Shown piece by piece: positions 1-64,000 of a DNA stretch of 64,000 bases. The translations under genes and the position numbers were made by a program. The notes under the pieces were generated by a model that ran no database searches, was not told where the DNA came from, and saw only the letters and a list, made by a program, of their open reading frames with translations. This stretch comes from Lyngbya sp. HA4199-MV5 (GTDB taxonomy: Bacteria > Cyanobacteriota > Cyanobacteriia > Leptolyngbyales > Leptolyngbyaceae), in NCBI GenBank assembly GCA_019359375.1, contig JAHHHL010000011.1, positions 1-64,000 on the forward strand. Reading direction: 5' to 3'. Within the stretch, counting starts at the first letter, position 1. The number at the start of each line of letters is the position of its first letter.

Positions 1-96
1 CACCGTCTGTTCGCTCTAGTCAAAACCGTTCGCAAGCGACAGCGCAAACGAGACACCCAGTTTGAGGAAATTTGGGGTATCCCTGCCTTAAGGTGA
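1..96 (+). CDS. Possible C-terminal end of an upstream gene (partial)
   Basis: Frame 1 is open from the window edge to a TGA at 94-96 and encodes about 31 residues. They are strongly basic in the middle (KTVRKRQRKRD) and end in FEEIWGIPALR. This looks like the cytoplasmic tail of a protein that starts outside the window, but it is too short to assign a family. The reading could also be chance. Confidence 0.4.
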   Translation, partial: HRLFALVKTVRKRQRKRDTQFEEIWGIPALR

Positions 97-104
97 AGCC
101 AGTG

Positions 105-123
105 ACGGCCGTTCGCCCCTACA
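105..123. repeat. Half copy of a GTAGGGGCG-type inverted-repeat element
   Basis: The stretch contains a perfect 8-base palindrome (ACGGCCGT, 105-112) followed by TCGCCCCTACA. It matches the right arm and centre of the common cyanobacterial hairpin whose arms read GTAGGGGCG... The left arm is missing here. Fuller relatives lie at 37501-37570 and 40597-40667. Confidence 0.4.
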
Positions 124-189
124 GAGGTTACATGATTTGCTTGCTGTTCCCTGCTAGATGGATGCGTGTTCGCTTTGGTGAAGGTGCCT

Positions 190-771
190 ATGTCTCAATT
201 TCAGCGGTTGAAGCGACAGTTCTTTGGCTCTGGCACGATTTTTTGCTCTGGCGCGATCGCCGTGCTTGCACTGACAGCTTGCTCAACTTCTCCGCTTTCA
301 CAAGCTCAAAAACCAGATGCAGAGCAAGGAGCACAACTGATTCCTATCGCGATCGATGCCGCAAAAATCACAACAGGACAAACCATTTATGTGCCTGTCT
401 ACTCCTATATCTATCACTACAACAGCCAGAACCATGTGGTGAATTTGTCAGCCACGCTGAGCATTCGCAACACCGATCTGACCAATCCACTGATTCTGAA
501 AGCGGTGCGCTATTACGACACGCGGGGGCAGCTTGTGAGGGCGTATATCGACAAGCCAGCCGCATTAAAACCCCTCGCTGCCACAGACTTTTTTATTGAA
601 ACGGATGATATTAGCGGAGGACTGGGTGCCAGTTTCATTGTGGAATGGGTGGCTGAAAAAGCGGTGACTGAGCCTGTGATCGAAGCAGTGATGATCAGTA
701 CGGTCTCTGCACAGGGCATCTCTTTTGTGAGCAGCGGCAAAGTGATTAAGCGATATCAGAAGATGCCTTAA
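190..771 (+). CDS. DUF3124 family lipoprotein
   Basis: A 193-residue exported protein. A basic N-terminus (QRLKRQ) leads into a hydrophobic stretch ending in a lipobox (LALTAC, about residues 27-32), so it is probably acylated at that Cys and anchored to a membrane facing the periplasm. The rest matches the DUF3124 family: a beta-rich domain with the conserved IYVPVYSYIYHY near residue 70 and a C-terminal FVVEWV-like strand. Function is unknown. An in-frame GTG at 166 would add eight residues, but the ATG at 190 has a GAAGGTG ribosome-binding site just upstream and gives a normal signal peptide. It stands alone, with a gap of over 200 bp on the downstream side. Confidence 0.8.
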   Translation: MSQFQRLKRQFFGSGTIFCSGAIAVLALTACSTSPLSQAQKPDAEQGAQLIPIAIDAAKITTGQTIYVPVYSYIYHYNSQNHVVNLSATLSIRNTDLTNPLILKAVRYYDTRGQLVRAYIDKPAALKPLAATDFFIETDDISGGLGASFIVEWVAEKAVTEPVIEAVMISTVSAQGISFVSSGKVIKRYQKMP

Positions 772-999
772 TAAAATGGCAAGGCGATCGCTCCACAAAA
801 TACAGTGTTTAGTGCAGCCTTCTTGATCCCAATAATCCGCAGTGATATATTTCGCAGCGAAGTCTCTCTAGTTTTGTGTCGCCAGCTAACCAGTCGTTGG
901 AGCAGCGGTTTGAGGCTTTTTCGTCTACGTTCCAGATTGGCTGCTGCCACTGATCCTGGTCGTTAGGTATGACAAGAACCATCTCATGGAGTGTTCGCC

Positions 1000-1407
1000 A
1001 TGACAAAGCCAAAAATCTACGAAGGTGGTTGCTTGTGTGGAAACATTCGTTTTTTGGCGACTGGATCAGCACTCAAACCGCACACTTGCTCGTGTAGGCA
1101 ATGCCAGCAGCATTCGGGATCGCTGACTCAAATGTGGGTTGAGTTCTCAAAAGATCAAGTTGTATGGACGGGTCTGGGTGGAGAGCCATCTAAGTGGCGT
1201 TCATCCGAGTGGTCGAGCCGCGCATTCTGCTCAGTCTGTGGAAGTACAATTGGAGCGATCGACGATAAGCCTACGCTAGCGATCGCCGTGGGGGCATTTG
1301 ATTCACCCAATCGCCAGGAGCTTGCACCATTGTCCCATTCGTATATTTCAAAACGTCCAAAATGGTGGGGTATCTATGATCCAAGGAATACCTCGTTGAG
1401 CCATTAA
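1000..1407 (+). CDS. GFA family (glutathione-dependent formaldehyde-activating-like) protein
   Basis: A 135-residue zinc-binding protein of the GFA/CENP-V family (Mss4-like fold). The zinc ligands are visible: GGCLCG near residues 9-14, HTCSCRQCQQHSG near residues 29-41 and FCSVCGS near residues 78-84. Family members are often annotated as S-(hydroxymethyl)glutathione synthase-like, but most have no shown activity, so the substrate is unknown. The start at ATG 1000 is preferred over an in-frame GTG at 991, because GGAG at 988-991 is well placed as its ribosome-binding site. It is a single-gene unit. Confidence 0.85.
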   Translation: MTKPKIYEGGCLCGNIRFLATGSALKPHTCSCRQCQQHSGSLTQMWVEFSKDQVVWTGLGGEPSKWRSSEWSSRAFCSVCGSTIGAIDDKPTLAIAVGAFDSPNRQELAPLSHSYISKRPKWWGIYDPRNTSLSH

Positions 1408-1468
1408 ACCGCGATCGCGATTCATCTCAAAGACAAACCTGTTTAGAACATTTCTTTGCCAATAACAC

Positions 1469-1678
1469 ATGGACCAAGACCTCGAGCAATTGACCCGTGC
1501 CGAACTTATTGCCGAGATTAAAAAGCTCAGAAATGGCATTCGTGAACACCGGGATGCCTCTAGCCATGAGTTGTGTTGGCATCATCCTGATCTATAGGGG
1601 CTGCTGCCAGAGAAGACCGACCCTATTCCAGTCGTTCCAGTGATTTTCCTCTCGTTCCCCTGTACTCTCAGCCTTTGA
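1469..1678 (+). pseudogene. Broken small conserved protein (in-frame stop, lost C-terminus)
   Basis: An ATG at 1469 opens a 42-residue frame (MDQDLEQLTRAELIAEIK... HRDASSHELCWHHPDL) ended by TAG at 1595-1597. Reading through the stop, the same frame continues GLLPEKTDPIPVVPV and then loses all resemblance before a TGA at 1676. From memory of this small, widespread family of about 75 residues, the conserved run is CWHHPALWGLLPEKTDP, so the TAG replaces a Trp codon (TGG to TAG) and the last third is gone. A truncated 42-residue product could still be made. The family's function is unknown to me. Confidence 0.6.
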
Positions 1679-2315
1679 GAGAAACGATTGTTTCTTCAGC
1701 AATGGCATAGGCGATCGTTCCTTTTTTCAAAGCGACTTCATAGCCTCCTGTAAAAGCTCCAAAGGACGGTAAGACCAACAAATTTTGGGTTTGATCCAGG
1801 TAGAAACACGGCAACCGTAGCTGATCTAACTTTGTCTTAATCCGCACACAAGGATGAATGTGACCACAAAGGTTGAGTGTTTTGGGTTGCGGACAGGGTT
1901 CGTGGCTCAGCAACAGACGATCGACCTGTAAATGACTACAGCAATGAATAGAAAGCTGGCACAGTCGTTTCGCTAAAGCACGATCGTGATTGCCAATGAT
2001 GAGCTTAACCTCGATCGAAACCGCATTCAAAAAGCGTGTCCAGCTATCGATGACTTCCTGAGTCAAAGACACGCGAGAATGAAATAAATCCCCCAGAATG
2101 ATCAAAGTCTTGGGCTGTATTTTGATGCACAGCGCTTGCAAGCGATCGAGCGAATCTTGATTCACTTGATTGGAGACAGGAATGCCTGCCACCTGGAATG
2201 TTTCAGATTTTCCTAAATGCACATCCGCAACGAGCAAGCTTTGCAATGATTCAATATAAATAGCTTTTTCAGGCAATAGCTGAAGCTCGGTTCCCAAAAG
2301 CGAAAGTTGTGTCAT
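1668..2315 (-). CDS. pdeM: Ligase-associated DNA damage response phosphoesterase PdeM
   Basis: A 215-residue calcineurin-like metallophosphoesterase. The metal-binding motifs are in order: ADVHLGKSE, GDLFHSR, GNHD, SHEP and GHIHPC. These place it in the PdeM family, which normally sits beside an Lhr-type helicase and, in many bacteria, an ATP-dependent DNA ligase and an exonuclease in a DNA-repair operon. Here the ATG at 2315 overlaps the TGA of the helicase (ATGA), pointing to translational coupling. An in-frame ATG at 2327 would add four residues. No ligase or exonuclease of that set is next to the pair. The reaction in the cell is not established. Confidence 0.85.
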   Translation of the reverse strand: MTQLSLLGTELQLLPEKAIYIESLQSLLVADVHLGKSETFQVAGIPVSNQVNQDSLDRLQALCIKIQPKTLIILGDLFHSRVSLTQEVIDSWTRFLNAVSIEVKLIIGNHDRALAKRLCQLSIHCCSHLQVDRLLLSHEPCPQPKTLNLCGHIHPCVRIKTKLDQLRLPCFYLDQTQNLLVLPSFGAFTGGYEVALKKGTIAYAIAEETIVSLKG

Positions 2316-4747
2316 TTCTTTTCCCATTGCTTCTTCAAGCGCTCAATGCGATCTAACAAGCCTTCATTGGAGAGGCGCGAGCTAAGGCGCTCAACCAGTA
2401 AGGGAAAGGCAAAGGGTGACGGGCGTTGGGTTTCTCGCCAGACGATCGAAAGGTTGCTCAGGCGATCGAGCGTTTTGGCTAGTCGCTGTGCCTCTAGCTG
2501 CTGACTCAAGACTTCCTGTTCTGCTTGTTTTAACAAGAGATGATCGGGTTCATATTTGGAAAAAACATCATACAGCAAAGAGGAACTTACCTGTAGTTGA
2601 TTCGATGTTTTCTTGGCAGAAAGATAGCCTTGAAAGATCAGTCCCGCGATTTGAGCAATGCCTCGAAACTTACGACTGGTGAGTTCCGAAATGTTGATAC
2701 TGGCTTTCAATTCTGTTTCCAATGCATCGGTCTGAAAAAACTGTTTTGAAAATAAGTCTTTAAACGGATATCCCGCAGGCGCTAAGATCTCAAAACCATA
2801 ATCGTTTACTGAAATAGTTAACGTTGTTTTTTGTTGATGGGCAAAGCGGTAGCCCCACAGAAACCCTAGCCCCTCATGGACAAGGCACCCTTCAAAAGGG
2901 AAGACATATAAATGTTGACCTTCACGCGTTTTACAGCTTTCAATTAACAATTCATCCGAGGAGGGTAAGGAAGACATCCGTGCTTGAGCTAATAGAATAG
3001 GAGCGATACAGTTCAATTCCCGATTCAGCGATTCCGGCTGTTTAAAGTTCTGTTTAACAATATTAATCTCACGTCTTAAATGGGTGCTTAAAGAATCCGA
3101 AATGGTAAGATTGCCACCTGTCCAAACTGGAGTAACGGTGGATGTTTTCTTGGTTCCTTTCACGTAGACAGCCATATCTTTCATCATAAAAAACTCAAGC
3201 TGCTTGCCTGCGAAGAAAAACACATCGCCTTTTTTGAGTTTGGACGCAAACCCTTCTTCAACGGTGCCAATATCCTTCTGGTTCACGTAGCGCACGCGTA
3301 CCGATCGATTTGAGGTGATGGTGCCAATGCCCATGCGATGCATCCGAGCAATTTGAGGGCTGGCAACCACATAGCGATCGCCCTCTAAAACCACTTTTTT
3401 GTAGTTAGGATAGGCACTTAAACATTTGCCACCTTGAATAATGAATTCTAGTATCCAGGTAAACTCTTCGTCCGTTAACGCGGCATAGGAAACGGTTTTT
3501 CTCACCTCATTTAACGTCTCTGTTACGGTGAAGCCGTCGCTACATGCCAGAGTGACCAAATGTTGAATGAGCACATCGTAGGGTTTAGGTTGCGATCGTC
3601 GGGCTTCAATAGCACCTGCTTTTAATCCATTGCGAAAGGCGGAAATTTCGAGGAGTTCCAGCGCATTTGTTGGTAGAAACAAAATTTCAGAGGTGCCTTC
3701 TGGGACGTGTGCCGATCGTCCGGCTCGTTGCAATAGTCGAGCCAAATTTTTGGCGCTACCAATTTGCACGACCTGTTCCACAGGTTGAAAGTCCACACCT
3801 AAATCTAATGACGAGGTACAGACAACCCATTTAATATCACCCGTTTTCACCCCAGCTTCGATCGCTTCTCGTTCTGCAAGGGAGATGGAACCGTGATGGA
3901 GCGCGATGCGATCGACCGCATCCGGCATGGCAAAGGTGAGCGCCTGATACCATCGTTCCGCTTGCGAGCGTGTATTGGTGAAAATCAGCGTGGATGTGTG
4001 GATGTCTAACGCTGCCACTAATTCCTCATACAGCCTCAAGCCCAAATGCCCCGCCCACGGAAAGGTATCGACGGATGTAGGCAAGACGCTTTTGATGATG
4101 GTTTGGCGGTTCAGGTGCGATCGCACAATAGTCGGCTGCTGCCCCAGCCCGATCGCTGCTTGCGCCGCTTCTTCCACATTGCCCAGCGTCGCCGAAATCG
4201 CCCAGGTTTGCAGCTTGGGCTGGAGTGATCGCAGATGGGATAGGCATAACTCTGTCTGTGTGCCCCGTTTGGAACTCAATAATTCGTGCCATTCATCCAA
4301 AACCACGGCTTGTAAGGCTTTGAACCGCGCAGCAGCATCTTTGTAGGACAGCATCAATGCCAGCGATTCGGGCGTGGTGATGAGAATATCCGGCATGTTT
4401 TTGAGCTGTCGCGCCTTTTTAGAGGTGCTGGTGTCTCCAGTACGCGATTCTACCCGTAGATTCCAACCCATCGCCGCGATCGGTCGTTGGATTGCCTGCT
4501 CAATATCACGGGATAGTGCGCGCAGAGGGGTGATGTAAAGAAGTTGTAGACCCATGCCAGGGGTTTCTAGCAGGTTGGCGATCGCTCCCATTACCGCCGC
4601 GTAGGTTTTGCCCGACCCTGTAGGCACCTGAATCATGCCGCTTTTTCCCGCCAGATATGCCTGCCAGGTTTCCATTTGAAAGGTTAAGGGCTGCCAGCCT
4701 TGCTGGTTAAACCAGGCGGTAATGGGTTCTAAGCGGTGATCAGCCAT
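2312..4747 (-). CDS. Ligase-associated DNA damage response DEXH-box helicase (Lhr-type)
   Basis: An 811-residue superfamily 2 helicase of the Lhr-core type. Seen: Walker A PTGSGKT near residue 45, the DEWH box, motif III SATLGN, and motif VI LQRAGRSAH. The C-terminal half matches the Lhr winged-helix and beta-barrel region (WTGGNLTISDSL, FPFEGCLVHEGL). It is expected to translocate on DNA in the cytoplasm, probably in repair together with PdeM, which overlaps its stop codon. The ATG at 4747 is chosen over an in-frame TTG at 4771. It is divergent from the secreted protein gene at 4942, and the intergenic space holds a 17-bp tandem duplication. Confidence 0.9.
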   Translation of the reverse strand: MADHRLEPITAWFNQQGWQPLTFQMETWQAYLAGKSGMIQVPTGSGKTYAAVMGAIANLLETPGMGLQLLYITPLRALSRDIEQAIQRPIAAMGWNLRVESRTGDTSTSKKARQLKNMPDILITTPESLALMLSYKDAAARFKALQAVVLDEWHELLSSKRGTQTELCLSHLRSLQPKLQTWAISATLGNVEEAAQAAIGLGQQPTIVRSHLNRQTIIKSVLPTSVDTFPWAGHLGLRLYEELVAALDIHTSTLIFTNTRSQAERWYQALTFAMPDAVDRIALHHGSISLAEREAIEAGVKTGDIKWVVCTSSLDLGVDFQPVEQVVQIGSAKNLARLLQRAGRSAHVPEGTSEILFLPTNALELLEISAFRNGLKAGAIEARRSQPKPYDVLIQHLVTLACSDGFTVTETLNEVRKTVSYAALTDEEFTWILEFIIQGGKCLSAYPNYKKVVLEGDRYVVASPQIARMHRMGIGTITSNRSVRVRYVNQKDIGTVEEGFASKLKKGDVFFFAGKQLEFFMMKDMAVYVKGTKKTSTVTPVWTGGNLTISDSLSTHLRREINIVKQNFKQPESLNRELNCIAPILLAQARMSSLPSSDELLIESCKTREGQHLYVFPFEGCLVHEGLGFLWGYRFAHQQKTTLTISVNDYGFEILAPAGYPFKDLFSKQFFQTDALETELKASINISELTSRKFRGIAQIAGLIFQGYLSAKKTSNQLQVSSSLLYDVFSKYEPDHLLLKQAEQEVLSQQLEAQRLAKTLDRLSNLSIVWRETQRPSPFAFPLLVERLSSRLSNEGLLDRIERLKKQWEKK

Positions 4748-4800
4748 TCGCTGTTTTTGGAGTTGTGGCAACGGCTATTACCCAGTTTTGCCTGACTTCT

Positions 4801-4834
4801 CTACCAAAGTAGCGTGTCTACCAAAGTAGCGTGT
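4801..4834. repeat. Perfect 2 x 17-bp tandem repeat
   Basis: The unit CTACCAAAGTAGCGTGT occurs twice with no spacer. Each unit has a short inverted repeat (CTAC/GTAG). It lies in the divergent promoter region between the helicase and the secreted protein. Confidence 0.9.
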
Positions 4835-4941
4835 ACCGGGTAGTAATTTTATTTCTAGGTCATACTCTACATTTTCTCAGAGCCATCTCAGCTTGTGATC
4901 GCTAAATAAGAACAGTTTTAGTGATTGCACTCGCAGGATAT

Positions 4942-6129
4942 ATGAACAAGAAAATTGGTTTCGCGATTGCGTTTTTGCTTGCCCTGGTCGTCTCGATCGT
5001 GTCAACAACTGTTGTTGCTGCGCCAAGTGGGTTGGCAGAAGCTCAAGCATTGTTGTCAACAGCCGCTAAGGAGTCCGGTCGCCCGGTCTACTCTGAAGCG
5101 ACGGCGATCAAGTTTAAGCCCAATGACAATGTGTATGTGAAGAGTGTCCTGGCAGTAGATTTTACATACGGTAAGGCAAACGTTACTTTACCGCTGTATA
5201 AAGGTCTTTCACCACAAGGCAAGTCTGTCTACTACATCCTTACTGAGGCATCTGACTTCGACGTTGCCAAGAAACTGGGAGTCAACTTTGCACCCAAAAT
5301 GAAGAAAGCGATCGGCTCGGCTGGCGTACAAACGGTGACGATGAGCAACGGCTTGATCAAATTCAAAGGCAATGTCGATTTTTCACCGCAATACCAGGTT
5401 GAGCCAGGTTCGCCCAATCCATTTCCGCCAAAAGTGGCCGTACCCGGTGCCGTTGGAGACGCGCAATGGTCTTCAATGGTTGTGATGCCAAGCCGCGTCG
5501 TACTCAACGTGCAAATGGTACACAACGATTCGGGTAGCCACGATCGACTGGTGGCGCTCGACCTTAAACGACGGACGGTAACGATGTCTATTCTGGACGG
5601 TTTTCAGGGTGGAAGGCAATACTTCTATCATCTTGTCACTGATGTCTCAGCAGACGTGCCATCGGTGCTAGAGAAAGGTGTCTTTACGCCTCGACTTGCC
5701 AAAGTTCCTGAGATGGGCAAATCAACCCCCTCCGATCGTTCTGCTTTGTTGGGCTTCTCTCCTGTCCTCAATGGGATTACTGACATTAGCACCGGGCAGT
5801 TTCAAGGTTTCACAGCCTCTCTGTCAAACGGTGGCATTGACCCAATCAATGTGTTCCCCATTCCGCCTTCAAACGACGATCGCTCTGCCACCAATAACTA
5901 CAGCCCTTTATGGGATGCCCATGTAAACATGTGGACAGATGCGGCAATTAAGGCAGGCAAAGTCAGACGCATCACGTCTTTTGAAGATCTCAAAGGATTA
6001 GTGGAAGCAGGACTGGTGACTAGCGCTTACATCAACCCCGAAGGAGCTGGCAATCCCTGGTTATTTGGGCTTCGACCGACTCGCGCCGTGATCAACTGCC
6101 CTGTCATCGCACATCCGGTACTTTCATAA
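4942..6129 (+). CDS. Secreted protein of unknown function
   Basis: A 395-residue protein with a clear signal peptide (MNKKIGFAIAFLLALVVS, cleavage likely after VVAA at about residue 27). I do not recognise the family. The mature part is polar, without Cys-rich motifs, repeats or membrane segments, and has several Pro-rich turns (SPNPFPPKVAVPG, PINVFPIPPSNDD). The C-terminus has a conserved-looking block ending in NPWLFGLRPTRAVINCPVIA. It is probably a periplasmic or extracellular beta-rich protein. ATG 4942 is preferred over GTG 4921 because it starts directly at the basic n-region of the signal peptide. It is convergent with rph. Confidence 0.75.
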   Translation: MNKKIGFAIAFLLALVVSIVSTTVVAAPSGLAEAQALLSTAAKESGRPVYSEATAIKFKPNDNVYVKSVLAVDFTYGKANVTLPLYKGLSPQGKSVYYILTEASDFDVAKKLGVNFAPKMKKAIGSAGVQTVTMSNGLIKFKGNVDFSPQYQVEPGSPNPFPPKVAVPGAVGDAQWSSMVVMPSRVVLNVQMVHNDSGSHDRLVALDLKRRTVTMSILDGFQGGRQYFYHLVTDVSADVPSVLEKGVFTPRLAKVPEMGKSTPSDRSALLGFSPVLNGITDISTGQFQGFTASLSNGGIDPINVFPIPPSNDDRSATNNYSPLWDAHVNMWTDAAIKAGKVRRITSFEDLKGLVEAGLVTSAYINPEGAGNPWLFGLRPTRAVINCPVIAHPVLS

Positions 6130-6172
6130 TAGCTTGAGTACCGTTGTAAGTTTCAGGCGTAGACAAGGGAGC

Positions 6173-6889
6173 CTACAGAAACGCCTGACGCTGAGCTTCT
6201 AGCAACGCTTGAATGCCCGCTTCGGCAACATTCAGAATGTGGTTGAGTTGGGTGCGGCTAAAGCTCCCGGTTTCAGCCGTGCCTTGTATCTCAATCAGCT
6301 CTAGCATTTCGTTCATTACTACATTACAGTCCAGTGCCGCCGCGACATCTTCGGGATAGTTGAGATCGAGTAGAGGTTGATCATCGATGAGTCCGACTGA
6401 AACGGCGGCAACCTGATGGATGATGGGCGATCGCTCCAAATCTCCCTTGGTCACTAACTGATCTAAGGCATCCTTCAACGCCACGAAGCCGCCTGTGATG
6501 GATGTCGTGCGCGTTCCTGCATCCGCTTGCAGCACATCAGCATCCACCACGATCGTGCGTTCGCCCAGGGCTGCCATATCCAGGGTCGATCGCAAGCTGC
6601 GTCCAATGAGCCGCTGAATCTCCTGAGTGCGACCAGACAGTTTCATGAGTTCGCGTTCTTGCCGTTCTGGGGTTGCTCCTGGCAGCATTCGGTATTCTGC
6701 TGTGAGCCATCCCTGCCCTTTGCCCTCCAAAAAGCGCGGCACTTTTGGCTGAATGGAAACCGTACAAAGCACCTGGGTATCGCCACATTTTGCTAGCACA
6801 GACGCAGCGGCAAAACGCGTAAAGTTACGCTCAAAGCTCACTGGACGAAGTTGATCTGGTTTTCGACCATCGGGACGCTGCCAAGCCAT
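6173..6889 (-). CDS. rph: Ribonuclease PH
   Basis: A 238-residue phosphorolytic 3'-5' exoribonuclease that trims tRNA 3' ends using inorganic phosphate. The family signature opens the protein ([19 protein letters not shown]). TEYRMLP-like [10 protein letters not shown], the phosphate-binding [15 protein letters not shown] and [18 protein letters not shown] are all present. The length is normal for the family (about 240). It acts in the cytoplasm as a ring-shaped oligomer. It is transcribed divergently from the hydrolase at 7087, with a G-rich repeat tract in between. Confidence 0.95.
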
Positions 6890-6928
6890 TGTTCTTACCT
6901 CAAAACCCCTGACTCAGAATACAGGAGT

Positions 6929-6985
6929 TTGGGTGGGCGGGGTGTGGGGTGTAGGGGATAGGGTGTAGGGAGGTTGTTGGTTGCT
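6929..6985. repeat. G-rich heptamer-type tract (GGGTGTG/GGGGTGT)
   Basis: Imperfect repeats of GGGTGTAGGG and GGGGTGT, followed by GGTTGTTGGTTG. It belongs to the same heptamer class as the CCCCACA tracts at 14281-14308 and 51657-51698. It lies between the divergent rph and hydrolase genes. Confidence 0.6.
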
Positions 6986-7086
6986 CTTTTGGCAGTCAGA
7001 GTCGGGATGCATTGCCTACTCTCGTATCCTGTTTAGTAATACTTCTATCTGGCAAAGTTTGTCACAATAGGAAGCAATTCATCGCC

Positions 7087-8028
7087 ATGCTTCTATTCAT
7101 GACTGTCTCTTCATCGCTTCCGCCTGCAAACGCTGCAACAGAAACCCAAGTTTGGTTATGGCAAGGGTTTCCCATTACGTATCAAACGCAAGGTACGCAA
7201 GGGTCAGCCGTGGTGCTGGTGCATGGGTTTGGGGCATCGTTGGGTCATTGGCGCAAAAATATCCCCGTCTTGGCAGAGGGCTGTCGGGTGTATGCGATCG
7301 ATCTCATCGGCTTTGGTGGTTCAGCAAAACCGACTCCGGGTATGTTGAAGCCAGGAGAACAGATTGAATATACGTTTGAGACCTGGGGGCAGCAGCTTGC
7401 AGACTTTTGCAAGGAGGTCGTAGGTGAACCTGCGTTTTTAGTCGGCAATTCGGTGGGTTGTATTGCGGTAATGCAGGCTGTGGTGGATCATCCAGAGATC
7501 GGACGCTCGATCGCGCTCTTAAATTGCTCGTTGCGGCTGTTGCACGATCGTCGCCGTGCCACACAGCCCTGGTTCAAACGTGTGGGTGCTCCGATCCTCC
7601 AGCGTGTCCTCAAAAATAAGTGGTTGGGGCAAACCTTTTTCAACCAGTTAGCGAAGCCTGCAACGGTGCGGAAGATTTTGCTGAAAGCCTATCGTAATGC
7701 CGATGCGGTGACGGATGAACTAATTGGACTGCTGATGGCTCCTGCTAAGGATGCGGGTGCTGTCGATGTGTTCATCGCTTTCACAGGCTACTCTCAAGGT
7801 CCCTTACCAGAAGAGTTGTTGGAGAAACTGCCCTGTCCAGCGATTATTCTCTGGGGCGATGCCGATCCGTGGGAACCGATCGCGCTTGGCAAAGCGTTTG
7901 CTGACTATCCTCAAGTACACCAATTTATACCGCTTGAAGGGGTAGGTCACTGCCCCCAAGATGAGGCACCAGAACTCGTGAACCCAATCTTGCAGAACTG
8001 GATTGCCGCACAATCGCACCATGACTGA
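7087..8028 (+). CDS. Alpha/beta fold hydrolase
   Basis: A 313-residue alpha/beta hydrolase. The oxyanion-hole region VLVHGFGAS, the nucleophile elbow VGNSVGC (Ser), the acid in GDADPW and the catalytic His in GVGHCPQ are all visible and correctly ordered. The substrate cannot be told from sequence; cyanobacterial relatives are usually of unknown specificity. A short hydrophobic N-terminus (MLLFMTVSSSLPPANAA) may be a weak signal peptide. The track-longest start is TTG at 7012, but the ATG at 7087 is more plausible because the added residues do not resemble the family. It is monocistronic. Confidence 0.85.
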   Translation: MLLFMTVSSSLPPANAATETQVWLWQGFPITYQTQGTQGSAVVLVHGFGASLGHWRKNIPVLAEGCRVYAIDLIGFGGSAKPTPGMLKPGEQIEYTFETWGQQLADFCKEVVGEPAFLVGNSVGCIAVMQAVVDHPEIGRSIALLNCSLRLLHDRRRATQPWFKRVGAPILQRVLKNKWLGQTFFNQLAKPATVRKILLKAYRNADAVTDELIGLLMAPAKDAGAVDVFIAFTGYSQGPLPEELLEKLPCPAIILWGDADPWEPIALGKAFADYPQVHQFIPLEGVGHCPQDEAPELVNPILQNWIAAQSHHD

Positions 8029-8438
8029 GCACGCGATCGTATGCTTCATCCCTCATGGCAAATCGACTTTGATAGCCAACCGAGAGGCAAAGGCAACAGG
8101 TATTTGTCTACGTTGCGCGCACGCTCAAACGAAAAGCAAAGCCAAGCGGCTTGAATGGCTTCCTCCCATCAAAGGCTCATATTTTTTAAAAAAAACTTAA
8201 TGCGGAATCGATGGGAAATGGTGTGTTTCTAACAGTGCAGGCAGTTTGTTGCTGCGGGCGATCGTCCGCCACAACGCTGTCTCAAAGACTGATCTTCAGG
8301 GTGTAGAGAGAACTCCTTGTGGCAACACAAGCAGGTTCAACTCAGAGCTGGTTACGTTTTTAGGAGTCGGTTGCATACAGCCTTTGACTCCCCGTTCACT
8401 GCATCACGTCTACAACCCACTCGAAGAGGCTTCTACCC
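8029..8438. other. Intergenic stretch without a recognised gene
   Basis: Between the hydrolase stop and the small membrane protein. It holds an A/T-rich spot (TTTTTTAAAAAAAA, about 8171-8187) and several HIP1 cores. No conserved reading frame, RNA gene or repeat family member was recognised. GAAGAGG at about 8423-8429 is the probable ribosome-binding site of the small gene downstream. Confidence 0.4.
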
Positions 8439-8582
8439 ATGCTGATTATGCCGATCGCTGTTTTTTCTGCCCTGTTGCTGCTCTTGTTTGCAGAACTGCA
8501 ACCTAAACCAGGCAAACCGGCTGAAAAGGAATTAGGCGATGCACTCGCCAAGTACCTTAAAGAGTTAAAAGGCAAAGGTTAA
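8439..8582 (+). CDS. Small single-span membrane protein (47 aa)
   Basis: A 47-residue frame: a hydrophobic helix (residues 2-18, IMPIAVFSALLLLLF) followed by a Lys-rich amphipathic tail (EKELGDALAKYLKELKGKG). GAAGAGG about 10 bases before the ATG is a good ribosome-binding site. The organisation, one N-terminal membrane helix and a basic cytoplasmic or lumenal tail, is common among small cyanobacterial membrane proteins. I cannot name the family. An extended inverted repeat begins about 30 bases after the stop codon. Confidence 0.55.
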   Translation: MLIMPIAVFSALLLLLFAELQPKPGKPAEKELGDALAKYLKELKGKG

Positions 8583-8613
8583 ACCTGTTTGCACCCATGT
8601 CGGTGCTTGGTGG

Positions 8614-8674
8614 CTTGATTGACTGACACCTCTTTTGCCCCTAGACACTCCAGGAGGTTCGCCAGTCAATCAAG
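8614..8674. terminator. Long inverted repeat after the small membrane protein
   Basis: A perfect 12-bp inverted repeat (CTTGATTGACTG at 8614-8625, CAGTCAATCAAG at 8663-8674) encloses a second short pair (ACCTC/GAGGT). It sits between convergent genes, so it could stop transcripts from both sides. There is no T-run, so it may instead be a structured RNA or a protein-binding site. Confidence 0.5.
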
Positions 8675-8739
8675 TTGGCGCAGCTAAACTGTAACAGACG
8701 GGAAACGCCTTCTTTTGCAGGGTATGTTGCCAAACAGGG

Positions 8740-10734
8740 TTACGAAGCACGCTGCAAACTGGCAAAGACTTGTAGCTTATTGAGTTCTCGAATCAGCCGT
8801 TGTGCCTGATGCTTGTGGAGCAAAACGGGCACAGTACCTGGTAGTTGGCTCATGAACGATCGTGCGGTGCCAATGCCGCAGCCAGAAATCCGAGCGATCG
8901 CGCCTGCCCCCTCAAAAATGGCTTCTTCCGAAACGGCTTTTTCGACCTGCACCTGCCAGCGTGGTGCTTTGCTATTCCCTCGCTCCACGCGCTGCAATCC
9001 CGACAGGCTTGCGAGAACGATGAGGCGATCGCCCACCTGTAAGCGAATATCGTCAGAGGGCATGAGGCGTACAGGCTCCCGGGTACTTTTCTGATGCAGA
9101 ATGGGTACAACACCGTAACCATAGGCAATGTCGGATAGTAAGCGCCCGTTTAACGTATCGGTGGCATCAATGTTGTATTCGGTGACGAGGGTGGTGCGAT
9201 CGTTGAGGCGAAACAGACTGAGAATGTTTTCACCAAATGCCGCCGCCGCAAATGCTGCCGCTGAAAGGGCGTAGGCTCTCAAGATTCTGGCGGTGGGTAA
9301 CAGTTGGGTGACATGCTCAGCAAAGGCAGGGTCAAAAACACGTACAACTAAATTGCAGTCTGGATTGACCATTTGAGCCATCAACGCAATTTCCAGGTTT
9401 GTCACCTCGTCGTCTGTCACAATGATCATGCTTTTAGCGGTGATCAGATTCACCCGCGCCAGCGTGCCGTGAATGTTGCCCGTCACCAGGGGAATTTGTG
9501 GCAGCACACCGTGATCAAGGGCGATCGCATGAACACCAACCAGCGGTTGCTTCAGGTCTTGTAGCAAGGTTGCCACGCGCTGACCGACTCGCCCCAAGCC
9601 CACGAGGACAATATGATCCGCCTTGGGCACTGGTGGACGCCGCTTTAAAAACTGAAAGCGTGCTGCCAGCACTCGCTCGGTCAAGGTGGCATAGAGAATT
9701 CCAATAAACAGTGTCCCAGCAATGGTCATCCCAACGCTAAAGAGATGAAGCCACCAGGGAATGGGAAAGGGCATGGTTAATGCGCCAAACAAGTTATCAA
9801 AACCGCCGATAACAAGGACTAGAGAGACATTTAGCGCCTCTTGCAAATTAAGTTGGGGGTATTGCAGTTTGTAGAGGACGGCTCCACTGATGAAGAGGCT
9901 AGCCATTACCACGCTAGACAGCAGAGCCACTCGCTGAGTTTGAGTGCTTTCGCGCCAGAACTGAGATAGCCATTGCCGGAGCGTTTGCCAGAGCAACACC
10001 GGATGCATCTCTTGCCACGCACCCCGTCGCTGGTTGTAGACAGTGGGCACGTTGACGATCGCCTCCGTTGCCTCAATGTAGGTGATGGTGTCTCCTGCTT
10101 GCACGCGTGTATCAGGATCCCACTGGTAAAACGACGTGGCGGGTGGGATAACAGTGGCTCTAAAATGCCGTAAGAGACGACGATTGGGGGTATTCAATTC
10201 ATACAGCAGACGGCGATCGCACCAGTGATGGTCTGCGCGAATGCGGGTGGTCGAGATTCGCAGTCGCTGATTTTCGAGGCTAAACAGCCCTTGTGTTTCG
10301 CTATCGAGGGCAGCGAGGGCAAAGCTAGGGGCAGGGAGTTGCGTCGCTTCAAACGCCACAAAATTGCCCAACTGCTGACCCAGTAGATCATTCAAATTCT
10401 CCTGTGCAGACCGCACAACCAGGCGAATGTTGGGATTAAGCGATCGCGCTGCGAATGCGGCGGCAATATTCACCCGTTCGTCACTGGTAACGAGTAAAAT
10501 CGCTCGGCACTGACGAATGCCAGCCTGTTCTAGTAGCGCTGGCTGGCGACAATCCCCAATCAATAAACGATCGACCAGCGTAGGCAATTCTGGCAATTCC
10601 CAAATTGGCGCTTGAGAGGCTTCGATCGCGTTGACCGTAACCTCAAACTCTTTCAGCACCGAGACGCAGTACTGCCCCAAACTGCCAAGTCCGCAAACTA
10701 GAAAAGCATCTGTTTTACTGGCTGAATCTCCCAT
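8740..10734 (-). CDS. Two-RCK potassium-channel-like protein (TrkA-N/NAD-binding)
   Basis: A 664-residue protein. The N-terminal RCK/TrkA-N domain has the dinucleotide motif VCGLGSLGQ (residues 13-21). It is followed by two hydrophobic segments (about 268-290 and 325-350) with a re-entrant-loop-like stretch between them, then a second RCK domain with VLVGLGRVGQ near residue 374, a TrkA-C-like domain (GDRLIVLAS) and a short C-terminal domain. This is the arrangement of RCK-gated cation channels, and it should sit in a membrane with the RCK domains in the cytoplasm. The loop reads VIGGFDNLFG, not the potassium filter TVGYGD, so ion selectivity is open. Two RCK domains in one chain, one on each side of the pore, is less common. 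It is transcribed alone; a repeat element lies just upstream. Confidence 0.75.
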   Translation of the reverse strand: MGDSASKTDAFLVCGLGSLGQYCVSVLKEFEVTVNAIEASQAPIWELPELPTLVDRLLIGDCRQPALLEQAGIRQCRAILLVTSDERVNIAAAFAARSLNPNIRLVVRSAQENLNDLLGQQLGNFVAFEATQLPAPSFALAALDSETQGLFSLENQRLRISTTRIRADHHWCDRRLLYELNTPNRRLLRHFRATVIPPATSFYQWDPDTRVQAGDTITYIEATEAIVNVPTVYNQRRGAWQEMHPVLLWQTLRQWLSQFWRESTQTQRVALLSSVVMASLFISGAVLYKLQYPQLNLQEALNVSLVLVIGGFDNLFGALTMPFPIPWWLHLFSVGMTIAGTLFIGILYATLTERVLAARFQFLKRRPPVPKADHIVLVGLGRVGQRVATLLQDLKQPLVGVHAIALDHGVLPQIPLVTGNIHGTLARVNLITAKSMIIVTDDEVTNLEIALMAQMVNPDCNLVVRVFDPAFAEHVTQLLPTARILRAYALSAAAFAAAAFGENILSLFRLNDRTTLVTEYNIDATDTLNGRLLSDIAYGYGVVPILHQKSTREPVRLMPSDDIRLQVGDRLIVLASLSGLQRVERGNSKAPRWQVQVEKAVSEEAIFEGAGAIARISGCGIGTARSFMSQLPGTVPVLLHKHQAQRLIRELNKLQVFASLQRAS

Positions 10735-10796
10735 GCGGCTTCAACTAGCTATGCGGTTCCAAGGATGAAACCATCCGCGTATTGCTCCATACCCAA

Positions 10797-10924
10797 GGGC
10801 GCGTCATCAATTCAGCTCCAAAACCTTGCGGTATCAGCATAATCGCGCCCGTCCCAACACACGAGGCTACGGGCTGGAACTCTTGCTGCAATTGATGTGT
10901 AGTCGTCATTGATGACAGCCCCTA
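10797..10924 (+). repeat. Double-hairpin dispersed element, copy 1
   Basis: First of six copies of a roughly 130-bp element. It begins GGGCGCGTCATCAATT and ends AATTGATGACAGCCCCTAG-like (here CATTGATGACAGCCCCTAG). The left half can pair GGGCGCG with CGCGCCC; the right half pairs CTACGGGCTG with CAGCCCCTAG with one mismatch. It lies upstream of the channel-like gene. Confidence 0.9.
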
Positions 10925-10962
10925 GCATTTTCATCGCACAGTTTGAGCTTGATGTTTCAGGT

Positions 10963-11295
10963 CTAGAGTGCTAGCTGACCTGTCTGAAGCATCTGCACAA
11001 CGGCAACACGACAGGGGTTACAGTCACAGCGAAACTTGGCGATCGCCAAATCACCAACGGTATCTGATGCAGGATCAACGTTTACGTTTTGAGGGTTCGT
11101 GGAGGAAGACGGCGCAACCCGTTGGCTCGTGAAGGATGACTGTGGCGCTGAGAAGGTAATCTCAACAACATCAGCCGTTTCAGGAACTTTCGTCTCGCTG
11201 GGCTTCGTCGTATCCGCTTCAGCCAGGTTAGCCATACCGAGCATGATTGCTAAGGAACCAGAGCAGCCAAGCAACGTCAGTGCGTTTTTGTTCAT
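10963..11295 (-). CDS. Small exported protein with C-terminal Cys cluster
   Basis: A 110-residue protein. An N-terminal signal peptide (MNKNALTLLGCSGSLAIMLG, cleavage likely after LAEA) is followed by a low-complexity Ser/Thr/Pro-rich linker and a compact end, AKFRCDCNPCRVAVVQMLQ. The C-D-C-x-x-C arrangement could bind a metal or form disulfides in an exported protein. I do not recognise a named family. ATG 11295 is chosen over GTG 11304. It lies between two copies of the double-hairpin element. Confidence 0.6.
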   Translation of the reverse strand: MNKNALTLLGCSGSLAIMLGMANLAEADTTKPSETKVPETADVVEITFSAPQSSFTSQRVAPSSSTNPQNVNVDPASDTVGDLAIAKFRCDCNPCRVAVVQMLQTGQLAL

Positions 11296-11477
11296 CTTTA
11301 CCACACCAGGAATTGAGTTGATTTCACTATAGCCGCAGATTTCCTTGCTGGCTCATCTGCTGTTCCACATTCCGTCCAGTTCGCTCTGGCACAGCCCAAG
11401 ACGCTAATTTACAAGGACGCTACAGCCATTTCATTGGCGTTTACCACACCCATACCCGATACCCTAAACCCGTCTCG
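11296..11477. other. Intergenic stretch upstream of the small exported protein
   Basis: Probable promoter region of the exported-protein gene on the minus strand. I see no further gene or conserved structure before the repeat copy that starts at 11478. Confidence 0.35.
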
Positions 11478-11609
11478 CTAGGGCGCGTCATCAATTCAGC
11501 TCCAAAGCCTTGCGGTACCAGCATTACCGCGCCCATCCCAACATACCAGGCTAGGGGCTGTAAGCCTTGCTGCAACTGATATGTAGTAGTAATTGATGAC
11601 AGCCCCTAG
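11478..11609 (+). repeat. Double-hairpin dispersed element, copy 2
   Basis: A full copy running from CTAGGGCGCGTCATC to TTGATGACAGCCCCTAG. The right-half hairpin is perfect over 10 bp (CTAGGGGCTG/CAGCCCCTAG). Its right end is only 3 bp from the stop codon of the minus-strand reductase gene (stop at 11613-11615), so it lies in that gene's 3' untranslated region. Confidence 0.92.
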
Positions 11610-11612
11610 CCC

Positions 11613-13277
11613 CTACAGCAGCTTGCTGAGGTACTGGTGGATGAATTGAACCGCGATCGAGCCTTCACCCACGCCTGAAGCCACTCGCTTAACGGAGCCT
11701 TGACGCACATCACCCGCCGCAAAAACACCGGGGACGTTGGTTTCTAGCAAAAACGGGTCACGCTCCAACGTCCACCCTTTGGGTCGTGGTTTGTCTCTCG
11801 TAAGGTCTCGACCCGTCAGAATAAAACCCTGCTGATCGCGTTCAACAACCCCGTCTAACCAATCTGTGCGCGGACTGGCTCCAATAAACACAAACAAGGA
11901 TGTGGCGGCAACCGTTTGAGTAGTGCCTGTTTCAGCATTGGCAATGACGATCGCCTCTAGGTGTCCCTCTCCTTTCACCTCAACGACGCTGCAACCTGTG
12001 CAAACGGTAATATTTTCCGTCCCTTTAATTTGATCAATCAAATACTGCGACATGCTTTTGGTGAGCGATTCGCCCCGCACCAGCATCACCACCTGACGCG
12101 CATATTTCGAGAAATGCATGGCAGCCTGTCCAGCGGAGTTAGCCCCACCAATGATGTAGACATCCTCACCGCCACACGCGATCGCCTCTGTCATCGCCGC
12201 ACCGTAGTAGACTCCTGCACCATTCAGTTGATCGATCCCCGGTACATTCAGCTTGCGGTAGGAAACGCCTGTGGCAATCATCAACGCATGGCAGCTTACT
12301 TCACTGCCATCTGCCAGTTTGACAATACGATAGGGGTTTTCAATACGGATGCCGATCGCCTCCTGTGCCAAAATCTCGACCCCAAAGCGCCGCGCTTGCG
12401 TTACAGCACGGCGTGCCAAATCAGCCCCACTCAGCCCCACTGGAAAGCCCAGATAGTTTTCAATGCGAGAACTAGAGCCAGCCTGACCACCGGGAGCTTG
12501 GCGCTCAACCATCAGGGTACTCAGCCCTTCCGAGGCTCCGTAGACCCCAGCAGCTAAACCAGCAGGTCCACCGCCGACAATCACCAGGTCATAAAACGGG
12601 CGAGTCGCATGGGTCTTGAGTCCAACCTTTTCCGCAATATCAGCGTTGGATGGCTGGATCAACTGTGTGCCATCGGGAAACAGAATCAGGGGTAACGGTT
12701 GCTGCTCCTCTGTTGTGGCGTAGTCTAATAGCTGCGCTGCCTCTGCTGCTAGCTCAACGTCGAGCCATTGGTAGGGTACTTGATTACTTGCCAAAAAGCT
12801 CTTCACCTGATGCGATCGCGGCGACCAGCGAGACCCCACCACCCGAATGCCTTCAAACGGAGGATGAAAGCTTGCCTGCCAATCAGCCAGTAAATCATCC
12901 AGAACGGGATAAAGCCGTTCTTCTGGCGGATCCCACGGCTTCAACAGGTAATAATCAATTTGGGTTGAATTAATCGCACGAATGGCAGCATCAGTGTCGG
13001 CATACGCCGTGAGTAAGGCACGCTTAGCTGTTGGGAAAATGGGCAATGCTTGCTCCAGAAACTCAACGCCATTCATGACTGGCATTCGCTGATCGACGAG
13101 AAACAGCGCGATCGGTTCATTTCGCAGCTTTAGCTTTTCGACTGTTGCCAGTGCAATTGCCCCCGATTCAGCGCGCATCACGCGAAACCGATCGCCATAC
13201 TGCTGTCGCAAGTCTCGCGCCACAGCTTGTAGCACTTCTGGATCATCATCAACGGTCAGAACCACTGGCTTAGCCAT
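11613..13277 (-). CDS. Response-regulator receiver fused to a thioredoxin-reductase-like flavoprotein
   Basis: A 554-residue fusion. Residues 1-130 are a CheY-like receiver with acidic pocket VDDD (9-12), phosphoacceptor D62 in FLVDQRMP, and LKPW with the conserved Lys. A middle segment (about 145-220) resembles a thioredoxin/glutaredoxin fold but shows no CxxC. From about 232 comes a class II pyridine-nucleotide disulfide reductase-like domain: FAD motif VGGGPAGLAAG, NAD(P)H motif IGGANSAGQAA, and the C-terminal FAD motif NVPGVFAAGDVR. The redox CxxC of true thioredoxin reductases (VSYCATCDG) is replaced by GVYYGAAMTEA, so it cannot use that dithiol. The electron acceptor is unknown. ATG 13277, with AGGTGG upstream, is preferred over GTG 13286. 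It is probably cytoplasmic and controlled by phosphorylation (inference). Confidence 0.85.
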   Translation of the reverse strand: MAKPVVLTVDDDPEVLQAVARDLRQQYGDRFRVMRAESGAIALATVEKLKLRNEPIALFLVDQRMPVMNGVEFLEQALPIFPTAKRALLTAYADTDAAIRAINSTQIDYYLLKPWDPPEERLYPVLDDLLADWQASFHPPFEGIRVVGSRWSPRSHQVKSFLASNQVPYQWLDVELAAEAAQLLDYATTEEQQPLPLILFPDGTQLIQPSNADIAEKVGLKTHATRPFYDLVIVGGGPAGLAAGVYGASEGLSTLMVERQAPGGQAGSSSRIENYLGFPVGLSGADLARRAVTQARRFGVEILAQEAIGIRIENPYRIVKLADGSEVSCHALMIATGVSYRKLNVPGIDQLNGAGVYYGAAMTEAIACGGEDVYIIGGANSAGQAAMHFSKYARQVVMLVRGESLTKSMSQYLIDQIKGTENITVCTGCSVVEVKGEGHLEAIVIANAETGTTQTVAATSLFVFIGASPRTDWLDGVVERDQQGFILTGRDLTRDKPRPKGWTLERDPFLLETNVPGVFAAGDVRQGSVKRVASGVGEGSIAVQFIHQYLSKLL

Positions 13278-13375
13278 GTATGCCACCTAATGTTTGACGT
13301 ACTTCACATTCTTTTATCCGGTTTAAGCAGTCAGCGCAACGCCCGATCGTACTGATCTGACGGCATCTCAACACC

Positions 13376-13924
13376 TCAGCCCAGACGCTGCATTTTCAAA
13401 AGCACTGGATCAAACCCCGGATCAAATTGGGTCTTTTCATCAAAGTAAGCCTCCTGGAGATGCACCTGAAACAAGTCTGCGCCTCTCAAATCAGCCCCCA
13501 CCAGGTTTGCCCGGTAAAAGCTGGTGTGTAGCAAATCGGCACCGCTAAGATTGACCTCTCTCAAATCCGCATCTCGGAGATCGGCACTGGAAAGGTTGAC
13601 GTACCTTAGATCAGCCCTTTGTAGTTTGGTGCCGTGCAGTTTGGCTTGCCGCATGTCTGCTTTGTACAGGTTTGCGCCTTCCAGCGTTGCCTGAGTCAAA
13701 TCTGTTTTTTGCAAACTCGCCTGACTCAGGTTCGCGTGGCTTAAATTTGCGCCCATGAGGTCAGAGTTGAGTAAGTTCGCGTGCTCTAGATCGGCGTGTT
13801 GAAGGTGAATGCCCTGTAAGTTGGCATCTTTTAAGTCGATCGCTCTAAGATTCGTACCGCTAAAATCTCGTTCTCCGGCAGCGTAGCGCTCCAGTAGCGC
13901 CGCCACATCGCTGATGCTAGACAT
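13376..13924 (-). CDS. Pentapeptide-repeat protein
   Basis: A 182-residue protein. From about residue 15 nearly the whole chain is made of A(D/N)LXX repeats (ANLQGIHLQHADLEHANL and so on, some 20 repeats), which fold into a right-handed quadrilateral beta helix. There is no signal peptide or membrane span, so it is probably cytoplasmic or, as for some cyanobacterial members, associated with another protein. Specific function is unknown. The ATG at 13924 has AGGAG at ideal spacing; a TTG 27 codons upstream extends the frame but is unlikely. It is divergent from the SAM hydrolase. Confidence 0.85.
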   Translation of the reverse strand: MSSISDVAALLERYAAGERDFSGTNLRAIDLKDANLQGIHLQHADLEHANLLNSDLMGANLSHANLSQASLQKTDLTQATLEGANLYKADMRQAKLHGTKLQRADLRYVNLSSADLRDADLREVNLSGADLLHTSFYRANLVGADLRGADLFQVHLQEAYFDEKTQFDPGFDPVLLKMQRLG

Positions 13925-14319
13925 ACCATTCTCCTGTTGTTGAGCCAGTTGCCGCAGGCAGTGATCAGTCACCCGTGAAAAGTCTAGCGCGTTCGTCTCG
14001 ATCAAACTGTTGCGTGATCGATCAGGGCGCGATCGACAATGGCGTAGGAAAAAGACAACCGCTGTCTCAAGAATGACGGATGACGGTCAATGCGGTAATC
14101 GACTGGAGTATCTACTTCCAGTACCGATGTGATGTCAGCGTCTTGCAGATACGGGCGATCGCGCCTAGACTGCTGGTGAAGTGGATGCTTCGCACCCCAA
14201 ACCCTACACTTTTTTCCATTCCCTGGGGGGTTGAAACATCAGCATGGATGATTGCTCTGAAAATGCGGTTGCTTAGACCCTGCACCCCACACCCTGTACC
14301 CCACACCCTTTTCATCCGT
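13925..14319. other. Intergenic region between pentapeptide protein and SAM hydrolase
   Basis: No convincing gene. The last 40 bases before the SAM hydrolase start (14280-14310) are a C-rich heptamer tract (CACCCCACACCCTGTACCCC), a class also seen at 51657-51698. An open frame runs through this region in phase with the hydrolase, but it encodes nothing like the family. Confidence 0.5.
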
Positions 14320-15111
14320 ATGTTTGTTCACGTCATCGCAGATTATGGTACAGGTGATCCAGCGTTTGCCGAAGTCACCCAGCGTCTTTTGATGGCGTTA
14401 CCAGGGGCACAAATCTACACCCTTTCAGTGCCACCGTTCAGCACATTGGCAACAGGCTTTTGGCTGGCTCAACTGGGTCTAAACCCTGGCGCGAGCGATC
14501 GTCTCCTCTATCACAACTGCGCTCCACGACAGGACGATCCAGAAGCCCGACAAGACAATGAAGGAGAAGGTTTGACCTATGCCTTATTGCCAAACGGGGT
14601 CAAAGTGGTCGGTGTCAACGCAGGCTATACGCTTTCGTTTATCAAAGACCATGCCAGGGTTTTACAGACGGTCAACGTGTCTCGTGGTGGCTCACAGTTT
14701 CGATCGCGCGATGTTTTCCCCACAGCAGCGGGTGCCATTGCTCAGGATGACTTCAGCCTTCTGGGAGACCCGTTAACACCCGCTCAGATTCCGGATGTGC
14801 CCCTCGATCGCATTGCCTGGGTGGATGGCTACGGCAACATCAAAACGACCATTCCAGCTCACACGTTATCGTTGGAACCTGAGACTAAAATTGTGATGCG
14901 TATCGGCGATGTCGTCAGTGATGCCATTTACTCAGACGGCAGCTTTAAGGTTGCCGAAGGTACACTCGCCTTTGCGCCCGGTAGCTCTGGTTGGGTTTCT
15001 CCAACCGCAGGAGAGCCGATCCGCTGGATGGAACTGTTTCTGCGGGGTGGCAGCGCCTGGGAGCGGTTTGGCAGACCACGGATCAATCAAATGGTCACGC
15101 GTCTTGCCTGA
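14320..15111 (+). CDS. SAM hydrolase (SAM hydroxide adenosyltransferase, DUF62 family)
   Basis: A 263-residue member of the SAM-dependent chlorinase/fluorinase superfamily. The family start VHVIADYGTGD, the middle VGVNAGYT and the C-terminal VDGYGNIKTTI are all visible. Ordinary bacterial members hydrolyse S-adenosylmethionine to adenosine and methionine with water as nucleophile; halogenase activity is limited to a few special branches, and nothing here supports it. It is expected to be a cytoplasmic trimer. ATG 14320 gives the usual length; the longer open frame from 14080 runs through a repeat tract and is unlikely to be translated. Its last codons are part of a 59-bp tandem duplication. 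Confidence 0.85.
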   Translation: MFVHVIADYGTGDPAFAEVTQRLLMALPGAQIYTLSVPPFSTLATGFWLAQLGLNPGASDRLLYHNCAPRQDDPEARQDNEGEGLTYALLPNGVKVVGVNAGYTLSFIKDHARVLQTVNVSRGGSQFRSRDVFPTAAGAIAQDDFSLLGDPLTPAQIPDVPLDRIAWVDGYGNIKTTIPAHTLSLEPETKIVMRIGDVVSDAIYSDGSFKVAEGTLAFAPGSSGWVSPTAGEPIRWMELFLRGGSAWERFGRPRINQMVTRLA

Positions 15112-15208
15112 TCTCTTCTAAAAACTAAAAACCAACAACCAAAAACTCCCTGAACATGAGCCTTGCCTGATCTCTTCTAAAAACTAAAAACCAACAACCA
15201 AAAACTCC
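15103..15208. repeat. 59-bp-period tandem duplication at the 3' end of the SAM hydrolase gene
   Basis: A 47-bp block beginning CTTGCCTGATCTCTTC and ending ACCAAAAACTCC occurs at 15103 and again at 15162, separated by 12 bp. The first copy contains the hydrolase stop codon. Both copies contain the ACCAACAACC-type heptamer repeat. Confidence 0.9.
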
Positions 15209-15347
15209 TTCGCCTTCTGCCCCGTTCAAAGGTCAGTGCTCAAAGTCCGGTTATTAAGAATCGTTTTCATCCTCCAGTTGCGGCGAGTAATTTGGGTTGT
15301 CTGAGAGATGACATGCTGTTCTTGCCCACAGTTCATGCCAACGTCAC

Positions 15348-17270
15348 ATGGGGATGCCGATGAAAGCTCGTAATTCTAACCAGAAGCAAGATGTCAAACC
15401 TGATTTAAAGCGACCAATCATCCTTCACCTTCAACGCTCTACACTCTATCAGCATTGGATGACTCTGTTGATGCCGCTTCTACCGGGATTAGGAGCCGCG
15501 CTAGTGGCTATCGCGCTTGGGCAGGTAAAAGTGTGGCACCCACTAGAGCAAGTGGGATACAACGTCCTCATGCGGGTTCATGCCCAAGTCTTTCAACCCA
15601 AACGGGATGCTCGTGTTGTCGTCATTGCGATCGACGAAGCTAGCCTCAAACAGTACGGTAGATTTCCCTGGCCGCGTACCCGCTATGTGGAACTGCTACA
15701 AGCTCTAGAGCCATCTCTTCCAGACGTGATTGGGTTTGATATTTTGTTTGCAGAACCAGCACCCGAAGATGCAGACTTTGCAGCGGCAATGCTCAATAAT
15801 GGCAATGTAGTGTTGGCAATGGGGGCAGATAGCCGGGGACATTCGATCAGTGGTGTCCCATCATTAGAGCAGGTGACTGGGCAGGGGCACGTTTACAATA
15901 AGCCCGATCAAGATGGGATCAGTCGGCGTAGTTGGCTTTACATCAAGCAAGTGCCCAGTTTAGGGGTAGCCATGGTAGAGCGGCACAATGAAAACCTACG
16001 GGCTGCGATCGCTCAGGGCAACTCAGCAGCACTCATTCCCCTACCGGCTCCTAATGCTCAGCAGGCAGAGCAACCCGCTTGGCTCAACTGGCTGGGTAAC
16101 ACTGAAAGCATACCGACCTTTTCCTTTGTCGATGTGGTTCAGGGCAAGGTTGAGCCAACCAATTTTGCGAATAAATTCATCCTGGTTGGCATTACCGCCA
16201 CTGGCTTTGACCCACTACAAACGCCATTTAATCAAAAAGCCCCAACGGGAGGCGTATACCTCCACGCAGCTACACTAGACAACTTGCTCAAGCAACGGTT
16301 TCTCAGCACGCTACCCGCCTGGAACCTTAAAGTCTTGCTGCTCATACTGGGCATGGGCACCAGTTGGCTTTTAAGCAAACAAACTCTCCAAGGGCGCGTT
16401 GCCACTGTGCTTGGCATTTTGATCGCCTGGTTGCTGGCGGTGCTGGTGTTGTTGCAGGTTGCCTACCTGTGGCTGGCGATCGCGGCACCCCTAGGCACCG
16501 TGCTGCTGGCAGCGATTGGAATGCAACTACGCGAACAACATGAAAGGCAATTGCTGATGAGCCTTTTTGCCCAGCATGTTGCCCCCGAAACAGCTCAGAT
16601 GTTATGGCAGCGTAAAGCTGAGATCTTGCACGACGGTGACTTACAGGCGCAAGAATTAGTCGTTACTGTTTTATTCATGGATATTCGAGGGTTTACCACT
16701 ATTTCCGAAAAGCTGCACCCCAGTGAACTGCTGCTCTGGGTGAATCAGTATCTAGAAGCCATGACCGACTGCATTATGGATCATGGTGGTGTCGTGGATA
16801 AATATATTGGCGATGCCATTATGGCGATCTTTGGAGTCCCCTTTCCGCGCACGGCCATAGAGCAGATTCAACAAGATGCCCTGAATGCGATCGCCGCCAG
16901 CCTGGAAATGCACGAACGGCTACAGCACCTCAACCACGAATTTGCCGCTCAGGGGAAGCCCCTGATTCGGTTTGGCATTGGCATTCACACCGGGTTAGTT
17001 GTGGCAGGCAATGTGGGCGGACATCGACGGCTGAACTACTCGGTGTTAGGCGATACTGTAAACGTCGCGGCTCGTCTTGAAGCCCTGAACAAAGAGATTC
17101 AAGCAAACAATCCTTACGATCTTCTGATTACAAATGAAACCCTATCCTGCCTGAAGCATCAGTACCGCTCTCACCAGGTTGGCACGTATCCATTGAAAGG
17201 GCGAGAAAGCACAACCCTCGTCTTTTCGATTTTAGGAAAGAATGCATCTGAGGCAAACCCGAATCTTTAG
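15348..17270 (+). CDS. CHASE2-domain adenylate cyclase
   Basis: A 640-residue membrane receptor. An N-terminal membrane span (about 40-60) is followed by an extracytoplasmic CHASE2 sensor (about 75-325; FDILFAEP, GGVYLHAATLDNLL), three C-terminal membrane spans (about 330-400) and a class III cyclase domain (435-620). Catalytic residues are present: metal Asp445 (FMDIRGFT), substrate Lys485 and metal Asp489 (DKYIGDAIMAIFG), Asp569 (VLGDTVNVAARLE), Asn572 and Arg576. The Lys/Asp pair indicates ATP, so cAMP is the expected product. It is first in a same-strand cluster with FecR and CHASE2-GGDEF genes (78-bp gap to FecR). Confidence 0.92.
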   Translation: MGMPMKARNSNQKQDVKPDLKRPIILHLQRSTLYQHWMTLLMPLLPGLGAALVAIALGQVKVWHPLEQVGYNVLMRVHAQVFQPKRDARVVVIAIDEASLKQYGRFPWPRTRYVELLQALEPSLPDVIGFDILFAEPAPEDADFAAAMLNNGNVVLAMGADSRGHSISGVPSLEQVTGQGHVYNKPDQDGISRRSWLYIKQVPSLGVAMVERHNENLRAAIAQGNSAALIPLPAPNAQQAEQPAWLNWLGNTESIPTFSFVDVVQGKVEPTNFANKFILVGITATGFDPLQTPFNQKAPTGGVYLHAATLDNLLKQRFLSTLPAWNLKVLLLILGMGTSWLLSKQTLQGRVATVLGILIAWLLAVLVLLQVAYLWLAIAAPLGTVLLAAIGMQLREQHERQLLMSLFAQHVAPETAQMLWQRKAEILHDGDLQAQELVVTVLFMDIRGFTTISEKLHPSELLLWVNQYLEAMTDCIMDHGGVVDKYIGDAIMAIFGVPFPRTAIEQIQQDALNAIAASLEMHERLQHLNHEFAAQGKPLIRFGIGIHTGLVVAGNVGGHRRLNYSVLGDTVNVAARLEALNKEIQANNPYDLLITNETLSCLKHQYRSHQVGTYPLKGRESTTLVFSILGKNASEANPNL

Positions 17271-17348
17271 AATTAGTACCCCTCAGAAAAAAGCTCTCGC
17301 TGTTGGGCACAATAGCTCAGCCTTCTCATCCTGTTTTTCCAACTGCTT

Positions 17349-18182
17349 ATGTCTTCATTTTCTTTATCAAAAGTTATGTCCCTGGCGATCGTCATGAGCC
17401 TCCTGACGGCTACCACCCTCGCTTCTCCGCTCCAAGTCAGGACTAATCGCTGGCTTATGGTTCGTCAGGCAATGGGCAAAGTGTTTTATCAAACGGGCAG
17501 CACGTCAAAGGTTGCCAGCGTTGGCACCAGGCTTCAAGCGGTTGGCGATACGATTCGGACTGAAGAACGCTCCAGCACGGTATTAGACATCGACACCGGT
17601 ATTGGCTTGATCAAGGTTGCCGAGAAAACCACCCTGCAGGTTAAACAACTGCAAGCCCTACCCAATGGTGGGCGTACCACTCGCCTGGAAGTCACTAGAG
17701 GACAAGCCCGCTTGCAACTGCGTCCCTTTACCCATAAAGCCTCACGCCTGGAAGTGATCACACCCGCAGGAGTTAGCGGTGTGCGCGGCACAGAGTTTGG
17801 AGTATCGGCTCAACCGAATGGCAAAACGGGTGTGGCAACCCTAAGCGGCAGTGTTGCCACAACGGCTCAAGGGCGGTCAGTGCTTATTAAGGGCGGCTTT
17901 CAAAGTTTGGTGGTTCCAGGAGAAGCCCCCCTTCCCGCTACGCCTTTAAAGGACGATCCCAGCCTTAATAGCAAGCGGCTAGCCCGAATTTCGGAACAAC
18001 AGGTGTTGTTCAGCGGTCAAACGGATGCGGTTAATCTGCTGCTAGTCAACAACATGCCACAAAATATCGATCGCAATGGACGGTTTGAGGTCACGGCTCA
18101 AATCATTAACGAGCAAGTGACGGCAACAGTAATCACACCACTGGGCAAGCGTCAAGAGTACCGTTTCACACGCCCCCAGTAA
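17349..18182 (+). CDS. Exported FecR-domain protein
   Basis: A 277-residue protein with a signal peptide (MSSFSLSKVMSLAIVMSLL, cleavage after about TLAS). The FecR domain runs from about residue 40 to 190: VGDTIRTEERSSTVLDI, EVTRGQARLQL, and the signature VITPAGVSGVRGTEFGV. The C-terminal part is a short beta-sandwich-like stretch. Unlike classic FecR there is no membrane span or sigma-factor partner. Cyanobacterial FecR proteins are often encoded beside CHASE2 proteins, as here, so it is probably a periplasmic partner or ligand presenter for the flanking receptors (inference). Gap to the next gene: 59 bp. Confidence 0.85.
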   Translation: MSSFSLSKVMSLAIVMSLLTATTLASPLQVRTNRWLMVRQAMGKVFYQTGSTSKVASVGTRLQAVGDTIRTEERSSTVLDIDTGIGLIKVAEKTTLQVKQLQALPNGGRTTRLEVTRGQARLQLRPFTHKASRLEVITPAGVSGVRGTEFGVSAQPNGKTGVATLSGSVATTAQGRSVLIKGGFQSLVVPGEAPLPATPLKDDPSLNSKRLARISEQQVLFSGQTDAVNLLLVNNMPQNIDRNGRFEVTAQIINEQVTATVITPLGKRQEYRFTRPQ

Positions 18183-18241
18183 GCTAGAAATTGCTTCTAC
18201 TAAAAGGATACCTGAATCATGCCTCTAGAAGAGGAAAACCT

Positions 18242-19828
18242 ATGCAGTTTCGGCAATTATTGCAGCGATCGCTTCCCGGCATTGCTACAGCCCTCATTAC
18301 TGGAGCGCTACACCAGCTAGGTTTCTTTCAATCTATAGAACAAATCGCTTACAACACTTTATTTCGCCTACGGGGAGCCATTCCCTGGGATGAACGAGTT
18401 GTCTTGGTGGGCGTTGATGACAAAACGCTACAGCAATTGGGTCAATATCCTTTGCCTCGCCGTCACTATGCCACCTTGCTGCAAAAGCTAACTCAGGCAG
18501 AGCCAAACGTTGTTGTGTTTGATCTTGTCTTCTCAGAACCCTCCTCTTTCGCAGAAGACAGGCAACTGGCAGAAGCGATCGCTCAGCATGGCAGTGTTGT
18601 TCTAGCTCAAGCCTGGAAGCAGGACGGGCAACTGTGGCAATCGATCGCGCCACTACGTCAGGCAGCGGTAGCCACTGGGCACATTGCCAAACTGGAAGAT
18701 GCCGATGGCATCACCCGTAAAATTGAACCCCAACGTCAAGGAACTCCAGCCTTGTCTATCGCTGCAATCCAGGTCTATTCTCTGGTTCACCACGCGGTTG
18801 CTTTACCCGACCTGCAAGACCGCCTCTGGCTCAATTGGGTTGGGCAAATGCGGCAGGCTTCTCACTATTCATTTGTGGACGTAGTGCAAGGTCGTGTGCC
18901 AGCGATTGCCTTACGCGGCAAAATTGTGATGGTTGGCTCCACCGCAACAGGTATCGATCCGTTACCCACACCCTTCGATCGTACCCCCCCTGCCAGTGGC
19001 AATTATCTTCATGCTAATGCCATCAACAACCTACTCCAGACAAACTTCCTGCATCCTGCCCCCGATTCCTGGTTCCTACTCATCTTTCTGATCGGTGGTC
19101 CCGGACTCAGCCTGATGCTAATGCAATGTCCAGTTAAACACCAACTCATCCTCTGGCTAGGTTTATGTTTAAGTTGGCTCTTACTGAGTGGGATCATGCT
19201 GCGAACAAACTACTGGTTGCCGACAGGTCTTCCTCTAGCACTGTTTAGCCTCACGACGGTAGCCATTCTAACGCTCGAACGTCTTCAGTTAGAACTGGAA
19301 AACCGTACTCTTCAACACCTCGCCACATCTGATACCCTGACTAAAATTGCTAATCGTCACCATTTTGATCAGTACCTGGACTACGAGTGGCACCGATCAG
19401 CGCGGACTCAATCTTCTCTAGCACTGATTTTGTGCGATGTCGATTTTTTTAAGCGGTTTAATGATCACTACGGGCATCAAGCAGGAGACAACTGCCTGAT
19501 GCTAGTTGCAGCGGCAATCAAAGGGGCGGTCAAGCGTCCAGCCGATTTGGTTGCTCGTTATGGGGGGGAAGAATTTGTTGTGATTCTGCCCGACACCGAT
19601 GTCAAAGGCGCAGTTGAGGTAGCTGAACGCATTCGAGCTCAAGTCAAAGCGTTGGCAATCTCTCATGCTCAGTCCACTGTGGCTCAAACCGTCAGCTTGA
19701 GTTTAGGAGTTGTCAGCACAATCCCTCATTCTCAAGGTGCGGCTGCCACTTTAATTGCCACTGCCGATCAGGCGTTGTATCGGGCAAAAGCAGAGGGACG
19801 CGATCGCTCTGTTGTGGCTTCATGGTGA
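18242..19828 (+). CDS. CHASE2-domain diguanylate cyclase
   Basis: A 528-residue membrane receptor. It has an N-terminal span (about 8-25), an extracytoplasmic CHASE2 domain (about 40-270; VVFDLVFSEPSS, GNYLHANAINNLL), three membrane spans (about 280-350), a short linker and a GGDEF domain (365-525). The active-site GGEEF is at residues 441-445, the metal-binding CDVDFFKRFND is intact, and no inhibitory RxxD site is visible five residues before GGEEF. Cyclic di-GMP synthesis is therefore expected. ATG 18242 with GAGG upstream is preferred over TTG 18191. CHASE2 similarity to the adenylate cyclase two genes upstream suggests a duplicated sensor with exchanged output. Confidence 0.92.
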   Translation: MQFRQLLQRSLPGIATALITGALHQLGFFQSIEQIAYNTLFRLRGAIPWDERVVLVGVDDKTLQQLGQYPLPRRHYATLLQKLTQAEPNVVVFDLVFSEPSSFAEDRQLAEAIAQHGSVVLAQAWKQDGQLWQSIAPLRQAAVATGHIAKLEDADGITRKIEPQRQGTPALSIAAIQVYSLVHHAVALPDLQDRLWLNWVGQMRQASHYSFVDVVQGRVPAIALRGKIVMVGSTATGIDPLPTPFDRTPPASGNYLHANAINNLLQTNFLHPAPDSWFLLIFLIGGPGLSLMLMQCPVKHQLILWLGLCLSWLLLSGIMLRTNYWLPTGLPLALFSLTTVAILTLERLQLELENRTLQHLATSDTLTKIANRHHFDQYLDYEWHRSARTQSSLALILCDVDFFKRFNDHYGHQAGDNCLMLVAAAIKGAVKRPADLVARYGGEEFVVILPDTDVKGAVEVAERIRAQVKALAISHAQSTVAQTVSLSLGVVSTIPHSQGAAATLIATADQALYRAKAEGRDRSVVASW

Positions 19829-19871
19829 CGTTGGTTCGACGAACAACAATCGACACAAGAAAAGCTGAGGC

Positions 19872-19922
19872 TATCTTTTACAGCAGACTATCTTTTATAG
19901 CAGACTGTCTTTTGCAGCAATG
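19872..19922. repeat. 3 x 17-bp tandem repeat
   Basis: Three adjacent units (CTATCTTTTACAGCAGA, CTATCTTTTATAGCAGA, CTGTCTTTTGCAGCAAT), the third more diverged. They lie in the space between the convergent GGDEF and antiporter genes. Confidence 0.9.
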
Positions 19923-20004
19923 TCTCCAGCTATCTTTATGGTCTCGTCGAATTAACGTTAACGTATAGAGCAACCGCAACATCAAGTCCAGATTACCCGA
20001 TCAA

Positions 20005-21561
20005 CTAGCCATCAAAGGCTTTTTGCATCATGGGTGGCGGAGGGGTTTTTAATAAACCAGACTGTACAAACTTTGCATAAATGCCAGCTTCGATCGACAG
20101 CAATTCCGCTTGGTGCTGCTGCAAACTAAAGGCTTTCAGTTGATCATGCTGTTCTTGCATCTGCTGAATATCGGTTTGTAGTTGCTGAAGCTGTTGCTGG
20201 ACAAACTCTCGTTGCGATCGCAGTATTTCGGGATTAATCATCACCGATGTGTCCGATTGATTTAAATGGGCGGCTACCTGGGTGAGAGCATCTCGACGAG
20301 CAATCAATTCTAAATACTGTTGTTGCAACGATTGATCATCCAGCAGATGAAGTTTTTCTAACAAAAATTTGACCGTTAAACCTTGCACGAGCAGCGTAAA
20401 CCACACGACTCCAAATGAATTCGCGATAATCTCTTCGCGCCCTAGAACCATGACTGGAATACTAAGTGCCAGCGAAATTGACACTGATCCCCGTAACCCC
20501 GACCACCACAAAACCGTTTGCTCTCGCCAGGGAATTTCAGTCTTTGTCAACCAATTTGTTAGCGCACTAAAGCCGTAAATCGTCAGCGCGCGCGATAGCA
20601 CGATCGCCGCGATCGCAATACTCGTAGTGCTAAGATTTCGCACCAGATTGGGTAGATGAATCTGATCACCCAGCAGCAGAAACAAAATGGAATTCACGAA
20701 GAAGATGATGAATTCCCAAAACTCGGTCATCGTCGATCGCTTCACGGGTAAGGCTCCTGCTTTGGCGCTAAAATTGCCAATCACCAGTCCTGCTGTCACC
20801 ACCCCAATCACACCAGACCCTCCAAGCTCTTCCACCAGCAGGTAAGTCCCGTAAGCCGTCACGATCGTCAGCGACTGCTCCACCCACGACAGCTCATATC
20901 GTTGCGTCAAAAAAGCAACGCAAATGCCGATCAACCCCCCAATCCCCAAGCCAATCCCTGTCACAACGACAAAGCGCAACACGGTTGCCGAAAGCTGCAC
21001 TGGCTGCGGATCAACCGCAAGCTCGACTAAGACTCCAAAGGCAACCACCGCTGCCCCATCGTTCACAAGGCTTTCTCCCTCAAGCAGCGTTGTGAGACGT
21101 TTACCCGCCCCAACTTCTCGAAATAACCCAATGACCGCCGCAGAATCGGTTGCCGAGAGGCACGCACCCACCAGCAAAGCCGTCATCCAGGAAATGTGTG
21201 CAAACTCATGCAGCGCCCAGCCCACCGTAGCGATCGACAACACCACCCCACCAACCGCATAAAGACCACTCGGCAATAATTCTTCCCGCAAGGCTGACCA
21301 CTGCATGTTCCACGCCGCTTCAAACAGCAGTGGCGGCAGAAACACCATCAAAATCATGCCTGGAGATAGATCCAGCAATCGCACATCTACCAGCGCCAGA
21401 CCCAACCCCACGATGACTAACAGCAAGGTATAGGGCACCTGGCGCAGCGACGAAAAAATTTTGGGTAAACCTGCTGCACTCAAGGCAACCAGCAAGATGA
21501 AGAGAAACTGCTTGAGGTCTTTCTCGATCGCAACATCCGTAGCACTGGTCAAGAAGCTCAT
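20005..21561 (-). CDS. CPA1-family Na+/H+ antiporter
   Basis: A 518-residue protein with about 12 hydrophobic segments over residues 15-410 and a soluble, Gln-rich coiled-coil tail (about 425-518). Membrane landmarks of the CPA1 family are present: FLPPLLFEAAW, SATDSAAVIGLF (the family usually has ATDPVAV) and GESLVNDGAAVV with the Asn-Asp pair of CPA1 exchangers. It is expected to swap Na+ or K+ for protons across a membrane for pH and salt homeostasis. ATG 21561 (MSFLTSATDVAIEKDL) is preferred over an in-frame GTG at 21648. It is a single-gene unit, divergent from the sugar cluster. Confidence 0.88.
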   Translation of the reverse strand: MSFLTSATDVAIEKDLKQFLFILLVALSAAGLPKIFSSLRQVPYTLLLVIVGLGLALVDVRLLDLSPGMILMVFLPPLLFEAAWNMQWSALREELLPSGLYAVGGVVLSIATVGWALHEFAHISWMTALLVGACLSATDSAAVIGLFREVGAGKRLTTLLEGESLVNDGAAVVAFGVLVELAVDPQPVQLSATVLRFVVVTGIGLGIGGLIGICVAFLTQRYELSWVEQSLTIVTAYGTYLLVEELGGSGVIGVVTAGLVIGNFSAKAGALPVKRSTMTEFWEFIIFFVNSILFLLLGDQIHLPNLVRNLSTTSIAIAAIVLSRALTIYGFSALTNWLTKTEIPWREQTVLWWSGLRGSVSISLALSIPVMVLGREEIIANSFGVVWFTLLVQGLTVKFLLEKLHLLDDQSLQQQYLELIARRDALTQVAAHLNQSDTSVMINPEILRSQREFVQQQLQQLQTDIQQMQEQHDQLKAFSLQQHQAELLSIEAGIYAKFVQSGLLKTPPPPMMQKAFDG

Positions 21562-21696
21562 AGCACTGTGAACCACGTCAGAATGCCCTATCCTGAGCGA
21601 TGGCTGAAGGCAGAAACCGTGTTTTTCACTACCAAACGCGATCTCCACAGTTGCTGATAAACCGTCTCATCCTTGCGGAGAGTCACCGTTGCATGT

Positions 21697-21727
21697 TCGA
21701 GAGTGTTTAAAATCGAGAGTGCTTAAA
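21697..21727. promoter_or_regulatory. Direct repeat upstream of the sugar-nucleotide cluster
   Basis: TCGAGAGTGTTTAAA (21697-21711) and TCGAGAGTGCTTAAA (21713-21727) differ at one base and have a 16-bp period. They lie about 240 bp before rfbF and 140 bp before the antiporter start, in the divergent region 21562-21966, so they could bind a regulator of either side. Nothing else was recognised in that region. Confidence 0.4.
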
Positions 21728-21966
21728 GCTGATGGCTATCAACGCAGCCAGGCCTTGAACGTCTTACACGTATGCAAGCGTTTTTAACCTTTGCTAGAAA
21801 GTAAAGCATTGATGTGTCTTAAAGTTCAGCACGTTAGCTCAGAACTTCTTGGTTTTTTCATGAATCTACTAGCTGACTCACCATCCCTTTACTGACATAC
21901 CTAAGTACGACGTTTAGCATAGTGAGCGTAATCTTTTGTTTGCCGCAGATTCCTAAGAGGTGTTGC

Positions 21967-22740
21967 ATGAAGGCAGTGATATTGGCGGGCGGATTAGGTA
22001 CGCGATTAAGTGAAGAAACGGCAATTAAGCCAAAACCGATGGTTGAAGTTGGCGGTCAACCGATTCTTTGGCACATTATGAAAACCTACTCAGCCCACGG
22101 AGTGAATGACTTCATCATCTGCTGTGGCTACAAAGGGTATGTCATCAAAGAGTTTTTTGCAAACTACTTCCTGCGCATGTCAGATGTCACGTTTGACATG
22201 CGCTTCAACCAGATGAACATCCACGCTGGTAATGCCGAACCGTGGCGCGTCACGCTGGTGGACACAGGTGAAAATACCATGACGGGCGGACGGCTTAAGC
22301 GCGTGCGCGAACATGTTGGCAATGAAACCTTTTGCTTTACTTACGGTGATGGTGTCAGCAACGTTAATGTTTCAAAGCTGATTGAATTTCACAAAGCTGA
22401 AGGCGCAGCGGCTACCCTCACAGCCGTACAACCCCCTGGACGCTTTGGAGCCATTTCCCTCACCAAAGAGCAAACCAAAATCGCACAGTTTCATGAAAAG
22501 CCAGAAGGGGATGGTGCCTGGATCAACGGTGGCTACTTTGTTCTAGAACCAGAAGTGATTGACTACATTGAGGATGACACCGTGATGTGGGAACACGAAC
22601 CGTTGAAAAAGATTGCTCATGATGGCAAGCTAGCAGCCTTCAGGCATGGCGGGTTCTGGCAACCGATGGATACCCTCAAAGACAAGAACTACCTGGAAGA
22701 TCTGTGGCAGAAAGGGAAAGCACCCTGGAAAGTTTGGTAG
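21967..22740 (+). CDS. rfbF: Glucose-1-phosphate cytidylyltransferase
   Basis: A 257-residue nucleotidyltransferase making CDP-glucose from CTP and glucose-1-phosphate. The nucleotide-binding start [15 protein letters not shown], the family [31 protein letters not shown] and the [14 protein letters not shown] end are all intact. It starts a six-gene same-strand cluster for a cell-surface sugar. The CDP-glucose 4,6-dehydratase (rfbG) that normally follows is not among the neighbours. ATG 21967 is chosen over GTG 21922 because the family begins exactly at MKAVILAGG, and GAGGTGTTGC upstream gives a ribosome-binding site. Confidence 0.92.
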
Positions 22741-22817
22741 ATCTGGCAGTCCTGACAACAGATTGCTGATGCGATCGACCATTTCATTCAAAGCAACCTC
22801 ATTAAGGGCAAATATTT

Positions 22818-24032
22818 ATGTACGATTTTGCGATCGTCGGTGGTGGCATCGTCGGTCTTTCTACGGGCGTTGCCCTCACTCAACGCTATCCAGACGCAAA
22901 GATCCTGGTACTTGAAAAAGAAAGCCGCTGGGCGTTTCATCAAACAGGCAACAATAGTGGCGTGATCCACTCTGGACTCTACTACAAACCTGGTAGCTTC
23001 AAAGCAACCTTTTGTCGTGCGGGTGCTCAATCAATGGTTGCCTTTTGCCAGGAACATGACATCCCCCACGAAGTTTGTGGCAAGGTTATTGTTGCCACTG
23101 AAGAAAAAGAGCTACCGTTGCTAGAAAATCTCTATCAGCGTGGCTTGCAGAACGACATCAAAGTCAAACGACTCACCGCCGAAGAAGTCCGAGAAATTGA
23201 ACCCCACGTCAACTGCATTGCTGGGGTACAGGTCTTTTCTACAGGTATTGCCGACTACAAGAAGGTGTGTCAAAAGTATGCTGAACTGGTTCAACTCGGT
23301 GGCGGTGATTTACGCCTGAATACCAAAGTGCTGAAGATTGTTGAAACGCCAACAGGTCAGGTGCTTGAAACCAATCAAGGCACGTTCGAAACGCGGTTTG
23401 TCGTGAACTGTGCTGGTTTGCACAGCGATCGTGTCGCCAAAATGGGCAACGTTGACCCTCAGGCAAAGATTGTGCCCTTCCGTGGGGAATACTACGAGCT
23501 AACCCCCGAAAAGCGCTATCTGGTCAAAGGACTCATTTATCCTGTGCCAAATCCTGACTTCCCGTTTCTGGGTGTCCACTTTACCCGCATGATCGATGGC
23601 ACCGTTCATGCAGGTCCCAATGCGGTACTTAGCCTCAAGCGTGAAGGGTACAAGAAGACCGATTTTGATCTCCGTGACTTTGCTGAAGTGATGACCTATC
23701 CCGCCTTTTGGAAATTGGCAGCCAAGCACGCAGATGAAGGTATCAAGGAGATTATCCGTTCCTTCAGCAAAGCGGCATTTGTCCATAGTTTGCAGCGGCT
23801 CATCCCAGAAGTGCAAGCTGAAGATGTCGTTCCCACCCATGCAGGTGTGCGGGCGCAAGCACTCATGAGCGATGGCAAGCTGGTAGACGATTTTCTGATT
23901 ATCAAAGGTCAGAACTCTGTTCATGTTTGTAACGCACCTTCTCCTGCGGCGACCTCTTCCATCGAAATTGGAAAAGCTGTTGTGGCACAAATCCCTGCAC
24001 CACAGCACTTACGCACAACCGTCAACGTCTAG
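22818..24032 (+). CDS. lhgO: L-2-hydroxyglutarate oxidase-like FAD protein
   Basis: A 404-residue DAO-superfamily flavoprotein. The FAD-binding VGGGIVGLSTGVAL begins at residue 7, the family run NNSGVIHSGLYYKPGS is complete, and the C-terminal HAGVRAQA and VHVCNAPSPAATSSIEIG match the LhgO group. Known LhgO oxidises L-2-hydroxyglutarate to 2-oxoglutarate, passing electrons to oxygen or quinones. Here it lies inside a nucleotide-sugar cluster, which is not its usual metabolic repair setting, so a role on a related 2-hydroxy acid in sugar assembly is possible (inference). Spacing: 77 bp after rfbF, 21 bp before the next gene. Confidence 0.85.
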   Translation: MYDFAIVGGGIVGLSTGVALTQRYPDAKILVLEKESRWAFHQTGNNSGVIHSGLYYKPGSFKATFCRAGAQSMVAFCQEHDIPHEVCGKVIVATEEKELPLLENLYQRGLQNDIKVKRLTAEEVREIEPHVNCIAGVQVFSTGIADYKKVCQKYAELVQLGGGDLRLNTKVLKIVETPTGQVLETNQGTFETRFVVNCAGLHSDRVAKMGNVDPQAKIVPFRGEYYELTPEKRYLVKGLIYPVPNPDFPFLGVHFTRMIDGTVHAGPNAVLSLKREGYKKTDFDLRDFAEVMTYPAFWKLAAKHADEGIKEIIRSFSKAAFVHSLQRLIPEVQAEDVVPTHAGVRAQALMSDGKLVDDFLIIKGQNSVHVCNAPSPAATSSIEIGKAVVAQIPAPQHLRTTVNV

Positions 24033-24053
24033 CACGCTTATTAGGAAGAAACA

Positions 24054-25082
24054 ATGAAAGTATTGGTGACTGGAACAGAAGGGTATCTTGGCTCGTTGCT
24101 GGCTCCCCTGTTGATGGAGCGCGGGCATGAAATTACGGCGGTTGATACTGGCTACTACAAAGTGGGCTGGTTGTACAACGGCACTGATTTGACCGCGAAG
24201 ACGCTTAACAAAGATATCCGTCACATCACGGTTGAGGATTTGGCAGGGATTGAGGCGATCGTTCACATGGCAGAACTCTCCAACGATCCGACTGGTCAAC
24301 TGTCGCCGACAATCACCTACGACATTAACCACAAAGGGTCAGTCCGGCTGGCTGAAATCGCTAAAGCGGCTGGTGTGCGCCGCTTTGTGTATATGTCTTC
24401 ATGCAGCGTGTATGGTGTTGCCAGCGGTGACGGTCTGACGACGGAAGAAACTCCCGTTAATCCTCAGACTGCTTATGCAGAATGTAAAACGCTGGTAGAG
24501 CGGGATGTTAGACCCCTAGCCGATGATAATTTCTCGCCCACCTTCATGCGGAACGCCACAGCCTTTGGTGCCTCTCCTCGAATGCGCTTTGACATTGTGC
24601 TGAATAACCTGGCTGGGCTTGCCTGGACAACCAAAGAGATCAAAATGATCAGTGATGGGACACCCTGGCGACCTCTGGTGCACGCGCTGGACATTGCCAA
24701 GTCGATCGCTTGTGCGTTAGAAGCACCCCGTGACATTGTTCACAACCAGGTGTTTAACGTCGGTGATACCGCAAACAACTACCGGGTGAAAGAAATTGCT
24801 GAAATCATCGCCAGCGTCTTTGAGGGTTGTCAGCTCAGCTTTGGTGACAGCGGCTCAGATAACCGCAGCTACCGCGTCTCCTTCGAGAAGATCAACACTC
24901 AACTACCCGGCTTTAAGTGCGACTGGAACGCTCAACGTGGCGCACAACAGTTGTTTGATCTGTTCAACCGGATTGATATGACAAAAGAGGTGTTTGAATC
25001 GCGGGGCTTTACGCGCCTGAAGCAGCTTGAATACCTGATTCGCACCCAGCAAATTGACAAAGATTTCTTTTGGAGCAAGTAA
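24054..25082 (+). CDS. NAD-dependent epimerase/dehydratase (extended SDR)
   Basis: A 342-residue extended short-chain dehydrogenase. It has the N-terminal NAD motif TGTEGYLGSLL, the SSCSVYG strand before the active site, and catalytic Tyr-x3-Lys as YAECK with upstream Ser/Thr. The C-terminal substrate region (NVGDTANNYRVKEIAE) is typical of nucleotide-sugar enzymes. It probably acts on the CDP-sugar started by RfbF. It could be a 4-reductase, 4-epimerase or stand in for a dehydratase; I cannot decide which. Its TAA overlaps the ATG of the next gene (TAATG), which implies translational coupling. Confidence 0.85.
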   Translation: MKVLVTGTEGYLGSLLAPLLMERGHEITAVDTGYYKVGWLYNGTDLTAKTLNKDIRHITVEDLAGIEAIVHMAELSNDPTGQLSPTITYDINHKGSVRLAEIAKAAGVRRFVYMSSCSVYGVASGDGLTTEETPVNPQTAYAECKTLVERDVRPLADDNFSPTFMRNATAFGASPRMRFDIVLNNLAGLAWTTKEIKMISDGTPWRPLVHALDIAKSIACALEAPRDIVHNQVFNVGDTANNYRVKEIAEIIASVFEGCQLSFGDSGSDNRSYRVSFEKINTQLPGFKCDWNAQRGAQQLFDLFNRIDMTKEVFESRGFTRLKQLEYLIRTQQIDKDFFWSK

Positions 25083-25621
25083 TGAAATTCATCAAGACGA
25101 AACTAAAAGATGCAGTGATTGTTGACCTGGAAGTGCGGAGTGACGATCGCGGCGGCTTTGCTCGCACCTTCTGTGCCAAAGAATTTGAGGAGCATGGGCT
25201 GAAGCCAACCGTGGCTCAGTGCAATCTATCCTTCAACTACAAGGCAGGCACGCTGAGAGGGATGCACTACCAGGTCGCCCCCGCTTGTGAAACGAAGCTT
25301 GTCCGTTGCACCAAGGGCGCGATTTACGATGTCATCATCGATATGCGCCCCGATTCTCCTACCTACATGCAGCATATTGGCGTGGAATTAACGGAAGAAA
25401 ATCGACGTGCGCTGTATGTGCCAGAGATGTTTGCTCATGGCTACCAGGCGCTAACCGATGGGGCTGAAGTCGTGTACCAGGTGGGTGAGTTTTACACGCC
25501 TGGTTACGAGCGAGGGCTGCGCTATGATGATCCAGTCTTTAAAATTGAATGGCCGATGCCTGTGACGGTTATTTCTGAGAAGGATGCTGCCTGGTCACTC
25601 TTTGAGCCTGTTCCGGTTTAA
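25082..25621 (+). CDS. rfbC: RmlC-like dTDP-4-dehydrorhamnose 3,5-epimerase family protein
   Basis: A 179-residue cupin of the RmlC family. Visible family features: DDRGGFARTFCAKEF, the catalytic-His region NYKAGTLRGMHYQ, TKGAIYDVIIDMR, and FAHGYQALTDGAEVVYQ with the catalytic-Tyr region. The product epimerises a 4-keto sugar nucleotide at C3 and/or C5. In this cluster the substrate is more likely a CDP-sugar than dTDP-rhamnose precursor, because no rmlA/B/D is present (inference). The start is ATG 25082, overlapping the previous stop. Confidence 0.88.
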   Translation: MKFIKTKLKDAVIVDLEVRSDDRGGFARTFCAKEFEEHGLKPTVAQCNLSFNYKAGTLRGMHYQVAPACETKLVRCTKGAIYDVIIDMRPDSPTYMQHIGVELTEENRRALYVPEMFAHGYQALTDGAEVVYQVGEFYTPGYERGLRYDDPVFKIEWPMPVTVISEKDAAWSLFEPVPV

Positions 25622-25680
25622 CTCAGTCGTTGACGATCGCGGCTTGGTGTCAGCTCCACCGACCTTTCAGAGGCTTTTGG

Positions 25681-26652
25681 ATGAAATTAAGTGTGATTCT
25701 TCCTTGCTTCAACGGAGCACAAACCATTGCTGTTCAGCTTGAGGCGCTCGTCAACCAGCAATGGCCTGGCGTGTGGGAAGTGGTTGTCGTCAACAACGGC
25801 TCAACGGACAACTCAGTCGAGATTGTCGAGCAGTACCGCGATCGTTTACCTGACTTACGGGTTGTCGATGCCTACACTCCGCCTGGTCCACGGCTGGGAG
25901 TATCCCACTCCTATAACGTCGGACTTAAAGCCGCTACAGGCGATGCGTTTGTTTTCTGTGAGGCGGATGATGAAGTGGCATCCGATTGGTTAGCCGCGAT
26001 GGCTAACGCCCTTGCTCAGTTTGAATTCGTGGCTGGAGCACTGGAACACAAACGTTTGAATGAAGACTGGTTAAGTGCGGCTCATGACAAGGGCGCACAA
26101 TCGGAGGGGTTAGTAGGAGTCACCTATCCGCCCTACCTACCTTTCGCGTTCGGCTGTAACATGGGTATTCGGCGATCGCTCTATGAGGCGATGGGGGAAC
26201 TAGATGAATCTCTCATCTGCGCCTGGGATATGGATTATTCGTGGAAGGTTCAACTGGCAGGGACGAAACTACATTTTGTCCCTGAAGCCGTAGTCCATTA
26301 CCGTCTGCGCCATACGCTCAAGGCTTTGTATCGTCAGGGTAACAACTGGGGTCCAGAACTTCCTCTGCTGCAACAACGCTACGGCATGAAGATGGATTGG
26401 TCTGTTTTCCGGAACCATTTGTTTTACCTGTTGAAGTACCTGCCGGGTGGAGTCAAATTGCTGCCCATGAGCATTTTCAGAATCCGACGAGGGCGAGGAG
26501 GCTTTGCCTGGTGGGTTTGGGGACTCGGTTATTCACTGGGGTATGCTCAAGGGCTGCTTGATTTGTTACTGCATTCTTCTTCGTCAGAACGCAGCTTAGA
26601 GTCCAGCGCTCAACGTTCACAAAAGCCAGTTGATGCCAAGGCAAATCCATAG
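25681..26652 (+). CDS. Family 2 glycosyltransferase
   Basis: A 323-residue GT-A fold glycosyltransferase. It opens KLSVILPCFNGAQTI, then VVNNGSTDNS (the GT2 NGSxD motif), CEADDEVASDW (the metal-binding DxD-like site) and AWDMDYSWKVQLAG with the likely catalytic Asp. The C-terminus is basic and hydrophobic (about 250-300), suggesting membrane association without clear spans. It probably transfers the sugar made by this cluster onto a surface polysaccharide. ATG 25681, at the start of the domain, is preferred over TTG 25630. Confidence 0.88.
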   Translation: MKLSVILPCFNGAQTIAVQLEALVNQQWPGVWEVVVVNNGSTDNSVEIVEQYRDRLPDLRVVDAYTPPGPRLGVSHSYNVGLKAATGDAFVFCEADDEVASDWLAAMANALAQFEFVAGALEHKRLNEDWLSAAHDKGAQSEGLVGVTYPPYLPFAFGCNMGIRRSLYEAMGELDESLICAWDMDYSWKVQLAGTKLHFVPEAVVHYRLRHTLKALYRQGNNWGPELPLLQQRYGMKMDWSVFRNHLFYLLKYLPGGVKLLPMSIFRIRRGRGGFAWWVWGLGYSLGYAQGLLDLLLHSSSSERSLESSAQRSQKPVDAKANP

Positions 26653-26769
26653 CCGTTTCACATTCAGTGAGAATCGCCCTGAATGAAACCTTTCAAGGCG
26701 TTGAGTTCAGGTTCTCTGTCAAATTCAGCGTCATTCATTTGCTTGAACAAGTTTTTTTAGGAGTTACCC

Positions 26770-28080
26770 ATGTTCATCGTTGATACCGCCTTAAAAGTCC
26801 GCGCAGAAGCGGGAAAGCCCGTTAAAGTTGGCATGATTGGTGCTGGCTTTATGGGACGTGGCATTGCGAACCAAATTGCAAACTCGGTTCCAGGGATGGA
26901 GCTGGTGGCAATTTTCAACCGCAACTTGGACGGGGCAAAGCGTGCCTACACCGAAGCGGGCATTGAGTCGTTCCAGGTTGTAAACACGGTTGCTGATTTA
27001 GAAGCTTCAGTTGCTCAAGGCAAGTATGCAGTGACGGATGATGCGATGCTGTTGTGTCGGTCAGAGGGCATTGATGCACTCATTGAAGTGACGGGTACGA
27101 TCGAATTTGGTGCTGAAGTCGTTCTGGAAGCGATCGCGCACAAAAAGCACGTCATTCTGATGAATGCTGAACTGGACGGCACCATTGGACCGATCCTCAA
27201 GGTATATGCTGACCGGGCTGGCGTGGTTCTTTCTGCCTGCGATGGCGACCAACCGGGCGTGGAAATGAACCTCTATCGCTTTGTGAAGAGCATTGGGTTG
27301 ACCCCGCTACTATGTGGCAATATCAAAGGTCTGCAAGATCCGTATCGGAACCCCACTACGCAAGAAGGGTTTGCAAAGAAGTGGGGACAGCAGGCACATA
27401 TGGTGACGAGCTTTGCTGATGGGAGCAAAATTTCCTTTGAACAGGCGATCGTGGCGAACGCGACTGGCATGAAAGTAGCAAAGCGTGGGATGTTGGGCTA
27501 CGACTTCAAGGGTCATGTCGATGAGATGACCAGCATGTACGATGTGGATCAACTCAAGGAGTTGGGCGGCATTGTGGATTATGTGGTCGGTTCAAAGCCC
27601 GGTCCCGGTGTATTTGTTTTCGGTACCCACGATGATCCGAAACAGCAGCATTACCTTAACCTCTATAAGTTAGGTGAAGGGCCGCTCTACAGTTTCTACA
27701 CCCCGTACCACCTGTGCCACTTTGAAGTGCCGCTATCCGTTGCACGGGTCGTGTTGTTCAACGATGCCGTTATGGCTCCGATCGCGGGACCCGTTGTGGA
27801 TGTGATTACCGTTGCCAAGATCGACTTGAAAGCAGGCGAAACGCTGGATGGCATCGGTTACTACATGACCTATGGTCAGTGCGAAAATTCCCCAGTCGTA
27901 CAGGCAGAGAACCTTTTGCCAATGGGCTTGGCTGAGGGATGCCGACTGAAGCGCGATGTTCCCAAAGACCGGGCGCTGACCTATGACGATGTGGAATTGC
28001 CGCCAAACCGCCTTAGTGACAAGCTACGGGCTGAGCAGAACGCTTATTTCGCTCCGGCTCCCGTGCTTGCTGCGGTATAA
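26770..28080 (+). CDS. COG4091 NAD(P)-binding oxidoreductase (homoserine dehydrogenase-like, SAF domain)
   Basis: A 436-residue protein. The N-terminal Rossmann motif is VGMIGAGFMGRGIANQI (residues 19-35). A middle region (GDQPGVEMNLYRF, GNIKGLQDPYRNP) matches the COG4091 family, which is distantly related to homoserine dehydrogenase, and a C-terminal SAF domain is marked by DVITVAKIDLKAGETLDGIG. Its reaction in bacteria is not established to my knowledge; members recur in polysaccharide clusters. It is the last gene of the sugar cluster, 117 bp after the GT2, with AGGAG at good spacing and a hairpin 21 bp after its stop. Confidence 0.82.
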   Translation: MFIVDTALKVRAEAGKPVKVGMIGAGFMGRGIANQIANSVPGMELVAIFNRNLDGAKRAYTEAGIESFQVVNTVADLEASVAQGKYAVTDDAMLLCRSEGIDALIEVTGTIEFGAEVVLEAIAHKKHVILMNAELDGTIGPILKVYADRAGVVLSACDGDQPGVEMNLYRFVKSIGLTPLLCGNIKGLQDPYRNPTTQEGFAKKWGQQAHMVTSFADGSKISFEQAIVANATGMKVAKRGMLGYDFKGHVDEMTSMYDVDQLKELGGIVDYVVGSKPGPGVFVFGTHDDPKQQHYLNLYKLGEGPLYSFYTPYHLCHFEVPLSVARVVLFNDAVMAPIAGPVVDVITVAKIDLKAGETLDGIGYYMTYGQCENSPVVQAENLLPMGLAEGCRLKRDVPKDRALTYDDVELPPNRLSDKLRAEQNAYFAPAPVLAAV

Positions 28081-28101
28081 AGACCAGCCTTTAAGACTTG
28101 T

Positions 28102-28142
28102 AGAGCCGTCAGGCATCTTCAATGAAGATATCTGGCGGCTCT
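28102..28142 (+). terminator. Hairpin terminator of the sugar-nucleotide cluster
   Basis: Twenty-base arms (AGAGCCGTCAGGCATCTTCA and TGAAGATATCTGGCGGCTCT) pair with three mismatches and almost no loop. It lies 21 bp after the COG4091 stop. There is no long T-run, so termination may be partly factor-dependent. Confidence 0.6.
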
Positions 28143-28406
28143 GTCATACGGGCAAGTGAATTTTCAATGAAGCGAAATCACCTTTTTGCGGAAAGGGAGG
28201 CAGCAGGTAACGTCTCTTTTACAGATCGTTGCCTTGCGATCGAAATGGGTATGATGTAGCGAGAATGAGGAGCTGAGCAGCTGGGAAAGGGTTGGCAAGC
28301 GCCAACGGTTTCCCAAATCGCCTGCTGTCTGCGAATGGCGGCTTGTTTTCACTGACACGGCGCGTGTAGACCTTTGTTCTAGCAGCACTTTTATCAATTT
28401 CTAGGT
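28143..28406. other. Upstream region of the GT2-haemagglutinin-CHAT gene
   Basis: No gene is seen. The stretch has a small hairpin (TTGGCAAGCGCCAA, about 28291-28304) and several direct GAG/CAG repeats. A promoter for the large gene should lie here but no convincing -35/-10 pair stands out. Confidence 0.35.
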
Positions 28407-31400
28407 ATGGACATCGCTAAAGGGGGATGGTCAAGGGGTTTTGGAACCCAATGTATTGAAACGACTCAAACATCCTCTTTACAGCCGTATGATGCAATTG
28501 AGTGGAAGCACGCTGTCGATCGCACTCAAGCTCTCATCTCTCTAGTCATCACAACTTACAATCGGGAGCGCTTTCTTGGTGCTGCCATTGAAAGTGTTTT
28601 AGCGCAAACCTATCCATACGTTGAGCTAGTGGTGTGGGATGATGGCTCGACCGATCGCACCTTAGAGATTGCCCATGCATATGCCAGTCGTGATGCGCGA
28701 GTCCGCGTGATTGCAGCACCCCATCAGGGACGAGTGCGATCGTTGCAAGCAGCCATCAGCCAGACGCGAGGAGCCTATCTGGGCTGGGTAGATAGCGACG
28801 ATCGTCTAGATCCCAAGGCTCTGGAAGCCACCATTGCCATTCTGAGCAGCCAACCAGCCATTGGCATGGTGTATACCGACTATTGGGATGTGGATAGCGA
28901 CGATCGCGTCTTGGGTTACGGTCAACGATGCCACATCCCTTACAGCAAAGAGCGTCTGCTGCTCGACTTTATGACGTTTCACTTTCGCTTGCTGCGGCGA
29001 TCGGTGTTTGAGGCGGCAGGCGGCATTGATGATGCGCTGGATTACGTTGAAGATTACGACCTTTGCTTGCGCCTCTCGGAAGTGTCGGCAATCCACCATC
29101 TTGAACAGCCGCTTTACTACTACCGTCATCATGAGGGCAATGCATCGCAGCAGTGGCGATTAGAGCAGGTGGTGCGATCGCAGACCGTGATTCAACGGGC
29201 ACTCCAACGGCGAGGGCTGGACAGACACTTTGAGCTTCAGGTGAAACTGCCAGCGGGACGTTTTTACTTGCGTCGCAAACTGCACCCAGTTCAAGCACGG
29301 AAGCCACTTTGGGCACTGTTGCCGCAGGTCGCAGCGGTTGGAGCGCTTGCCTTCTTGCCCTGTATGGATGTGTTGGTGACAAAGACGGCTCAGGCTCAGT
29401 CGATCGTCCCCGCTGCTGATGGAACGAACACGATCGTGACCCCCAACGGCAGTCGTCTCGATATTAGTGGCGGCACGCGATCGCAAGATGGCGCGAATCT
29501 CTTTCAGAGCTTTCAGCAGTTTGGCTTGACAACGAATCAGATCGCGAATTTCCTTGCTACACCACAGACACGTAATATCTTGGGACGTGTAGTGGGTGGG
29601 GATGCCTCGGTCATCAACGGGCTGATTCAAGTGACTGGCGGCAATGCCAACCTGTATTTGATGAATCCTGCTGGCATTATTTTTGGGGCAAATGCCAGCC
29701 TCAATGTGCCGGGTGCCCTTACAGTGACTACCGCAACCGGGATCGGGTTGAACAATCGCTGGTTCAGCGCGATCGGCTCCAACGACTACGCTACGTTGGT
29801 TGGCGATCCAAACGCCTTTGCCTTTACGGTGACGCAGCCAGGGGCGATCGTAAATGCGGGCACTCTATCCGTCGGTGCTGGACAGCGCCTTTCTCTCTTA
29901 GGTGGCGTTGTGATCAATACAGGGGCTCTGGCGGCTCCGGGAGGGGAGATCACGATCGCAGCCGTTCCAGGGCAATCGCTCATTCGGCTCAATCAGCCAG
30001 GAAGTTTGCTGAGCTTTGAACTTAATCCACTCAGCTCTCAACCCAACACGGCGGCACCAAATGCTTCTCTGTCATCCTTGCCTAATGTTTGGACACTACC
30101 GATCGCATCCTTGCCCGCTCTCCTCACAGGTGGAAGCCTGCAAAGCGCGACGGGCATCACGGTCAATGCCAATGGCACAGTCCGTTTGGTTGCGGTACCG
30201 CAGCAGAACATTGTGGTTGGGGCAGGAACCGCGATCGCCAGCGGCATGATTGATGCATCAGGTGCTGATACCGGAGCCTTCTCGACGGGCGGTACGGTGC
30301 AGCTTTTAGGGACTCAGGTAGGGGCGATCGGGGCGACGATTAGCGCTTCTGGTGCCACAGGTGGAGGCAATATCCTGTTAGGAGGTGGCGAACGGGGGCA
30401 AGGTGCTGTCCCCAATGCCTCCAGCACGGTGGTTGATTCTAGCTCGATCGTCACGGCTGATGGACTTCTCACTGGATCAGGTGGACGGGTGACGGTCTGG
30501 TCAAATGACGTGACTCAATTTCTCGGCAGTATCCGTGCGCGTGGAGGGGCACAGGCCGGCAACGGTGGGTTTGTTGAAGTCTCTAGCAAAGGCAGCCTTG
30601 CCTATCGAGGAGTGGTGGATGCCAGCGCACCAATGGGGACGTTGGGTACAGTGCTGCTAGACCCAGCCAACATCACGATCGTGGCCGGTAATGGCTACGG
30701 GTCAGCAGATGGACAACTGCCCACCATTTTTAGCGGTGATTTTCCTGGAGCAACCCTTACAATCTCGCAAAATGCGCTCCAAAATACAGCAGGCGACATC
30801 ATTTTAGAGGCGACCAACGACATCACTATGCAATCGCTGGTGAACGGCACACTTGCACTCACCGCAGGCGTGACATCCGTTACCTTTCGGGCGGATGCTG
30901 ATGGCAATGGGGTTGGTTCTTTCTCCATGAACCGAGGCGACACCATTACCACCAGTACAGGCGAAACGTCTAGCAATCTAGCTATTTCTGGAGCAAACCT
31001 GACGCTGGGAACGCTGACAACGGCGGCACCGTTTGCCAATGCTGGCACGATTACGCTAGCGGCTTCGGGGAACATTACGGCAACCGCGATCGACACGACG
31101 AGTTTTGAAAGCGGTATGGGCTTTGGCAATAGCGGTGGTGCAGTCAACGTGACGGCTGGTGGTAGTGTAGCCGTTGGCAACATTACGACAGTGGGCGCAC
31201 AGAATGCAGGCAGCGTCACGCTTGTGGCACAAGGCAATCTGACGACTGGCAACATCAGCGCAAATGTCGCCGTTCCACTTAGCAGAGAGGGCGGCAATGG
31301 GGGGGCGATCGCGCTTACCAGTACGGCTGGCTCAATCACCGCTGGCAGTCTGCTGACAACTGGGGCAATTCAGAGCGGTCGTGTTGCGCTACAGGCATCT

Positions 31401-33314
31401 AGCAGTAATGCAAACATCACCGTTACGTCGATCGATGCCAGTGCTTCTCAAGCGGGTGGTCTTGGCGGAACGGTGAATGTTACGGCTGGGCAATTTGTGC
31501 GAGGTACGGGGTTTACCAGCGCCAATCCGCGAGCAACGATCACCACAGCCGCCGACAGCAGCGGGGCAATCACGATTCAGCATGGTGGCGGTGGGTTAAA
31601 TGTGCCGTTTATTGTCGGGAACGCCACAACGAACGGGACGGCTGGCGCGATCGTCGCGGGTTCTGCTACTGCACCTAACACCCTCTCACCCACCCAATCC
31701 TTTTCTCAAGGTTTCACCCAGGGTTCGATTCAGATTCTGACCACTGCGCCACCACTAAAGCCCTCCAAACTACCTGAGGACGATCCGACAGATGTTCTCA
31801 TTGACACGTCAGAAGAACCGCCGCCGCTAGAGGCACCTGAAACTGCTGCTACTGCTTTCGATGACCCTGCTGCAACTGAAGCCGATCGCGAAGAAGAAGC
31901 GACCGATGAGTTTGAAACCTACCTGGATTTAGGAGACGAGATTCCCAATACATCTGAAGACGCAGGCAGTATTCTCAGCCAGATTGGAGCGGTTTCGGGC
32001 GTTAAGCCAGCGTTGGTGTATGCCTCTTTTGTGCCGCCAAATGTGGCTACCAATGCTGTCCCGGTGAATCGGGCAAGACCATTTGTAGCGTTGGCAAGGC
32101 AAGGAGATAAGGCAGGGCAAGGAGATAAGGCGATCGCATCCAGCAAACCGTTGGCAGCAAAATTTTCTGGCTCGATCGAACCATCGGTAAAGGCTCGAGC
32201 ACCATTGCCACAGTCTCGCATCGATCGTCGGTTAAGCGCTCAAGGACAAAAAGAGCCGCTGGCAAATGGGAACGACCAGCTCGAATTACTGGTTGTCACT
32301 GCTAACGGCAAACCGATTCGTCGCCTTGTTCCCGGTGCAACCCGCAGCCGAGTCTTGCAAGTGGTGCATCAATTTCTCAACGAAGTGACCGATTCGCGGA
32401 AGAACCGGACAACGACTTATCTGGCACCCTCACAGCAGCTTTATCGATGGCTCGTGGCACCGATCGAACCAGAGCTACAGGCAAGAGGCATTGGCAACCT
32501 GGCGTACATTGCCGATACCGGACTGCGCTTTCTGCCGCTGGGTGCGCTGCACGATGGTCGGCAGTTTCTCGTGGAAAAGTACAGCGTGGGGCTGATGCCT
32601 AGCCTGAACCTGACAGACACGCGCTACGTCAGTCTTAAGAAGGCGAAAGTTTTAGCGATGGGTGCATCTGAGTTTACTGACCAGCCACCACTGCCAGCCG
32701 TCCCAACAGAATTATCGGTCATTACTAAAGATCTGTGGACGGGTACGGCGCTGCTCAACCAGGCATTTACCCTGGAGAACTTGAAAGCCGAGCGGCAACA
32801 GGAGCCGTTTCAAATTATCCATTTAGCAACGCATAGCGAGTTTCAGCCTGGGGCGTTGAGCAACTCGTACATCCAGCTTTGGCAGACCAAGCTTCAGCTC
32901 AACCAACTCCGGCAGCTCGGCTGGAACAATCCACCCGTTGAACTACTGGTGCTGAGTGCTTGCCGCACGGCATTGGGTAGTGATGAAGCCGAACTGGGGT
33001 TTGCTGGTTTTGCCGTCCAGGCAGGGGTGAAGTCTGCTTTAGCCAGTCTTTGGTACGTCAGTGACGAGGGCACGTTGGGGCTGATGACCGAATTCTACCG
33101 TCAGCTACGATCGGCACCCATAAAGGCAGAAGCACTCCGGCAAGCCCAGATTGCTATGCTGAAAGGAGAGGTTCAAATCGTGCAGGGACAACTGCGTACC
33201 ACTCGCGGCGGCACGGTCCCGTTACCGATCGCATTAGCTGATCGTACGGATGATCATCGTCTATCTCACCCCTACTACTGGGCTGCGTTTACGCTGATTG
33301 GTAGCCCCTGGTGA
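28407..33314 (+). CDS. Fusion: GT2 glycosyltransferase - haemagglutinin (TPS) domain - CHAT protease
   Basis: One uninterrupted 1635-codon frame. Residues about 43-260 are a family 2 glycosyltransferase (SLVITTYNRERFLG, WDDGSTDRT, GWVDSDDR, EDYDLCLRLSE). Residues about 303-330 look like a signal peptide with basic start and AQA cleavage site after A330. Residues about 331-460 match the filamentous haemagglutinin N-terminal secretion domain (NLFQSFQQFGL, LYLMNPAGIIFGANA). Then come about 650 residues of Gly/Thr/Asn-rich beta-helix repeats to about 1110, an acidic linker, and a CHAT domain from about 1310 with catalytic His1476 (HLATHSEF) and Cys1519 (LSACRTALG). FHA-CHAT proteins are known from cyanobacteria and are exported by two-partner secretion; the N-terminal glycosyltransferase is unusual. 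Internal initiation at GTG 29241 would give an ordinary exported FHA-CHAT protein. No TpsB transporter is in the window. Confidence 0.85.
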   Translation: MDIAKGGWSRGFGTQCIETTQTSSLQPYDAIEWKHAVDRTQALISLVITTYNRERFLGAAIESVLAQTYPYVELVVWDDGSTDRTLEIAHAYASRDARVRVIAAPHQGRVRSLQAAISQTRGAYLGWVDSDDRLDPKALEATIAILSSQPAIGMVYTDYWDVDSDDRVLGYGQRCHIPYSKERLLLDFMTFHFRLLRRSVFEAAGGIDDALDYVEDYDLCLRLSEVSAIHHLEQPLYYYRHHEGNASQQWRLEQVVRSQTVIQRALQRRGLDRHFELQVKLPAGRFYLRRKLHPVQARKPLWALLPQVAAVGALAFLPCMDVLVTKTAQAQSIVPAADGTNTIVTPNGSRLDISGGTRSQDGANLFQSFQQFGLTTNQIANFLATPQTRNILGRVVGGDASVINGLIQVTGGNANLYLMNPAGIIFGANASLNVPGALTVTTATGIGLNNRWFSAIGSNDYATLVGDPNAFAFTVTQPGAIVNAGTLSVGAGQRLSLLGGVVINTGALAAPGGEITIAAVPGQSLIRLNQPGSLLSFELNPLSSQPNTAAPNASLSSLPNVWTLPIASLPALLTGGSLQSATGITVNANGTVRLVAVPQQNIVVGAGTAIASGMIDASGADTGAFSTGGTVQLLGTQVGAIGATISASGATGGGNILLGGGERGQGAVPNASSTVVDSSSIVTADGLLTGSGGRVTVWSNDVTQFLGSIRARGGAQAGNGGFVEVSSKGSLAYRGVVDASAPMGTLGTVLLDPANITIVAGNGYGSADGQLPTIFSGDFPGATLTISQNALQNTAGDIILEATNDITMQSLVNGTLALTAGVTSVTFRADADGNGVGSFSMNRGDTITTSTGETSSNLAISGANLTLGTLTTAAPFANAGTITLAASGNITATAIDTTSFESGMGFGNSGGAVNVTAGGSVAVGNITTVGAQNAGSVTLVAQGNLTTGNISANVAVPLSREGGNGGAIALTSTAGSITAGSLLTTGAIQSGRVALQASSSNANITVTSIDASASQAGGLGGTVNVTAGQFVRGTGFTSANPRATITTAADSSGAITIQHGGGGLNVPFIVGNATTNGTAGAIVAGSATAPNTLSPTQSFSQGFTQGSIQILTTAPPLKPSKLPEDDPTDVLIDTSEEPPPLEAPETAATAFDDPAATEADREEEATDEFETYLDLGDEIPNTSEDAGSILSQIGAVSGVKPALVYASFVPPNVATNAVPVNRARPFVALARQGDKAGQGDKAIASSKPLAAKFSGSIEPSVKARAPLPQSRIDRRLSAQGQKEPLANGNDQLELLVVTANGKPIRRLVPGATRSRVLQVVHQFLNEVTDSRKNRTTTYLAPSQQLYRWLVAPIEPELQARGIGNLAYIADTGLRFLPLGALHDGRQFLVEKYSVGLMPSLNLTDTRYVSLKKAKVLAMGASEFTDQPPLPAVPTELSVITKDLWTGTALLNQAFTLENLKAERQQEPFQIIHLATHSEFQPGALSNSYIQLWQTKLQLNQLRQLGWNNPPVELLVLSACRTALGSDEAELGFAGFAVQAGVKSALASLWYVSDEGTLGLMTEFYRQLRSAPIKAEALRQAQIAMLKGEVQIVQGQLRTTRGGTVPLPIALADRTDDHRLSHPYYWAAFTLIGSPW

Positions 33315-33464
33315 GACCAACCGTCTAGTCCAAAAAGCTGACTACTGTAGCTTGCTTCCCGTCGGGGCACCGCCAGCCAAAGCTTGCCTGTGTAGACACA
33401 GTTTGGTGGAATGATACGATGCTCATGAAGCCGCTATGACGATTGCGATCGCCTTGAATCACTC

Positions 33465-34388
33465 ATGAAAGTTGCGACCTGGAACGTAAACTCAATTCGC
33501 ACACGCCTGCACCATATTGTGAGCTGGCTGGAAGCCAATCCAGTAGACGTACTGTGTTTACAAGAAACGAAGGTTATGGATGAGAGCTTTCCCCAGCAGC
33601 CGTTTGCTGATTTGGGCTATCAGGCTTACATCGCTGGGCAGAAAAGCTACAACGGGGTTGCGCTCCTCAGTCGTCAGCCATTAAGTGAAGTCAGCATGGG
33701 CTTTGCACCCGTCTTAGGCGAAGGCGCGATCGACCTGGATGAGCAAAGACGCGTCATTACAGGCGTTCTGGATGGCGTTCGGATTTTGAACCTTTATGTT
33801 CCCAACGGTTCCTCAGTAGGCAGCGAAAAATATGCTTACAAACTGCGCTGGCTAGAGGCGCTGCGAGAGTATGTGCAGGCGTTGGGAGGGAGTCAGGGGG
33901 GAGAAGGCAGGAGGCAGGAGGCAGAGGGCAGAAGGCAGGAAGCAGGGGGAGCAGGGGAAGCAGGGGGAGCAGAGGGAGCAGGGGAAGGAATTCAACACTC
34001 CTCACCCCTCACCCCTCACTCCCCACTCCCCACTCCCCACTCCCTCCTAGTCTGCGGCGATTTCAACATTGCGCTCGAAGACATTGACATCCATGACCCA
34101 ACCGGACGCGAGAAAATGGTCATGGCGACTGATTTGGAGCGGCAAGCATTGCAGTCTGTGCTGGAATCCGGGCTATCGGATGCGTTTCGCAAATTCACAG
34201 TGGAAGGCGGTCACTTTAGCTGGTGGGATTACCGCGCGGCGGCATTTCGGCGTAATCTCGGCTGGCGGATTGACCACATTTACCTGACACCCGATCTCTA
34301 TGCAAAAGCGATCGCCTGTGCGATCGACCCAGAACCTCGTAAGCTTGAACAACCCAGCGATCACGTTCCGGTATGGGTAGAACTTTAG
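33465..34388 (+). CDS. xth: Exodeoxyribonuclease III with in-frame repeat insertion
   Basis: A 307-residue DNA repair nuclease (AP endonuclease and 3' phosphatase/exonuclease). Family motifs: KVATWNVNSIRTRL at the start, LCLQETKV with metal-binding Glu, NLYVPNG, CGDFNIALEDIDIHDP with catalytic Asp-Asn, and the end DHVPVWVEL with the catalytic His. The usual length is about 255-260. The extra 50 or so residues (about 141-193) are a Gly/Glu/Arg then Ser/Pro/His low-complexity stretch encoded by a heptamer repeat insertion at about 33885-34046. It lies on a surface loop just before the CGDFN strand, so activity may be kept. It is a single-gene unit. Confidence 0.92.
   Translation: MKVATWNVNSIRTRLHHIVSWLEANPVDVLCLQETKVMDESFPQQPFADLGYQAYIAGQKSYNGVALLSRQPLSEVSMGFAPVLGEGAIDLDEQRRVITGVLDGVRILNLYVPNGSSVGSEKYAYKLRWLEALREYVQALGGSQGGEGRRQEAEGRRQEAGGAGEAGGAEGAGEGIQHSSPLTPHSPLPTPHSLLVCGDFNIALEDIDIHDPTGREKMVMATDLERQALQSVLESGLSDAFRKFTVEGGHFSWWDYRAAAFRRNLGWRIDHIYLTPDLYAKAIACAIDPEPRKLEQPSDHVPVWVEL
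33885..34046 (+). repeat. Heptamer repeat insertion inside xth
   Basis: A purine tract of AGGCAGA/AGCAGGGG-type units is followed by a pyrimidine tract of CTCACCC and CCCCACT units. The total length leaves the xth frame open. Tracts of the same architecture occur at 45627-45720, 51614-51698 and 58795-58970. Confidence 0.85.
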
Positions 34389-34404
34389 ACACTTGCAAAA
34401 GGAG

Positions 34405-34544
34405 TTGTTAGTTGTTAGACATGGGTTGTTAGTGTTTGAAGGTAGACAGTATCTACCAGGTGGATGATCGACAGCCTCGCTACGGTTCATAGTGGCTCAC
34501 GCACCACTCCAACTAACAACCAACAACCAACAACCAACAACTAC
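34405..34544. repeat. GTTGTTA / CCAACAA heptamer tracts in inverted orientation
   Basis: GTTGTTAGTTGTTAG (about 34405-34419) faces ACAACCAACAACC-type units (about 34511-34542) across the xth-SDR gap. The two arms could pair into a long imperfect stem. The right tract ends a few bases before the SDR start codon. Confidence 0.6.
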
Positions 34545-34546
34545 TC

Positions 34547-35434
34547 ATGTTCTTAGTCACTGGAGCCACCGGAGATCTGGGTCGTCGGATCGTGCGACTC
34601 TTGCGAGAGCGTGAAACGTCTGTGCGATCGTTCGTGCGCCTGAACTCCCGCTATGCCGAGCTAGAAAATCGCGGTTCTGAGATCTTCATTGGCGATTTAC
34701 GCCGTGAGCGAGATTTGCACAAAGCCTGCCAGGGCATTCAATACGTCATCAGCGCCCACGGTTCTGGCGAGACACGTAACGGTGATGCAGAGACGATCGA
34801 TTATCACGCAACAGTTGAACTCATTGATCAGGCAAAAGCAGCCGGAGTCGAGCATTTTGTCTTTATTTCTGTCTTGGGAGTCGATCGGGGCTACGAAGAC
34901 GCGCCTGTTTTCAAGGCAAAGCGAGAAGTGGAGAAATATCTGCAAGCCAGTGGTTTGAGCTATACGATTCTGCGTCCGTCTGGCTTTGCCTCCAACCTGT
35001 TGCCGCTAGCAGAACAGTTCCGGCAAACAGGCGTGTACCTTTTGGTTGGTGATCCCCTCAGCCGCACGTCGATCGTCAGCACGGATGATTTAGCACGACT
35101 AGCGATCGAGTCCACTGCCACTGAAGGAGCACGCAATCAGATCTTTTCGGTGGGTGGACCAGAAATCCTCAAGCGAGAAGAGATTCCCAAAATTTTTAGC
35201 CGCATCTTCAATCGCGAACCATTTTTGCTCAATCCACCCCTTCTGGCGGTGGATGGACTTCGCAGCGCGATCGGGCTTTTTAACCCCAGGCTCCGTACCA
35301 ATTTGGGTACCTTACGAACGCTGCTGGCAAACGAATTCTTCACCACACCAACCGAAACGGAGCGGCTGGAATCGACCTTCAATTTCAAGCTCGAAACGCT
35401 GGAAACCTTTCTGCGACGCTACTTAGGTGTTTAA
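34547..35434 (+). CDS. NmrA/complex I 39-kDa-like SDR protein (Ycf39-type family)
   Basis: A 295-residue atypical SDR. The NAD(P) motif VTGATGDLGRRIV starts at residue 4, and the family runs FISVLGVDRG, YTILRPSGFASNLLP and STDDLARLA are visible. There is no SDR catalytic Tyr-Lys pair in the usual position, as is normal in this group, which mostly binds NADP for regulatory or assembly roles. Ycf39, a photosystem II assembly factor, is a relative, but the match is not close enough to call it that. It starts right after a heptamer tract and is convergent with the DUF92 gene. Confidence 0.8.
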   Translation: MFLVTGATGDLGRRIVRLLRERETSVRSFVRLNSRYAELENRGSEIFIGDLRRERDLHKACQGIQYVISAHGSGETRNGDAETIDYHATVELIDQAKAAGVEHFVFISVLGVDRGYEDAPVFKAKREVEKYLQASGLSYTILRPSGFASNLLPLAEQFRQTGVYLLVGDPLSRTSIVSTDDLARLAIESTATEGARNQIFSVGGPEILKREEIPKIFSRIFNREPFLLNPPLLAVDGLRSAIGLFNPRLRTNLGTLRTLLANEFFTTPTETERLESTFNFKLETLETFLRRYLGV

Positions 35435-35474
35435 TAGCAGTTAGGGACACGAAAGGGACAGGGTAGACCCAGCC

Positions 35475-35605
35475 CTAGGGCGCGTCATCAATTCAGCTTG
35501 AAATCTTGCGGTATCAGCATTGTCGCGCCCGTCCCAACGAACAAGGCTAGGGGCTGAAACCCTTGCTGCAATTAATGTGTAGTATTAATTGATGACAGCC
35601 CCTAG
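35475..35605 (+). repeat. Double-hairpin dispersed element, copy 3
   Basis: A full copy from CTAGGGCGCGTCATCAATT to AATTGATGACAGCCCCTAG; the terminal inverted repeat is complete and the right-half hairpin is perfect. It fills most of the gap between two convergent genes, ending 12 bp before the DUF92 stop. Confidence 0.92.
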
Positions 35606-35617
35606 ATCGTCGAATGG

Positions 35618-36448
35618 TTAAGAGGCGAGATTGGCAATCTGTAGCCCCATCACGAGCAGCATTGCCACGATCGCCCCAATCAACGTGTTCAAAATATTCA
35701 CCACTTCGTTGGTCAACCACTCAAAGCGGTGTTGCAACGTTGCCCCAATGACGCTTTCTAGATTTGTCGCCACAAAGGCGGCTACCACGCAAATAACCAC
35801 CTGCCAGAGCGGAATCAGTCCGACACCCCAACCCACCAGCGCGATCGCCACCGATCCTACGATCCCTGCCAGCGTGCCTTCCAAACTCACCGCTCCCTCG
35901 GTGCCACGCGGTACGGGCTTGAGTGTGGTGATCAAAAATGTCCGCTTGCCATACGCCTTGCCAATTTCGCTAGCGCAAGTATCCGCCAACTTGGTACTGA
36001 AGCTTGCCACGTAGCCTAAGAGCAACAGTGCCACAAGCCACCCCATTTCAGCAGTAGGAAAGAACAGAGAGAACCAGAAACTGCCGATCGCGCACAACGC
36101 TCCTGTTAACGCCGATCCCCACACGTTCTCTGGACCGCGCGCGCCCGATCGCTTCTCCGCAATGCCCGCCGCTTCTTTTTGTGCCATCCCCACTCGCGTC
36201 ATCGCCGATCCCACCACGAAGTAGAATGCGACAACAGCATATCCCTGCCACCCTAAGGAAACCCATATCAGTACGCCTAAAATCCAGGCGTGGATAATGC
36301 CAGCCGGGGTCAAAAGTTTTTTGGGTAGGAACCAGACGATCGCCAGCAGAGCGGTATTCAGGACAACTGCAAAAACCACAAGAATTAGGGAGGTAAAAGA
36401 CAAGGATATCCCATCAAGGATAGAGGATAAAGGCAGAGGAATCGTCAA
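35618..36448 (-). CDS. DUF92/TIGR00297 membrane protein (VTE6-like)
   Basis: A 276-residue protein with six to seven hydrophobic segments. Family landmarks include ARGPENVWGSALTGALCAIG, KLADTCASEIGKAYGKRTFLITT and VPRGTEGAVSLEGTLAGI, matching the DUF92 family. Plant VTE6 and its Synechocystis counterpart of this family act as phytyl-phosphate kinase in the chlorophyll-phytol salvage route to tocopherol and phylloquinone. The same role is likely in this photosynthetic host but is inferred. It sits between two copies of the double-hairpin element, one after its stop and one before its start. Confidence 0.85.
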   Translation of the reverse strand: MTIPLPLSSILDGISLSFTSLILVVFAVVLNTALLAIVWFLPKKLLTPAGIIHAWILGVLIWVSLGWQGYAVVAFYFVVGSAMTRVGMAQKEAAGIAEKRSGARGPENVWGSALTGALCAIGSFWFSLFFPTAEMGWLVALLLLGYVASFSTKLADTCASEIGKAYGKRTFLITTLKPVPRGTEGAVSLEGTLAGIVGSVAIALVGWGVGLIPLWQVVICVVAAFVATNLESVIGATLQHRFEWLTNEVVNILNTLIGAIVAMLLVMGLQIANLAS

Positions 36449-36517
36449 CGATCGCCGTCAAGAGAGAAACCAGATAAAGATTGCAGCACATCATGATGGA
36501 AGAATGCTAAAACCGTT

Positions 36518-36647
36518 CTAGGGCGCGTCATCAATTTAGCTCGAAAGCTTGTGGTATCAGTATTGTCGCGCCCGTCCCAATAAACAAGCCAGGGGCTGGA
36601 ACCCTTGCTGCAAGTTGTGTGTAGCCGTAATTGATGACAGCCCCTAG
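36518..36647 (+). repeat. Double-hairpin dispersed element, copy 4
   Basis: A full copy, CTAGGGCGCGTCATCAATT to TAATTGATGACAGCCCCTAG. It occupies the divergent promoter region between the DUF92 gene (start 36448) and the small membrane protein (start 36675). Confidence 0.92.
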
Positions 36648-36674
36648 TTAAAGCCTTGGAACCTTCACTCAGTC

Positions 36675-37001
36675 ATGATCCGTGTCAGTATGAATACCTT
36701 CAGGAAAACGGTCGGCTATCTGGGTCTCGTCTTAAGCGTGAGCGTCTGTGTGGGAACCCTTGGGATGCTTTTCTTGGCACCAAGCCCACCCAAAGAAGCG
36801 GTTCGGTTTGAGGGGTTTGCTGCTGAAAATACAAGCATGGTGATGCGAAACGGCTCTCTAGAATTGACTGAAGGCGAATCGCTATCAACGAACCAACCGC
36901 TTGTCTGGCAGCTTCGCAACACGGTTTTAGGAACTTATTTCGTCTTCACATTGCTTGCTTCCGTCCTCCTGCTACGCCAATCAACGTCTTCACCCAAGTA
37001 G
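36675..37001 (+). CDS. Small two-span membrane protein of unknown function
   Basis: A 108-residue protein. It has one hydrophobic segment at about 12-34 (VGYLGLVLSVSVCVGTLGMLF), a polar loop of about 45 residues, and a second span at about 84-101 (GTYFVFTLLASVLLL). Both ends should face the same side. I do not recognise the family. An ATG five codons in (36690) is an alternative start. It begins 27 bp after repeat copy 4 and ends 33 bp before the VOC gene, so the two may be cotranscribed. Confidence 0.6.
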   Translation: MIRVSMNTFRKTVGYLGLVLSVSVCVGTLGMLFLAPSPPKEAVRFEGFAAENTSMVMRNGSLELTEGESLSTNQPLVWQLRNTVLGTYFVFTLLASVLLLRQSTSSPK

Positions 37002-37034
37002 GAATGCGAAAACGTTTCACCCCCCATCTTCTTT

Positions 37035-37469
37035 ATGCCTCCCCTCTTTCACCTCTCCTTCCCGGTCAGCAATATTCCCCAGACGAAAGCTTTCTATGCT
37101 AATGGTTTGGGTTGCGGCGTTGGGCGCGAAAATCCAGAGTCCGTCATTCTCGATCTGTACGGGCATCAACTCGTTGCCCATGTGGTACACGAGCCGCTGA
37201 CACCACAAGAAGGCATCTATCCCAGACACTTTGGGTTGATTTTTACGGCAGAAGCTGAGTGGGAAGCGTTGTTGGAGCGATCGCGCCAGCACAACCTGAC
37301 CTTCTATCAGCAGGCAAAACATCGGTTTCCAGGCTTGCCGCTAGAGCATCGCACATTCTTCCTCCAAGACCCGTTTTACAACCTGATGGAGTTTAAGTTT
37401 TACCGCCATCCCGAAGCGATTTTTGGGAGCCATGACTTTACTCAGATTGGTGACACCGTTGGGGTTTAA
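37035..37469 (+). CDS. VOC (glyoxalase/dioxygenase superfamily) protein
   Basis: A 144-residue vicinal-oxygen-chelate protein. The first beta-alpha-beta module starts LFHLSFPVSNIPQTKAFYA and the second ends FFLQDPFYNLMEFKFY, with the metal-ligand positions (His6 region, Glu in MEFK) retained. GLIF and PGLPLEHRTFF fit the fold. The substrate is not predictable. It lies just downstream of the small membrane protein, with a strong inverted repeat after its stop. Confidence 0.85.
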   Translation: MPPLFHLSFPVSNIPQTKAFYANGLGCGVGRENPESVILDLYGHQLVAHVVHEPLTPQEGIYPRHFGLIFTAEAEWEALLERSRQHNLTFYQQAKHRFPGLPLEHRTFFLQDPFYNLMEFKFYRHPEAIFGSHDFTQIGDTVGV

Positions 37470-37500
37470 GAACGAGAACAAAAGAAAATTGGTCATTCTG

Positions 37501-37570
37501 TAGGGGCTTAGCATGCGGATGAAACCCTCTGCCATCATCGAAAGCATACCTGCCGCATGCTAAGCCCTTA
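37501..37570. repeat. GTAGGGG-type inverted-repeat element
   Basis: Eighteen-base arms (TAGGGGCTTAGCATGCGG, 37501-37518; CCGCATGCTAAGCCCTTA, 37553-37570) pair with one mismatch around a 34-base loop. It lies between convergent genes and may serve as a two-way terminator. It belongs to the same family as 40597-40667. Confidence 0.8.
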
Positions 37571-37581
37571 CGATTGGCTTT

Positions 37582-38037
37582 TCAAAGCGACTCTAACCCA
37601 ACCAAATCGGTGAACCCAACCAAATCGGTGTTGCTGCCTTTGAAGAAGACGGAGAACGCACGATCGTTCGTAAGCCAGTAATCCACCGTCGATCGCAGAA
37701 TATCCAATGCCACCAGCCACTCGGAGGAGTCGGCTTGGGCGAAGCGATCGGGCTGGTCGTACAGCAAAACAATGCGATCGCCGTTCAGCCAATCCAGATC
37801 GGTCAGGCAATCTTCCAGAGCGTCCCAGTTTTGCCCAAAGTAGTCTGGAAAGGACATGGCAGTTGCGATCGCCTGTAGAAATTCTGTTTTATCGCTGATC
37901 CCTGCACCATTGAGGTAAAACAGGCGGGCACCCTGCTTCTGGCTCAAGGTGACGAGTGCATCGGTGCTAATGGGCGTTTCCAGCGTGTAGAGTCCAGGGC
38001 TAGACGTACCGTTGAGAACGGCGATTAGTTTTTCCAT
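37582..38037 (-). CDS. Barstar-family ribonuclease inhibitor
   Basis: A 151-residue protein. The central part is the barstar fold: GISDKTEFLQAIATAMSFP, then the signature DYFGQNWDALEDCLTDLDW, with the acidic helix that blocks RNase active sites in the Bacillus pair. Barstar itself is about 90 residues; here a 25-residue N-terminal addition and a longer C-terminus are present, the latter lengthened by an 18-bp tandem duplication (repeated LVGFTD). It starts 2 bp after the stop of the secreted RNase gene, the order of a toxin-immunity pair. It is expected to protect the producing cell in the cytoplasm. Confidence 0.88.
   Translation of the reverse strand: MEKLIAVLNGTSSPGLYTLETPISTDALVTLSQKQGARLFYLNGAGISDKTEFLQAIATAMSFPDYFGQNWDALEDCLTDLDWLNGDRIVLLYDQPDRFAQADSSEWLVALDILRSTVDYWLTNDRAFSVFFKGSNTDLVGFTDLVGLESL
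37595..37630. repeat. 2 x 18-bp perfect tandem duplication in the barstar gene
   Basis: The unit AACCCAACCAAATCGGTG occurs twice without a spacer, in frame, adding six residues near the C-terminus of the barstar-like protein. Confidence 0.92.
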
Positions 38038-38039
38038 CG

Positions 38040-38486
38040 TTACTGCACCCTCACGAATGTGGCGTAGTGGTCGCCAGTATAGTAGATTTCACCTCCCTGC
38101 CCTGTGACGATCCGCCGCGCCCCACGATGCCTTACTCCTGGCGTTTTCACGGTGTATTCCTGGTAATAGCCTGTCGCTGCCTGTGGTAGCTGTCGTTCTC
38201 GATTGCGGAACACCGTCCCGTCTTTGGGGTAGGGATACGGACCGCCCTGCCTGATTAAGTTGATGGTTGATCGCGCTTCGGGTGGCAAGCGATTGATAGA
38301 CACAACCGGAATCGAAGCAGCGTTACGGGCGACGATCGTCGTCTGGTGCTGCACGGTTTGACTTTGATTTTGTTCTGGTTGTGCATTGACTTGCAAAACC
38401 GTTGTCAAACTCACCAAAGCAAGCACTGCTACAAACAAACCGACGTGGCGACGCATCCGTCTTACAAAGTGCTGACGAACAGACAT
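38040..38486 (-). CDS. Secreted guanyl-specific ribonuclease (RNase Sa/barnase type)
   Basis: A 148-residue protein. The signal peptide has a very basic n-region (MSVRQHFVRRMRRH), a hydrophobic core (15-31) and a cut near VNA35. After a short Gln-rich linker the catalytic domain (about 62-147) follows the microbial RNase N1/T1/Sa family: LPPEARSTINLIRQGGPYPY, DGTVFRNRE, and the catalytic triad Glu110 (YYQEYTV), Arg124/125 (RGARRIV) and His140 (GDHYATF). It should cut single-stranded RNA after guanosine outside the cell. ATG 38486 is chosen over the upstream open frame because it starts the signal peptide. It precedes its barstar-like inhibitor by 2 bp. Confidence 0.88.
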   Translation of the reverse strand: MSVRQHFVRRMRRHVGLFVAVLALVSLTTVLQVNAQPEQNQSQTVQHQTTIVARNAASIPVVSINRLPPEARSTINLIRQGGPYPYPKDGTVFRNRERQLPQAATGYYQEYTVKTPGVRHRGARRIVTGQGGEIYYTGDHYATFVRVQ

Positions 38487-38751
38487 GGTGTACTCAGTGA
38501 GGCAAAGGAAAAAACGTGCTGTTGCTAAAATAACCCTGTGAACGAGCGATCGCCCTATTCTGTAATGTGGCTTCATGCACCATGCCAGGTCTACCCCTGA
38601 CCCAATCGCCCGATGTTCTGGGAGAATGAGATTGGGCGCAGCAGTCATCCCAACACAACCGTCCTGACTCTGCTAACCCGTCATAGCCAACGTTGAATGC
38701 TGACCGCTGAATACTAACAGCTAATCGCCCTTTTCCTTGGAAGCACCGAGC

Positions 38752-40479
38752 ATGTCTGAACCCTCTTCGCCCGCATCATCTTCACCTGAGACTCTTTTGG
38801 CAGAGAACCTGAGAAGTCGAGCTGTGACTCAGGGTGTGCAACGATCGCCCAACCGCGCCATGTTAAGAGCCGTGGGCTTTAAGGATGAGGATTTTACGAA
38901 ACCGATCGTCGGCATTGCCAGCGGACATAGCACCATTACCCCCTGCAACATGGGCATTGAGCCGTTAGCCAAGCGGGCAGAAGCAGGCATTCGCGGCGCG
39001 GGTGGCATGCCCCAAACGTTCGGCACTATCACCGTGAGCGATGGGATCTCGATGGGCACCGAAGGCATGAAATATTCGCTGGTGTCGCGGGAAGTCATTG
39101 CGGATGCGATCGAAACGGCGTGCAGCGCTCAGAGTATGGATGGCGTGCTGGCGATCGGTGGTTGCGACAAAAATATGCCCGGTGCGATGCTGGCAATGGC
39201 GCGGATGAATATTCCTGCCATCTTTGTGTATGGCGGCACCATCAAGCCAGGTCATTTTAATGGGTGCGATCTCACGGTGGTTAGCTCCTTTGAAGCCGTG
39301 GGACAGTACAGCGCAGGCAAAATTCCTGAGGCAGAACTGCTGGCAGTCGAACGCAACGCCTGTCCGGGTGCGGGTTCCTGCGGTGGCATGTACACCGCGA
39401 ACACCATGTCCTCTGCCTTTGAAGCGATGGGCATGAGCCTGATGTACTCCTCCACAATGGCAGCAGAAGATGCGGAAAAAGCTGATAGCGCGGAGAAATC
39501 TGCCATCACGCTGCTGGATGCTATTCGTCATCAGCGTTTACCCCGTCACATCATCACCCGCAAGTCCATTGAGAACGCGATCGCGGTGATTATGGCGATC
39601 GGCGGCTCGACCAATGCGGTGCTACACTTTTTGGCGATCGCTCATGAGGCTAACGTGCCCCTCACCCTCGACGACTTTGAAACTATGCGGGGTCGCGTGC
39701 CTGTTCTCTGCGATCTCAAGCCCTCTGGTCGCTACGTCGCCACCGATTTGCACAAAGCAGGTGGCATTCCCCAGGTGATGAAAATGCTGCTGGCTCACGG
39801 GTTGCTTCACGGCGATTGTTTAACCATCACTGGAGAAACCGTTGCTGAAGTGCTCAAAGACATTCCCGATGAGCCTCGTTCCGATCAGGATGTGATTCGC
39901 CCCTGGGACAAGCCGTTGTATGCCCAGGGACACCTGGCGATCTTGCGCGGCAATCTGGCAAGCGAAGGAGCCGTTGCCAAAATCACTGGAGTCAAAAATC
40001 CTCAAATTACGGGATCCGCTCGTGTGTTTGAATCCGAAGAAGCCTGTTTGGACGCGATCCTGGCAGGCAAAATCAGTGCAGGCGATATTCTCGTCATCCG
40101 CTACGAAGGACCCAAAGGTGGTCCCGGCATGCGCGAAATGTTGGCACCTACGTCTGCCATCATTGGTGCGGGGCTGGGCGATTCTGTGGGACTCATTACT
40201 GATGGTCGCTTTTCGGGTGGCACCTACGGGATGGTCGTGGGTCATGTGGCTCCGGAGGCATACGTGGGCGGCACGATCGCCCTGGTGCAAGAAGGCGACT
40301 CCATCACGATCGATGCTCACGCCCGTCTGCTGCAATTGAATGTGGCGGATGCGGAGATCGATCGTCGTCGCGCCCAATGGCAAGCACCCAAACCTCGTTA
40401 CACGGCTGGAGTGCTGGCAAAATACGCCAAACTCGTTTCTTCCAGCAGTGTTGGTGCCGTGACTGATTTGCATCTATAA
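38752..40479 (+). CDS. ilvD: Dihydroxy-acid dehydratase
   Basis: A 575-residue IlvD/Edd family enzyme, the third step of valine, isoleucine and leucine biosynthesis (2,3-dihydroxy acid to 2-keto acid). The iron-sulfur ligands are in [13 protein letters not shown] and [18 protein letters not shown], with the proposed catalytic Ser in [19 protein letters not shown]. The length is normal. The N-terminus ([14 protein letters not shown]) is low complexity before the conserved [23 protein letters not shown] 38752 is preferred over TTG 38737. It is a single-gene unit. Confidence 0.96.
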
Positions 40480-40530
40480 CGGTGAAAGAGGGGAGAGGAG
40501 AGAGGCACCAGAGTTCAGGGTGATATAAAT

Positions 40531-40780
40531 AAGACTTACGCAAACCCCGGAGTTTTTGACCAAGGATCGTGGCTTTATTAAGGTGTAATTCTCTGTGTAG
40601 GGGCGTGGCATTCGGTAAAAAGTCCTTACCTTCGCCCAAAGCCATCTGCCGAATGCCGCGCCCGTACAACTAGAAGGCTGAGGTTGTCGAAGTTATTTAA
40701 TTCACAATCCTAAGCATCAAGCACCGTAACCAATGTAGTCGCTTAAACCTCCGAGGTTTTGGTCAAAATGTGTAAGTCTT
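40531..40780. mobile_element. Composite MITE-like element with a nested hairpin
   Basis: The ends are inverted repeats: AAGACTTACGCA (40531-40542) and TGTGTAAGTCTT (40769-40780), each followed inward by diverged TTTGACC and CCTCCGAGG-type sequence. The same inner sequence recurs at 60388-60432. Between them lies the GTAGGGGCG-type hairpin at 40597-40667. It carries no coding capacity, so a passive transposable element is the simplest reading. Confidence 0.55.
40597..40667. repeat. GTAGGGGCG-type inverted-repeat element
   Basis: Nineteen-base arms (GTAGGGGCGTGGCATTCGG, 40597-40615; CCGAATGCCGCGCCCGTAC, 40649-40667) pair with two mismatches. It is nested in the larger inverted-repeat element 40531-40780 and related to 37501-37570. 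Confidence 0.8.
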
Positions 40781-40917
40781 GACAAACGTCTCAACAGCTT
40801 ATGAAGGCAAGATCTAGATCCTGTGCCTGTCAAGCGGCAAAGAGGCGTTTGCAAAAGCGGGCTGTGAACCGCATCTCGACACGATCGTCTTAGGGTTGCC
40901 ATTTAACCCCCTCCGCC

Positions 40918-40976
40918 TCCCATACCCTTCTCCCTTCTGCCTCCTGCCCTCTGCCCTCTGCCTCCTGCCAATCAGC
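40918..40976. repeat. CTGCCTC/CTGCCCT heptamer tract
   Basis: CTTCTGCCTCCTGCCCTCTG-like units, the reverse complement of the AGGCAGA tracts found elsewhere. It ends about 16 bp before the start codon of the PAS kinase. With the element at 40531-40780 it fills most of the 512-bp gap between ilvD and the kinase. Confidence 0.75.
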
Positions 40977-40991
40977 ACCTCATAATGCTAT

Positions 40992-43900
40992 ATGGACAAT
41001 TCTGTCGGCTGGTTAGACGCTAGTAGCCAACTGCAAACGATCGACCGCCTGTCTTTTGCACTGGATGCCGTTGATGAGGCGATCGTCTGGACAGATGCAC
41101 AGGGGCATATTCAGTGGTGTAATGCCGCTTTTGAGCGCCTGACCAGCCAGACAGCAGCAGCATTGGCAACCCAGCCCTTACTAGCGGTGCTGCCCCTGAT
41201 GGTGGAAGGAAACCCACTGCCACGATCGCGGCATCCCGTGCATCTGGGGCTGACACTGCAACAACCTCAGGCGGGACAGTACGAGCTTCATCAGCACGAT
41301 CGCACCGTGAGGCTTACGATGACCGTTACATCGTTGCCCTGTGCTGAGCACGATCGCATCCCACAGGGCGTGATGGTGGTACTGCGGGATGTGACAAGGC
41401 AACCAAGCGATGTGCCATTGTCGGCACCATCAGATCCGGAGCCTAACGATACCGAAGCTGCCCATCCTATCGCACTCAGCGGTGCTAGCACATGGATGAC
41501 AGCCATCCTCCAGAGCCTTCCTGATGTCTTCTATGTGTTGGATGAAAACTGGTGCTTTACCTACGCCAATCATCATACTGAACAGCTTTTACAGCGATCG
41601 GGGGCAGAATTGTTTGGCAAGCACATTTTTACGTGTTTTCCAAAAGCCTCCGATGCACGCAGTCACACCCAGTACCCTTGGGCAGTCGAAACCCAGAGCA
41701 TTGCAACGTTTGAGTCATTTTATGTGCCCTTCAACGCCTGGTTTGAAGTGCGGATCTATCCCATTGGTAAGGCGCTGGCAGTCTACGCGCAAAACGTCAA
41801 CCAGCGTAAACTGGCTGAGCTAGAGCACCAAGAAACTGAAAAGGCTTTGCGCGAAAGCGAACAATGGTTTCGTAGCGTGTTTGATTCTACAGCCGTTGGC
41901 ATGGTTGTGGCAGCTCCCGATGGCTCCGTGTTGCAGACAAACGCTGCCTATTGCCAGATGTTGGGCTATACTTCAGCCGAACTGGCAACTAAAATCTGTC
42001 AGCAACTGGTTCATCCCGACGATTTTGAACGGGGCGTGGAGCCACTCAAACAACTCCTGGCAGGAGAACGTTCGGCTTACCATACAGAACGGCGCTACTT
42101 TCACAAACAGGGGCACACCGTTTGGGGCTTGGTCAGCATCTCCACCGTGCGCGATGAGCAACAGTCGCCGTGTTATGTGGTGTATCAGGTGCAAGACATT
42201 GGCGATCGACAAGCCGCGCTCCACGAACTCAAGCAGACAGAAGCAGCCCTGCGCGAAAGTGAAACCAGACTGAGACTCGCGCTGGATTCAGCCCAGATGA
42301 GTACTTGGGACTGGAACGTCTTAACGAATGAGGCTGTGTATTCAGGTAATCTGGATCCTGGCTTTAATCTACCATCCGAACCGCAAAGTGCGGCTTTGGA
42401 ATCCTTTCTAAGTACGGTTTACCCAGACGATCGAGACTACCTGAAGGAAGCGGTAGCACTTGCTTTGAATGGTGCGGACTATAATGCTGAATTTCGAGTG
42501 ATGTGGTCAGATGGCACGCAACACTGGGTTGCCAGCAGGGGAAAAACCTATTTCGACGAGCAAAGCAACCCTATACGGATGCTGGGAGTATTGCGAGATA
42601 TTACCGCTTATAAACAGTCAGAGTTGGCGCTGCAACAGTTGAATCAAGAGCTAGAACAGCATGTCCAACGGCGGACGGCACAAATTGAGCAGGTGAATCA
42701 GCAGTTACAGCGGGTGATCGCGTCTCACCAGCAAACCGAAGCAGCCCTGCGACAGAGTGAAGAGCGGTTTCGCATCATTTTTGACTACGCCCCGATCGCC
42801 ATCAGCCTCGCAGATGTTCACACTTACCACATTGTTAAGGCTAATCGAGCGCACCACGAGTTACTCGGCTATAGCAAAACCGACCTGGAAACGTTGACCC
42901 ACGTTGACATCACTCACCCCAATGATGCAAGCAAAAACCTGCACCAGATCCAGCAATTGCTAGACGGAAAGATCACTCGCTTTCAAATTGAAAAACGCTT
43001 TGTGAAGAAGACCGGGGAGTGGATCTGGGCCACCTTGACCGTTGCCCTGATCAGTGATCCTGATGGTCGCGCTTACACGATGGGTATGCTTGAGGACATT
43101 ACCGATCGCAAACGCGCCGAAGAAACGTTGCGTGACAATCAGCGCTTTCTGCAACTGGTCATCGATAGTGTTCCTAACCGCATTTTTTGGAAAGATAAAG
43201 AGCTACGCTATCTCGGCTGTAATCGTCAGTTTGCGATCGACGCAGGCGTAGCCACCCCCGAAGACATCATCGGCAAAACCGATTTTGAACTCCCGTGGGT
43301 TGTGCATGCAGAACGTTGTCGGGTAGAGGACTTGCAAGTACTTACATCACAGCAGCCAATGCTCGACGCAGAAGGAATCCTGGTGAGGATAGGGGGAGAA
43401 CACCGCTGGATCAGAGCAAGTAAAGTGCCGCTCTATGATCAAAGCGGTTCAGTTATCGGTATTTTAGGCACCTATGAAGATATCACAGAGCGTAGGCAAA
43501 CAGATCAGGCGCTGAGACTCACTCAATTCTCCATTGATCGAGCCGTTGATCCGATTTGGTGGGTCGAGTCTGATGGCTCCATTCATTATGTCAACGATGC
43601 CGCTTGCCGCGACCTAGGTTATCCGCGTGACGAAACGATTGGTAAACGCGTATCTGATTTGAATCCAGATCTTCCAGCCGAAGACTGGTCTGACCATTGG
43701 CAAACAATCAAAGCCTTGGGTGCGCTGACGTTTGAGACACGCGTCCAAGCAAAGGATGGCACCTTCTTTCCAGTTGAAGTGACCGCCAATTACATCGAAC
43801 TGCATGGTAAAGAGTATCACTGTAGTTTCGTGCGAAATATTACCAGACGCAAGCAAGCAGAAGCCCAGTTGAGAGCCTCACTCGCCGAAAAAGAAGCCCT

Positions 43901-44507
43901 CCTCAAAGAAGTTCACCACCGCGTTAAAAACAACTTGCAAATGGTCTCCAGCCTGCTCAATTTGCAACTGGATACCATTCAAGATCCCCATGTGCAAGCA
44001 CCGCTTCAAGATAGCCAGCGTCGCATTAAAGCAATGGTACTGGTACACGAACGGCTTTATCGCTCTGACCAGTTAGAGACAGTAAACTTTTCTGACTACG
44101 TGCATCATTTAGTGACGGATCTCATTCATTCTTATAGTGCCGACTCGGAGAAGATCCGTCTGACATTCGAGCTAGCGCCGCTTGAGTTGCCGCTTAGCGC
44201 TGCTATTCCATGTGGGTTGATTATCAATGAATTAATTACCAATGCCTTGAAACACGCGTTTCCGAGCGATCGCCCAGGCGAAATTTGCATCTCTTTTTCG
44301 GTGCCTACCCTCGATCAGTGTCTACTGGTTATTGCCGACGATGGAGTTGGGTTTCTTGCCTCAATGGCTTCAGTTGATGCCGCACAGCACACAAATTCGC
44401 TGGGTCTTCAGCTTGTACACGCGTTTGGACAACAGCTACGAGGCACGATTAAGCTAGATTGCAGCTACGGCACCCGCTTTGCACTTTCATTCCCTTACCC
44501 AAGCTAG
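40992..44507 (+). CDS. Multi-PAS sensor histidine kinase (HisKA_2 type)
   Basis: A 1171-residue protein without a signal peptide or clear membrane span, so probably a cytoplasmic sensor. Six to seven PAS modules fill residues 15-960, most followed by a PAC motif (VLRDVT, QNVNQRKLAE, VQDIGDRQAAL, VLRDITAYKQ, MLEDITDRKRAE, TYEDITERRQ, FVRNITRRKQAE), and a coiled coil near 555-590. The kinase core starts at about 965: LLKEVHHRVKNNLQMVSSLL with phospho-acceptor His975/976, typical of HisKA_2 kinases, then a HATPase with NELITNALKHAF and DDGVGF. No haem or chromophore-binding Cys is evident, so the signal is unknown. The next gene starts 6 bp later. Confidence 0.9.
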   Translation: MDNSVGWLDASSQLQTIDRLSFALDAVDEAIVWTDAQGHIQWCNAAFERLTSQTAAALATQPLLAVLPLMVEGNPLPRSRHPVHLGLTLQQPQAGQYELHQHDRTVRLTMTVTSLPCAEHDRIPQGVMVVLRDVTRQPSDVPLSAPSDPEPNDTEAAHPIALSGASTWMTAILQSLPDVFYVLDENWCFTYANHHTEQLLQRSGAELFGKHIFTCFPKASDARSHTQYPWAVETQSIATFESFYVPFNAWFEVRIYPIGKALAVYAQNVNQRKLAELEHQETEKALRESEQWFRSVFDSTAVGMVVAAPDGSVLQTNAAYCQMLGYTSAELATKICQQLVHPDDFERGVEPLKQLLAGERSAYHTERRYFHKQGHTVWGLVSISTVRDEQQSPCYVVYQVQDIGDRQAALHELKQTEAALRESETRLRLALDSAQMSTWDWNVLTNEAVYSGNLDPGFNLPSEPQSAALESFLSTVYPDDRDYLKEAVALALNGADYNAEFRVMWSDGTQHWVASRGKTYFDEQSNPIRMLGVLRDITAYKQSELALQQLNQELEQHVQRRTAQIEQVNQQLQRVIASHQQTEAALRQSEERFRIIFDYAPIAISLADVHTYHIVKANRAHHELLGYSKTDLETLTHVDITHPNDASKNLHQIQQLLDGKITRFQIEKRFVKKTGEWIWATLTVALISDPDGRAYTMGMLEDITDRKRAEETLRDNQRFLQLVIDSVPNRIFWKDKELRYLGCNRQFAIDAGVATPEDIIGKTDFELPWVVHAERCRVEDLQVLTSQQPMLDAEGILVRIGGEHRWIRASKVPLYDQSGSVIGILGTYEDITERRQTDQALRLTQFSIDRAVDPIWWVESDGSIHYVNDAACRDLGYPRDETIGKRVSDLNPDLPAEDWSDHWQTIKALGALTFETRVQAKDGTFFPVEVTANYIELHGKEYHCSFVRNITRRKQAEAQLRASLAEKEALLKEVHHRVKNNLQMVSSLLNLQLDTIQDPHVQAPLQDSQRRIKAMVLVHERLYRSDQLETVNFSDYVHHLVTDLIHSYSADSEKIRLTFELAPLELPLSAAIPCGLIINELITNALKHAFPSDRPGEICISFSVPTLDQCLLVIADDGVGFLASMASVDAAQHTNSLGLQLVHAFGQQLRGTIKLDCSYGTRFALSFPYPS

Positions 44508-44513
44508 GTAACG

Positions 44514-45629
44514 ATGAGCGCTAAAATTCTCGTGGTGGAAGATGAGCCGATCATCGCGTTAGATATTCAGCGGCAGTTAACTCAGCTTGGCTATACCGTT
44601 GTGGCAGTCGCCGACTGTGCCACCTTAGCGCTAGAAGCCGTCGATCGCTGGCACCCCGATTTGGCGCTGATGGACATTCGCCTTCGCGGTGATCAGAACG
44701 GCATCGAAGCGGCAGCCCAAATTCATCAGCAACATGATGTGCCGATCGTCTTTCTGACGGCTCATGCTGATGCTGCTACCGTGCAGCAGGTTAAGACTGT
44801 GTGCCCCTATGGCTATATTGTCAAACCGTTTGAAAAGCACGATCTGGTGACGGCGATTGAAGTGGCGCTCAATCGGTATCAAGCAGAACGCTTAACGCAA
44901 GCGGCACTTGCCAAAGAAAAAGAACTGCACAAACTGAAATCTGATTTTATTGCGATCGTGTCCCATGAGTTTCGCAATCCGTTGAGCGCCATTCTGCTGT
45001 CTCTTGATTTACTTCAACGCAACCAGAGTCAATTAACAGTTGCTAAAACGCAGTCGCTTTTACAGCGAGCCAGGGGTGCAGCCGATCGCATTAAGCACTT
45101 ACTGCAAGACGTGCTGACCACTGCCACCGCCGAGGCAGGTAAACTGCAATGCAACCCAACCCCGATCGATGTGGTTGCCTTTTGCCGCCAGATTGTGGAC
45201 GAACTCCAGCTCGATCATGACATTGCCGATACTGCTCAAAGCATGATTGTGCTGTCTCATGCTAAAGCACCCGACGATCGCGACAGCCTGGTTAACCTCG
45301 ACAAACATCTCCTGCACCATATTCTGACCAATTTGCTTTCAAACGCCATCAAGTATTCTCCCCACGGCGGTAACGTGCAGTTACGAGTGCGCCATACTTC
45401 AGAGGCAATCAGCTTCCAGGTGCAAGATTGCGGTATCGGCATCCCCCAGCACGACCTTCTTCACCTGTTTGAACGCTTTCATCGCGCCGAGAATGCCAGG
45501 GCGATTCCTGGTACAGGCTTGGGGTTGGCGATCGTCAAGCAGTGTGTAGATCTTCAGGGAGGCACGATCGACGTACAGAGCACTGTTGATGTTGGCACAA
45601 CCTTCACAGTGACGCTTCCCCTTGGATAG
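44514..45629 (+). CDS. Response regulator-histidine kinase hybrid
   Basis: A 371-residue protein with a receiver first: acidic pair ED (9-10), phospho-acceptor Asp54 (LMDIRL), the T/Lys positions FLTAHAD and YIVKPFEK. A coiled-coil linker (about 125-140) leads to a HisKA domain with His151 (VSHEFRNPLSA) and a HATPase with NLLSNAIKYSP, DCGIGIP and GTGLGLAIV. It begins 6 bp after the PAS kinase stop and is surely cotranscribed with it, so the PAS kinase most likely phosphorylates its receiver to steer the second kinase. A final output regulator is not nearby. Confidence 0.93.
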   Translation: MSAKILVVEDEPIIALDIQRQLTQLGYTVVAVADCATLALEAVDRWHPDLALMDIRLRGDQNGIEAAAQIHQQHDVPIVFLTAHADAATVQQVKTVCPYGYIVKPFEKHDLVTAIEVALNRYQAERLTQAALAKEKELHKLKSDFIAIVSHEFRNPLSAILLSLDLLQRNQSQLTVAKTQSLLQRARGAADRIKHLLQDVLTTATAEAGKLQCNPTPIDVVAFCRQIVDELQLDHDIADTAQSMIVLSHAKAPDDRDSLVNLDKHLLHHILTNLLSNAIKYSPHGGNVQLRVRHTSEAISFQVQDCGIGIPQHDLLHLFERFHRAENARAIPGTGLGLAIVKQCVDLQGGTIDVQSTVDVGTTFTVTLPLG

Positions 45630-45720
45630 GAGGCAGAGGGCAGAAGGCAGAAGGCTAAAGGCTTAAAAAAGGCAGAAGGCAGGAGGCAGAGGGCAGGAGT
45701 ACTACTCCCTACTCCCCGCC
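45627..45720. repeat. AGGCAGA heptamer tract followed by ACTCCCT/ACTCCCC tract
   Basis: GGAGGCAGAGGGCAGAAGG and further units run rightward from the kinase stop codon, then change to ACTACTCCCTACTCCCC just before the end of glgA. The whole space between the two convergent genes is repeat sequence. Confidence 0.85.
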
Positions 45721-45725
45721 CATTA

Positions 45726-47198
45726 TCAATGACGAATGTGATCGTAGATTGCCAAATAGTCCTTACCTGGATAATTCCACGAGTTGTCGTACTGCATACC
45801 TTGAAGCTGGAGTTGACGAAACTCGGTTGGGTTGTCGTACCACAAGTCAAGTGCTCGATCCATCGCGGATTCTAGTGCTGCATAATCGGTGTCATAGAAG
45901 ACGTACCCGTTGCGCTCTTCGGGCAGGTGCTTTTCATCGTAATCACGATCGAAAACAGTGTTGACCAGACCACCAACCCCGCGCACGATCGGCACCGTAC
46001 CATACCGTAAGCCAATCATCTGCGTTAAGCCGCACGGCTCATAGTTGCTGGGCACGACGATCGCGTCTGCGCCTGCATAGATTAAGTGAGACAGCTCTTC
46101 ATCAAACCCTAGTTCTAAATGAATGTCGGGATTGTCGTTCAAAAATTGCTTTTCGTGCCAGAAGTGGTCGTTAATGCCTGCTTCGGTTGCAGACCCCAGC
46201 AGCACGAATTGTGCGCTCCGCTGGAGGGTGTGATAAATCGCATGATGCACCAGATGTACACCCTTTTGGTCATCTAGCCGACCGATAAAACACACCAGTG
46301 GTCGATCGACCTCCCGCAACAGCAGCCGTTCTCGCAACGCCTGCTTATTCTTCGCCTTGCCTGCCAGATCCTCTTTGGTGTAGCTGTGGGGAATGTAGCG
46401 ATCGTTCTCCGGGTTCCACACGTCATAGTCAATGCCGTTTAGTACGCCCGTGAACTTATCCTGATACAGATGCAAGGTATGACCCAAGCCGTAGCCAATA
46501 TCGGTACAGCGGGCTTCCCAGGCATGGTGGGGCGATACGGTAGTGACGTAGTTTGAGTAAACGATGCCGCCCTTCATAAAGTTGAGCGCGAAGGGGTTGA
46601 AGTTATCGCGCAGGCGATCGTACTCAAAGTAATACTCCTCTCGGTTTAGCCCCGTTGCCCACAGCACATCGCTACCACCCATGCCCTGATGCTTGAAGTT
46701 ATGAATCGTGTAGCAAACGCGCTGATGCTCCATCCCCTGATACTTATAAATCTCAAATAGCATCACTGGCACCAGACCCGTTTGCCAGTCATGACAGTGG
46801 ATAATGTCTGGACGCTTATTGCTTCGCAGCAAAAATTCCAATGCGGCTTTGCTAAAAAAGGCAAACCGAATGTTGTCATCCACACAGCCGTAGTAGCGAC
46901 CTTGATTAAAAAACTTGTCCTGCGAGTGCGGCTGAATGAAGAAGCAGAGCCGCCCATAAACCCAGCCACAATAAACGGAGCAATGAATGACTCCACCATA
47001 CCAGGGCACAAAGAGGTCTTGATACGCCACATGCAAGCCCCAGACGTGGTCGTAGCGCATACAGTCGTACATCGGCAGAATCAACTCAACCGTGTGACCC
47101 CGCATTTCTAACTCTCGGCTGAGTCCATACACCACATCCCCCAGCCCACCCGCTTTAATCACTGGGGCACATTCAGAGGCAATCTGTACGATATACAT
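45726..47198 (-). CDS. glgA: Glycogen synthase
   Basis: A 490-residue GT5 enzyme adding glucose from ADP-glucose to alpha-1,4-glucan. The start MYIVQIASECAPVIKAGGLGDVV carries the ADP-glucose-binding motif (KAGGL here, KTGGL in E. coli; the Ala form is common in cyanobacteria). CHDWQTGLVPV, VSPHHAWE, IGRLDDQKG, and the C-terminal PSNYEPCGLTQMIGLRYGTVPIVRGVGGL follow. It works in the cytoplasm in carbon storage. AGGAG lies at good spacing before the ATG. It is monocistronic. Confidence 0.95.
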   Translation of the reverse strand: MYIVQIASECAPVIKAGGLGDVVYGLSRELEMRGHTVELILPMYDCMRYDHVWGLHVAYQDLFVPWYGGVIHCSVYCGWVYGRLCFFIQPHSQDKFFNQGRYYGCVDDNIRFAFFSKAALEFLLRSNKRPDIIHCHDWQTGLVPVMLFEIYKYQGMEHQRVCYTIHNFKHQGMGGSDVLWATGLNREEYYFEYDRLRDNFNPFALNFMKGGIVYSNYVTTVSPHHAWEARCTDIGYGLGHTLHLYQDKFTGVLNGIDYDVWNPENDRYIPHSYTKEDLAGKAKNKQALRERLLLREVDRPLVCFIGRLDDQKGVHLVHHAIYHTLQRSAQFVLLGSATEAGINDHFWHEKQFLNDNPDIHLELGFDEELSHLIYAGADAIVVPSNYEPCGLTQMIGLRYGTVPIVRGVGGLVNTVFDRDYDEKHLPEERNGYVFYDTDYAALESAMDRALDLWYDNPTEFRQLQLQGMQYDNSWNYPGKDYLAIYDHIRH

Positions 47199-47480
47199 GC
47201 TTACTCCTCGCTGAGGGAAAATTCAAAGCGTTATGTTCACAAACGTATAAAATTTCTGACCAACGCGCAACGTGATCGAGGGAGATTAACGATCGCTCCA
47301 AGACTCTCCAAGTGGTAGAAAATGGCTCTAAACCGCTCTGCCGTAGGCTAGAAAAGCAGCGATCGCAGCTACCCCAATCACCATCCCTCAGGTTAGATAC
47401 GAGTCGATCGGTCAACAGGCTTCTCGCAAAAACGGTCAGCCAAACAGTGATGACTGACCGCAGTTCCTTTAAAAACCGCA
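47199..47480. other. Region upstream of glgA without a recognised gene
   Basis: It should hold the glgA promoter on the minus strand. HIP1 cores are present. I see no conserved reading frame, RNA or repeat element. Confidence 0.35.
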
Positions 47481-47690
47481 TTATTTGCTCTTTACCGTCT
47501 CGACGAAGCGGGTCAGGAGCCAGATAAAGACACAGAGTAGTGCCAGGTAGCCGATCGGACCAACCTCCTTCCAAACTTTGATCCATGCCGGATCAAACGG
47601 ATTCCATTGCGGTGCTGGAGAGGGAGGAATTTCGACGGTGATAGCCGTAATTGCACGGGAATGGGTCAAGGCTGTAGCATTTGTATTCAT
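47481..47690 (-). CDS. Small single-span membrane protein (69 aa)
   Basis: A 69-residue protein: a Thr/Ala-rich N-terminus, a Pro/Trp-rich middle (IPPSPAPQWNPFDPAWIK) and one C-terminal membrane helix (about 46-62, GYLALLCVFIWLLTRF) with a short basic tail (VETVKSK). The composition looks protein-like and the start is an ATG, but no family is recognised. It lies alone between glgA and dprA. Confidence 0.5.
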   Translation of the reverse strand: MNTNATALTHSRAITAITVEIPPSPAPQWNPFDPAWIKVWKEVGPIGYLALLCVFIWLLTRFVETVKSK

Positions 47691-48026
47691 GATCAGAACC
47701 GTTGAAACCCTGAGTGTGGATTGAAAGGAACGTCACTTTAGCCATAAGGTTCAACAGGTCTACAATCGGTCTGGCACTGCTGCAATGAATGCGATCGTGA
47801 TGTCGTGAAGCGATTTTCAGGCAGGCTATTTTCAGTTAAACGAGCGGTGTGCAGCAGTTCCACAGGTTGATCGACCGCGATCGACCAGAATGGTTCCTGG
47901 TCAAAATTCGTTTCTGTAAGAATTACCGAGCTTTTAGGCCCCAACATCAAGCGTCAAAAAATTGAAATTGAAGTGGTTGATTCCATAGTGAATTCCACTC
48001 ACTCTGTAACTCAACTCTCTTTCCTA
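47691..48026. other. Intergenic region between small membrane protein and dprA
   Basis: A 70-codon open frame on the minus strand (47738-47950) is the only coding candidate. It has no recognisable motif, signal or membrane span, so I do not call it a gene. No repeat family member was found here. Confidence 0.35.
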
Positions 48027-49157
48027 TCACTGCCGTTGGTAGCGCATTCCAGGCTGTTGGGAGACCAGACCCATGAGTTCAAGTTGCAGCAGGGCACTGG
48101 AAACGGCACCCGCTTGAAGCTGAGACTGCTGCACGATGAAATCAAACGGGAGGGATTCGGCACCGTTTTCCTGAGCAAACTGGGTGAGAATCTGAAGCAC
48201 TTTCTCTAACGCAGGCTCCAGGTTGAGGGGGATCTGGGTTTGGTGAGCAGGGGTGGGTGGTATAAGTTTGGGCAGACTGCCGAGCATTTCGAGCAGGTGC
48301 GCCTCGCTGAGAATGACCTGAGCACCTTTGTTGAGCAGATGCAAGCAGCCAAGCGACTTGGGGTTATCTAAACTGCCGGGTAAAATGTACACATCGCGCC
48401 CATAATCATTTGCGAGATGGGCTGTGATCAAGCCACCCGATCGCAGAGGGGCTTCCATGACGATCGTGGCACGGCTTAACCCAGCAATGATACGGTTACG
48501 GCGCGGAAAATGGGTTCGATCGGGCTGGGTGCCTGCTGGATATTCACTCAGCAATAGCCCTTGCTCGATGACTTGCTGCTGGAGTTGGCGGTTTGACCAG
48601 GGATACACGACATCGACACCTGTACCCAACACGGCTAGCGTTCGTCCTCGTACACTCAGGCAGCTTCGGTGGACTTCGGTATCAATGCCTTCTGCCAACC
48701 CGGAAACAACGGTAAACCCGCTTTGTGCCAGCGTGGTCGTGAGGCGACGAGTCCAGCGTCTACCGTAGTCAGAGGGATCACGAGTGCCGACGATCGCCAC
48801 CATTGGTGTCGTACCCTGGTTTTCGAGGGCATCTACCGTGCCGCGATAGTACAACAGCGGTGGTGGATCGGGCGTTTCGAGCAGCAGACGGGGATAATCC
48901 GCATCGGCTGGTGTCCAAAAGTGAGCATTTTCGCGTTCATGCTCTTCCATCAGGGCAGCAGGGTTGTAGGCTTTTCGCTCTGCCACGATCGCGTCGGCGG
49001 TTTGGGTTCCTACGCCTTCTACCTCAACAAGGGCTAAAGAATCGGCTTCCCACGCAGTAATGAGCGAACCGAAGTGCTTCTGTAGTCGCCTCAGCAGAAC
49101 TGGTCCAACGCCATTAATCTGTGACCAGGCAAGCCAAAAGGCACGTTCTTCAACCAA
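48027..49157 (-). CDS. dprA: DNA processing protein DprA
   Basis: A 376-residue DprA/Smf protein. A helix-hairpin-helix-like N-terminus (QINGVGPVLLRRLQKHFGS, VEGVGTQTADAI) precedes the Rossmann-like core: AIVGTRDPSDYGRR, VSGLAEGIDTEVHR, VLGTGVDVVYP, FPRRNRIIAGLSRATIVMEAP and GLITAHLANDYGRDVYILPG. A winged-helix tail (about 300-376) follows. DprA loads RecA onto incoming single-stranded DNA in natural transformation, so competence is possible. The only in-frame start is TTG at 49157, since a TAG lies just upstream in that frame; GAGG/GGA precede it at workable spacing. Confidence 0.93.
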   Translation of the reverse strand: MVEERAFWLAWSQINGVGPVLLRRLQKHFGSLITAWEADSLALVEVEGVGTQTADAIVAERKAYNPAALMEEHERENAHFWTPADADYPRLLLETPDPPPLLYYRGTVDALENQGTTPMVAIVGTRDPSDYGRRWTRRLTTTLAQSGFTVVSGLAEGIDTEVHRSCLSVRGRTLAVLGTGVDVVYPWSNRQLQQQVIEQGLLLSEYPAGTQPDRTHFPRRNRIIAGLSRATIVMEAPLRSGGLITAHLANDYGRDVYILPGSLDNPKSLGCLHLLNKGAQVILSEAHLLEMLGSLPKLIPPTPAHQTQIPLNLEPALEKVLQILTQFAQENGAESLPFDFIVQQSQLQAGAVSSALLQLELMGLVSQQPGMRYQRQ

Positions 49158-49365
49158 AGTTCCATCCTCATGTCGATGCTATTCTTCACTAAACCAGGGC
49201 TGCGATCGACAAATATTGCCAGAAAACCGAGAAAGCCGCTCTTTATAGCATTGAGATCGAGACAGGCTGGTCACCATTCGTTATACTCGCTGCCATACCG
49301 TTTCAATCTGTTCACGGGTGTGGACAAGATATAAGTCCTTGAAGCGATCGCTGGTAGCAGTCATT

Positions 49366-49818
49366 ATGGACAATTTGGTGATCAAAGTTGCAAATTTCTC
49401 GCTCGACTTTCCAGCCATTCAACAGATTCGTTATCTGGTTTTCCAGCTTGAGCAAGGCGTTTCTGCCGAGTTAGAGTTTGATGGCAACGATGAAGCGGCG
49501 GATCATCTTTTAGCTTATTTAGATGGACAACCAGTGGGTACGACGAGAATTCGCAGGCTTGACGATCGAACCGCTAAGGTGGAACGGGTGGCTGTGATCG
49601 AGGCAGCGCGAGGCTTTGGGATTGGTAAACGCCTGATGGTAGAGGCGATCGCCTTTTTGCAAAACGCAGACGTAGCAGAAGTCCACATCCACGCTCAGGC
49701 AGCCGTGAACGACTTTTACCAGCGACTAGGGTTTGAACCAGAGGGCGAAGTTTTTGTGGAAGCGGGGATTCCCCATGTCAAGATGAAAAAGCTGTTAATG
49801 AGCCAGACTGGACGGTGA
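49366..49818 (+). CDS. GNAT-family N-acetyltransferase
   Basis: A 150-residue acetyltransferase of the ElaA/YjcF-like type. The acetyl-CoA-binding loop is VERVAVIEAARGFGIGKRLM (R-G-x-G-x-G/K), preceded by VGTTRIRRLDD and followed by VHIHAQAAVNDFYQRLGFEPEGEVFVEAGIPHVKM. The acceptor is unknown. ATG 49366 is chosen over the earlier in-frame GTG at 49318. Its TGA overlaps the GTG start of the next gene (GTGA), indicating coupling to the glycosyltransferase. Confidence 0.88.
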   Translation: MDNLVIKVANFSLDFPAIQQIRYLVFQLEQGVSAELEFDGNDEAADHLLAYLDGQPVGTTRIRRLDDRTAKVERVAVIEAARGFGIGKRLMVEAIAFLQNADVAEVHIHAQAAVNDFYQRLGFEPEGEVFVEAGIPHVKMKKLLMSQTGR

Positions 49819-52580
49819 TTGGACGCAATCGACGACCGTGGGTGAGAGGGTTGCCTGTCCTGGGCTTGTTGTGGCTGCTAGGGGCGATCGGCGATCGGCT
49901 CTGGTTTGCCCTCGATCGCAGCATCCCCAACTGGGATCAAGCAGACTACCTGACCGGAGCACTGAACTACTGGCAGGCGCTACAAACCCCCCAGTGGCTC
50001 TCAGGCGACTGGTGGACTCAATTGTGGCAGTTGTCCTCTAAAATTCCGCCCCTTTTCTACCTTTCGACCACACCTTTCCTGAGCCTCTTTGGTGCGGGAG
50101 CCGATCAAAGTACGCTGGTCAATCTTCTGTTCAGCGCTATTTTGCTCAGTTCCGTCTATCTCATCGGCGTATGTCTTCTCACGGTGCCAGCAGCACTCTG
50201 GGCAGTAGGGCTGTGCTTGCTCATGCCGGGACTTTATCGCGTCCGCTTAGACTTTTTGCTTGATTTTCCCCTCACAGCGATCGTCACGCTCTGTTTTGCC
50301 TGTTTGACGGTATGGAGAGAGGAAGGCAGAAGGCGGGGGGCAGGGGGCAGAAGGCAGGGGACAGGGGGCAGAGAGGGCAGAGGGGGCAGGGGACAGGGGA
50401 CAGGGGGCAAGGGGCAGGGGGCGGAAGGATTGGGGGAAGGAGAAGTCAAGACGCATTTTATCCTTTATCCTTCATCATTCATCCTTTCAGATTGGCTGTT
50501 AGCCGCCGCGATCGGTCTTACGTTAGGGCTGTCGCTGATGGTGAAGCAACCAGCCCTTCTGTTTCTATTTGTGCCGCTGGTGTGGGTGGGCATCGAAACC
50601 ATCTGGCAGCGCGCCTGGATGCGACTGGTGCAGTTGGTTTTCGCCGTGTGCCTCTCTATGCTGGTCTGGGTGCCCTGGTATCGCACAAACTGGCTGCTGA
50701 TGCTCTCTGCCACGAAACGAGCCACGATCGATTCGGCGATCGCAGAGCAAGATCCCTCCCTGCTGTCGCTGGATGCCTGGACGTATTACCTCAAAGCGCT
50801 GCCTGTGATGATATCGCTGCCGTTGCTGGTGATGCCGCTGCTGGGCTTTTTGTGCTTTTGGCGGCGATCGCGGGTGAGTAGCCACTGCACGGACGAGGCA
50901 GATTTTTCACCGAAAACGAAAGCTTATCGTCAACAGGTATACGGTGCTTCCAGAGAAGCGCTGGGCTGGCTGGCAATCTATTGCATCAGTGGCTATCTCT
51001 TGTCTTCGCTGAATGTCAATAAGGACGATCGCTATGTGGTGCCTTATTTACCAATCGTGGCGCTGATCCTGGCGTATGGCGTGACGCTGTTGCCAAAGCG
51101 CTGGCAATGGGTGCAGTGGGGCGCGATTGGGCTGGCGATCGTGCTGATGTGCAGCAACCTGGTCGCGTTGCCCCTCGGTCGTACTCCCCAACCAACCGCG
51201 TTTGCCCAACACTTTGCGTATACGGGCGCAGCGTATCCCCACGCTCAGGTGATTGAATCGGTCCTACAGGCAGCACCTTACCTGCGATCGACCATTGGCG
51301 TGCTGCCATCCACGGGACAAATTAATCAGCACAACATTAACTATTACGGCAATCTCCAAAATTTTCGCGTCTATGGGCGGCAGGTGGGTACGCGCAAGTC
51401 ACAGGTCGAACAAGACCAGCGATCGCTCTCCTGGTTCCTCACGAAAACGGATGATCAGGGTGCTATTCGCCAACAGGAATCGCAAACGGCGTTAATCAAA
51501 GCAGTAGAACAGGGAGATGACTTCACGCTGCATAAAAGCTGGAAGCTGCCCGATCGCAGTACCCTGAAATTGTTTCGTCGCATGATTCCGCTGTTAGAGG
51601 TGATGCCTGTAGTGGGGAAGGCAGAAGGCAGAAGGCAGAAGGCAGAAGGCAGCGTTCACCCCACACCCCACACCCCACACCCCACACCCCACACCCCAAT
51701 CGCCCTCGATCGAGTCATCCTCCCCGATCGCGCTCCGCCCGGTAAGCCAATCCCGGTGACGTATCATTGGTCTGGTAGCTGGGAGGTGTTGCGATCGGGT
51801 TTGGTCGTTCTGACGTGGCGCAAACAGGGAAAAGCCGCTGCAACGGAGCGCTGGTTGCATGATCACGGTATTGGAATGGGTTTACTGCATCCCAAGAATT
51901 TACCAGTGGGGAGTGCGGCTCGGTTTCAAGTGGTAGAGCGTCTGTCGATGTTGCCGCCACCAGCCGCGACACCGGGAATCTATACCTTAGAAGCGACTTA
52001 CCTCGATCGCCAGACGGGGAAAGCAACGGCGATCGCTACACCAGCAGTCACTTTGCGTCTGGATGCAACCGCTACCACCAGCCCTGCACCCGAACTGGAT
52101 CTTCCCACGCAGCTACGCACCTTGGCGACAGCGCTACCTAAAGGCGGCAAGGCGTTAGATCCTGTGTTTGACCAGATTGGACGGATTAATCAATATGACC
52201 CGACGCAAGATTATGCTGAACAGGTCAGACAGGCGATGGCATATCGGTTGACCCAGGAACCGCAGAATCGTGAGTTTGCCTATGCCTTAGCGTTAGCAAC
52301 TGTGCTTAAACGTCGAGTGGGTGACGCGATCGTTGCGCTTCAGCAGGTCGTGCAGCTTGATGCCCAAAATCCTTATGCCTACGGGTATTTTGCCTTTATT
52401 AACCTGTACGATTTTCGTGCGGGTGCCGCCCAGGTAGCACTCAACACGGCGCTCAAGTTAAACCCCAAACTGCCCGAAATTCATGCCTTGAGTGGCGTAG
52501 CGGCGCTCATGCAAGGCAACTTCATTGGAGCATGGCAGCAATTTCAACAATTTGAACGGCTAGAAAAGCAAACGAACTAG
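49815..52580 (+). CDS. GT39-like membrane glycosyltransferase with C-terminal TPRs and two repeat insertions
   Basis: A 921-residue integral membrane protein. The N-terminal span is followed by the acidic first-loop motif NWDQADYLTG expected of GT-C (PMT/ArnT-like) enzymes that use polyprenyl-phosphate sugars. About ten to twelve hydrophobic segments reach residue 455. A C-terminal soluble part has a beta-sandwich-like domain (about 625-745) and TPR-like helices (about 800-921; FAYALALATVLKRR, PYAYGYFAFINLYD). Two low-complexity stretches do not fit the family: about 168-225 (GRRRGAGGRRQGTGG...) and about 600-628 (AEGRRQKAEG... PHTPHPTPHTP), both encoded by heptamer tracts. It starts with GTG overlapping the GNAT stop. 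Substrate unknown. Confidence 0.8.
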   Translation: MIGRNRRPWVRGLPVLGLLWLLGAIGDRLWFALDRSIPNWDQADYLTGALNYWQALQTPQWLSGDWWTQLWQLSSKIPPLFYLSTTPFLSLFGAGADQSTLVNLLFSAILLSSVYLIGVCLLTVPAALWAVGLCLLMPGLYRVRLDFLLDFPLTAIVTLCFACLTVWREEGRRRGAGGRRQGTGGREGRGGRGQGTGGKGQGAEGLGEGEVKTHFILYPSSFILSDWLLAAAIGLTLGLSLMVKQPALLFLFVPLVWVGIETIWQRAWMRLVQLVFAVCLSMLVWVPWYRTNWLLMLSATKRATIDSAIAEQDPSLLSLDAWTYYLKALPVMISLPLLVMPLLGFLCFWRRSRVSSHCTDEADFSPKTKAYRQQVYGASREALGWLAIYCISGYLLSSLNVNKDDRYVVPYLPIVALILAYGVTLLPKRWQWVQWGAIGLAIVLMCSNLVALPLGRTPQPTAFAQHFAYTGAAYPHAQVIESVLQAAPYLRSTIGVLPSTGQINQHNINYYGNLQNFRVYGRQVGTRKSQVEQDQRSLSWFLTKTDDQGAIRQQESQTALIKAVEQGDDFTLHKSWKLPDRSTLKLFRRMIPLLEVMPVVGKAEGRRQKAEGSVHPTPHTPHPTPHTPIALDRVILPDRAPPGKPIPVTYHWSGSWEVLRSGLVVLTWRKQGKAAATERWLHDHGIGMGLLHPKNLPVGSAARFQVVERLSMLPPPAATPGIYTLEATYLDRQTGKATAIATPAVTLRLDATATTSPAPELDLPTQLRTLATALPKGGKALDPVFDQIGRINQYDPTQDYAEQVRQAMAYRLTQEPQNREFAYALALATVLKRRVGDAIVALQQVVQLDAQNPYAYGYFAFINLYDFRAGAAQVALNTALKLNPKLPEIHALSGVAALMQGNFIGAWQQFQQFERLEKQTN
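50317..50488 (+). repeat. Heptamer repeat insertion 1 inside the GT39-like gene
   Basis: A long purine tract of AGGCAGA/GGGGCAG/GGGACAG units (50317-50445) is followed by a short TTATCCTTCATCATTCATCC stretch. It separates two membrane segments in the protein and keeps the frame. Confidence 0.85.
51614..51698 (+). repeat. Heptamer repeat insertion 2 inside the GT39-like gene
   Basis: Near-perfect tandem AGGCAGA units (about 51618-51652) are followed by about five tandem CACCCCA units (51657-51698). The frame stays open, adding a KAEGRRQ then PHTPHPT low-complexity segment. Confidence 0.9.
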
Positions 52581-52602
52581 CGAACGGTTAATCGTTGTCA
52601 AT

Positions 52603-53352
52603 CTACAGCGTCTTCAGCATCTTCTCTCCCTTTTTCACCACATGTTGGTGTCGTCTGTAGTGGTAAAGCGGCGAGGCTTTGACCTTCGCCAGCATTGTTT
52701 CCAGGCAGTTACGAGCGTCTTGAGTGTTGCCTGCTTTGCTCAAAATCGTGGCAAGCAACAGCGATGATTCGGGATGACTCCAGTGTTTGATATCTTTTTC
52801 GAGGTGCGATCGGGCGGGTTCCCAGTCTCCCAACTCAAACAGCGCTTTGCCATACAACAACGAGGCTTCACCGCATTTGTAGTCTGGATCGAGCTTCAGC
52901 AGCGTGTGTAAATGCTCTTTCGCCTCTGCAAACTGCTTATTTCTCACTTCAATAAATGCGGTACCCCACAGAGCATGAATGTTTGCAGGCTCTTTCTCTA
53001 ACGCTTGCTGGTAGGCTTCTGCGGCTTTGTCAAACGTGCCCATGTCGGTCAGCACATTTCCTAGAGTGACATACTGATGGGCTTTGCCAATATTGCGGAC
53101 GGCAGCTTCGGCGTTCCACAGGGGTTGGCGCAGGCTCCAGCGCTTGAAGTAGTTCGGTGCAGGAACTCTGGAGCGGGGTAGCCAGCAGGCAAAAAAGTAC
53201 ACGATCGCCCCTGCAACGTTCAGAAAGATCAAAATGTAGATCCACGTTTGCCGATCGGGTTCATTGCGAACGCAGTCAAAAAGCATGAGTATCCAGAACG
53301 CGCTGGGAAGCAGCACCCATATGCCCAACGATGAAATCAATGCCTGTACCAT
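52603..53352 (-). CDS. Membrane-anchored TPR protein with PLDc_N-like N-terminus
   Basis: A 249-residue protein. Two N-terminal hydrophobic segments (about 3-20 and 32-55) around LPSAFWILMLFDCVRNEPDRQ resemble the phospholipase D N-terminal (PLDc_N) membrane module. From about residue 80 TPR units follow: AHQYVTLGNVLTDMGTFDKA, EAYQQALEKEPANIHALWG, LLYGKALFELGDWEPA and a fourth. Cyanobacterial relatives are annotated only as TPR proteins, so a scaffold role is likely. ATG 53352 is chosen over an upstream extension rich in Cys that does not fit. It is convergent with the GT39-like gene, which also carries TPRs. Confidence 0.8.
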   Translation of the reverse strand: MVQALISSLGIWVLLPSAFWILMLFDCVRNEPDRQTWIYILIFLNVAGAIVYFFACWLPRSRVPAPNYFKRWSLRQPLWNAEAAVRNIGKAHQYVTLGNVLTDMGTFDKAAEAYQQALEKEPANIHALWGTAFIEVRNKQFAEAKEHLHTLLKLDPDYKCGEASLLYGKALFELGDWEPARSHLEKDIKHWSHPESSLLLATILSKAGNTQDARNCLETMLAKVKASPLYHYRRHQHVVKKGEKMLKTL

Positions 53353-53471
53353 GTCCTGGAGTTCCTTGCAGCCAGCGGTTTGCCACGAGAGTTTGCACGC
53401 GATCGCGCAGCACCGACATTGCAGCACTGCACTTTTATAGTGCCCTCAAGGGATGAAATACTTAACCTGCA

Positions 53472-53514
53472 AGCGCATTCCCCGCGTCGCCGTGTCCCTA
53501 TGTCTCCGCGTCAG
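53472..53514. repeat. GCGTC/GTGTC low-complexity tract upstream of the TPR gene
   Basis: CGCGTCGCCGTGTCCCTATG followed by TCTCCGCGTC is a degenerate repeat of a CGTGTCCC-type unit. It lies between the TPR gene and the end of hrcA. Confidence 0.45.
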
Positions 53515-53545
53515 CCTCACCCATCAACTAAAAATTGATAGACCA

Positions 53546-54658
53546 CTAGGATGAGGGCTGTGTGCTTAGCGCCTCTGAAAGATAGTCAGCGGCGGCTTCG
53601 ACCAGCGCGATCGCATTCTCGTACACCATGCGCGTCGGACCTAAAACGCCCACACTCCCGACGGGTACAGAATCTTTGTGGTAGGTCGAGGAGATGAGGG
53701 TGCAGGTTCGCATGGGCTTGAGCGGGTTTTCTGCTCCAATGCGAATCGTGACGCGCTTGCGGGGTTTTTCTGAGTTTGATGGATGCAGCAAATCCGATCG
53801 CTCAAAAATGAGAGGGACAAGTTGGTGCTGCTCTTCTTCTAGAAGATGAATGATGGTTTGCACCTGCTGAAGTTCGGAAAATTCGGGTTGACGGAGCACT
53901 TCTGCCAAGCCGCTGATGACGATTTGCGTAGGGGCGGGTGGCTGCGATCGCCGGGTTAGCTCCACCAGGATGGTTCTCAGGAGGTCGGCATAGCGTTCAA
54001 ATTCGCGATCGAGTTCGCTCCAGTCGAGGGTTGCCAGTTCAGCGATCGCGCGTCCTCGTAGCTGACTGTTTAAGAAGTTAGACAAGATCTGGAGTTCTCG
54101 CTCCAGCAGGTCACTATCCAGTTCAGCCGCGTCAGCAAAGGGCGGTAGTTCAATCAGAGCAGACTGGGTTTCGTAGGAGTCGGTGACAAAAATCAGCATC
54201 ACTCGACGCGCATCGACGGGCACAAGCTGCACATGGCGCAAGTGGCTGGTGCGAGTTTGAGGGGTTGTAATGAGGGTGATGTATCCACTCACGGTAGCCA
54301 AAATTTGGGCGGCACCCCGCAGCAGAGCCTCAAAGCTCCAATCTTCAGAGTTCAGCCGATCGTTGAGCAAGTGGGCGACTTGCTGAGTGAGGTTATTGGA
54401 CGGCACAATCAACTGGTCAACATAGGTACGGTAGCCAGAGTCAGAAGGCACACGTCCAGCGGATGTATGGGGTTGGAAAAGCAGCCCACCTTTTTCTAGC
54501 GCTGCCATCGCATTACGAATGGTCGCCGAACTTACGCTTAAGTTGTAGTCTTTGACCAGTGCTTCGGAACCTACAGGTTCAGCCGTGGCGATGTAATGGC
54601 GGATGGTTGCCCAAAGTACCTGCTGCTGGCGATTGGTAAGATTGACCGATTGGGACAT
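53546..54658 (-). CDS. hrcA: Heat-inducible transcription repressor HrcA
   Basis: A 370-residue repressor of class I heat-shock genes (groESL, dnaK operons) that binds the CIRCE inverted repeat. An N-terminal winged helix includes [19 protein letters not shown] and the wing run [19 protein letters not shown]. The C-terminal GAF-like domain ends [30 protein letters not shown]. No CIRCE site or chaperone gene is in the window, so its targets lie elsewhere and autoregulation is not supported. It is monocistronic. Confidence 0.95.
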
Positions 54659-54938
54659 TCTAAATTCGCAGTTGATGAACGGGTGGCAGTTATGAAAGGG
54701 TATGAAGGATGGTTGCTAACGGCAGCAAATGCACTAGCTAGAAAGAACGGTTGGATTAAGCGCCTTAATTAAAGCTTAAGCGTTGTCACTCACAATAGCA
54801 GATGACTAATTTTTACCTTCTACGCCAAAATGACTCGTAGCAGAGGCAACGAAATTAATAAAGTCTTCATAGAGTCAGAGTTTGTCTAGCCAGCATCATC
54901 ACACGCTTAAGCCGCTTCCTTTGAGATGGAACGATCGG
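54659..54938. other. Intergenic region upstream of hrcA
   Basis: An A/T-rich stretch (about 54760-54860) that probably holds the hrcA promoter. I looked for TTAGCACTC/GAGTGCTAA and found no copy. No gene is seen. Confidence 0.35.
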
Positions 54939-55295
54939 CTAATACTGGGGCACGGAAGGATCGACCCTGAGGGCATAGGCATCAATGCCACCCACCACAT
55001 TCTTCACCTGCGTAAATCCCTGAGTCTGTAACCACTGGCACATCTGGGCGGAGCGAACCCCATGATGACACAGGACGATCGTTTCCTTTTGCGGATCAAG
55101 TCGCGTTTGAATTGCTTGCGACCATTCGGCAAAGTCACTTAAGGGCAGATGCTCAAAGCCGTCTAGTTGGGCGATCGCTAACTCATTCGCTTCTCGCACA
55201 TCCACAAACTGCACCTGATTAGAGTCCGCCTCCAAAAGCTGTTTTAGCTCTGCAACGCTGATTTGGGGAATGGGCTGGCTAAAGGACGCTGGCAT
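54939..55295 (-). CDS. Rhodanese-like domain protein
   Basis: A 118-residue single-domain rhodanese. PQISVAELKQLLE opens the domain, VQFVDVREANELAIAQLDG is the CH2A region, and the active-site loop LCHHGVRSAQM carries the catalytic Cys. The end VVGGIDAYALRVDPSVPQY is typical of cyanobacterial members. It is expected to carry sulfur as a persulfide in the cytoplasm; the acceptor is unknown. ATG 55295 is chosen because the 41 extra residues of the longer frame do not resemble the family. Confidence 0.88.
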   Translation of the reverse strand: MPASFSQPIPQISVAELKQLLEADSNQVQFVDVREANELAIAQLDGFEHLPLSDFAEWSQAIQTRLDPQKETIVLCHHGVRSAQMCQWLQTQGFTQVKNVVGGIDAYALRVDPSVPQY

Positions 55296-55462
55296 AAGGA
55301 GTAGGAAAGCAATTGAAGGGTGGAGTTTACGCGCATTGATCCGGATTGTAACAGTCAGGAGTAACGCTTCTAGAAAGACATCAAGAATCGCCATTGCCCG
55401 ATCGCAAAGAAGATGCACGCACTACAGGATAATGATGCTGGACTCTTTTGCGCTCCTGCCTG

Positions 55463-55590
55463 GTAGGGCGTGTCATCACAGCTCCAAAATCTTTAGTATC
55501 AGCATGGTCAAGCCCGTTCCAACACACAAGGCTGGGGGCTGAAACCCTTGCTGAAAGTCATGTGTCGTCGTCATGGATGACAGCCCCTAG
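55463..55590 (+). repeat. Double-hairpin dispersed element, copy 5
   Basis: A slightly diverged copy (TAGGGCGTGTCATCA to GATGACAGCCCCTAG). Its right end is 13 bp before the start codon of the DUF3352 gene, so it probably forms that gene's 5' untranslated region. An open frame passes through it in phase with the gene. Confidence 0.88.
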
Positions 55591-55603
55591 TAACCGTGAT
55601 CTC

Positions 55604-57436
55604 ATGAAGCTTCGTTCGCTCCTTCTCTTTTTGTCTGTCGTTGTGCTGGCGCTGCTGTTGCTCAGTGCTGGCGGCTTCTACTGGCTGGTTGCCCGTACCC
55701 CCATGCGGTTGCTGGGCAGCGAAGCAACCGCAACTCCCGGTGCAGCGTTATTTGTGCCTAAACAGGCTCCTGCTATGGTGTCGCTGCTGTTGAACCCTGA
55801 GCAGTTAGAAACGGCTCAACTGGTAGCAACTCCACTTGCAAAACGCCGTCAGGTGCGAGAAGAGTTAGCCCAGTTGAAGCAAAGCCTGCTGGCAACGACC
55901 GGGATGGAGTATGAGCGGGATATTCAACCCTGGCTAGGGCAAGAAATCACGCTGGCAGTTACGACCCTGGATCTCGATTATGATGCAGCAAACGGTCAGC
56001 AGCCAGGGTATCTAGCGGCGATCGCCACTCAAGACCCACAAAAATCGCGGGAATTTCTAGAATTGTTCTGGCAGAAGCGAGCGATCGCGGGGAGTGATCT
56101 GGTCTTTGAGCAATACAAGGGTGTGAAGATCATTGCGGCAAACGCTCCAGCGGTTGAAGTCGATCGGGAGTCGACTACCCGTAGACCAAAGCCACCCAAC
56201 TATCGGTTGCAGGTTCAACCGCCAAAATCGCCTGTGTCACCTGCGCCAACGCCCGCGTTAGCCAGTGCGGCAGTAGGCGATCGCTTTATTCTGTTTGCCA
56301 ACCACCCTAAAGTGCTGCGCGAGGCAATTAACAACGTTCAGGCTCCTGATCTCAGCCTGGAGCAATCAAAGCTCTTTACACGGGCGATCGACTCACTGAC
56401 CCAGCCGCGCATCGGACTCACGTTTGTCAACCTGCCGAAGTTCACTCAGTGGCTACGCGAGTTTCCGGCAACAAAACCAGTCCAACCGCTAAAGACTGTG
56501 AATACCGAGACGAATGTGGACGACGAAACAGCGTTGTTGAAGCAGTCTTTGATCGCTGGCTTTACCCTCAATGCACAGGGATTGTTAGCTGAGACGGCGT
56601 TACTCTCACCCGATGGAGCCGCAACGGCGCTGCCATCGCTGTCTCAACCCGTTGGTGCCCTACAATACGTGCCTGTCAACGCGTCCTTTGCCGCTTCGGG
56701 GAAAGACCTCGATCGTCAGTGGACTCAGCTTGTGAAAGGGCTGGCACCCTACGAAACCGCAGCGCAACTCATTCAGCAACCGTTACAAGACCTGCAAACC
56801 CGTTGGCAATTTGACTTGTCCGCTGATGTCTTTAGCTGGGTTAAAGGAGAATATGCCCTGGCGATGCTACCTCCAGATGGGGTTGGCGCTAACGGTGTGC
56901 TTCATCCCGACTGGGTTTTCGCTACCCAACGCCCACAGACCGAGGCTGGGCAGCAGGCGATCGCTCAGTTAGATGCTCTGGCAACACAGCATGGCTTAAC
57001 CGTCGGACCACTTGCTTTGAGCGATCGTACCGTTTCAGCCTGGACGCGCCTCACCGCTTCGGCAAAACGGGCTTCCCAACCGCTGAACCTTCAGGCAGAC
57101 GTGCAGGGAGTCCATGCAACGGTTGGCAAGTACGAACTCTTTACAACCTCCGTTGCTGCAATGGATAGCGCTCTTAAAGCGGTCGATCGTTCCCTGGTAA
57201 GCCGTGAAGCCTTCAAGCAGGCAACGACCTCGCTCTTACAGCCCAACAACGGCTACCTCTATCTAGATTGGAATGCCAGTCAGCCACTTCTGGAACAACA
57301 ATTCCCCGTCTTAAAAGTCATTGAGTTAGCAGGCAAGCCCGTATTTGACCGTTTGCGATCGCTCACCATCAGTAGTTACGGGAGCCAGTCTGGAGTCCAG
57401 CGGGGGGGTGCCTTTGTTCAGCTAGAAACCGACTGA
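55604..57436 (+). CDS. DUF3352 family exported/anchored protein
   Basis: A 610-residue protein. An N-terminal hydrophobic helix (about 5-27, LLLFLSVVVLALLLLSAGGFYWL) anchors or exports it. The rest matches the DUF3352 family: ALFVPKQAPAMVSLLLNPEQL near the start, IQPWLGQEITLAVT, VGDRFILFANHPKVLREAI, IGLTFVNLPKF and NNGYLYLDWNAS. The family is common in cyanobacteria and has no known activity; it has a large periplasmic beta-rich architecture. ATG 55604 is used; the longer frame from 55448 runs through repeat copy 5. Its 3' end overlaps the convergent DUF1643 gene by about 19 bp. Confidence 0.88.
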   Translation: MKLRSLLLFLSVVVLALLLLSAGGFYWLVARTPMRLLGSEATATPGAALFVPKQAPAMVSLLLNPEQLETAQLVATPLAKRRQVREELAQLKQSLLATTGMEYERDIQPWLGQEITLAVTTLDLDYDAANGQQPGYLAAIATQDPQKSREFLELFWQKRAIAGSDLVFEQYKGVKIIAANAPAVEVDRESTTRRPKPPNYRLQVQPPKSPVSPAPTPALASAAVGDRFILFANHPKVLREAINNVQAPDLSLEQSKLFTRAIDSLTQPRIGLTFVNLPKFTQWLREFPATKPVQPLKTVNTETNVDDETALLKQSLIAGFTLNAQGLLAETALLSPDGAATALPSLSQPVGALQYVPVNASFAASGKDLDRQWTQLVKGLAPYETAAQLIQQPLQDLQTRWQFDLSADVFSWVKGEYALAMLPPDGVGANGVLHPDWVFATQRPQTEAGQQAIAQLDALATQHGLTVGPLALSDRTVSAWTRLTASAKRASQPLNLQADVQGVHATVGKYELFTTSVAAMDSALKAVDRSLVSREAFKQATTSLLQPNNGYLYLDWNASQPLLEQQFPVLKVIELAGKPVFDRLRSLTISSYGSQSGVQRGGAFVQLETD

Positions 57437-57906
57437 AGCCACGGCATTGGTTGCACGTCTCGTCGCAGGTAAAGCGGATGCTGCGGCTGTCCCTGTTTTG
57501 TGATGCCCAGACAGTAGGTGGGGATGCGATCGCCCCACAGCGCCATCACCGCGCGATCGCGTGACTGCAACCCGCCGTCATTGCCCCATGCCAGCACAAT
57601 CTGGTCTACTCGCTCTGCCAACTGCGCCAGATAGCGATCGTTCTCCCGTCCCACTGGATCAATCACCTGCCGTAGTTCCCTTGGTTGAGTCGCGCAATAG
57701 GCAAAAAGGTTGACCACATCCAGCCTACCAAACCCCCACGATCGCGCAAAGCCAAGACAGCGACGAACGGTTGGATCATTCACAACCCCATCTGCCCGAC
57801 TGGGATTAAGCATCACAAACCCCACCCTGGTCGCTTGCTCATCCCACGATCGCCACAGCAAATAGCGATACCGTCCAGTTGCATCAAACTCAGCCCCAGC
57901 TTGCAT
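57418..57906 (-). CDS. DUF1643 domain protein
   Basis: A 162-residue protein of the DUF1643 family. Landmarks: YRYLLWRSWDE, VGFVMLNPSRADGVVNDPTVRRCLGFARSWGFG, VVNLFAYCATQP and VLAWGNDGG. The function is unknown; members are small cytoplasmic proteins spread widely by horizontal transfer. It overlaps the end of the convergent DUF3352 gene. Heptamer repeats lie just before its start. Confidence 0.88.
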   Translation of the reverse strand: MQAGAEFDATGRYRYLLWRSWDEQATRVGFVMLNPSRADGVVNDPTVRRCLGFARSWGFGRLDVVNLFAYCATQPRELRQVIDPVGRENDRYLAQLAERVDQIVLAWGNDGGLQSRDRAVMALWGDRIPTYCLGITKQGQPQHPLYLRRDVQPMPWLQSVSS

Positions 57907-57916
57907 CGGTAGATAG

Positions 57917-57952
57917 AAGTTGTTGGTTGTTAGTTGTTAGTTGTTAGTTGCT
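57917..57952. repeat. GTTGTTA heptamer tract
   Basis: Tandem GTTGTTA/GTTGGTT units: AAGTTGTTGGTTGTTAGTTG and about two more. It lies just upstream of the DUF1643 gene. The complementary CCAACAA type occurs at 58076-58104. Confidence 0.8.
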
Positions 57953-58024
57953 AGTAATTACAGCGGTTTGCCGTTAAGTGAGGTATATATCTTCAGCCTG
58001 AAAACTATAGCTGTAGACATTTTC

Positions 58025-58104
58025 ACTCCAAATTCTGACTCCTGAATTCCGTTGTATTCTGACTCCTGACTCCTTCTAAAAACTAAAAACCAACAACCAA
58101 CAAC
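58025..58104. repeat. CTGACTC and CCAACAA heptamer tracts
   Basis: Two runs of TTCTGACTCCTGA-type units are followed by TCTAAAAACTAAAAACCAAC and further CCAACAA units, the same sequence that is duplicated after the SAM hydrolase at 15103-15208. It lies directly after the stop of the PSI accumulation factor gene. Confidence 0.75.
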
Positions 58105-58116
58105 GCCCCCGCCTTC

Positions 58117-58752
58117 TTACCGTGCCAATTCCGTCGTCACCTCATTCACCTGTCGGCGTTTTAATTCCAGCGACTGCGATCGCGGTAGCAAGTCAAAGAC
58201 CTCCCGCAGTTTTGTGTCCAACGTCTCAAAAGGGACAACGCCTGCTTCGTCTAGCACGACCTTGCCAGCAGCATCAAACAAAATCGTTTGCGGCACCAAC
58301 CCTTTGTAGTAGCGCCCAGGTTCTGTGGCTGCATACGTTGCTTTGGGTGGAATGCTATCGACCCGCACGGGTAAAAGATCTGCTGCTTTACCGTAAAACG
58401 CCTGCGCCTGCGAAACAACGGCTGAATAAGCTTTGCAATCACGGCTGTCATCCACATACAGCACTAGCAGCGTTGGTCGATCGCGCTTCAACGCTTCTGC
58501 CAGGGTAAATTTTGGTGGCACCAGCGACCCATTCCCGGCATAAAGGGTGAAAATTTCGCCATCGTAGCGATCGTCTTTTAAGCCTGCAACCGCTGGCGAT
58601 GCCCCCAGTAAAACCAGGCAGATCACCAGAGCCAGCAGCAACCCCGATCGTCGTACCAATTGGTATACATCTTTTTGCCATCGATCGACAGTTTGGCTAC
58701 CTGCGATCGTCACTGACCAATGGAACTGCAAAACGCTCATAAAACCTGGCAC
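58117..58752 (-). CDS. Thylakoid membrane photosystem I accumulation factor (thioredoxin-like)
   Basis: A protein of up to 211 residues. A basic segment then a hydrophobic stretch (about 34-54, GLLLALVICLVLLGASPAVA) gives a signal peptide or anchor. The exported part starts LKDDRYDGEIFTLYAGNGSLVPP, the family signature, and continues with RPTLLVLYVDDSRDCKAYSAVVSQAQAFYG, a thioredoxin-like fold that keeps only one Cys (DCK) in place of CxxC. Cyanobacterial and plastid homologues are needed for normal photosystem I levels in thylakoids. The exact start is uncertain; VYQLVRRSGLL near residue 29 could also begin it. Confidence 0.82.
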   Translation of the reverse strand: MPGFMSVLQFHWSVTIAGSQTVDRWQKDVYQLVRRSGLLLALVICLVLLGASPAVAGLKDDRYDGEIFTLYAGNGSLVPPKFTLAEALKRDRPTLLVLYVDDSRDCKAYSAVVSQAQAFYGKAADLLPVRVDSIPPKATYAATEPGRYYKGLVPQTILFDAAGKVVLDEAGVVPFETLDTKLREVFDLLPRSQSLELKRRQVNEVTTELAR

Positions 58753-58794
58753 TTCGGTAACATTCTCTTTCTATTGTCTAGCAAGCGAGGACGA

Positions 58795-58970
58795 AGGGAA
58801 AGAGAAGATTGGGGAGGGATGAGGGATGAAGGCTAAAGGATAAAAAGCTGACCGCTAAGTAGAAGGTAAGAGCAGGGGAAGCAGAGGAAGCAGGGGGAGA
58901 ATCTTAAAACTCAAAACTCTTAACTTTCCCCCCTTACTCCTCACTCCTTACTCCTCACCCCTCACCTCCC
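58795..58970. repeat. Purine heptamer tract followed by ACTCCTC/ACCCCTC tract
   Basis: AGGGATGAGGGATGAAGG and AGCAGGGGAAGCAGAGGAAGC units (58795-58900) lead into TTACTCCTCACTCCTTACTC and related units (58926-58970). It has the same order as the insertions in xth and the GT39-like gene. It lies in the space between the PSI factor and the Fur gene; 58971-59236 should hold the fur promoter. Confidence 0.8.
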
Positions 58971-59236
58971 TAAAACTAAAGCAAAGTTGTAGCGAGTTTG
59001 GGTTAGCGTGTGATACAACTGTATGTATCAACGTCTATCAATGCCATTCTCAGATTAAGGTGTTGAGAGTCCAGGTTTCGTAACCTATTGCTGTTAAAAT
59101 CCTAAACCACACATAAACTTTCACAGGTTCCGTTGGTTTTAGGATGTGGGCACTCTAGCAGACCAGATTTTTGACACAGCAAAAGCTGACGGAATGTAGG
59201 CAACGAGGTCGTGTATGTAAGCCGAGAGCATTCAAT

Positions 59237-59680
59237 ATGCAGAATGATGTGGCAACGGTAAAACCAATTCGATCGCTAGAGGATGCTCTGGAGCGTTGTC
59301 AGTCGCTAGGAATGCGGTTGAGCCGCCAACGACGCTTCATTCTTGAGTTGCTGTGGCAAGAAAAAGAACATTTAGCCGCCAGAGAAATCTATAACCGCCT
59401 CAATCGTCAGGGTAAAGAGATTGGTCACACGTCTGTTTACCAAAACCTGGAAGCGTTGTCTGAACACGGCATTATTGAGTGCGTTGAACGCTCAGATGGA
59501 CGGCTCTATGGCAATATTAGTGATTCACATAGCCACGTTAACTGTTTAGATACTGAGCAGATTCTAGACGTTCACATTGAGCTACCAGAAGCGCTCTTGC
59601 AGCAAATTGAGCAGCAAACGGGCGTGCGTATCACTGACTATCACATTGACTTTTACGGCTATCGCAACGTGCCAGAATAA
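59237..59680 (+). CDS. Fur-family transcription regulator (FurC/PerR-like)
   Basis: A 147-residue Fur-family DNA-binding protein. An N-terminal winged helix: LERCQSLGMRLSRQRRFILELL, LAAREIYNRLNRQGKEIGHTSVYQNLEALSEHGII with the recognition helix. The dimerisation part contains the regulatory-site His/Asp positions (DSHSHVNCLDTEQILDV) and ends DYHIDFYGYRN. Most Fur proteins carry HxHxxCxxC at this place; here only one Cys is present, so the structural zinc site is missing or different. Peroxide or metal sensing is therefore uncertain. ATG 59237 is preferred over TTG 59171. The gene is 56 bp before cpcT. Confidence 0.85.
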   Translation: MQNDVATVKPIRSLEDALERCQSLGMRLSRQRRFILELLWQEKEHLAAREIYNRLNRQGKEIGHTSVYQNLEALSEHGIIECVERSDGRLYGNISDSHSHVNCLDTEQILDVHIELPEALLQQIEQQTGVRITDYHIDFYGYRNVPE

Positions 59681-59736
59681 CGCCAGAATAGCGGCAGTGT
59701 TGGTCTTGGAGCGCGATCGATCCGATTAAAATCACT

Positions 59737-60372
59737 ATGTCTCTTAATCCAACTCTCGTTGTGCTGGCTCGTATGATGGCGGGCGAGTTTGATAACCGCG
59801 AACAGGCGATCGCCGACCCGGTCTGGTTCGTTCACCTACGCTTATGGCAACGACCTGTACCGCTGTTTCGTGAGGATAGTTTGACCCTTTTTGCGGAGCA
59901 GTCAAACGTCATCAATCCCGATCAGCCCTATCGTCAGCGCCTCGTTCGCCTGATGCAAACGGATCGTCCTGAAGCGCCTCTGCAAGCGCAATATTATGCG
60001 TTTAAAAATCCCTCCGCTGTTAAAGGTGCAGGGCTAAAACCAGACATTCTCAACGCCATCACGTTAGAGCAGATTGAATTTCTACCGGGCTGTGTGCTCA
60101 AAATTACCTCACAGCCAGGGGAAAACCGTCTGGTTGCACAACCCATGCCAGACTGTCAGTGCTTCTTTTCCTACCAGGGCAACAAAGCTCAGGTGCAGCT
60201 TGGATTCGCAGCCAACCCAGATACCTTTGAGAGCTATGACAAAGGCATTGACATCGCCACTCAAAAGGCAACCTGGGGTGCTGTGCTGGGTCCCTACCGC
60301 TACACCAAACGACGTGATTTTGCGGCTGAACTTTTTGCGACTGAACGGGCGATCGAAGGAGAGAATCAATAG
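59737..60372 (+). CDS. cpcT: Phycobilin lyase of the CpcT/CpeT family
   Basis: A 211-residue chromophore lyase. The family start LVVLARMMAGEFDNREQAIADPVWFVHLRLWQRPVP is complete, followed by YRQRLVRLMQ, YYAFKNPSAVKGAG, LPGCVLKI and the conserved MPDCQCFFSYQG, with GIDIATQKATWGAVLGPYRYTKRRDF at the end. CpcT attaches phycocyanobilin to Cys155 of beta-phycocyanin; CpeT-type relatives act on phycoerythrin. The sequence does not settle which, and no phycobiliprotein gene is nearby. It is 56 bp after the Fur gene, possibly in the same transcript. Confidence 0.9.
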   Translation: MSLNPTLVVLARMMAGEFDNREQAIADPVWFVHLRLWQRPVPLFREDSLTLFAEQSNVINPDQPYRQRLVRLMQTDRPEAPLQAQYYAFKNPSAVKGAGLKPDILNAITLEQIEFLPGCVLKITSQPGENRLVAQPMPDCQCFFSYQGNKAQVQLGFAANPDTFESYDKGIDIATQKATWGAVLGPYRYTKRRDFAAELFATERAIEGENQ

Positions 60373-60387
60373 ATTTTAACGACAGGG

Positions 60388-60432
60388 CTTACGCATTTTG
60401 ACCAAAACCTCCGAGGTTTGCGTCAGTCTTAC
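60388..60432. repeat. CTTACGCA/CCTCCGAGG palindromic element
   Basis: A near-palindrome with a perfect AAACCTCCGAGGTTT centre and CTTACGCA / TGCGTCAGTCTTAC ends. The same sequence type forms the ends of the element at 40531-40780. It lies in the 350-bp gap between cpcT and the YbjN gene, which holds no other recognised feature. Confidence 0.6.
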
Positions 60433-60724
60433 ACGAACTAGCACAGGCGTGACGCAGAAGCAGTAACGCCTTCTTTACAAACATTTGTAGACAACTGGCT
60501 GGCTTGAGACCTCGTTCTGCTCGATTGCGAGTTGCGCTTTTTAAGCAAACCAAAGCCTGGGTGAGCCAAACCTAAAAAGATTTGGGTTGCCCGTTAGCCA
60601 TTGAGTGAATCGGCGCTAACGTAGACTCAGGGTGACATACTGGTTAAATAGCGATAGCGATCGATGCACATTGATCTTTACCTCTACGTTTAACGCTCAC
60701 TCATGTGATTGCACAGAACTTTCT

Positions 60725-61222
60725 ATGACAACCTCCCAACCAGGCTCCAACACTTCCCGCCAAACACCGTCGGATGACGATGCCGCTAATTCGCAAGCTG
60801 ACAGCATCACTGCTGCAAACATCGTGGATGTGATTGAAACGGTGATCGACAGTTTAGATAGCGACAACACTGCACTGGTCAGCACCACGGATGGCGGTTA
60901 CGTTTGGAAATTTAAATACGGCACCGTCGAGGTGTTTGTTCAACTGACCGGGCTATCCAGCGAAGATACCATCAGCGCGTGGTCAGCTGTCTTGAAACTG
61001 CCAGCCAAAGATGAAGCCAAACTCACGCGCAAATTACTTGAGTTGAATTGGTCTGGAACGTTAGAAGCGCGCTTTGCCATTTTGCAGAATGAGGTTGTCG
61101 TATTGTCGGCTCGATCGCTGGCTGATCTCTCTCCGGGTGAAATTTCGCGTGCCATTACCCTTGTAGCCACGATCGCTGATGAGCAAGATGAACCGCTGCA
61201 AGCTGAGTTTGGTGCAAGCTGA
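60725..61222 (+). CDS. YbjN domain protein
   Basis: A 165-residue protein. A 35-residue polar N-terminus precedes the YbjN fold (about 37-160), a type III secretion chaperone-like alpha/beta domain: IVDVIETVIDSLDSDNTALV, VWKFKYGTVEVFVQL, FAILQNEVVVLSARSLADLSPGEISRAITLVATIADE. Cyanobacterial members are cytoplasmic and of unknown function; chaperone-like roles are guesses. ATG 60725 is chosen over an upstream extension that does not resemble the family. It is monocistronic. Confidence 0.83.
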   Translation: MTTSQPGSNTSRQTPSDDDAANSQADSITAANIVDVIETVIDSLDSDNTALVSTTDGGYVWKFKYGTVEVFVQLTGLSSEDTISAWSAVLKLPAKDEAKLTRKLLELNWSGTLEARFAILQNEVVVLSARSLADLSPGEISRAITLVATIADEQDEPLQAEFGAS

Positions 61223-61225
61223 ACT

Positions 61226-61281
61226 AAAGTTGTTGGTTGTATAGCCCGATGGGCATTCAAGAAAAGTTGTTAGTTGTTAGC
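61226..61281. repeat. GTTGTTG/GTTGTTA heptamer remnants after the YbjN gene
   Basis: AAAGTTGTTGGTTGTATAGCC and AAAAGTTGTTAGTTGTTAGC flank a short GCCCGATGGGC palindrome. They are the same heptamer class as 57917-57952. Confidence 0.6.
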
Positions 61282-61375
61282 ACGCGCTAGAAGCTGGGAA
61301 GCAGGGGGTCGTATGTCTTCTCAACCTTCGGCACGTTCCTGTTAGCCCTGGTGTTTTTGGAATCCCTGTACCCCT

Positions 61376-62122
61376 ATGCAAACCTGGCGGTTCATTCCAC
61401 TGCTGGATGCGCCAGGGAGCATTCAAATGGCGTTGGATGCCTGGTTGTTGGAACAACACCTTCAGGGGAAGCAACCGCCTACGTTACGCTTTTACACCTG
61501 GAAGCCTGCTGCAATATCTTTGGGCTACCATCAGCATCACTGGGCAGGGCATTGGCAGCATTTAACCTGGGAGGGTGAGCCATTGTCGTTAGTACGGCGA
61601 CCAACCGGAGGGAGAGCCGTCCTACATCAGGGGGATTTGACCTACGCGGTGGTTACGTCAGGGTTGCCGATCGATCGGGTGCAGGCATATCGCACCATTT
61701 GCGAATTTCTGATCCAGGGTTGGCGATCGCTAGGTGTAGAGCTGCAATATGGGCAGGCTGGACGAGGCTACATCCGCAACCCCAATTGCTTTGGCACGGC
61801 AACAGGTGCTGATCTCGTCCTGGGAGATGGGACTAAGCTTGTTGGCAGCGCTCAACTACGTCGTGGTTCAGGAGCCTTACAACACGGCTCGATGCCTCTC
61901 TGCGTTGATGCTGCCCTGTACCAACAGGTTTTTGGCGTGGCACCCAGGCAACCCATACTGCCGTTCATGCTGCCGCTAGAAAGGTTGATCGACACAGTAA
62001 CCAATGCGTTGGTTGTAGCGGCGACAGACTGCTTTAACGCTGATTTTCAGGTGCAACCCTTATCCAATGAGGAGTGGGAGTCTGTTTTGGCGCATGGTGG
62101 TGAATGGGACGTTGAAAGTTGA
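61376..62122 (+). CDS. Lipoate-protein ligase A / octanoyltransferase-like protein
   Basis: A 248-residue member of the biotin/lipoate ligase superfamily. Landmarks: SIQMALDAWLLEQ, LRFYTWKPAAISLGYHQ, VRRPTGGRAVLHQGDLTYAVV with the acyl-adenylate-binding motif, and GTKLVGSAQLRR with the invariant Lys, then LQHGSMPL. It should transfer lipoyl or octanoyl groups to carrier domains such as GcvH or pyruvate dehydrogenase E2. The small size, lacking the LplA C-terminal accessory domain, fits LipM/LipL-like transferases as well as short ligases. A double-hairpin element copy starts 21 bp after its stop. Confidence 0.85.
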   Translation: MQTWRFIPLLDAPGSIQMALDAWLLEQHLQGKQPPTLRFYTWKPAAISLGYHQHHWAGHWQHLTWEGEPLSLVRRPTGGRAVLHQGDLTYAVVTSGLPIDRVQAYRTICEFLIQGWRSLGVELQYGQAGRGYIRNPNCFGTATGADLVLGDGTKLVGSAQLRRGSGALQHGSMPLCVDAALYQQVFGVAPRQPILPFMLPLERLIDTVTNALVVAATDCFNADFQVQPLSNEEWESVLAHGGEWDVES

Positions 62123-62143
62123 GAATCAGCAGTGGAGACGAAC

Positions 62144-62275
62144 GCTAGGGGCTGTCATCAATTAATACTGCATATTGCTTGCAGCAAGGGTGCCAGCCCC
62201 TAGCCTGGTGTGTGGGGACGGGCGTGACACTGCTGATATTGCAAGGTTTCGGAGCTAATTGATGACACGCCCTAA
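62144..62275 (-). repeat. Double-hairpin dispersed element, copy 6 (reverse orientation)
   Basis: A full copy in the opposite direction: CTAGGGGCTGTCATCAATT on the left and AATTGATGACACGCCCTA on the right. It lies between the lipoate ligase-like gene and psbA, 280 bp before the psbA promoter. Confidence 0.92.
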
Positions 62276-62555
62276 GACATGTCTGCTGTGAGTTACCCCT
62301 GAGAGCGCGAAAACCATTCAGGTTTCGTCAGTTTGAATCTGCTCACCTTTAATGTGAGCCAGCTATGAGTTGAGAAATGTTACTGATTTTTAGAGCGGAT
62401 GCTCACATGCTGGTTGAGCGCTGGCTCCTTTCATATCATTACGTCGATGCTCTCAAAGGTGCCTTATCCTCATGCTTTGTCAGCAATTGCCCGATCGCCC
62501 TGGTGAGATTTCACCGTGACTGAGGGCGCGATCGAGAAATTATCGTAACGATCGC

Positions 62556-62584
62556 TTTACAAACCTGCGACATTCCGTTATGTT
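62556..62584 (+). promoter_or_regulatory. psbA: psbA promoter
   Basis: A -35 box TTTACA (62556-62561) and a -10 box TATGTT (62579-62584) are separated by 17 bp, the arrangement of group 1 sigma-factor promoters at cyanobacterial psbA genes. It would start transcription near 62591, giving a leader of about 50 nt that ends at the ATG at 62641. HIP1-like CGATCG repeats lie just upstream. Confidence 0.65.
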
Positions 62585-62640
62585 ATGTGTACGAGTTCAT
62601 TAAGCACTCGTTACATTATCCACAACGCACTTTTATTACC

Positions 62641-63723
62641 ATGACAACGACCTTACAGCGACGCGAGAGCGTCAACGTGTGGGAGCAGTTTTGCAACTGG
62701 GTCACGAGCACCGACAACCGCCTGTATGTAGGCTGGTTTGGTGTCTTGATGGTTCCCACCCTACTGTCTGCCACCATCTGCTTCATCATCGCCTTCATCG
62801 CCGCTCCCCCCGTGGACATCGACGGCATTCGCGAGCCAGTCGCTGGCTCCTTACTGTACGGCAACAACATCATCTCCGGTGCTGTAGTGCCCTCCAGCAA
62901 CGCCATCGGCTTGCACTTCTACCCCATCTGGGAAGCCGCCTCCTTAGATGAGTGGCTGTACAACGGTGGTCCTTACCAACTGGTTGTCTTCCACTTCCTG
63001 ATTGGTGTCTTCGCCTACATGGGACGCGAGTGGGAACTGTCCTACCGCCTGGGGATGCGCCCCTGGATCTGCGTCGCTTACAGCGCACCCGTCGCCGCCG
63101 CCACCGCCGTCTTCTTGATCTACCCGATTGGGCAAGGCAGCTTCTCTGACGGTATGCCCCTGGGTATCTCCGGCACCTTCAACTTCATGTTCGTGTTTCA
63201 GGCAGAGCACAACATCCTGATGCACCCCTTCCACATGTTGGGTGTGGCAGGTGTCTTCGGCGGTAGCTTGTTCAGTGCGATGCACGGTTCGCTCGTCACC
63301 TCCTCGTTGGTACGTGAGACCAGCGAGAACGAGTCGGCGAACGCTGGGTACAAGTTTGGGCAAGAAGAAGAGACCTACAACATCGTGGCAGCGCATGGCT
63401 ACTTCGGTCGGTTGATCTTCCAATACGCCAGCTTCAACAACAGCCGCAGCTTGCACTTCTTCTTGGGTGCGTGGCCTGTGATCGGGATTTGGTTCACGGC
63501 GTTGGGCATCAGCACGATGGCATTCAACCTGAACGGGTTCAACTTCAACCAGAGCATCATCGACTCGCAGGGTCGAGTGGTGGGCACCTGGGCGGACATC
63601 TTGAACCGTGCGAACCTGGGGATGGAAGTGATGCACGAGCGGAATGCACACAACTTCCCCTTGGATTTGGCAGCCGGTGAAGCGGCTCCGGTCGCCCTCG
63701 CGGCTCCCAGCATCAACGGTTAG
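62641..63723 (+). CDS. psbA: Photosystem II protein D1
   Basis: A 360-residue D1 reaction-centre subunit of the thylakoid membrane, with five membrane helices. It starts [18 protein letters not shown]. Key residues are in place: Tyr161 (redox-active TyrZ), His190 (its partner), Asp170, Glu189, His118, His198-region of the P680 ligands, His337 and Asp342. The C-terminal extension after Ala344 is 16 residues and is removed by CtpA. Residue 130 is Glu (GREWEL), as in D1 forms made under high light, not Gln as in the low-stress form. The frame extends 18 codons upstream, but the promoter and family start fix ATG 62641. It is monocistronic. Confidence 0.98.
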
Positions 63724-63751
63724 TTTTATCCTTTAGCTAGCTGAGTTGAGT

Positions 63752-63800
63752 TAAGCGCAAAAAGCGCCCCTCTATACGGAGGGGCGCTTTTTGCGTTTAA
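63752..63800 (+). terminator. psbA transcription terminator
   Basis: A 21-bp stem with one mismatch (TAAGCGCAAAAAGCGCCCC on the left, GGGGCGCTTTTTGCGTTTA on the right) closes over a short TATAC-type loop. The GC-rich core is followed by TTTTT in the right arm. It lies 28 bp after the psbA stop. Confidence 0.88.
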
Positions 63801-63865
63801 CTTGAAGTTTTTTGATTAGAAGCAATCGTACCTATTGACAATTTGATCGTTATGTAGGTTGTTGT

Positions 63866-63873
63866 GCTATAGT
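63866..63873 (+). promoter_or_regulatory. Possible extended -10 promoter near the window end
   Basis: GTGCTATAGT contains TG-N-TATAGT, an extended -10 box. TTGACA at 63835-63840 is too far upstream (27 bp) to be its -35. It precedes the open frame at 63920. Confidence 0.3.
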
Positions 63874-63919
63874 GTCTTGTCCAACCAGCAACCGCTACAT
63901 ATAGCGAAGCCAGCGTCTA

Positions 63920-64000
63920 ATGTTCATCCCAAAAGATTCAGATGACCGATTTCAGGGTTTTAATGCTGCTCAATCAGCAAAACGGCCTTGGGCAAGTAAT
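63920..64000 (+). CDS. Possible start of a gene cut by the window end (partial)
   Basis: An ATG at 63920 opens a frame that stays open to the last base: MFIPKDSDDRFQGFNAAQS and eight more residues. It follows a possible extended -10 box by about 50 bp. The length is too short to identify a family. Confidence 0.35.
   Translation, partial: MFIPKDSDDRFQGFNAAQSAKRPWASN

What the first reader, a model, noticed from the sequence alone, without database searches (positions are those of the whole stretch)
28407..33314. Glycosyltransferase, haemagglutinin secretion domain and CHAT protease in one reading frame
FHA-CHAT proteins are known in cyanobacteria, and CHAT proteases have been shown elsewhere to act as cell-death or defence effectors (for example TPR-CHAT of type III-E CRISPR and CHAT caspases in bacterial gasdermin systems). 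Here a complete GT2 domain with its DGSxD and DxD motifs is fused in front, and a signal peptide with an AQA site lies inside the chain at about residues 303-330. A cytoplasmic sugar transferase joined to an exported protease is hard to place. Either the GT2 stays inside while the rest is threaded out, or two products are made (internal start at GTG 29241), or the chain is cut. His1476 and Cys1519 of the protease are both intact. A self-glycosylating, exported caspase-like effector is one possibility.
Basis: partly seen in the sequence, partly recalled or inferred. Interest (0 to 1): 0.85.

Follow-up and report, generated by a model that had tools for sequence, protein, structure and literature searches.

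The report
Sugar transferase fused to exported protease
Many filamentous cyanobacteria make one long protein in which a sugar-attaching enzyme is followed by an internal export signal, a surface-secretion domain and a caspase-like protease; the fusion is conserved and so probably matters, but what the sugar enzyme does for the exported protease is not yet known.

Summary
Window 28407-33314 is one intact 1635-aa frame: GT2 (residues 45-202), signal peptide ending AQA330|Q, TPS secretion domain (337-537), repeat passenger, CHAT protease (1340-1633; His1476, Cys1519). It is neither an artefact nor a local oddity. I found 59 distinct GT2-TPS fusions across several families of filamentous cyanobacteria. 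All 48 unbroken ones end in CHAT, and several lie in one-contig genomes. Catalytic residues of both enzymes are kept. The junction is under protein-level purifying selection (dN/dS 0.12-0.27). All 59 junctions carry a hydrophobic core and an A-x-A-like site, nearly all after a basic stretch. No internal start is conserved and three homologues have no possible one, so the dual-start idea fails as a general explanation. A TpsB gene is near 12 of the fused genes.

Best reading: a TpsA precursor whose 'extended signal peptide' is a whole cytosolic glycosyltransferase. Signal peptidase should separate GT2 from the exported TPS-CHAT part. GT2 probably sugar-modifies its own passenger before export, like HMW1C/EtpC but in cis and from GT2; this last step is inferred. 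The rival that GT2 makes separate surface glycan is serious: its nearest solved relative is chondroitin polymerase. No defence role is supported.

The parts
28407..33314 (+). GT2-TPS-CHAT fusion gene, 1635 aa
   Evidence: open frame, Pfam domains, 59 homologues
28407..28526 (+). N-terminal ~40 residues, not conserved (dN/dS 0.6-1.6); true start may lie further downstream
28527..29231 (+). GT2 glycosyltransferase domain, residues 41-275
   Evidence: PF00535; nucleotide-binding and DxD residues kept; best fold match chondroitin polymerase K4CP
29232..29396 (+). junction: basic stretch, hydrophobic core (~302-324) and A-x-A site (AQA 328-330); internal signal peptide
   Evidence: 59 of 59 homologous junctions; dN/dS 0.20-0.27
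29415..30017 (+). TPS secretion domain, residues 337-537, with NPxG motif at 420-423
   Evidence: PF05860 E 5.4e-37, TIGR01901 E 3.5e-21
30018..31748 (+). repeat-rich, cysteine-free passenger (likely beta-helix), residues 538-1114
   Evidence: partial match to solved EtpA chains; composition
31749..31964 (+). acidic, proline-rich linker, residues 1115-1186
32424..33305 (+). CHAT caspase-like protease domain, residues 1340-1633
   Evidence: PF12770 E 3.2e-70; AlphaFold2 model pLDDT 84, best fold match TPR-CHAT/Csx29
32832..32834 (+). catalytic His1476 codon
   Evidence: His in 73 of 73 aligned CHAT domains
32961..32963 (+). catalytic Cys1519 codon; the only cysteine downstream of the predicted cleavage site
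   Evidence: Cys in 73 of 73; cysteine list
21922..28080 (+). six co-directional genes for nucleotide-sugar / glycan synthesis (NTP transferase, DAO, epimerase, RmlC-type, GT2, DRL oxidoreductase) kept upstream of the fusion in three orthologous loci

Best explanation
The gene encodes a two-partner-secretion exoprotein (TpsA type) made as one precursor with a cytosolic glycosyltransferase in front. GT2 folds in the cytoplasm. The internal signal peptide behind it sends the rest through Sec. Signal peptidase I cuts after AQA330, leaving GT2 inside (free, or anchored by the signal segment) and releasing TPS-passenger-CHAT to a TpsB pore. The exported part is a surface or secreted caspase-like protease on a beta-helical stalk. 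GT2 most likely adds sugar to its own passenger, or to a glycan on it, before or during export: the role HMW1C and EtpC have as separate proteins. Shown by sequence: the conserved fusion, catalytic residues, signal features, TPS domain and TpsB neighbours. Inferred: cleavage, localisation, acceptor and protease substrate.
For: 59 distinct fused ORFs, all 48 complete ones ending in CHAT. GT2 catalytic residues mostly 97-100% kept in the 39 fused ORFs first aligned. CHAT His/Cys 48/48. Junction coding constraint. Every junction has a hydrophobic 12-mer of at least 1.59 (15.6% of control segments), mean K/R 3.9 against D/E 0.5 upstream, and an A-x-A-like site. Unfused TPS-CHAT relatives start with the same kind of signal peptide at their N-terminus. 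TpsB gene near 12 fused genes, ShlB+POTRA confirmed for two; nine TpsB homologues in the own genome. 58 of 59 fused GT2 domains lie in one cluster although their TPS domains mix with unfused ones, so this GT2 line looks dedicated to TPS-CHAT proteins. GT2-TPS and GT2-CHAT distances correlate at least as well as TPS-CHAT. HMW1C precedent: PMC3983070, PMC5422565. Extended FhaB signal peptide slows export: PMC5422565.
Against: The GT2 is most like a polysaccharide-making enzyme (chondroitin polymerase, E 6.5e-53), so its acceptor may be a sugar and not a protein. Fused and unfused passengers do not differ in Ser/Thr, Asn or N-x-S/T content. Many TPS-CHAT proteins do without GT2, and one tandem pair in Nostoc spongiaeforme has it on only one copy. 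Two related GT2s carry a signal segment with a different, short passenger (L100, L229). No protein data.
Confidence: 0.45

Rival explanations
1. Same topology and cleavage, but GT2 does not modify the passenger. It is released or membrane-anchored and builds cell-surface polysaccharide (for example the glycan to which the exported protein binds), with fusion ensuring equal amounts.
For: Closest solved relative is chondroitin polymerase. In Stenomitos the gene follows a conserved sugar-synthesis cluster. Stand-alone members of the same GT2 family are common.
Against: The fused GT2 line is almost exclusively tied to TPS-CHAT proteins, and the upstream sugar-gene cluster is seen only in the window's own orthologue group.
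Confidence: 0.3
2. GT2 is kept for a non-catalytic reason: as an extended cytosolic lead that slows export or acts as a chaperone or regulator for the long passenger.
For: Extended signal peptides slow FhaB export (PMC5422565); HMW1C itself may act as a chaperone (PMC3983070).
Against: Nucleotide-binding and DxD residues are 97-100% conserved with GT2 dN/dS 0.09-0.15, as expected of an active enzyme.
Confidence: 0.12
3. Two proteins are made from one transcript by an internal start before the signal peptide, so the fusion is only apparent.
For: GTG or TTG codons occur near the junction in most homologues; one genome (L194) has a two-ORF arrangement.
Against: No conserved start and almost no Shine-Dalgarno-like sequence; L146, L151 and L154 have no ATG/GTG/TTG that could begin the signal peptide. 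Linkers of very different length all stay in frame.
Confidence: 0.07
4. Exported or conditionally retained CHAT protease acting as a defence or cell-death effector.
For: CHAT fold closest to TPR-CHAT/Csx29 and SAVED-CHAT; CHASE2-CHAT or CHASE2-kinase and DUF928 genes near several copies.
Against: No defence-system match beyond a weak CHAT-domain hit; no recurring defence genes recognised beside the fused loci.
Confidence: 0.06

Closest known systems
HMW1ABC / EtpBAC two-partner secretion with a third partner glycosyltransferase
   Same: Large TPS exoprotein plus a dedicated cytosolic glycosyltransferase and TpsB pore
   Different: There the enzyme is a separate GT41 (GT-B) protein with defined N-glycosylation; here it is GT2 (GT-A), in cis, ahead of the signal peptide, and the passenger ends in a CHAT protease. 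Acceptor unknown
Cyanobacterial TPS-CHAT proteins without GT2
   Same: Same kind of signal peptide, TPS domain, repeat passenger and CHAT
   Different: No cytosolic enzyme in front; the signal peptide is N-terminal
TPR-CHAT/Csx29, SAVED-CHAT, separase, caspases
   Same: CHAT/caspase fold with His-Cys dyad
   Different: Those are intracellular effectors; this CHAT lies at the end of a predicted exported protein
K4CP chondroitin polymerase and stand-alone GT2 enzymes
   Same: GT-A fold, DxD and nucleotide-binding residues
   Different: Single GT2 unit fused to a secretory passenger
FhaB-type extended signal peptide TpsA proteins
   Same: Cytosolic extension before the signal peptide
   Different: The extension here is a whole enzyme domain

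Membership tests
Two-partner secretion TpsA exoprotein | TPS domain directly after a Sec signal peptide | tested here: met
   PF05860 E 5.4e-37; AQA site just before the domain match
Two-partner secretion TpsA exoprotein | Signal peptide at the N-terminus | tested here: not met
   It is internal, about residue 302-330, and internal in all 59 fused homologues
Two-partner secretion TpsA exoprotein | Cognate TpsB gene | tested here: inconclusive
   Near the fusion in 12 of 59 loci; not adjacent in the window's genome, where nine homologues exist elsewhere
Two-partner secretion TpsA exoprotein | Actual secretion through TpsB | not testable with these tools
   needs cell fractionation
Active GT2 glycosyltransferase | Nucleotide-binding and DxD residues in a GT-A fold | tested here: met
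Active GT2 glycosyltransferase | Sugar donor and acceptor | not testable with these tools
   needs enzyme assay
CHAT protease | Caspase-like fold with His-Cys dyad | tested here: met
HMW1C/EtpC-type TPS glycosylation | GT41 (HMW1C-like) enzyme | tested here: not met
   enzyme is GT2
HMW1C/EtpC-type TPS glycosylation | Glycosylated passenger | not testable with these tools
   no enrichment of sequons or Ser/Thr was seen, which is only indirect
Known anti-phage defence system | Match to a catalogued defence protein and partners | tested here: not met
   only a weak BovA match, E 6e-4

The most novel reading that the evidence does not exclude
A self-glycosylating two-partner-secretion protease: one precursor carries its own cytosolic GT2, which sugar-modifies the chain that follows it, after which signal peptidase cuts the enzyme off and the glycosylated caspase-like protease is placed on the cell surface.
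Probability: 0.35. Interest if true: 0.82.

Novelty: new variant of a known kind. Interest (0 to 1): 0.62.

Why it matters
A cytosolic enzyme joined through an internal, apparently cleavable signal peptide to an exported protease is an unusual topology, and it is kept by selection across filamentous cyanobacteria. If the GT2 modifies its own passenger it would be an in-cis version of TPS adhesin glycosylation. It would also show how cyanobacteria, which carry many CHAT proteases of unknown role, place one outside the cell. The held open-access library gave no paper naming the GT2-TPS-CHAT combination; this does not exclude one elsewhere.

Tried and rejected
Assembly artefact or frameshift fusion: rejected (conserved in 59, including one-contig genomes G019, G027, G030; junction dN/dS below 0.3). 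Dual start: not supported. TpsB next to the gene: none found; the one on the same contig is at C88:115279. Sequon or Ser/Thr enrichment as a sign of glycosylation: no difference. Defence filing: only a weak match. Sequence profile of CHAT against PDB: no hit at E 0.01; only fold comparison linked it to solved structures. Paper search for a bacterial precedent of an internal cleaved signal (Bradyrhizobium fbcH, recalled from memory) found nothing usable.

Full report
Observation. The frame 28407-33314 (+) is a single uninterrupted 1635-codon ORF. Pfam finds GT2 (45-202), a TPS secretion domain (337-537) and CHAT (1340-1633), all far above threshold. The internal signal peptide has a basic stretch, a hydrophobic core at about 302-324 and an AQA|QS site.

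Origin. The nearest named relatives are Stenomitos and other Leptolyngbyaceae, so the window comes from a filamentous cyanobacterium of about 6.9 Mb. The same genome has a second GT2-TPS-CHAT gene (C83, 1556 aa, 64% identical over GT2+TPS). It also has TPS-CHAT genes without GT2 at C87 and C42.

Conservation. Searches of relatives and of named genomes gave, after removal of identical copies, 59 GT2-TPS fusions, 48 of them complete, and every complete one ends in CHAT. The remaining eleven stop at contig ends or frame breaks. By NCBI names they include Leptolyngbyaceae, Nostocaceae, Calotrichaceae, Coleofasciculaceae, Trichocoleusaceae, Microcoleaceae, Oscillatoriaceae and Xenococcaceae. Copies in one-contig genomes are intact (G019, G027, G030).

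Selection. Between window orthologues, dN/dS is 0.11-0.15 for GT2, 0.20-0.27 for the junction, 0.07-0.10 for TPS and 0.06-0.08 for pre-CHAT+CHAT. In the second paralogue group the junction gives 0.12-0.14. The first 40 residues are unconstrained. The frame across the junction is therefore held as protein.

Junction. Linkers between the GT2 match and TPS vary from 20 to 240 residues, some with inserted mini-repeats, yet all stay in frame. All 59 have a hydrophobic 12-mer of hydropathy 1.59 or more, against 15.6% of 60-residue control segments of the passenger. The 20 residues before it hold on average 3.9 K/R and 0.5 D/E (K/R exceeds D/E in 55 of 59), and each is followed by an A-x-A-like site; that site pattern is permissive. 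Unfused TPS-CHAT proteins mostly begin with just such a signal peptide. No internal start codon is conserved, and three homologues have none at all in the usable stretch. One genome (L194) has the two parts as separate ORFs with an ATG before the signal peptide, but its CHAT is also broken.

Enzymes. GT2 nucleotide-binding and DxD residues are 97-100% kept in 39 fused ORFs and all kept in the 26 stand-alone relatives. The GT2 model (pLDDT 89, the signal segment poorly ordered) and the profile search both place it closest to chondroitin polymerase K4CP. The CHAT dyad is present in 73 of 73 domains. The CHAT model (pLDDT 84) is closest to TPR-CHAT/Csx29. The exported part of the window protein has a single cysteine, the catalytic one.

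Evolution. In the GT2 tree 58 of 59 fused domains fall in one cluster of 67 rows. Among the nine other rows are contig-edge or broken copies, two GT2s with a signal segment and a short Gly/Tyr/Pro or Pro-rich tail (L100, L229), and a GT2 with another C-terminal domain (L162). Support for that cluster is moderate (SH-aLRT 85). In the TPS tree fused and unfused domains mix (16 changes; starred branches force only 4). The simplest reading is one main joining of GT2 to a TPS-CHAT protein, followed by exchange or loss among paralogues. These are quick trees without bootstrap.

Neighbours. A TpsB gene lies near the fusion in 12 loci, mostly divergent and adjacent; two were checked and have ShlB and POTRA domains. 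Others have CHASE2-CHAT or CHASE2-kinase and DUF928 genes nearby. In Stenomitos-type orthologues six upstream genes of nucleotide-sugar and glycan synthesis are conserved, which suggests but does not prove a glycan link.

Interpretation. The anatomy fits a TpsA precursor with the glycosyltransferase left inside. Glycosylation of TPS adhesins in the cytoplasm by a dedicated partner is established for HMW1C (PMC3983070; PMC5422565). Here the enzyme is of another family and fused in cis, so it works like that system at most; it is not a member of it. Whether the passenger is the acceptor is the open step: the K4CP-like GT2 leaves polysaccharide synthesis as a serious alternative, and passenger composition gives no sign of glycosylation. 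A defence role has no support here. A published water extract of Nostoc lists a CHAT protein by the short peptide SLSLLGGTVV (PMC9895726), which resembles the TPS-region sequence RLSLLGGVV of the window protein; this is only a lead.

Noticed in passing
L100:8891-10087 and L229:6989-8125: GT2 of the same cluster followed by an internal signal peptide and a short Gly/Tyr/Pro-rich tail: a second kind of passenger behind the GT2-signal unit.
   Followed up: partly
L232:6998-14690: Nostoc spongiaeforme has a GT2-TPS-CHAT gene directly followed by a TPS gene with nearly identical TPS domain but no GT2: a natural with/without pair.
   Followed up: partly
window 33465-34388: The exonuclease III-type gene carries an in-frame low-complexity insert (GRRQEAEGRRQEAGG...SPLPTPHSLL); similar mini-repeat peptides sit in GT2-signal linkers of L084 and L188.
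   Followed up: no
L026:2796-10334 and L246:1957-9045: TPS-CHAT proteins without GT2 that have a long Pro/Ala/Ser-rich spacer (TPS starts only at about residue 305) between a hydrophobic N-terminal segment and the TPS domain.
   Followed up: no
L162:8216-9736: GT2 of this family fused to an unrelated C-terminal region that looks like a sulfotransferase (by eye only).
   Followed up: no
L144, L176, L086, L145, L146: CHASE2-CHAT or CHASE2-kinase and DUF928 genes recur near GT2-TPS-CHAT genes; possibly a signalling neighbourhood.
   Followed up: partly
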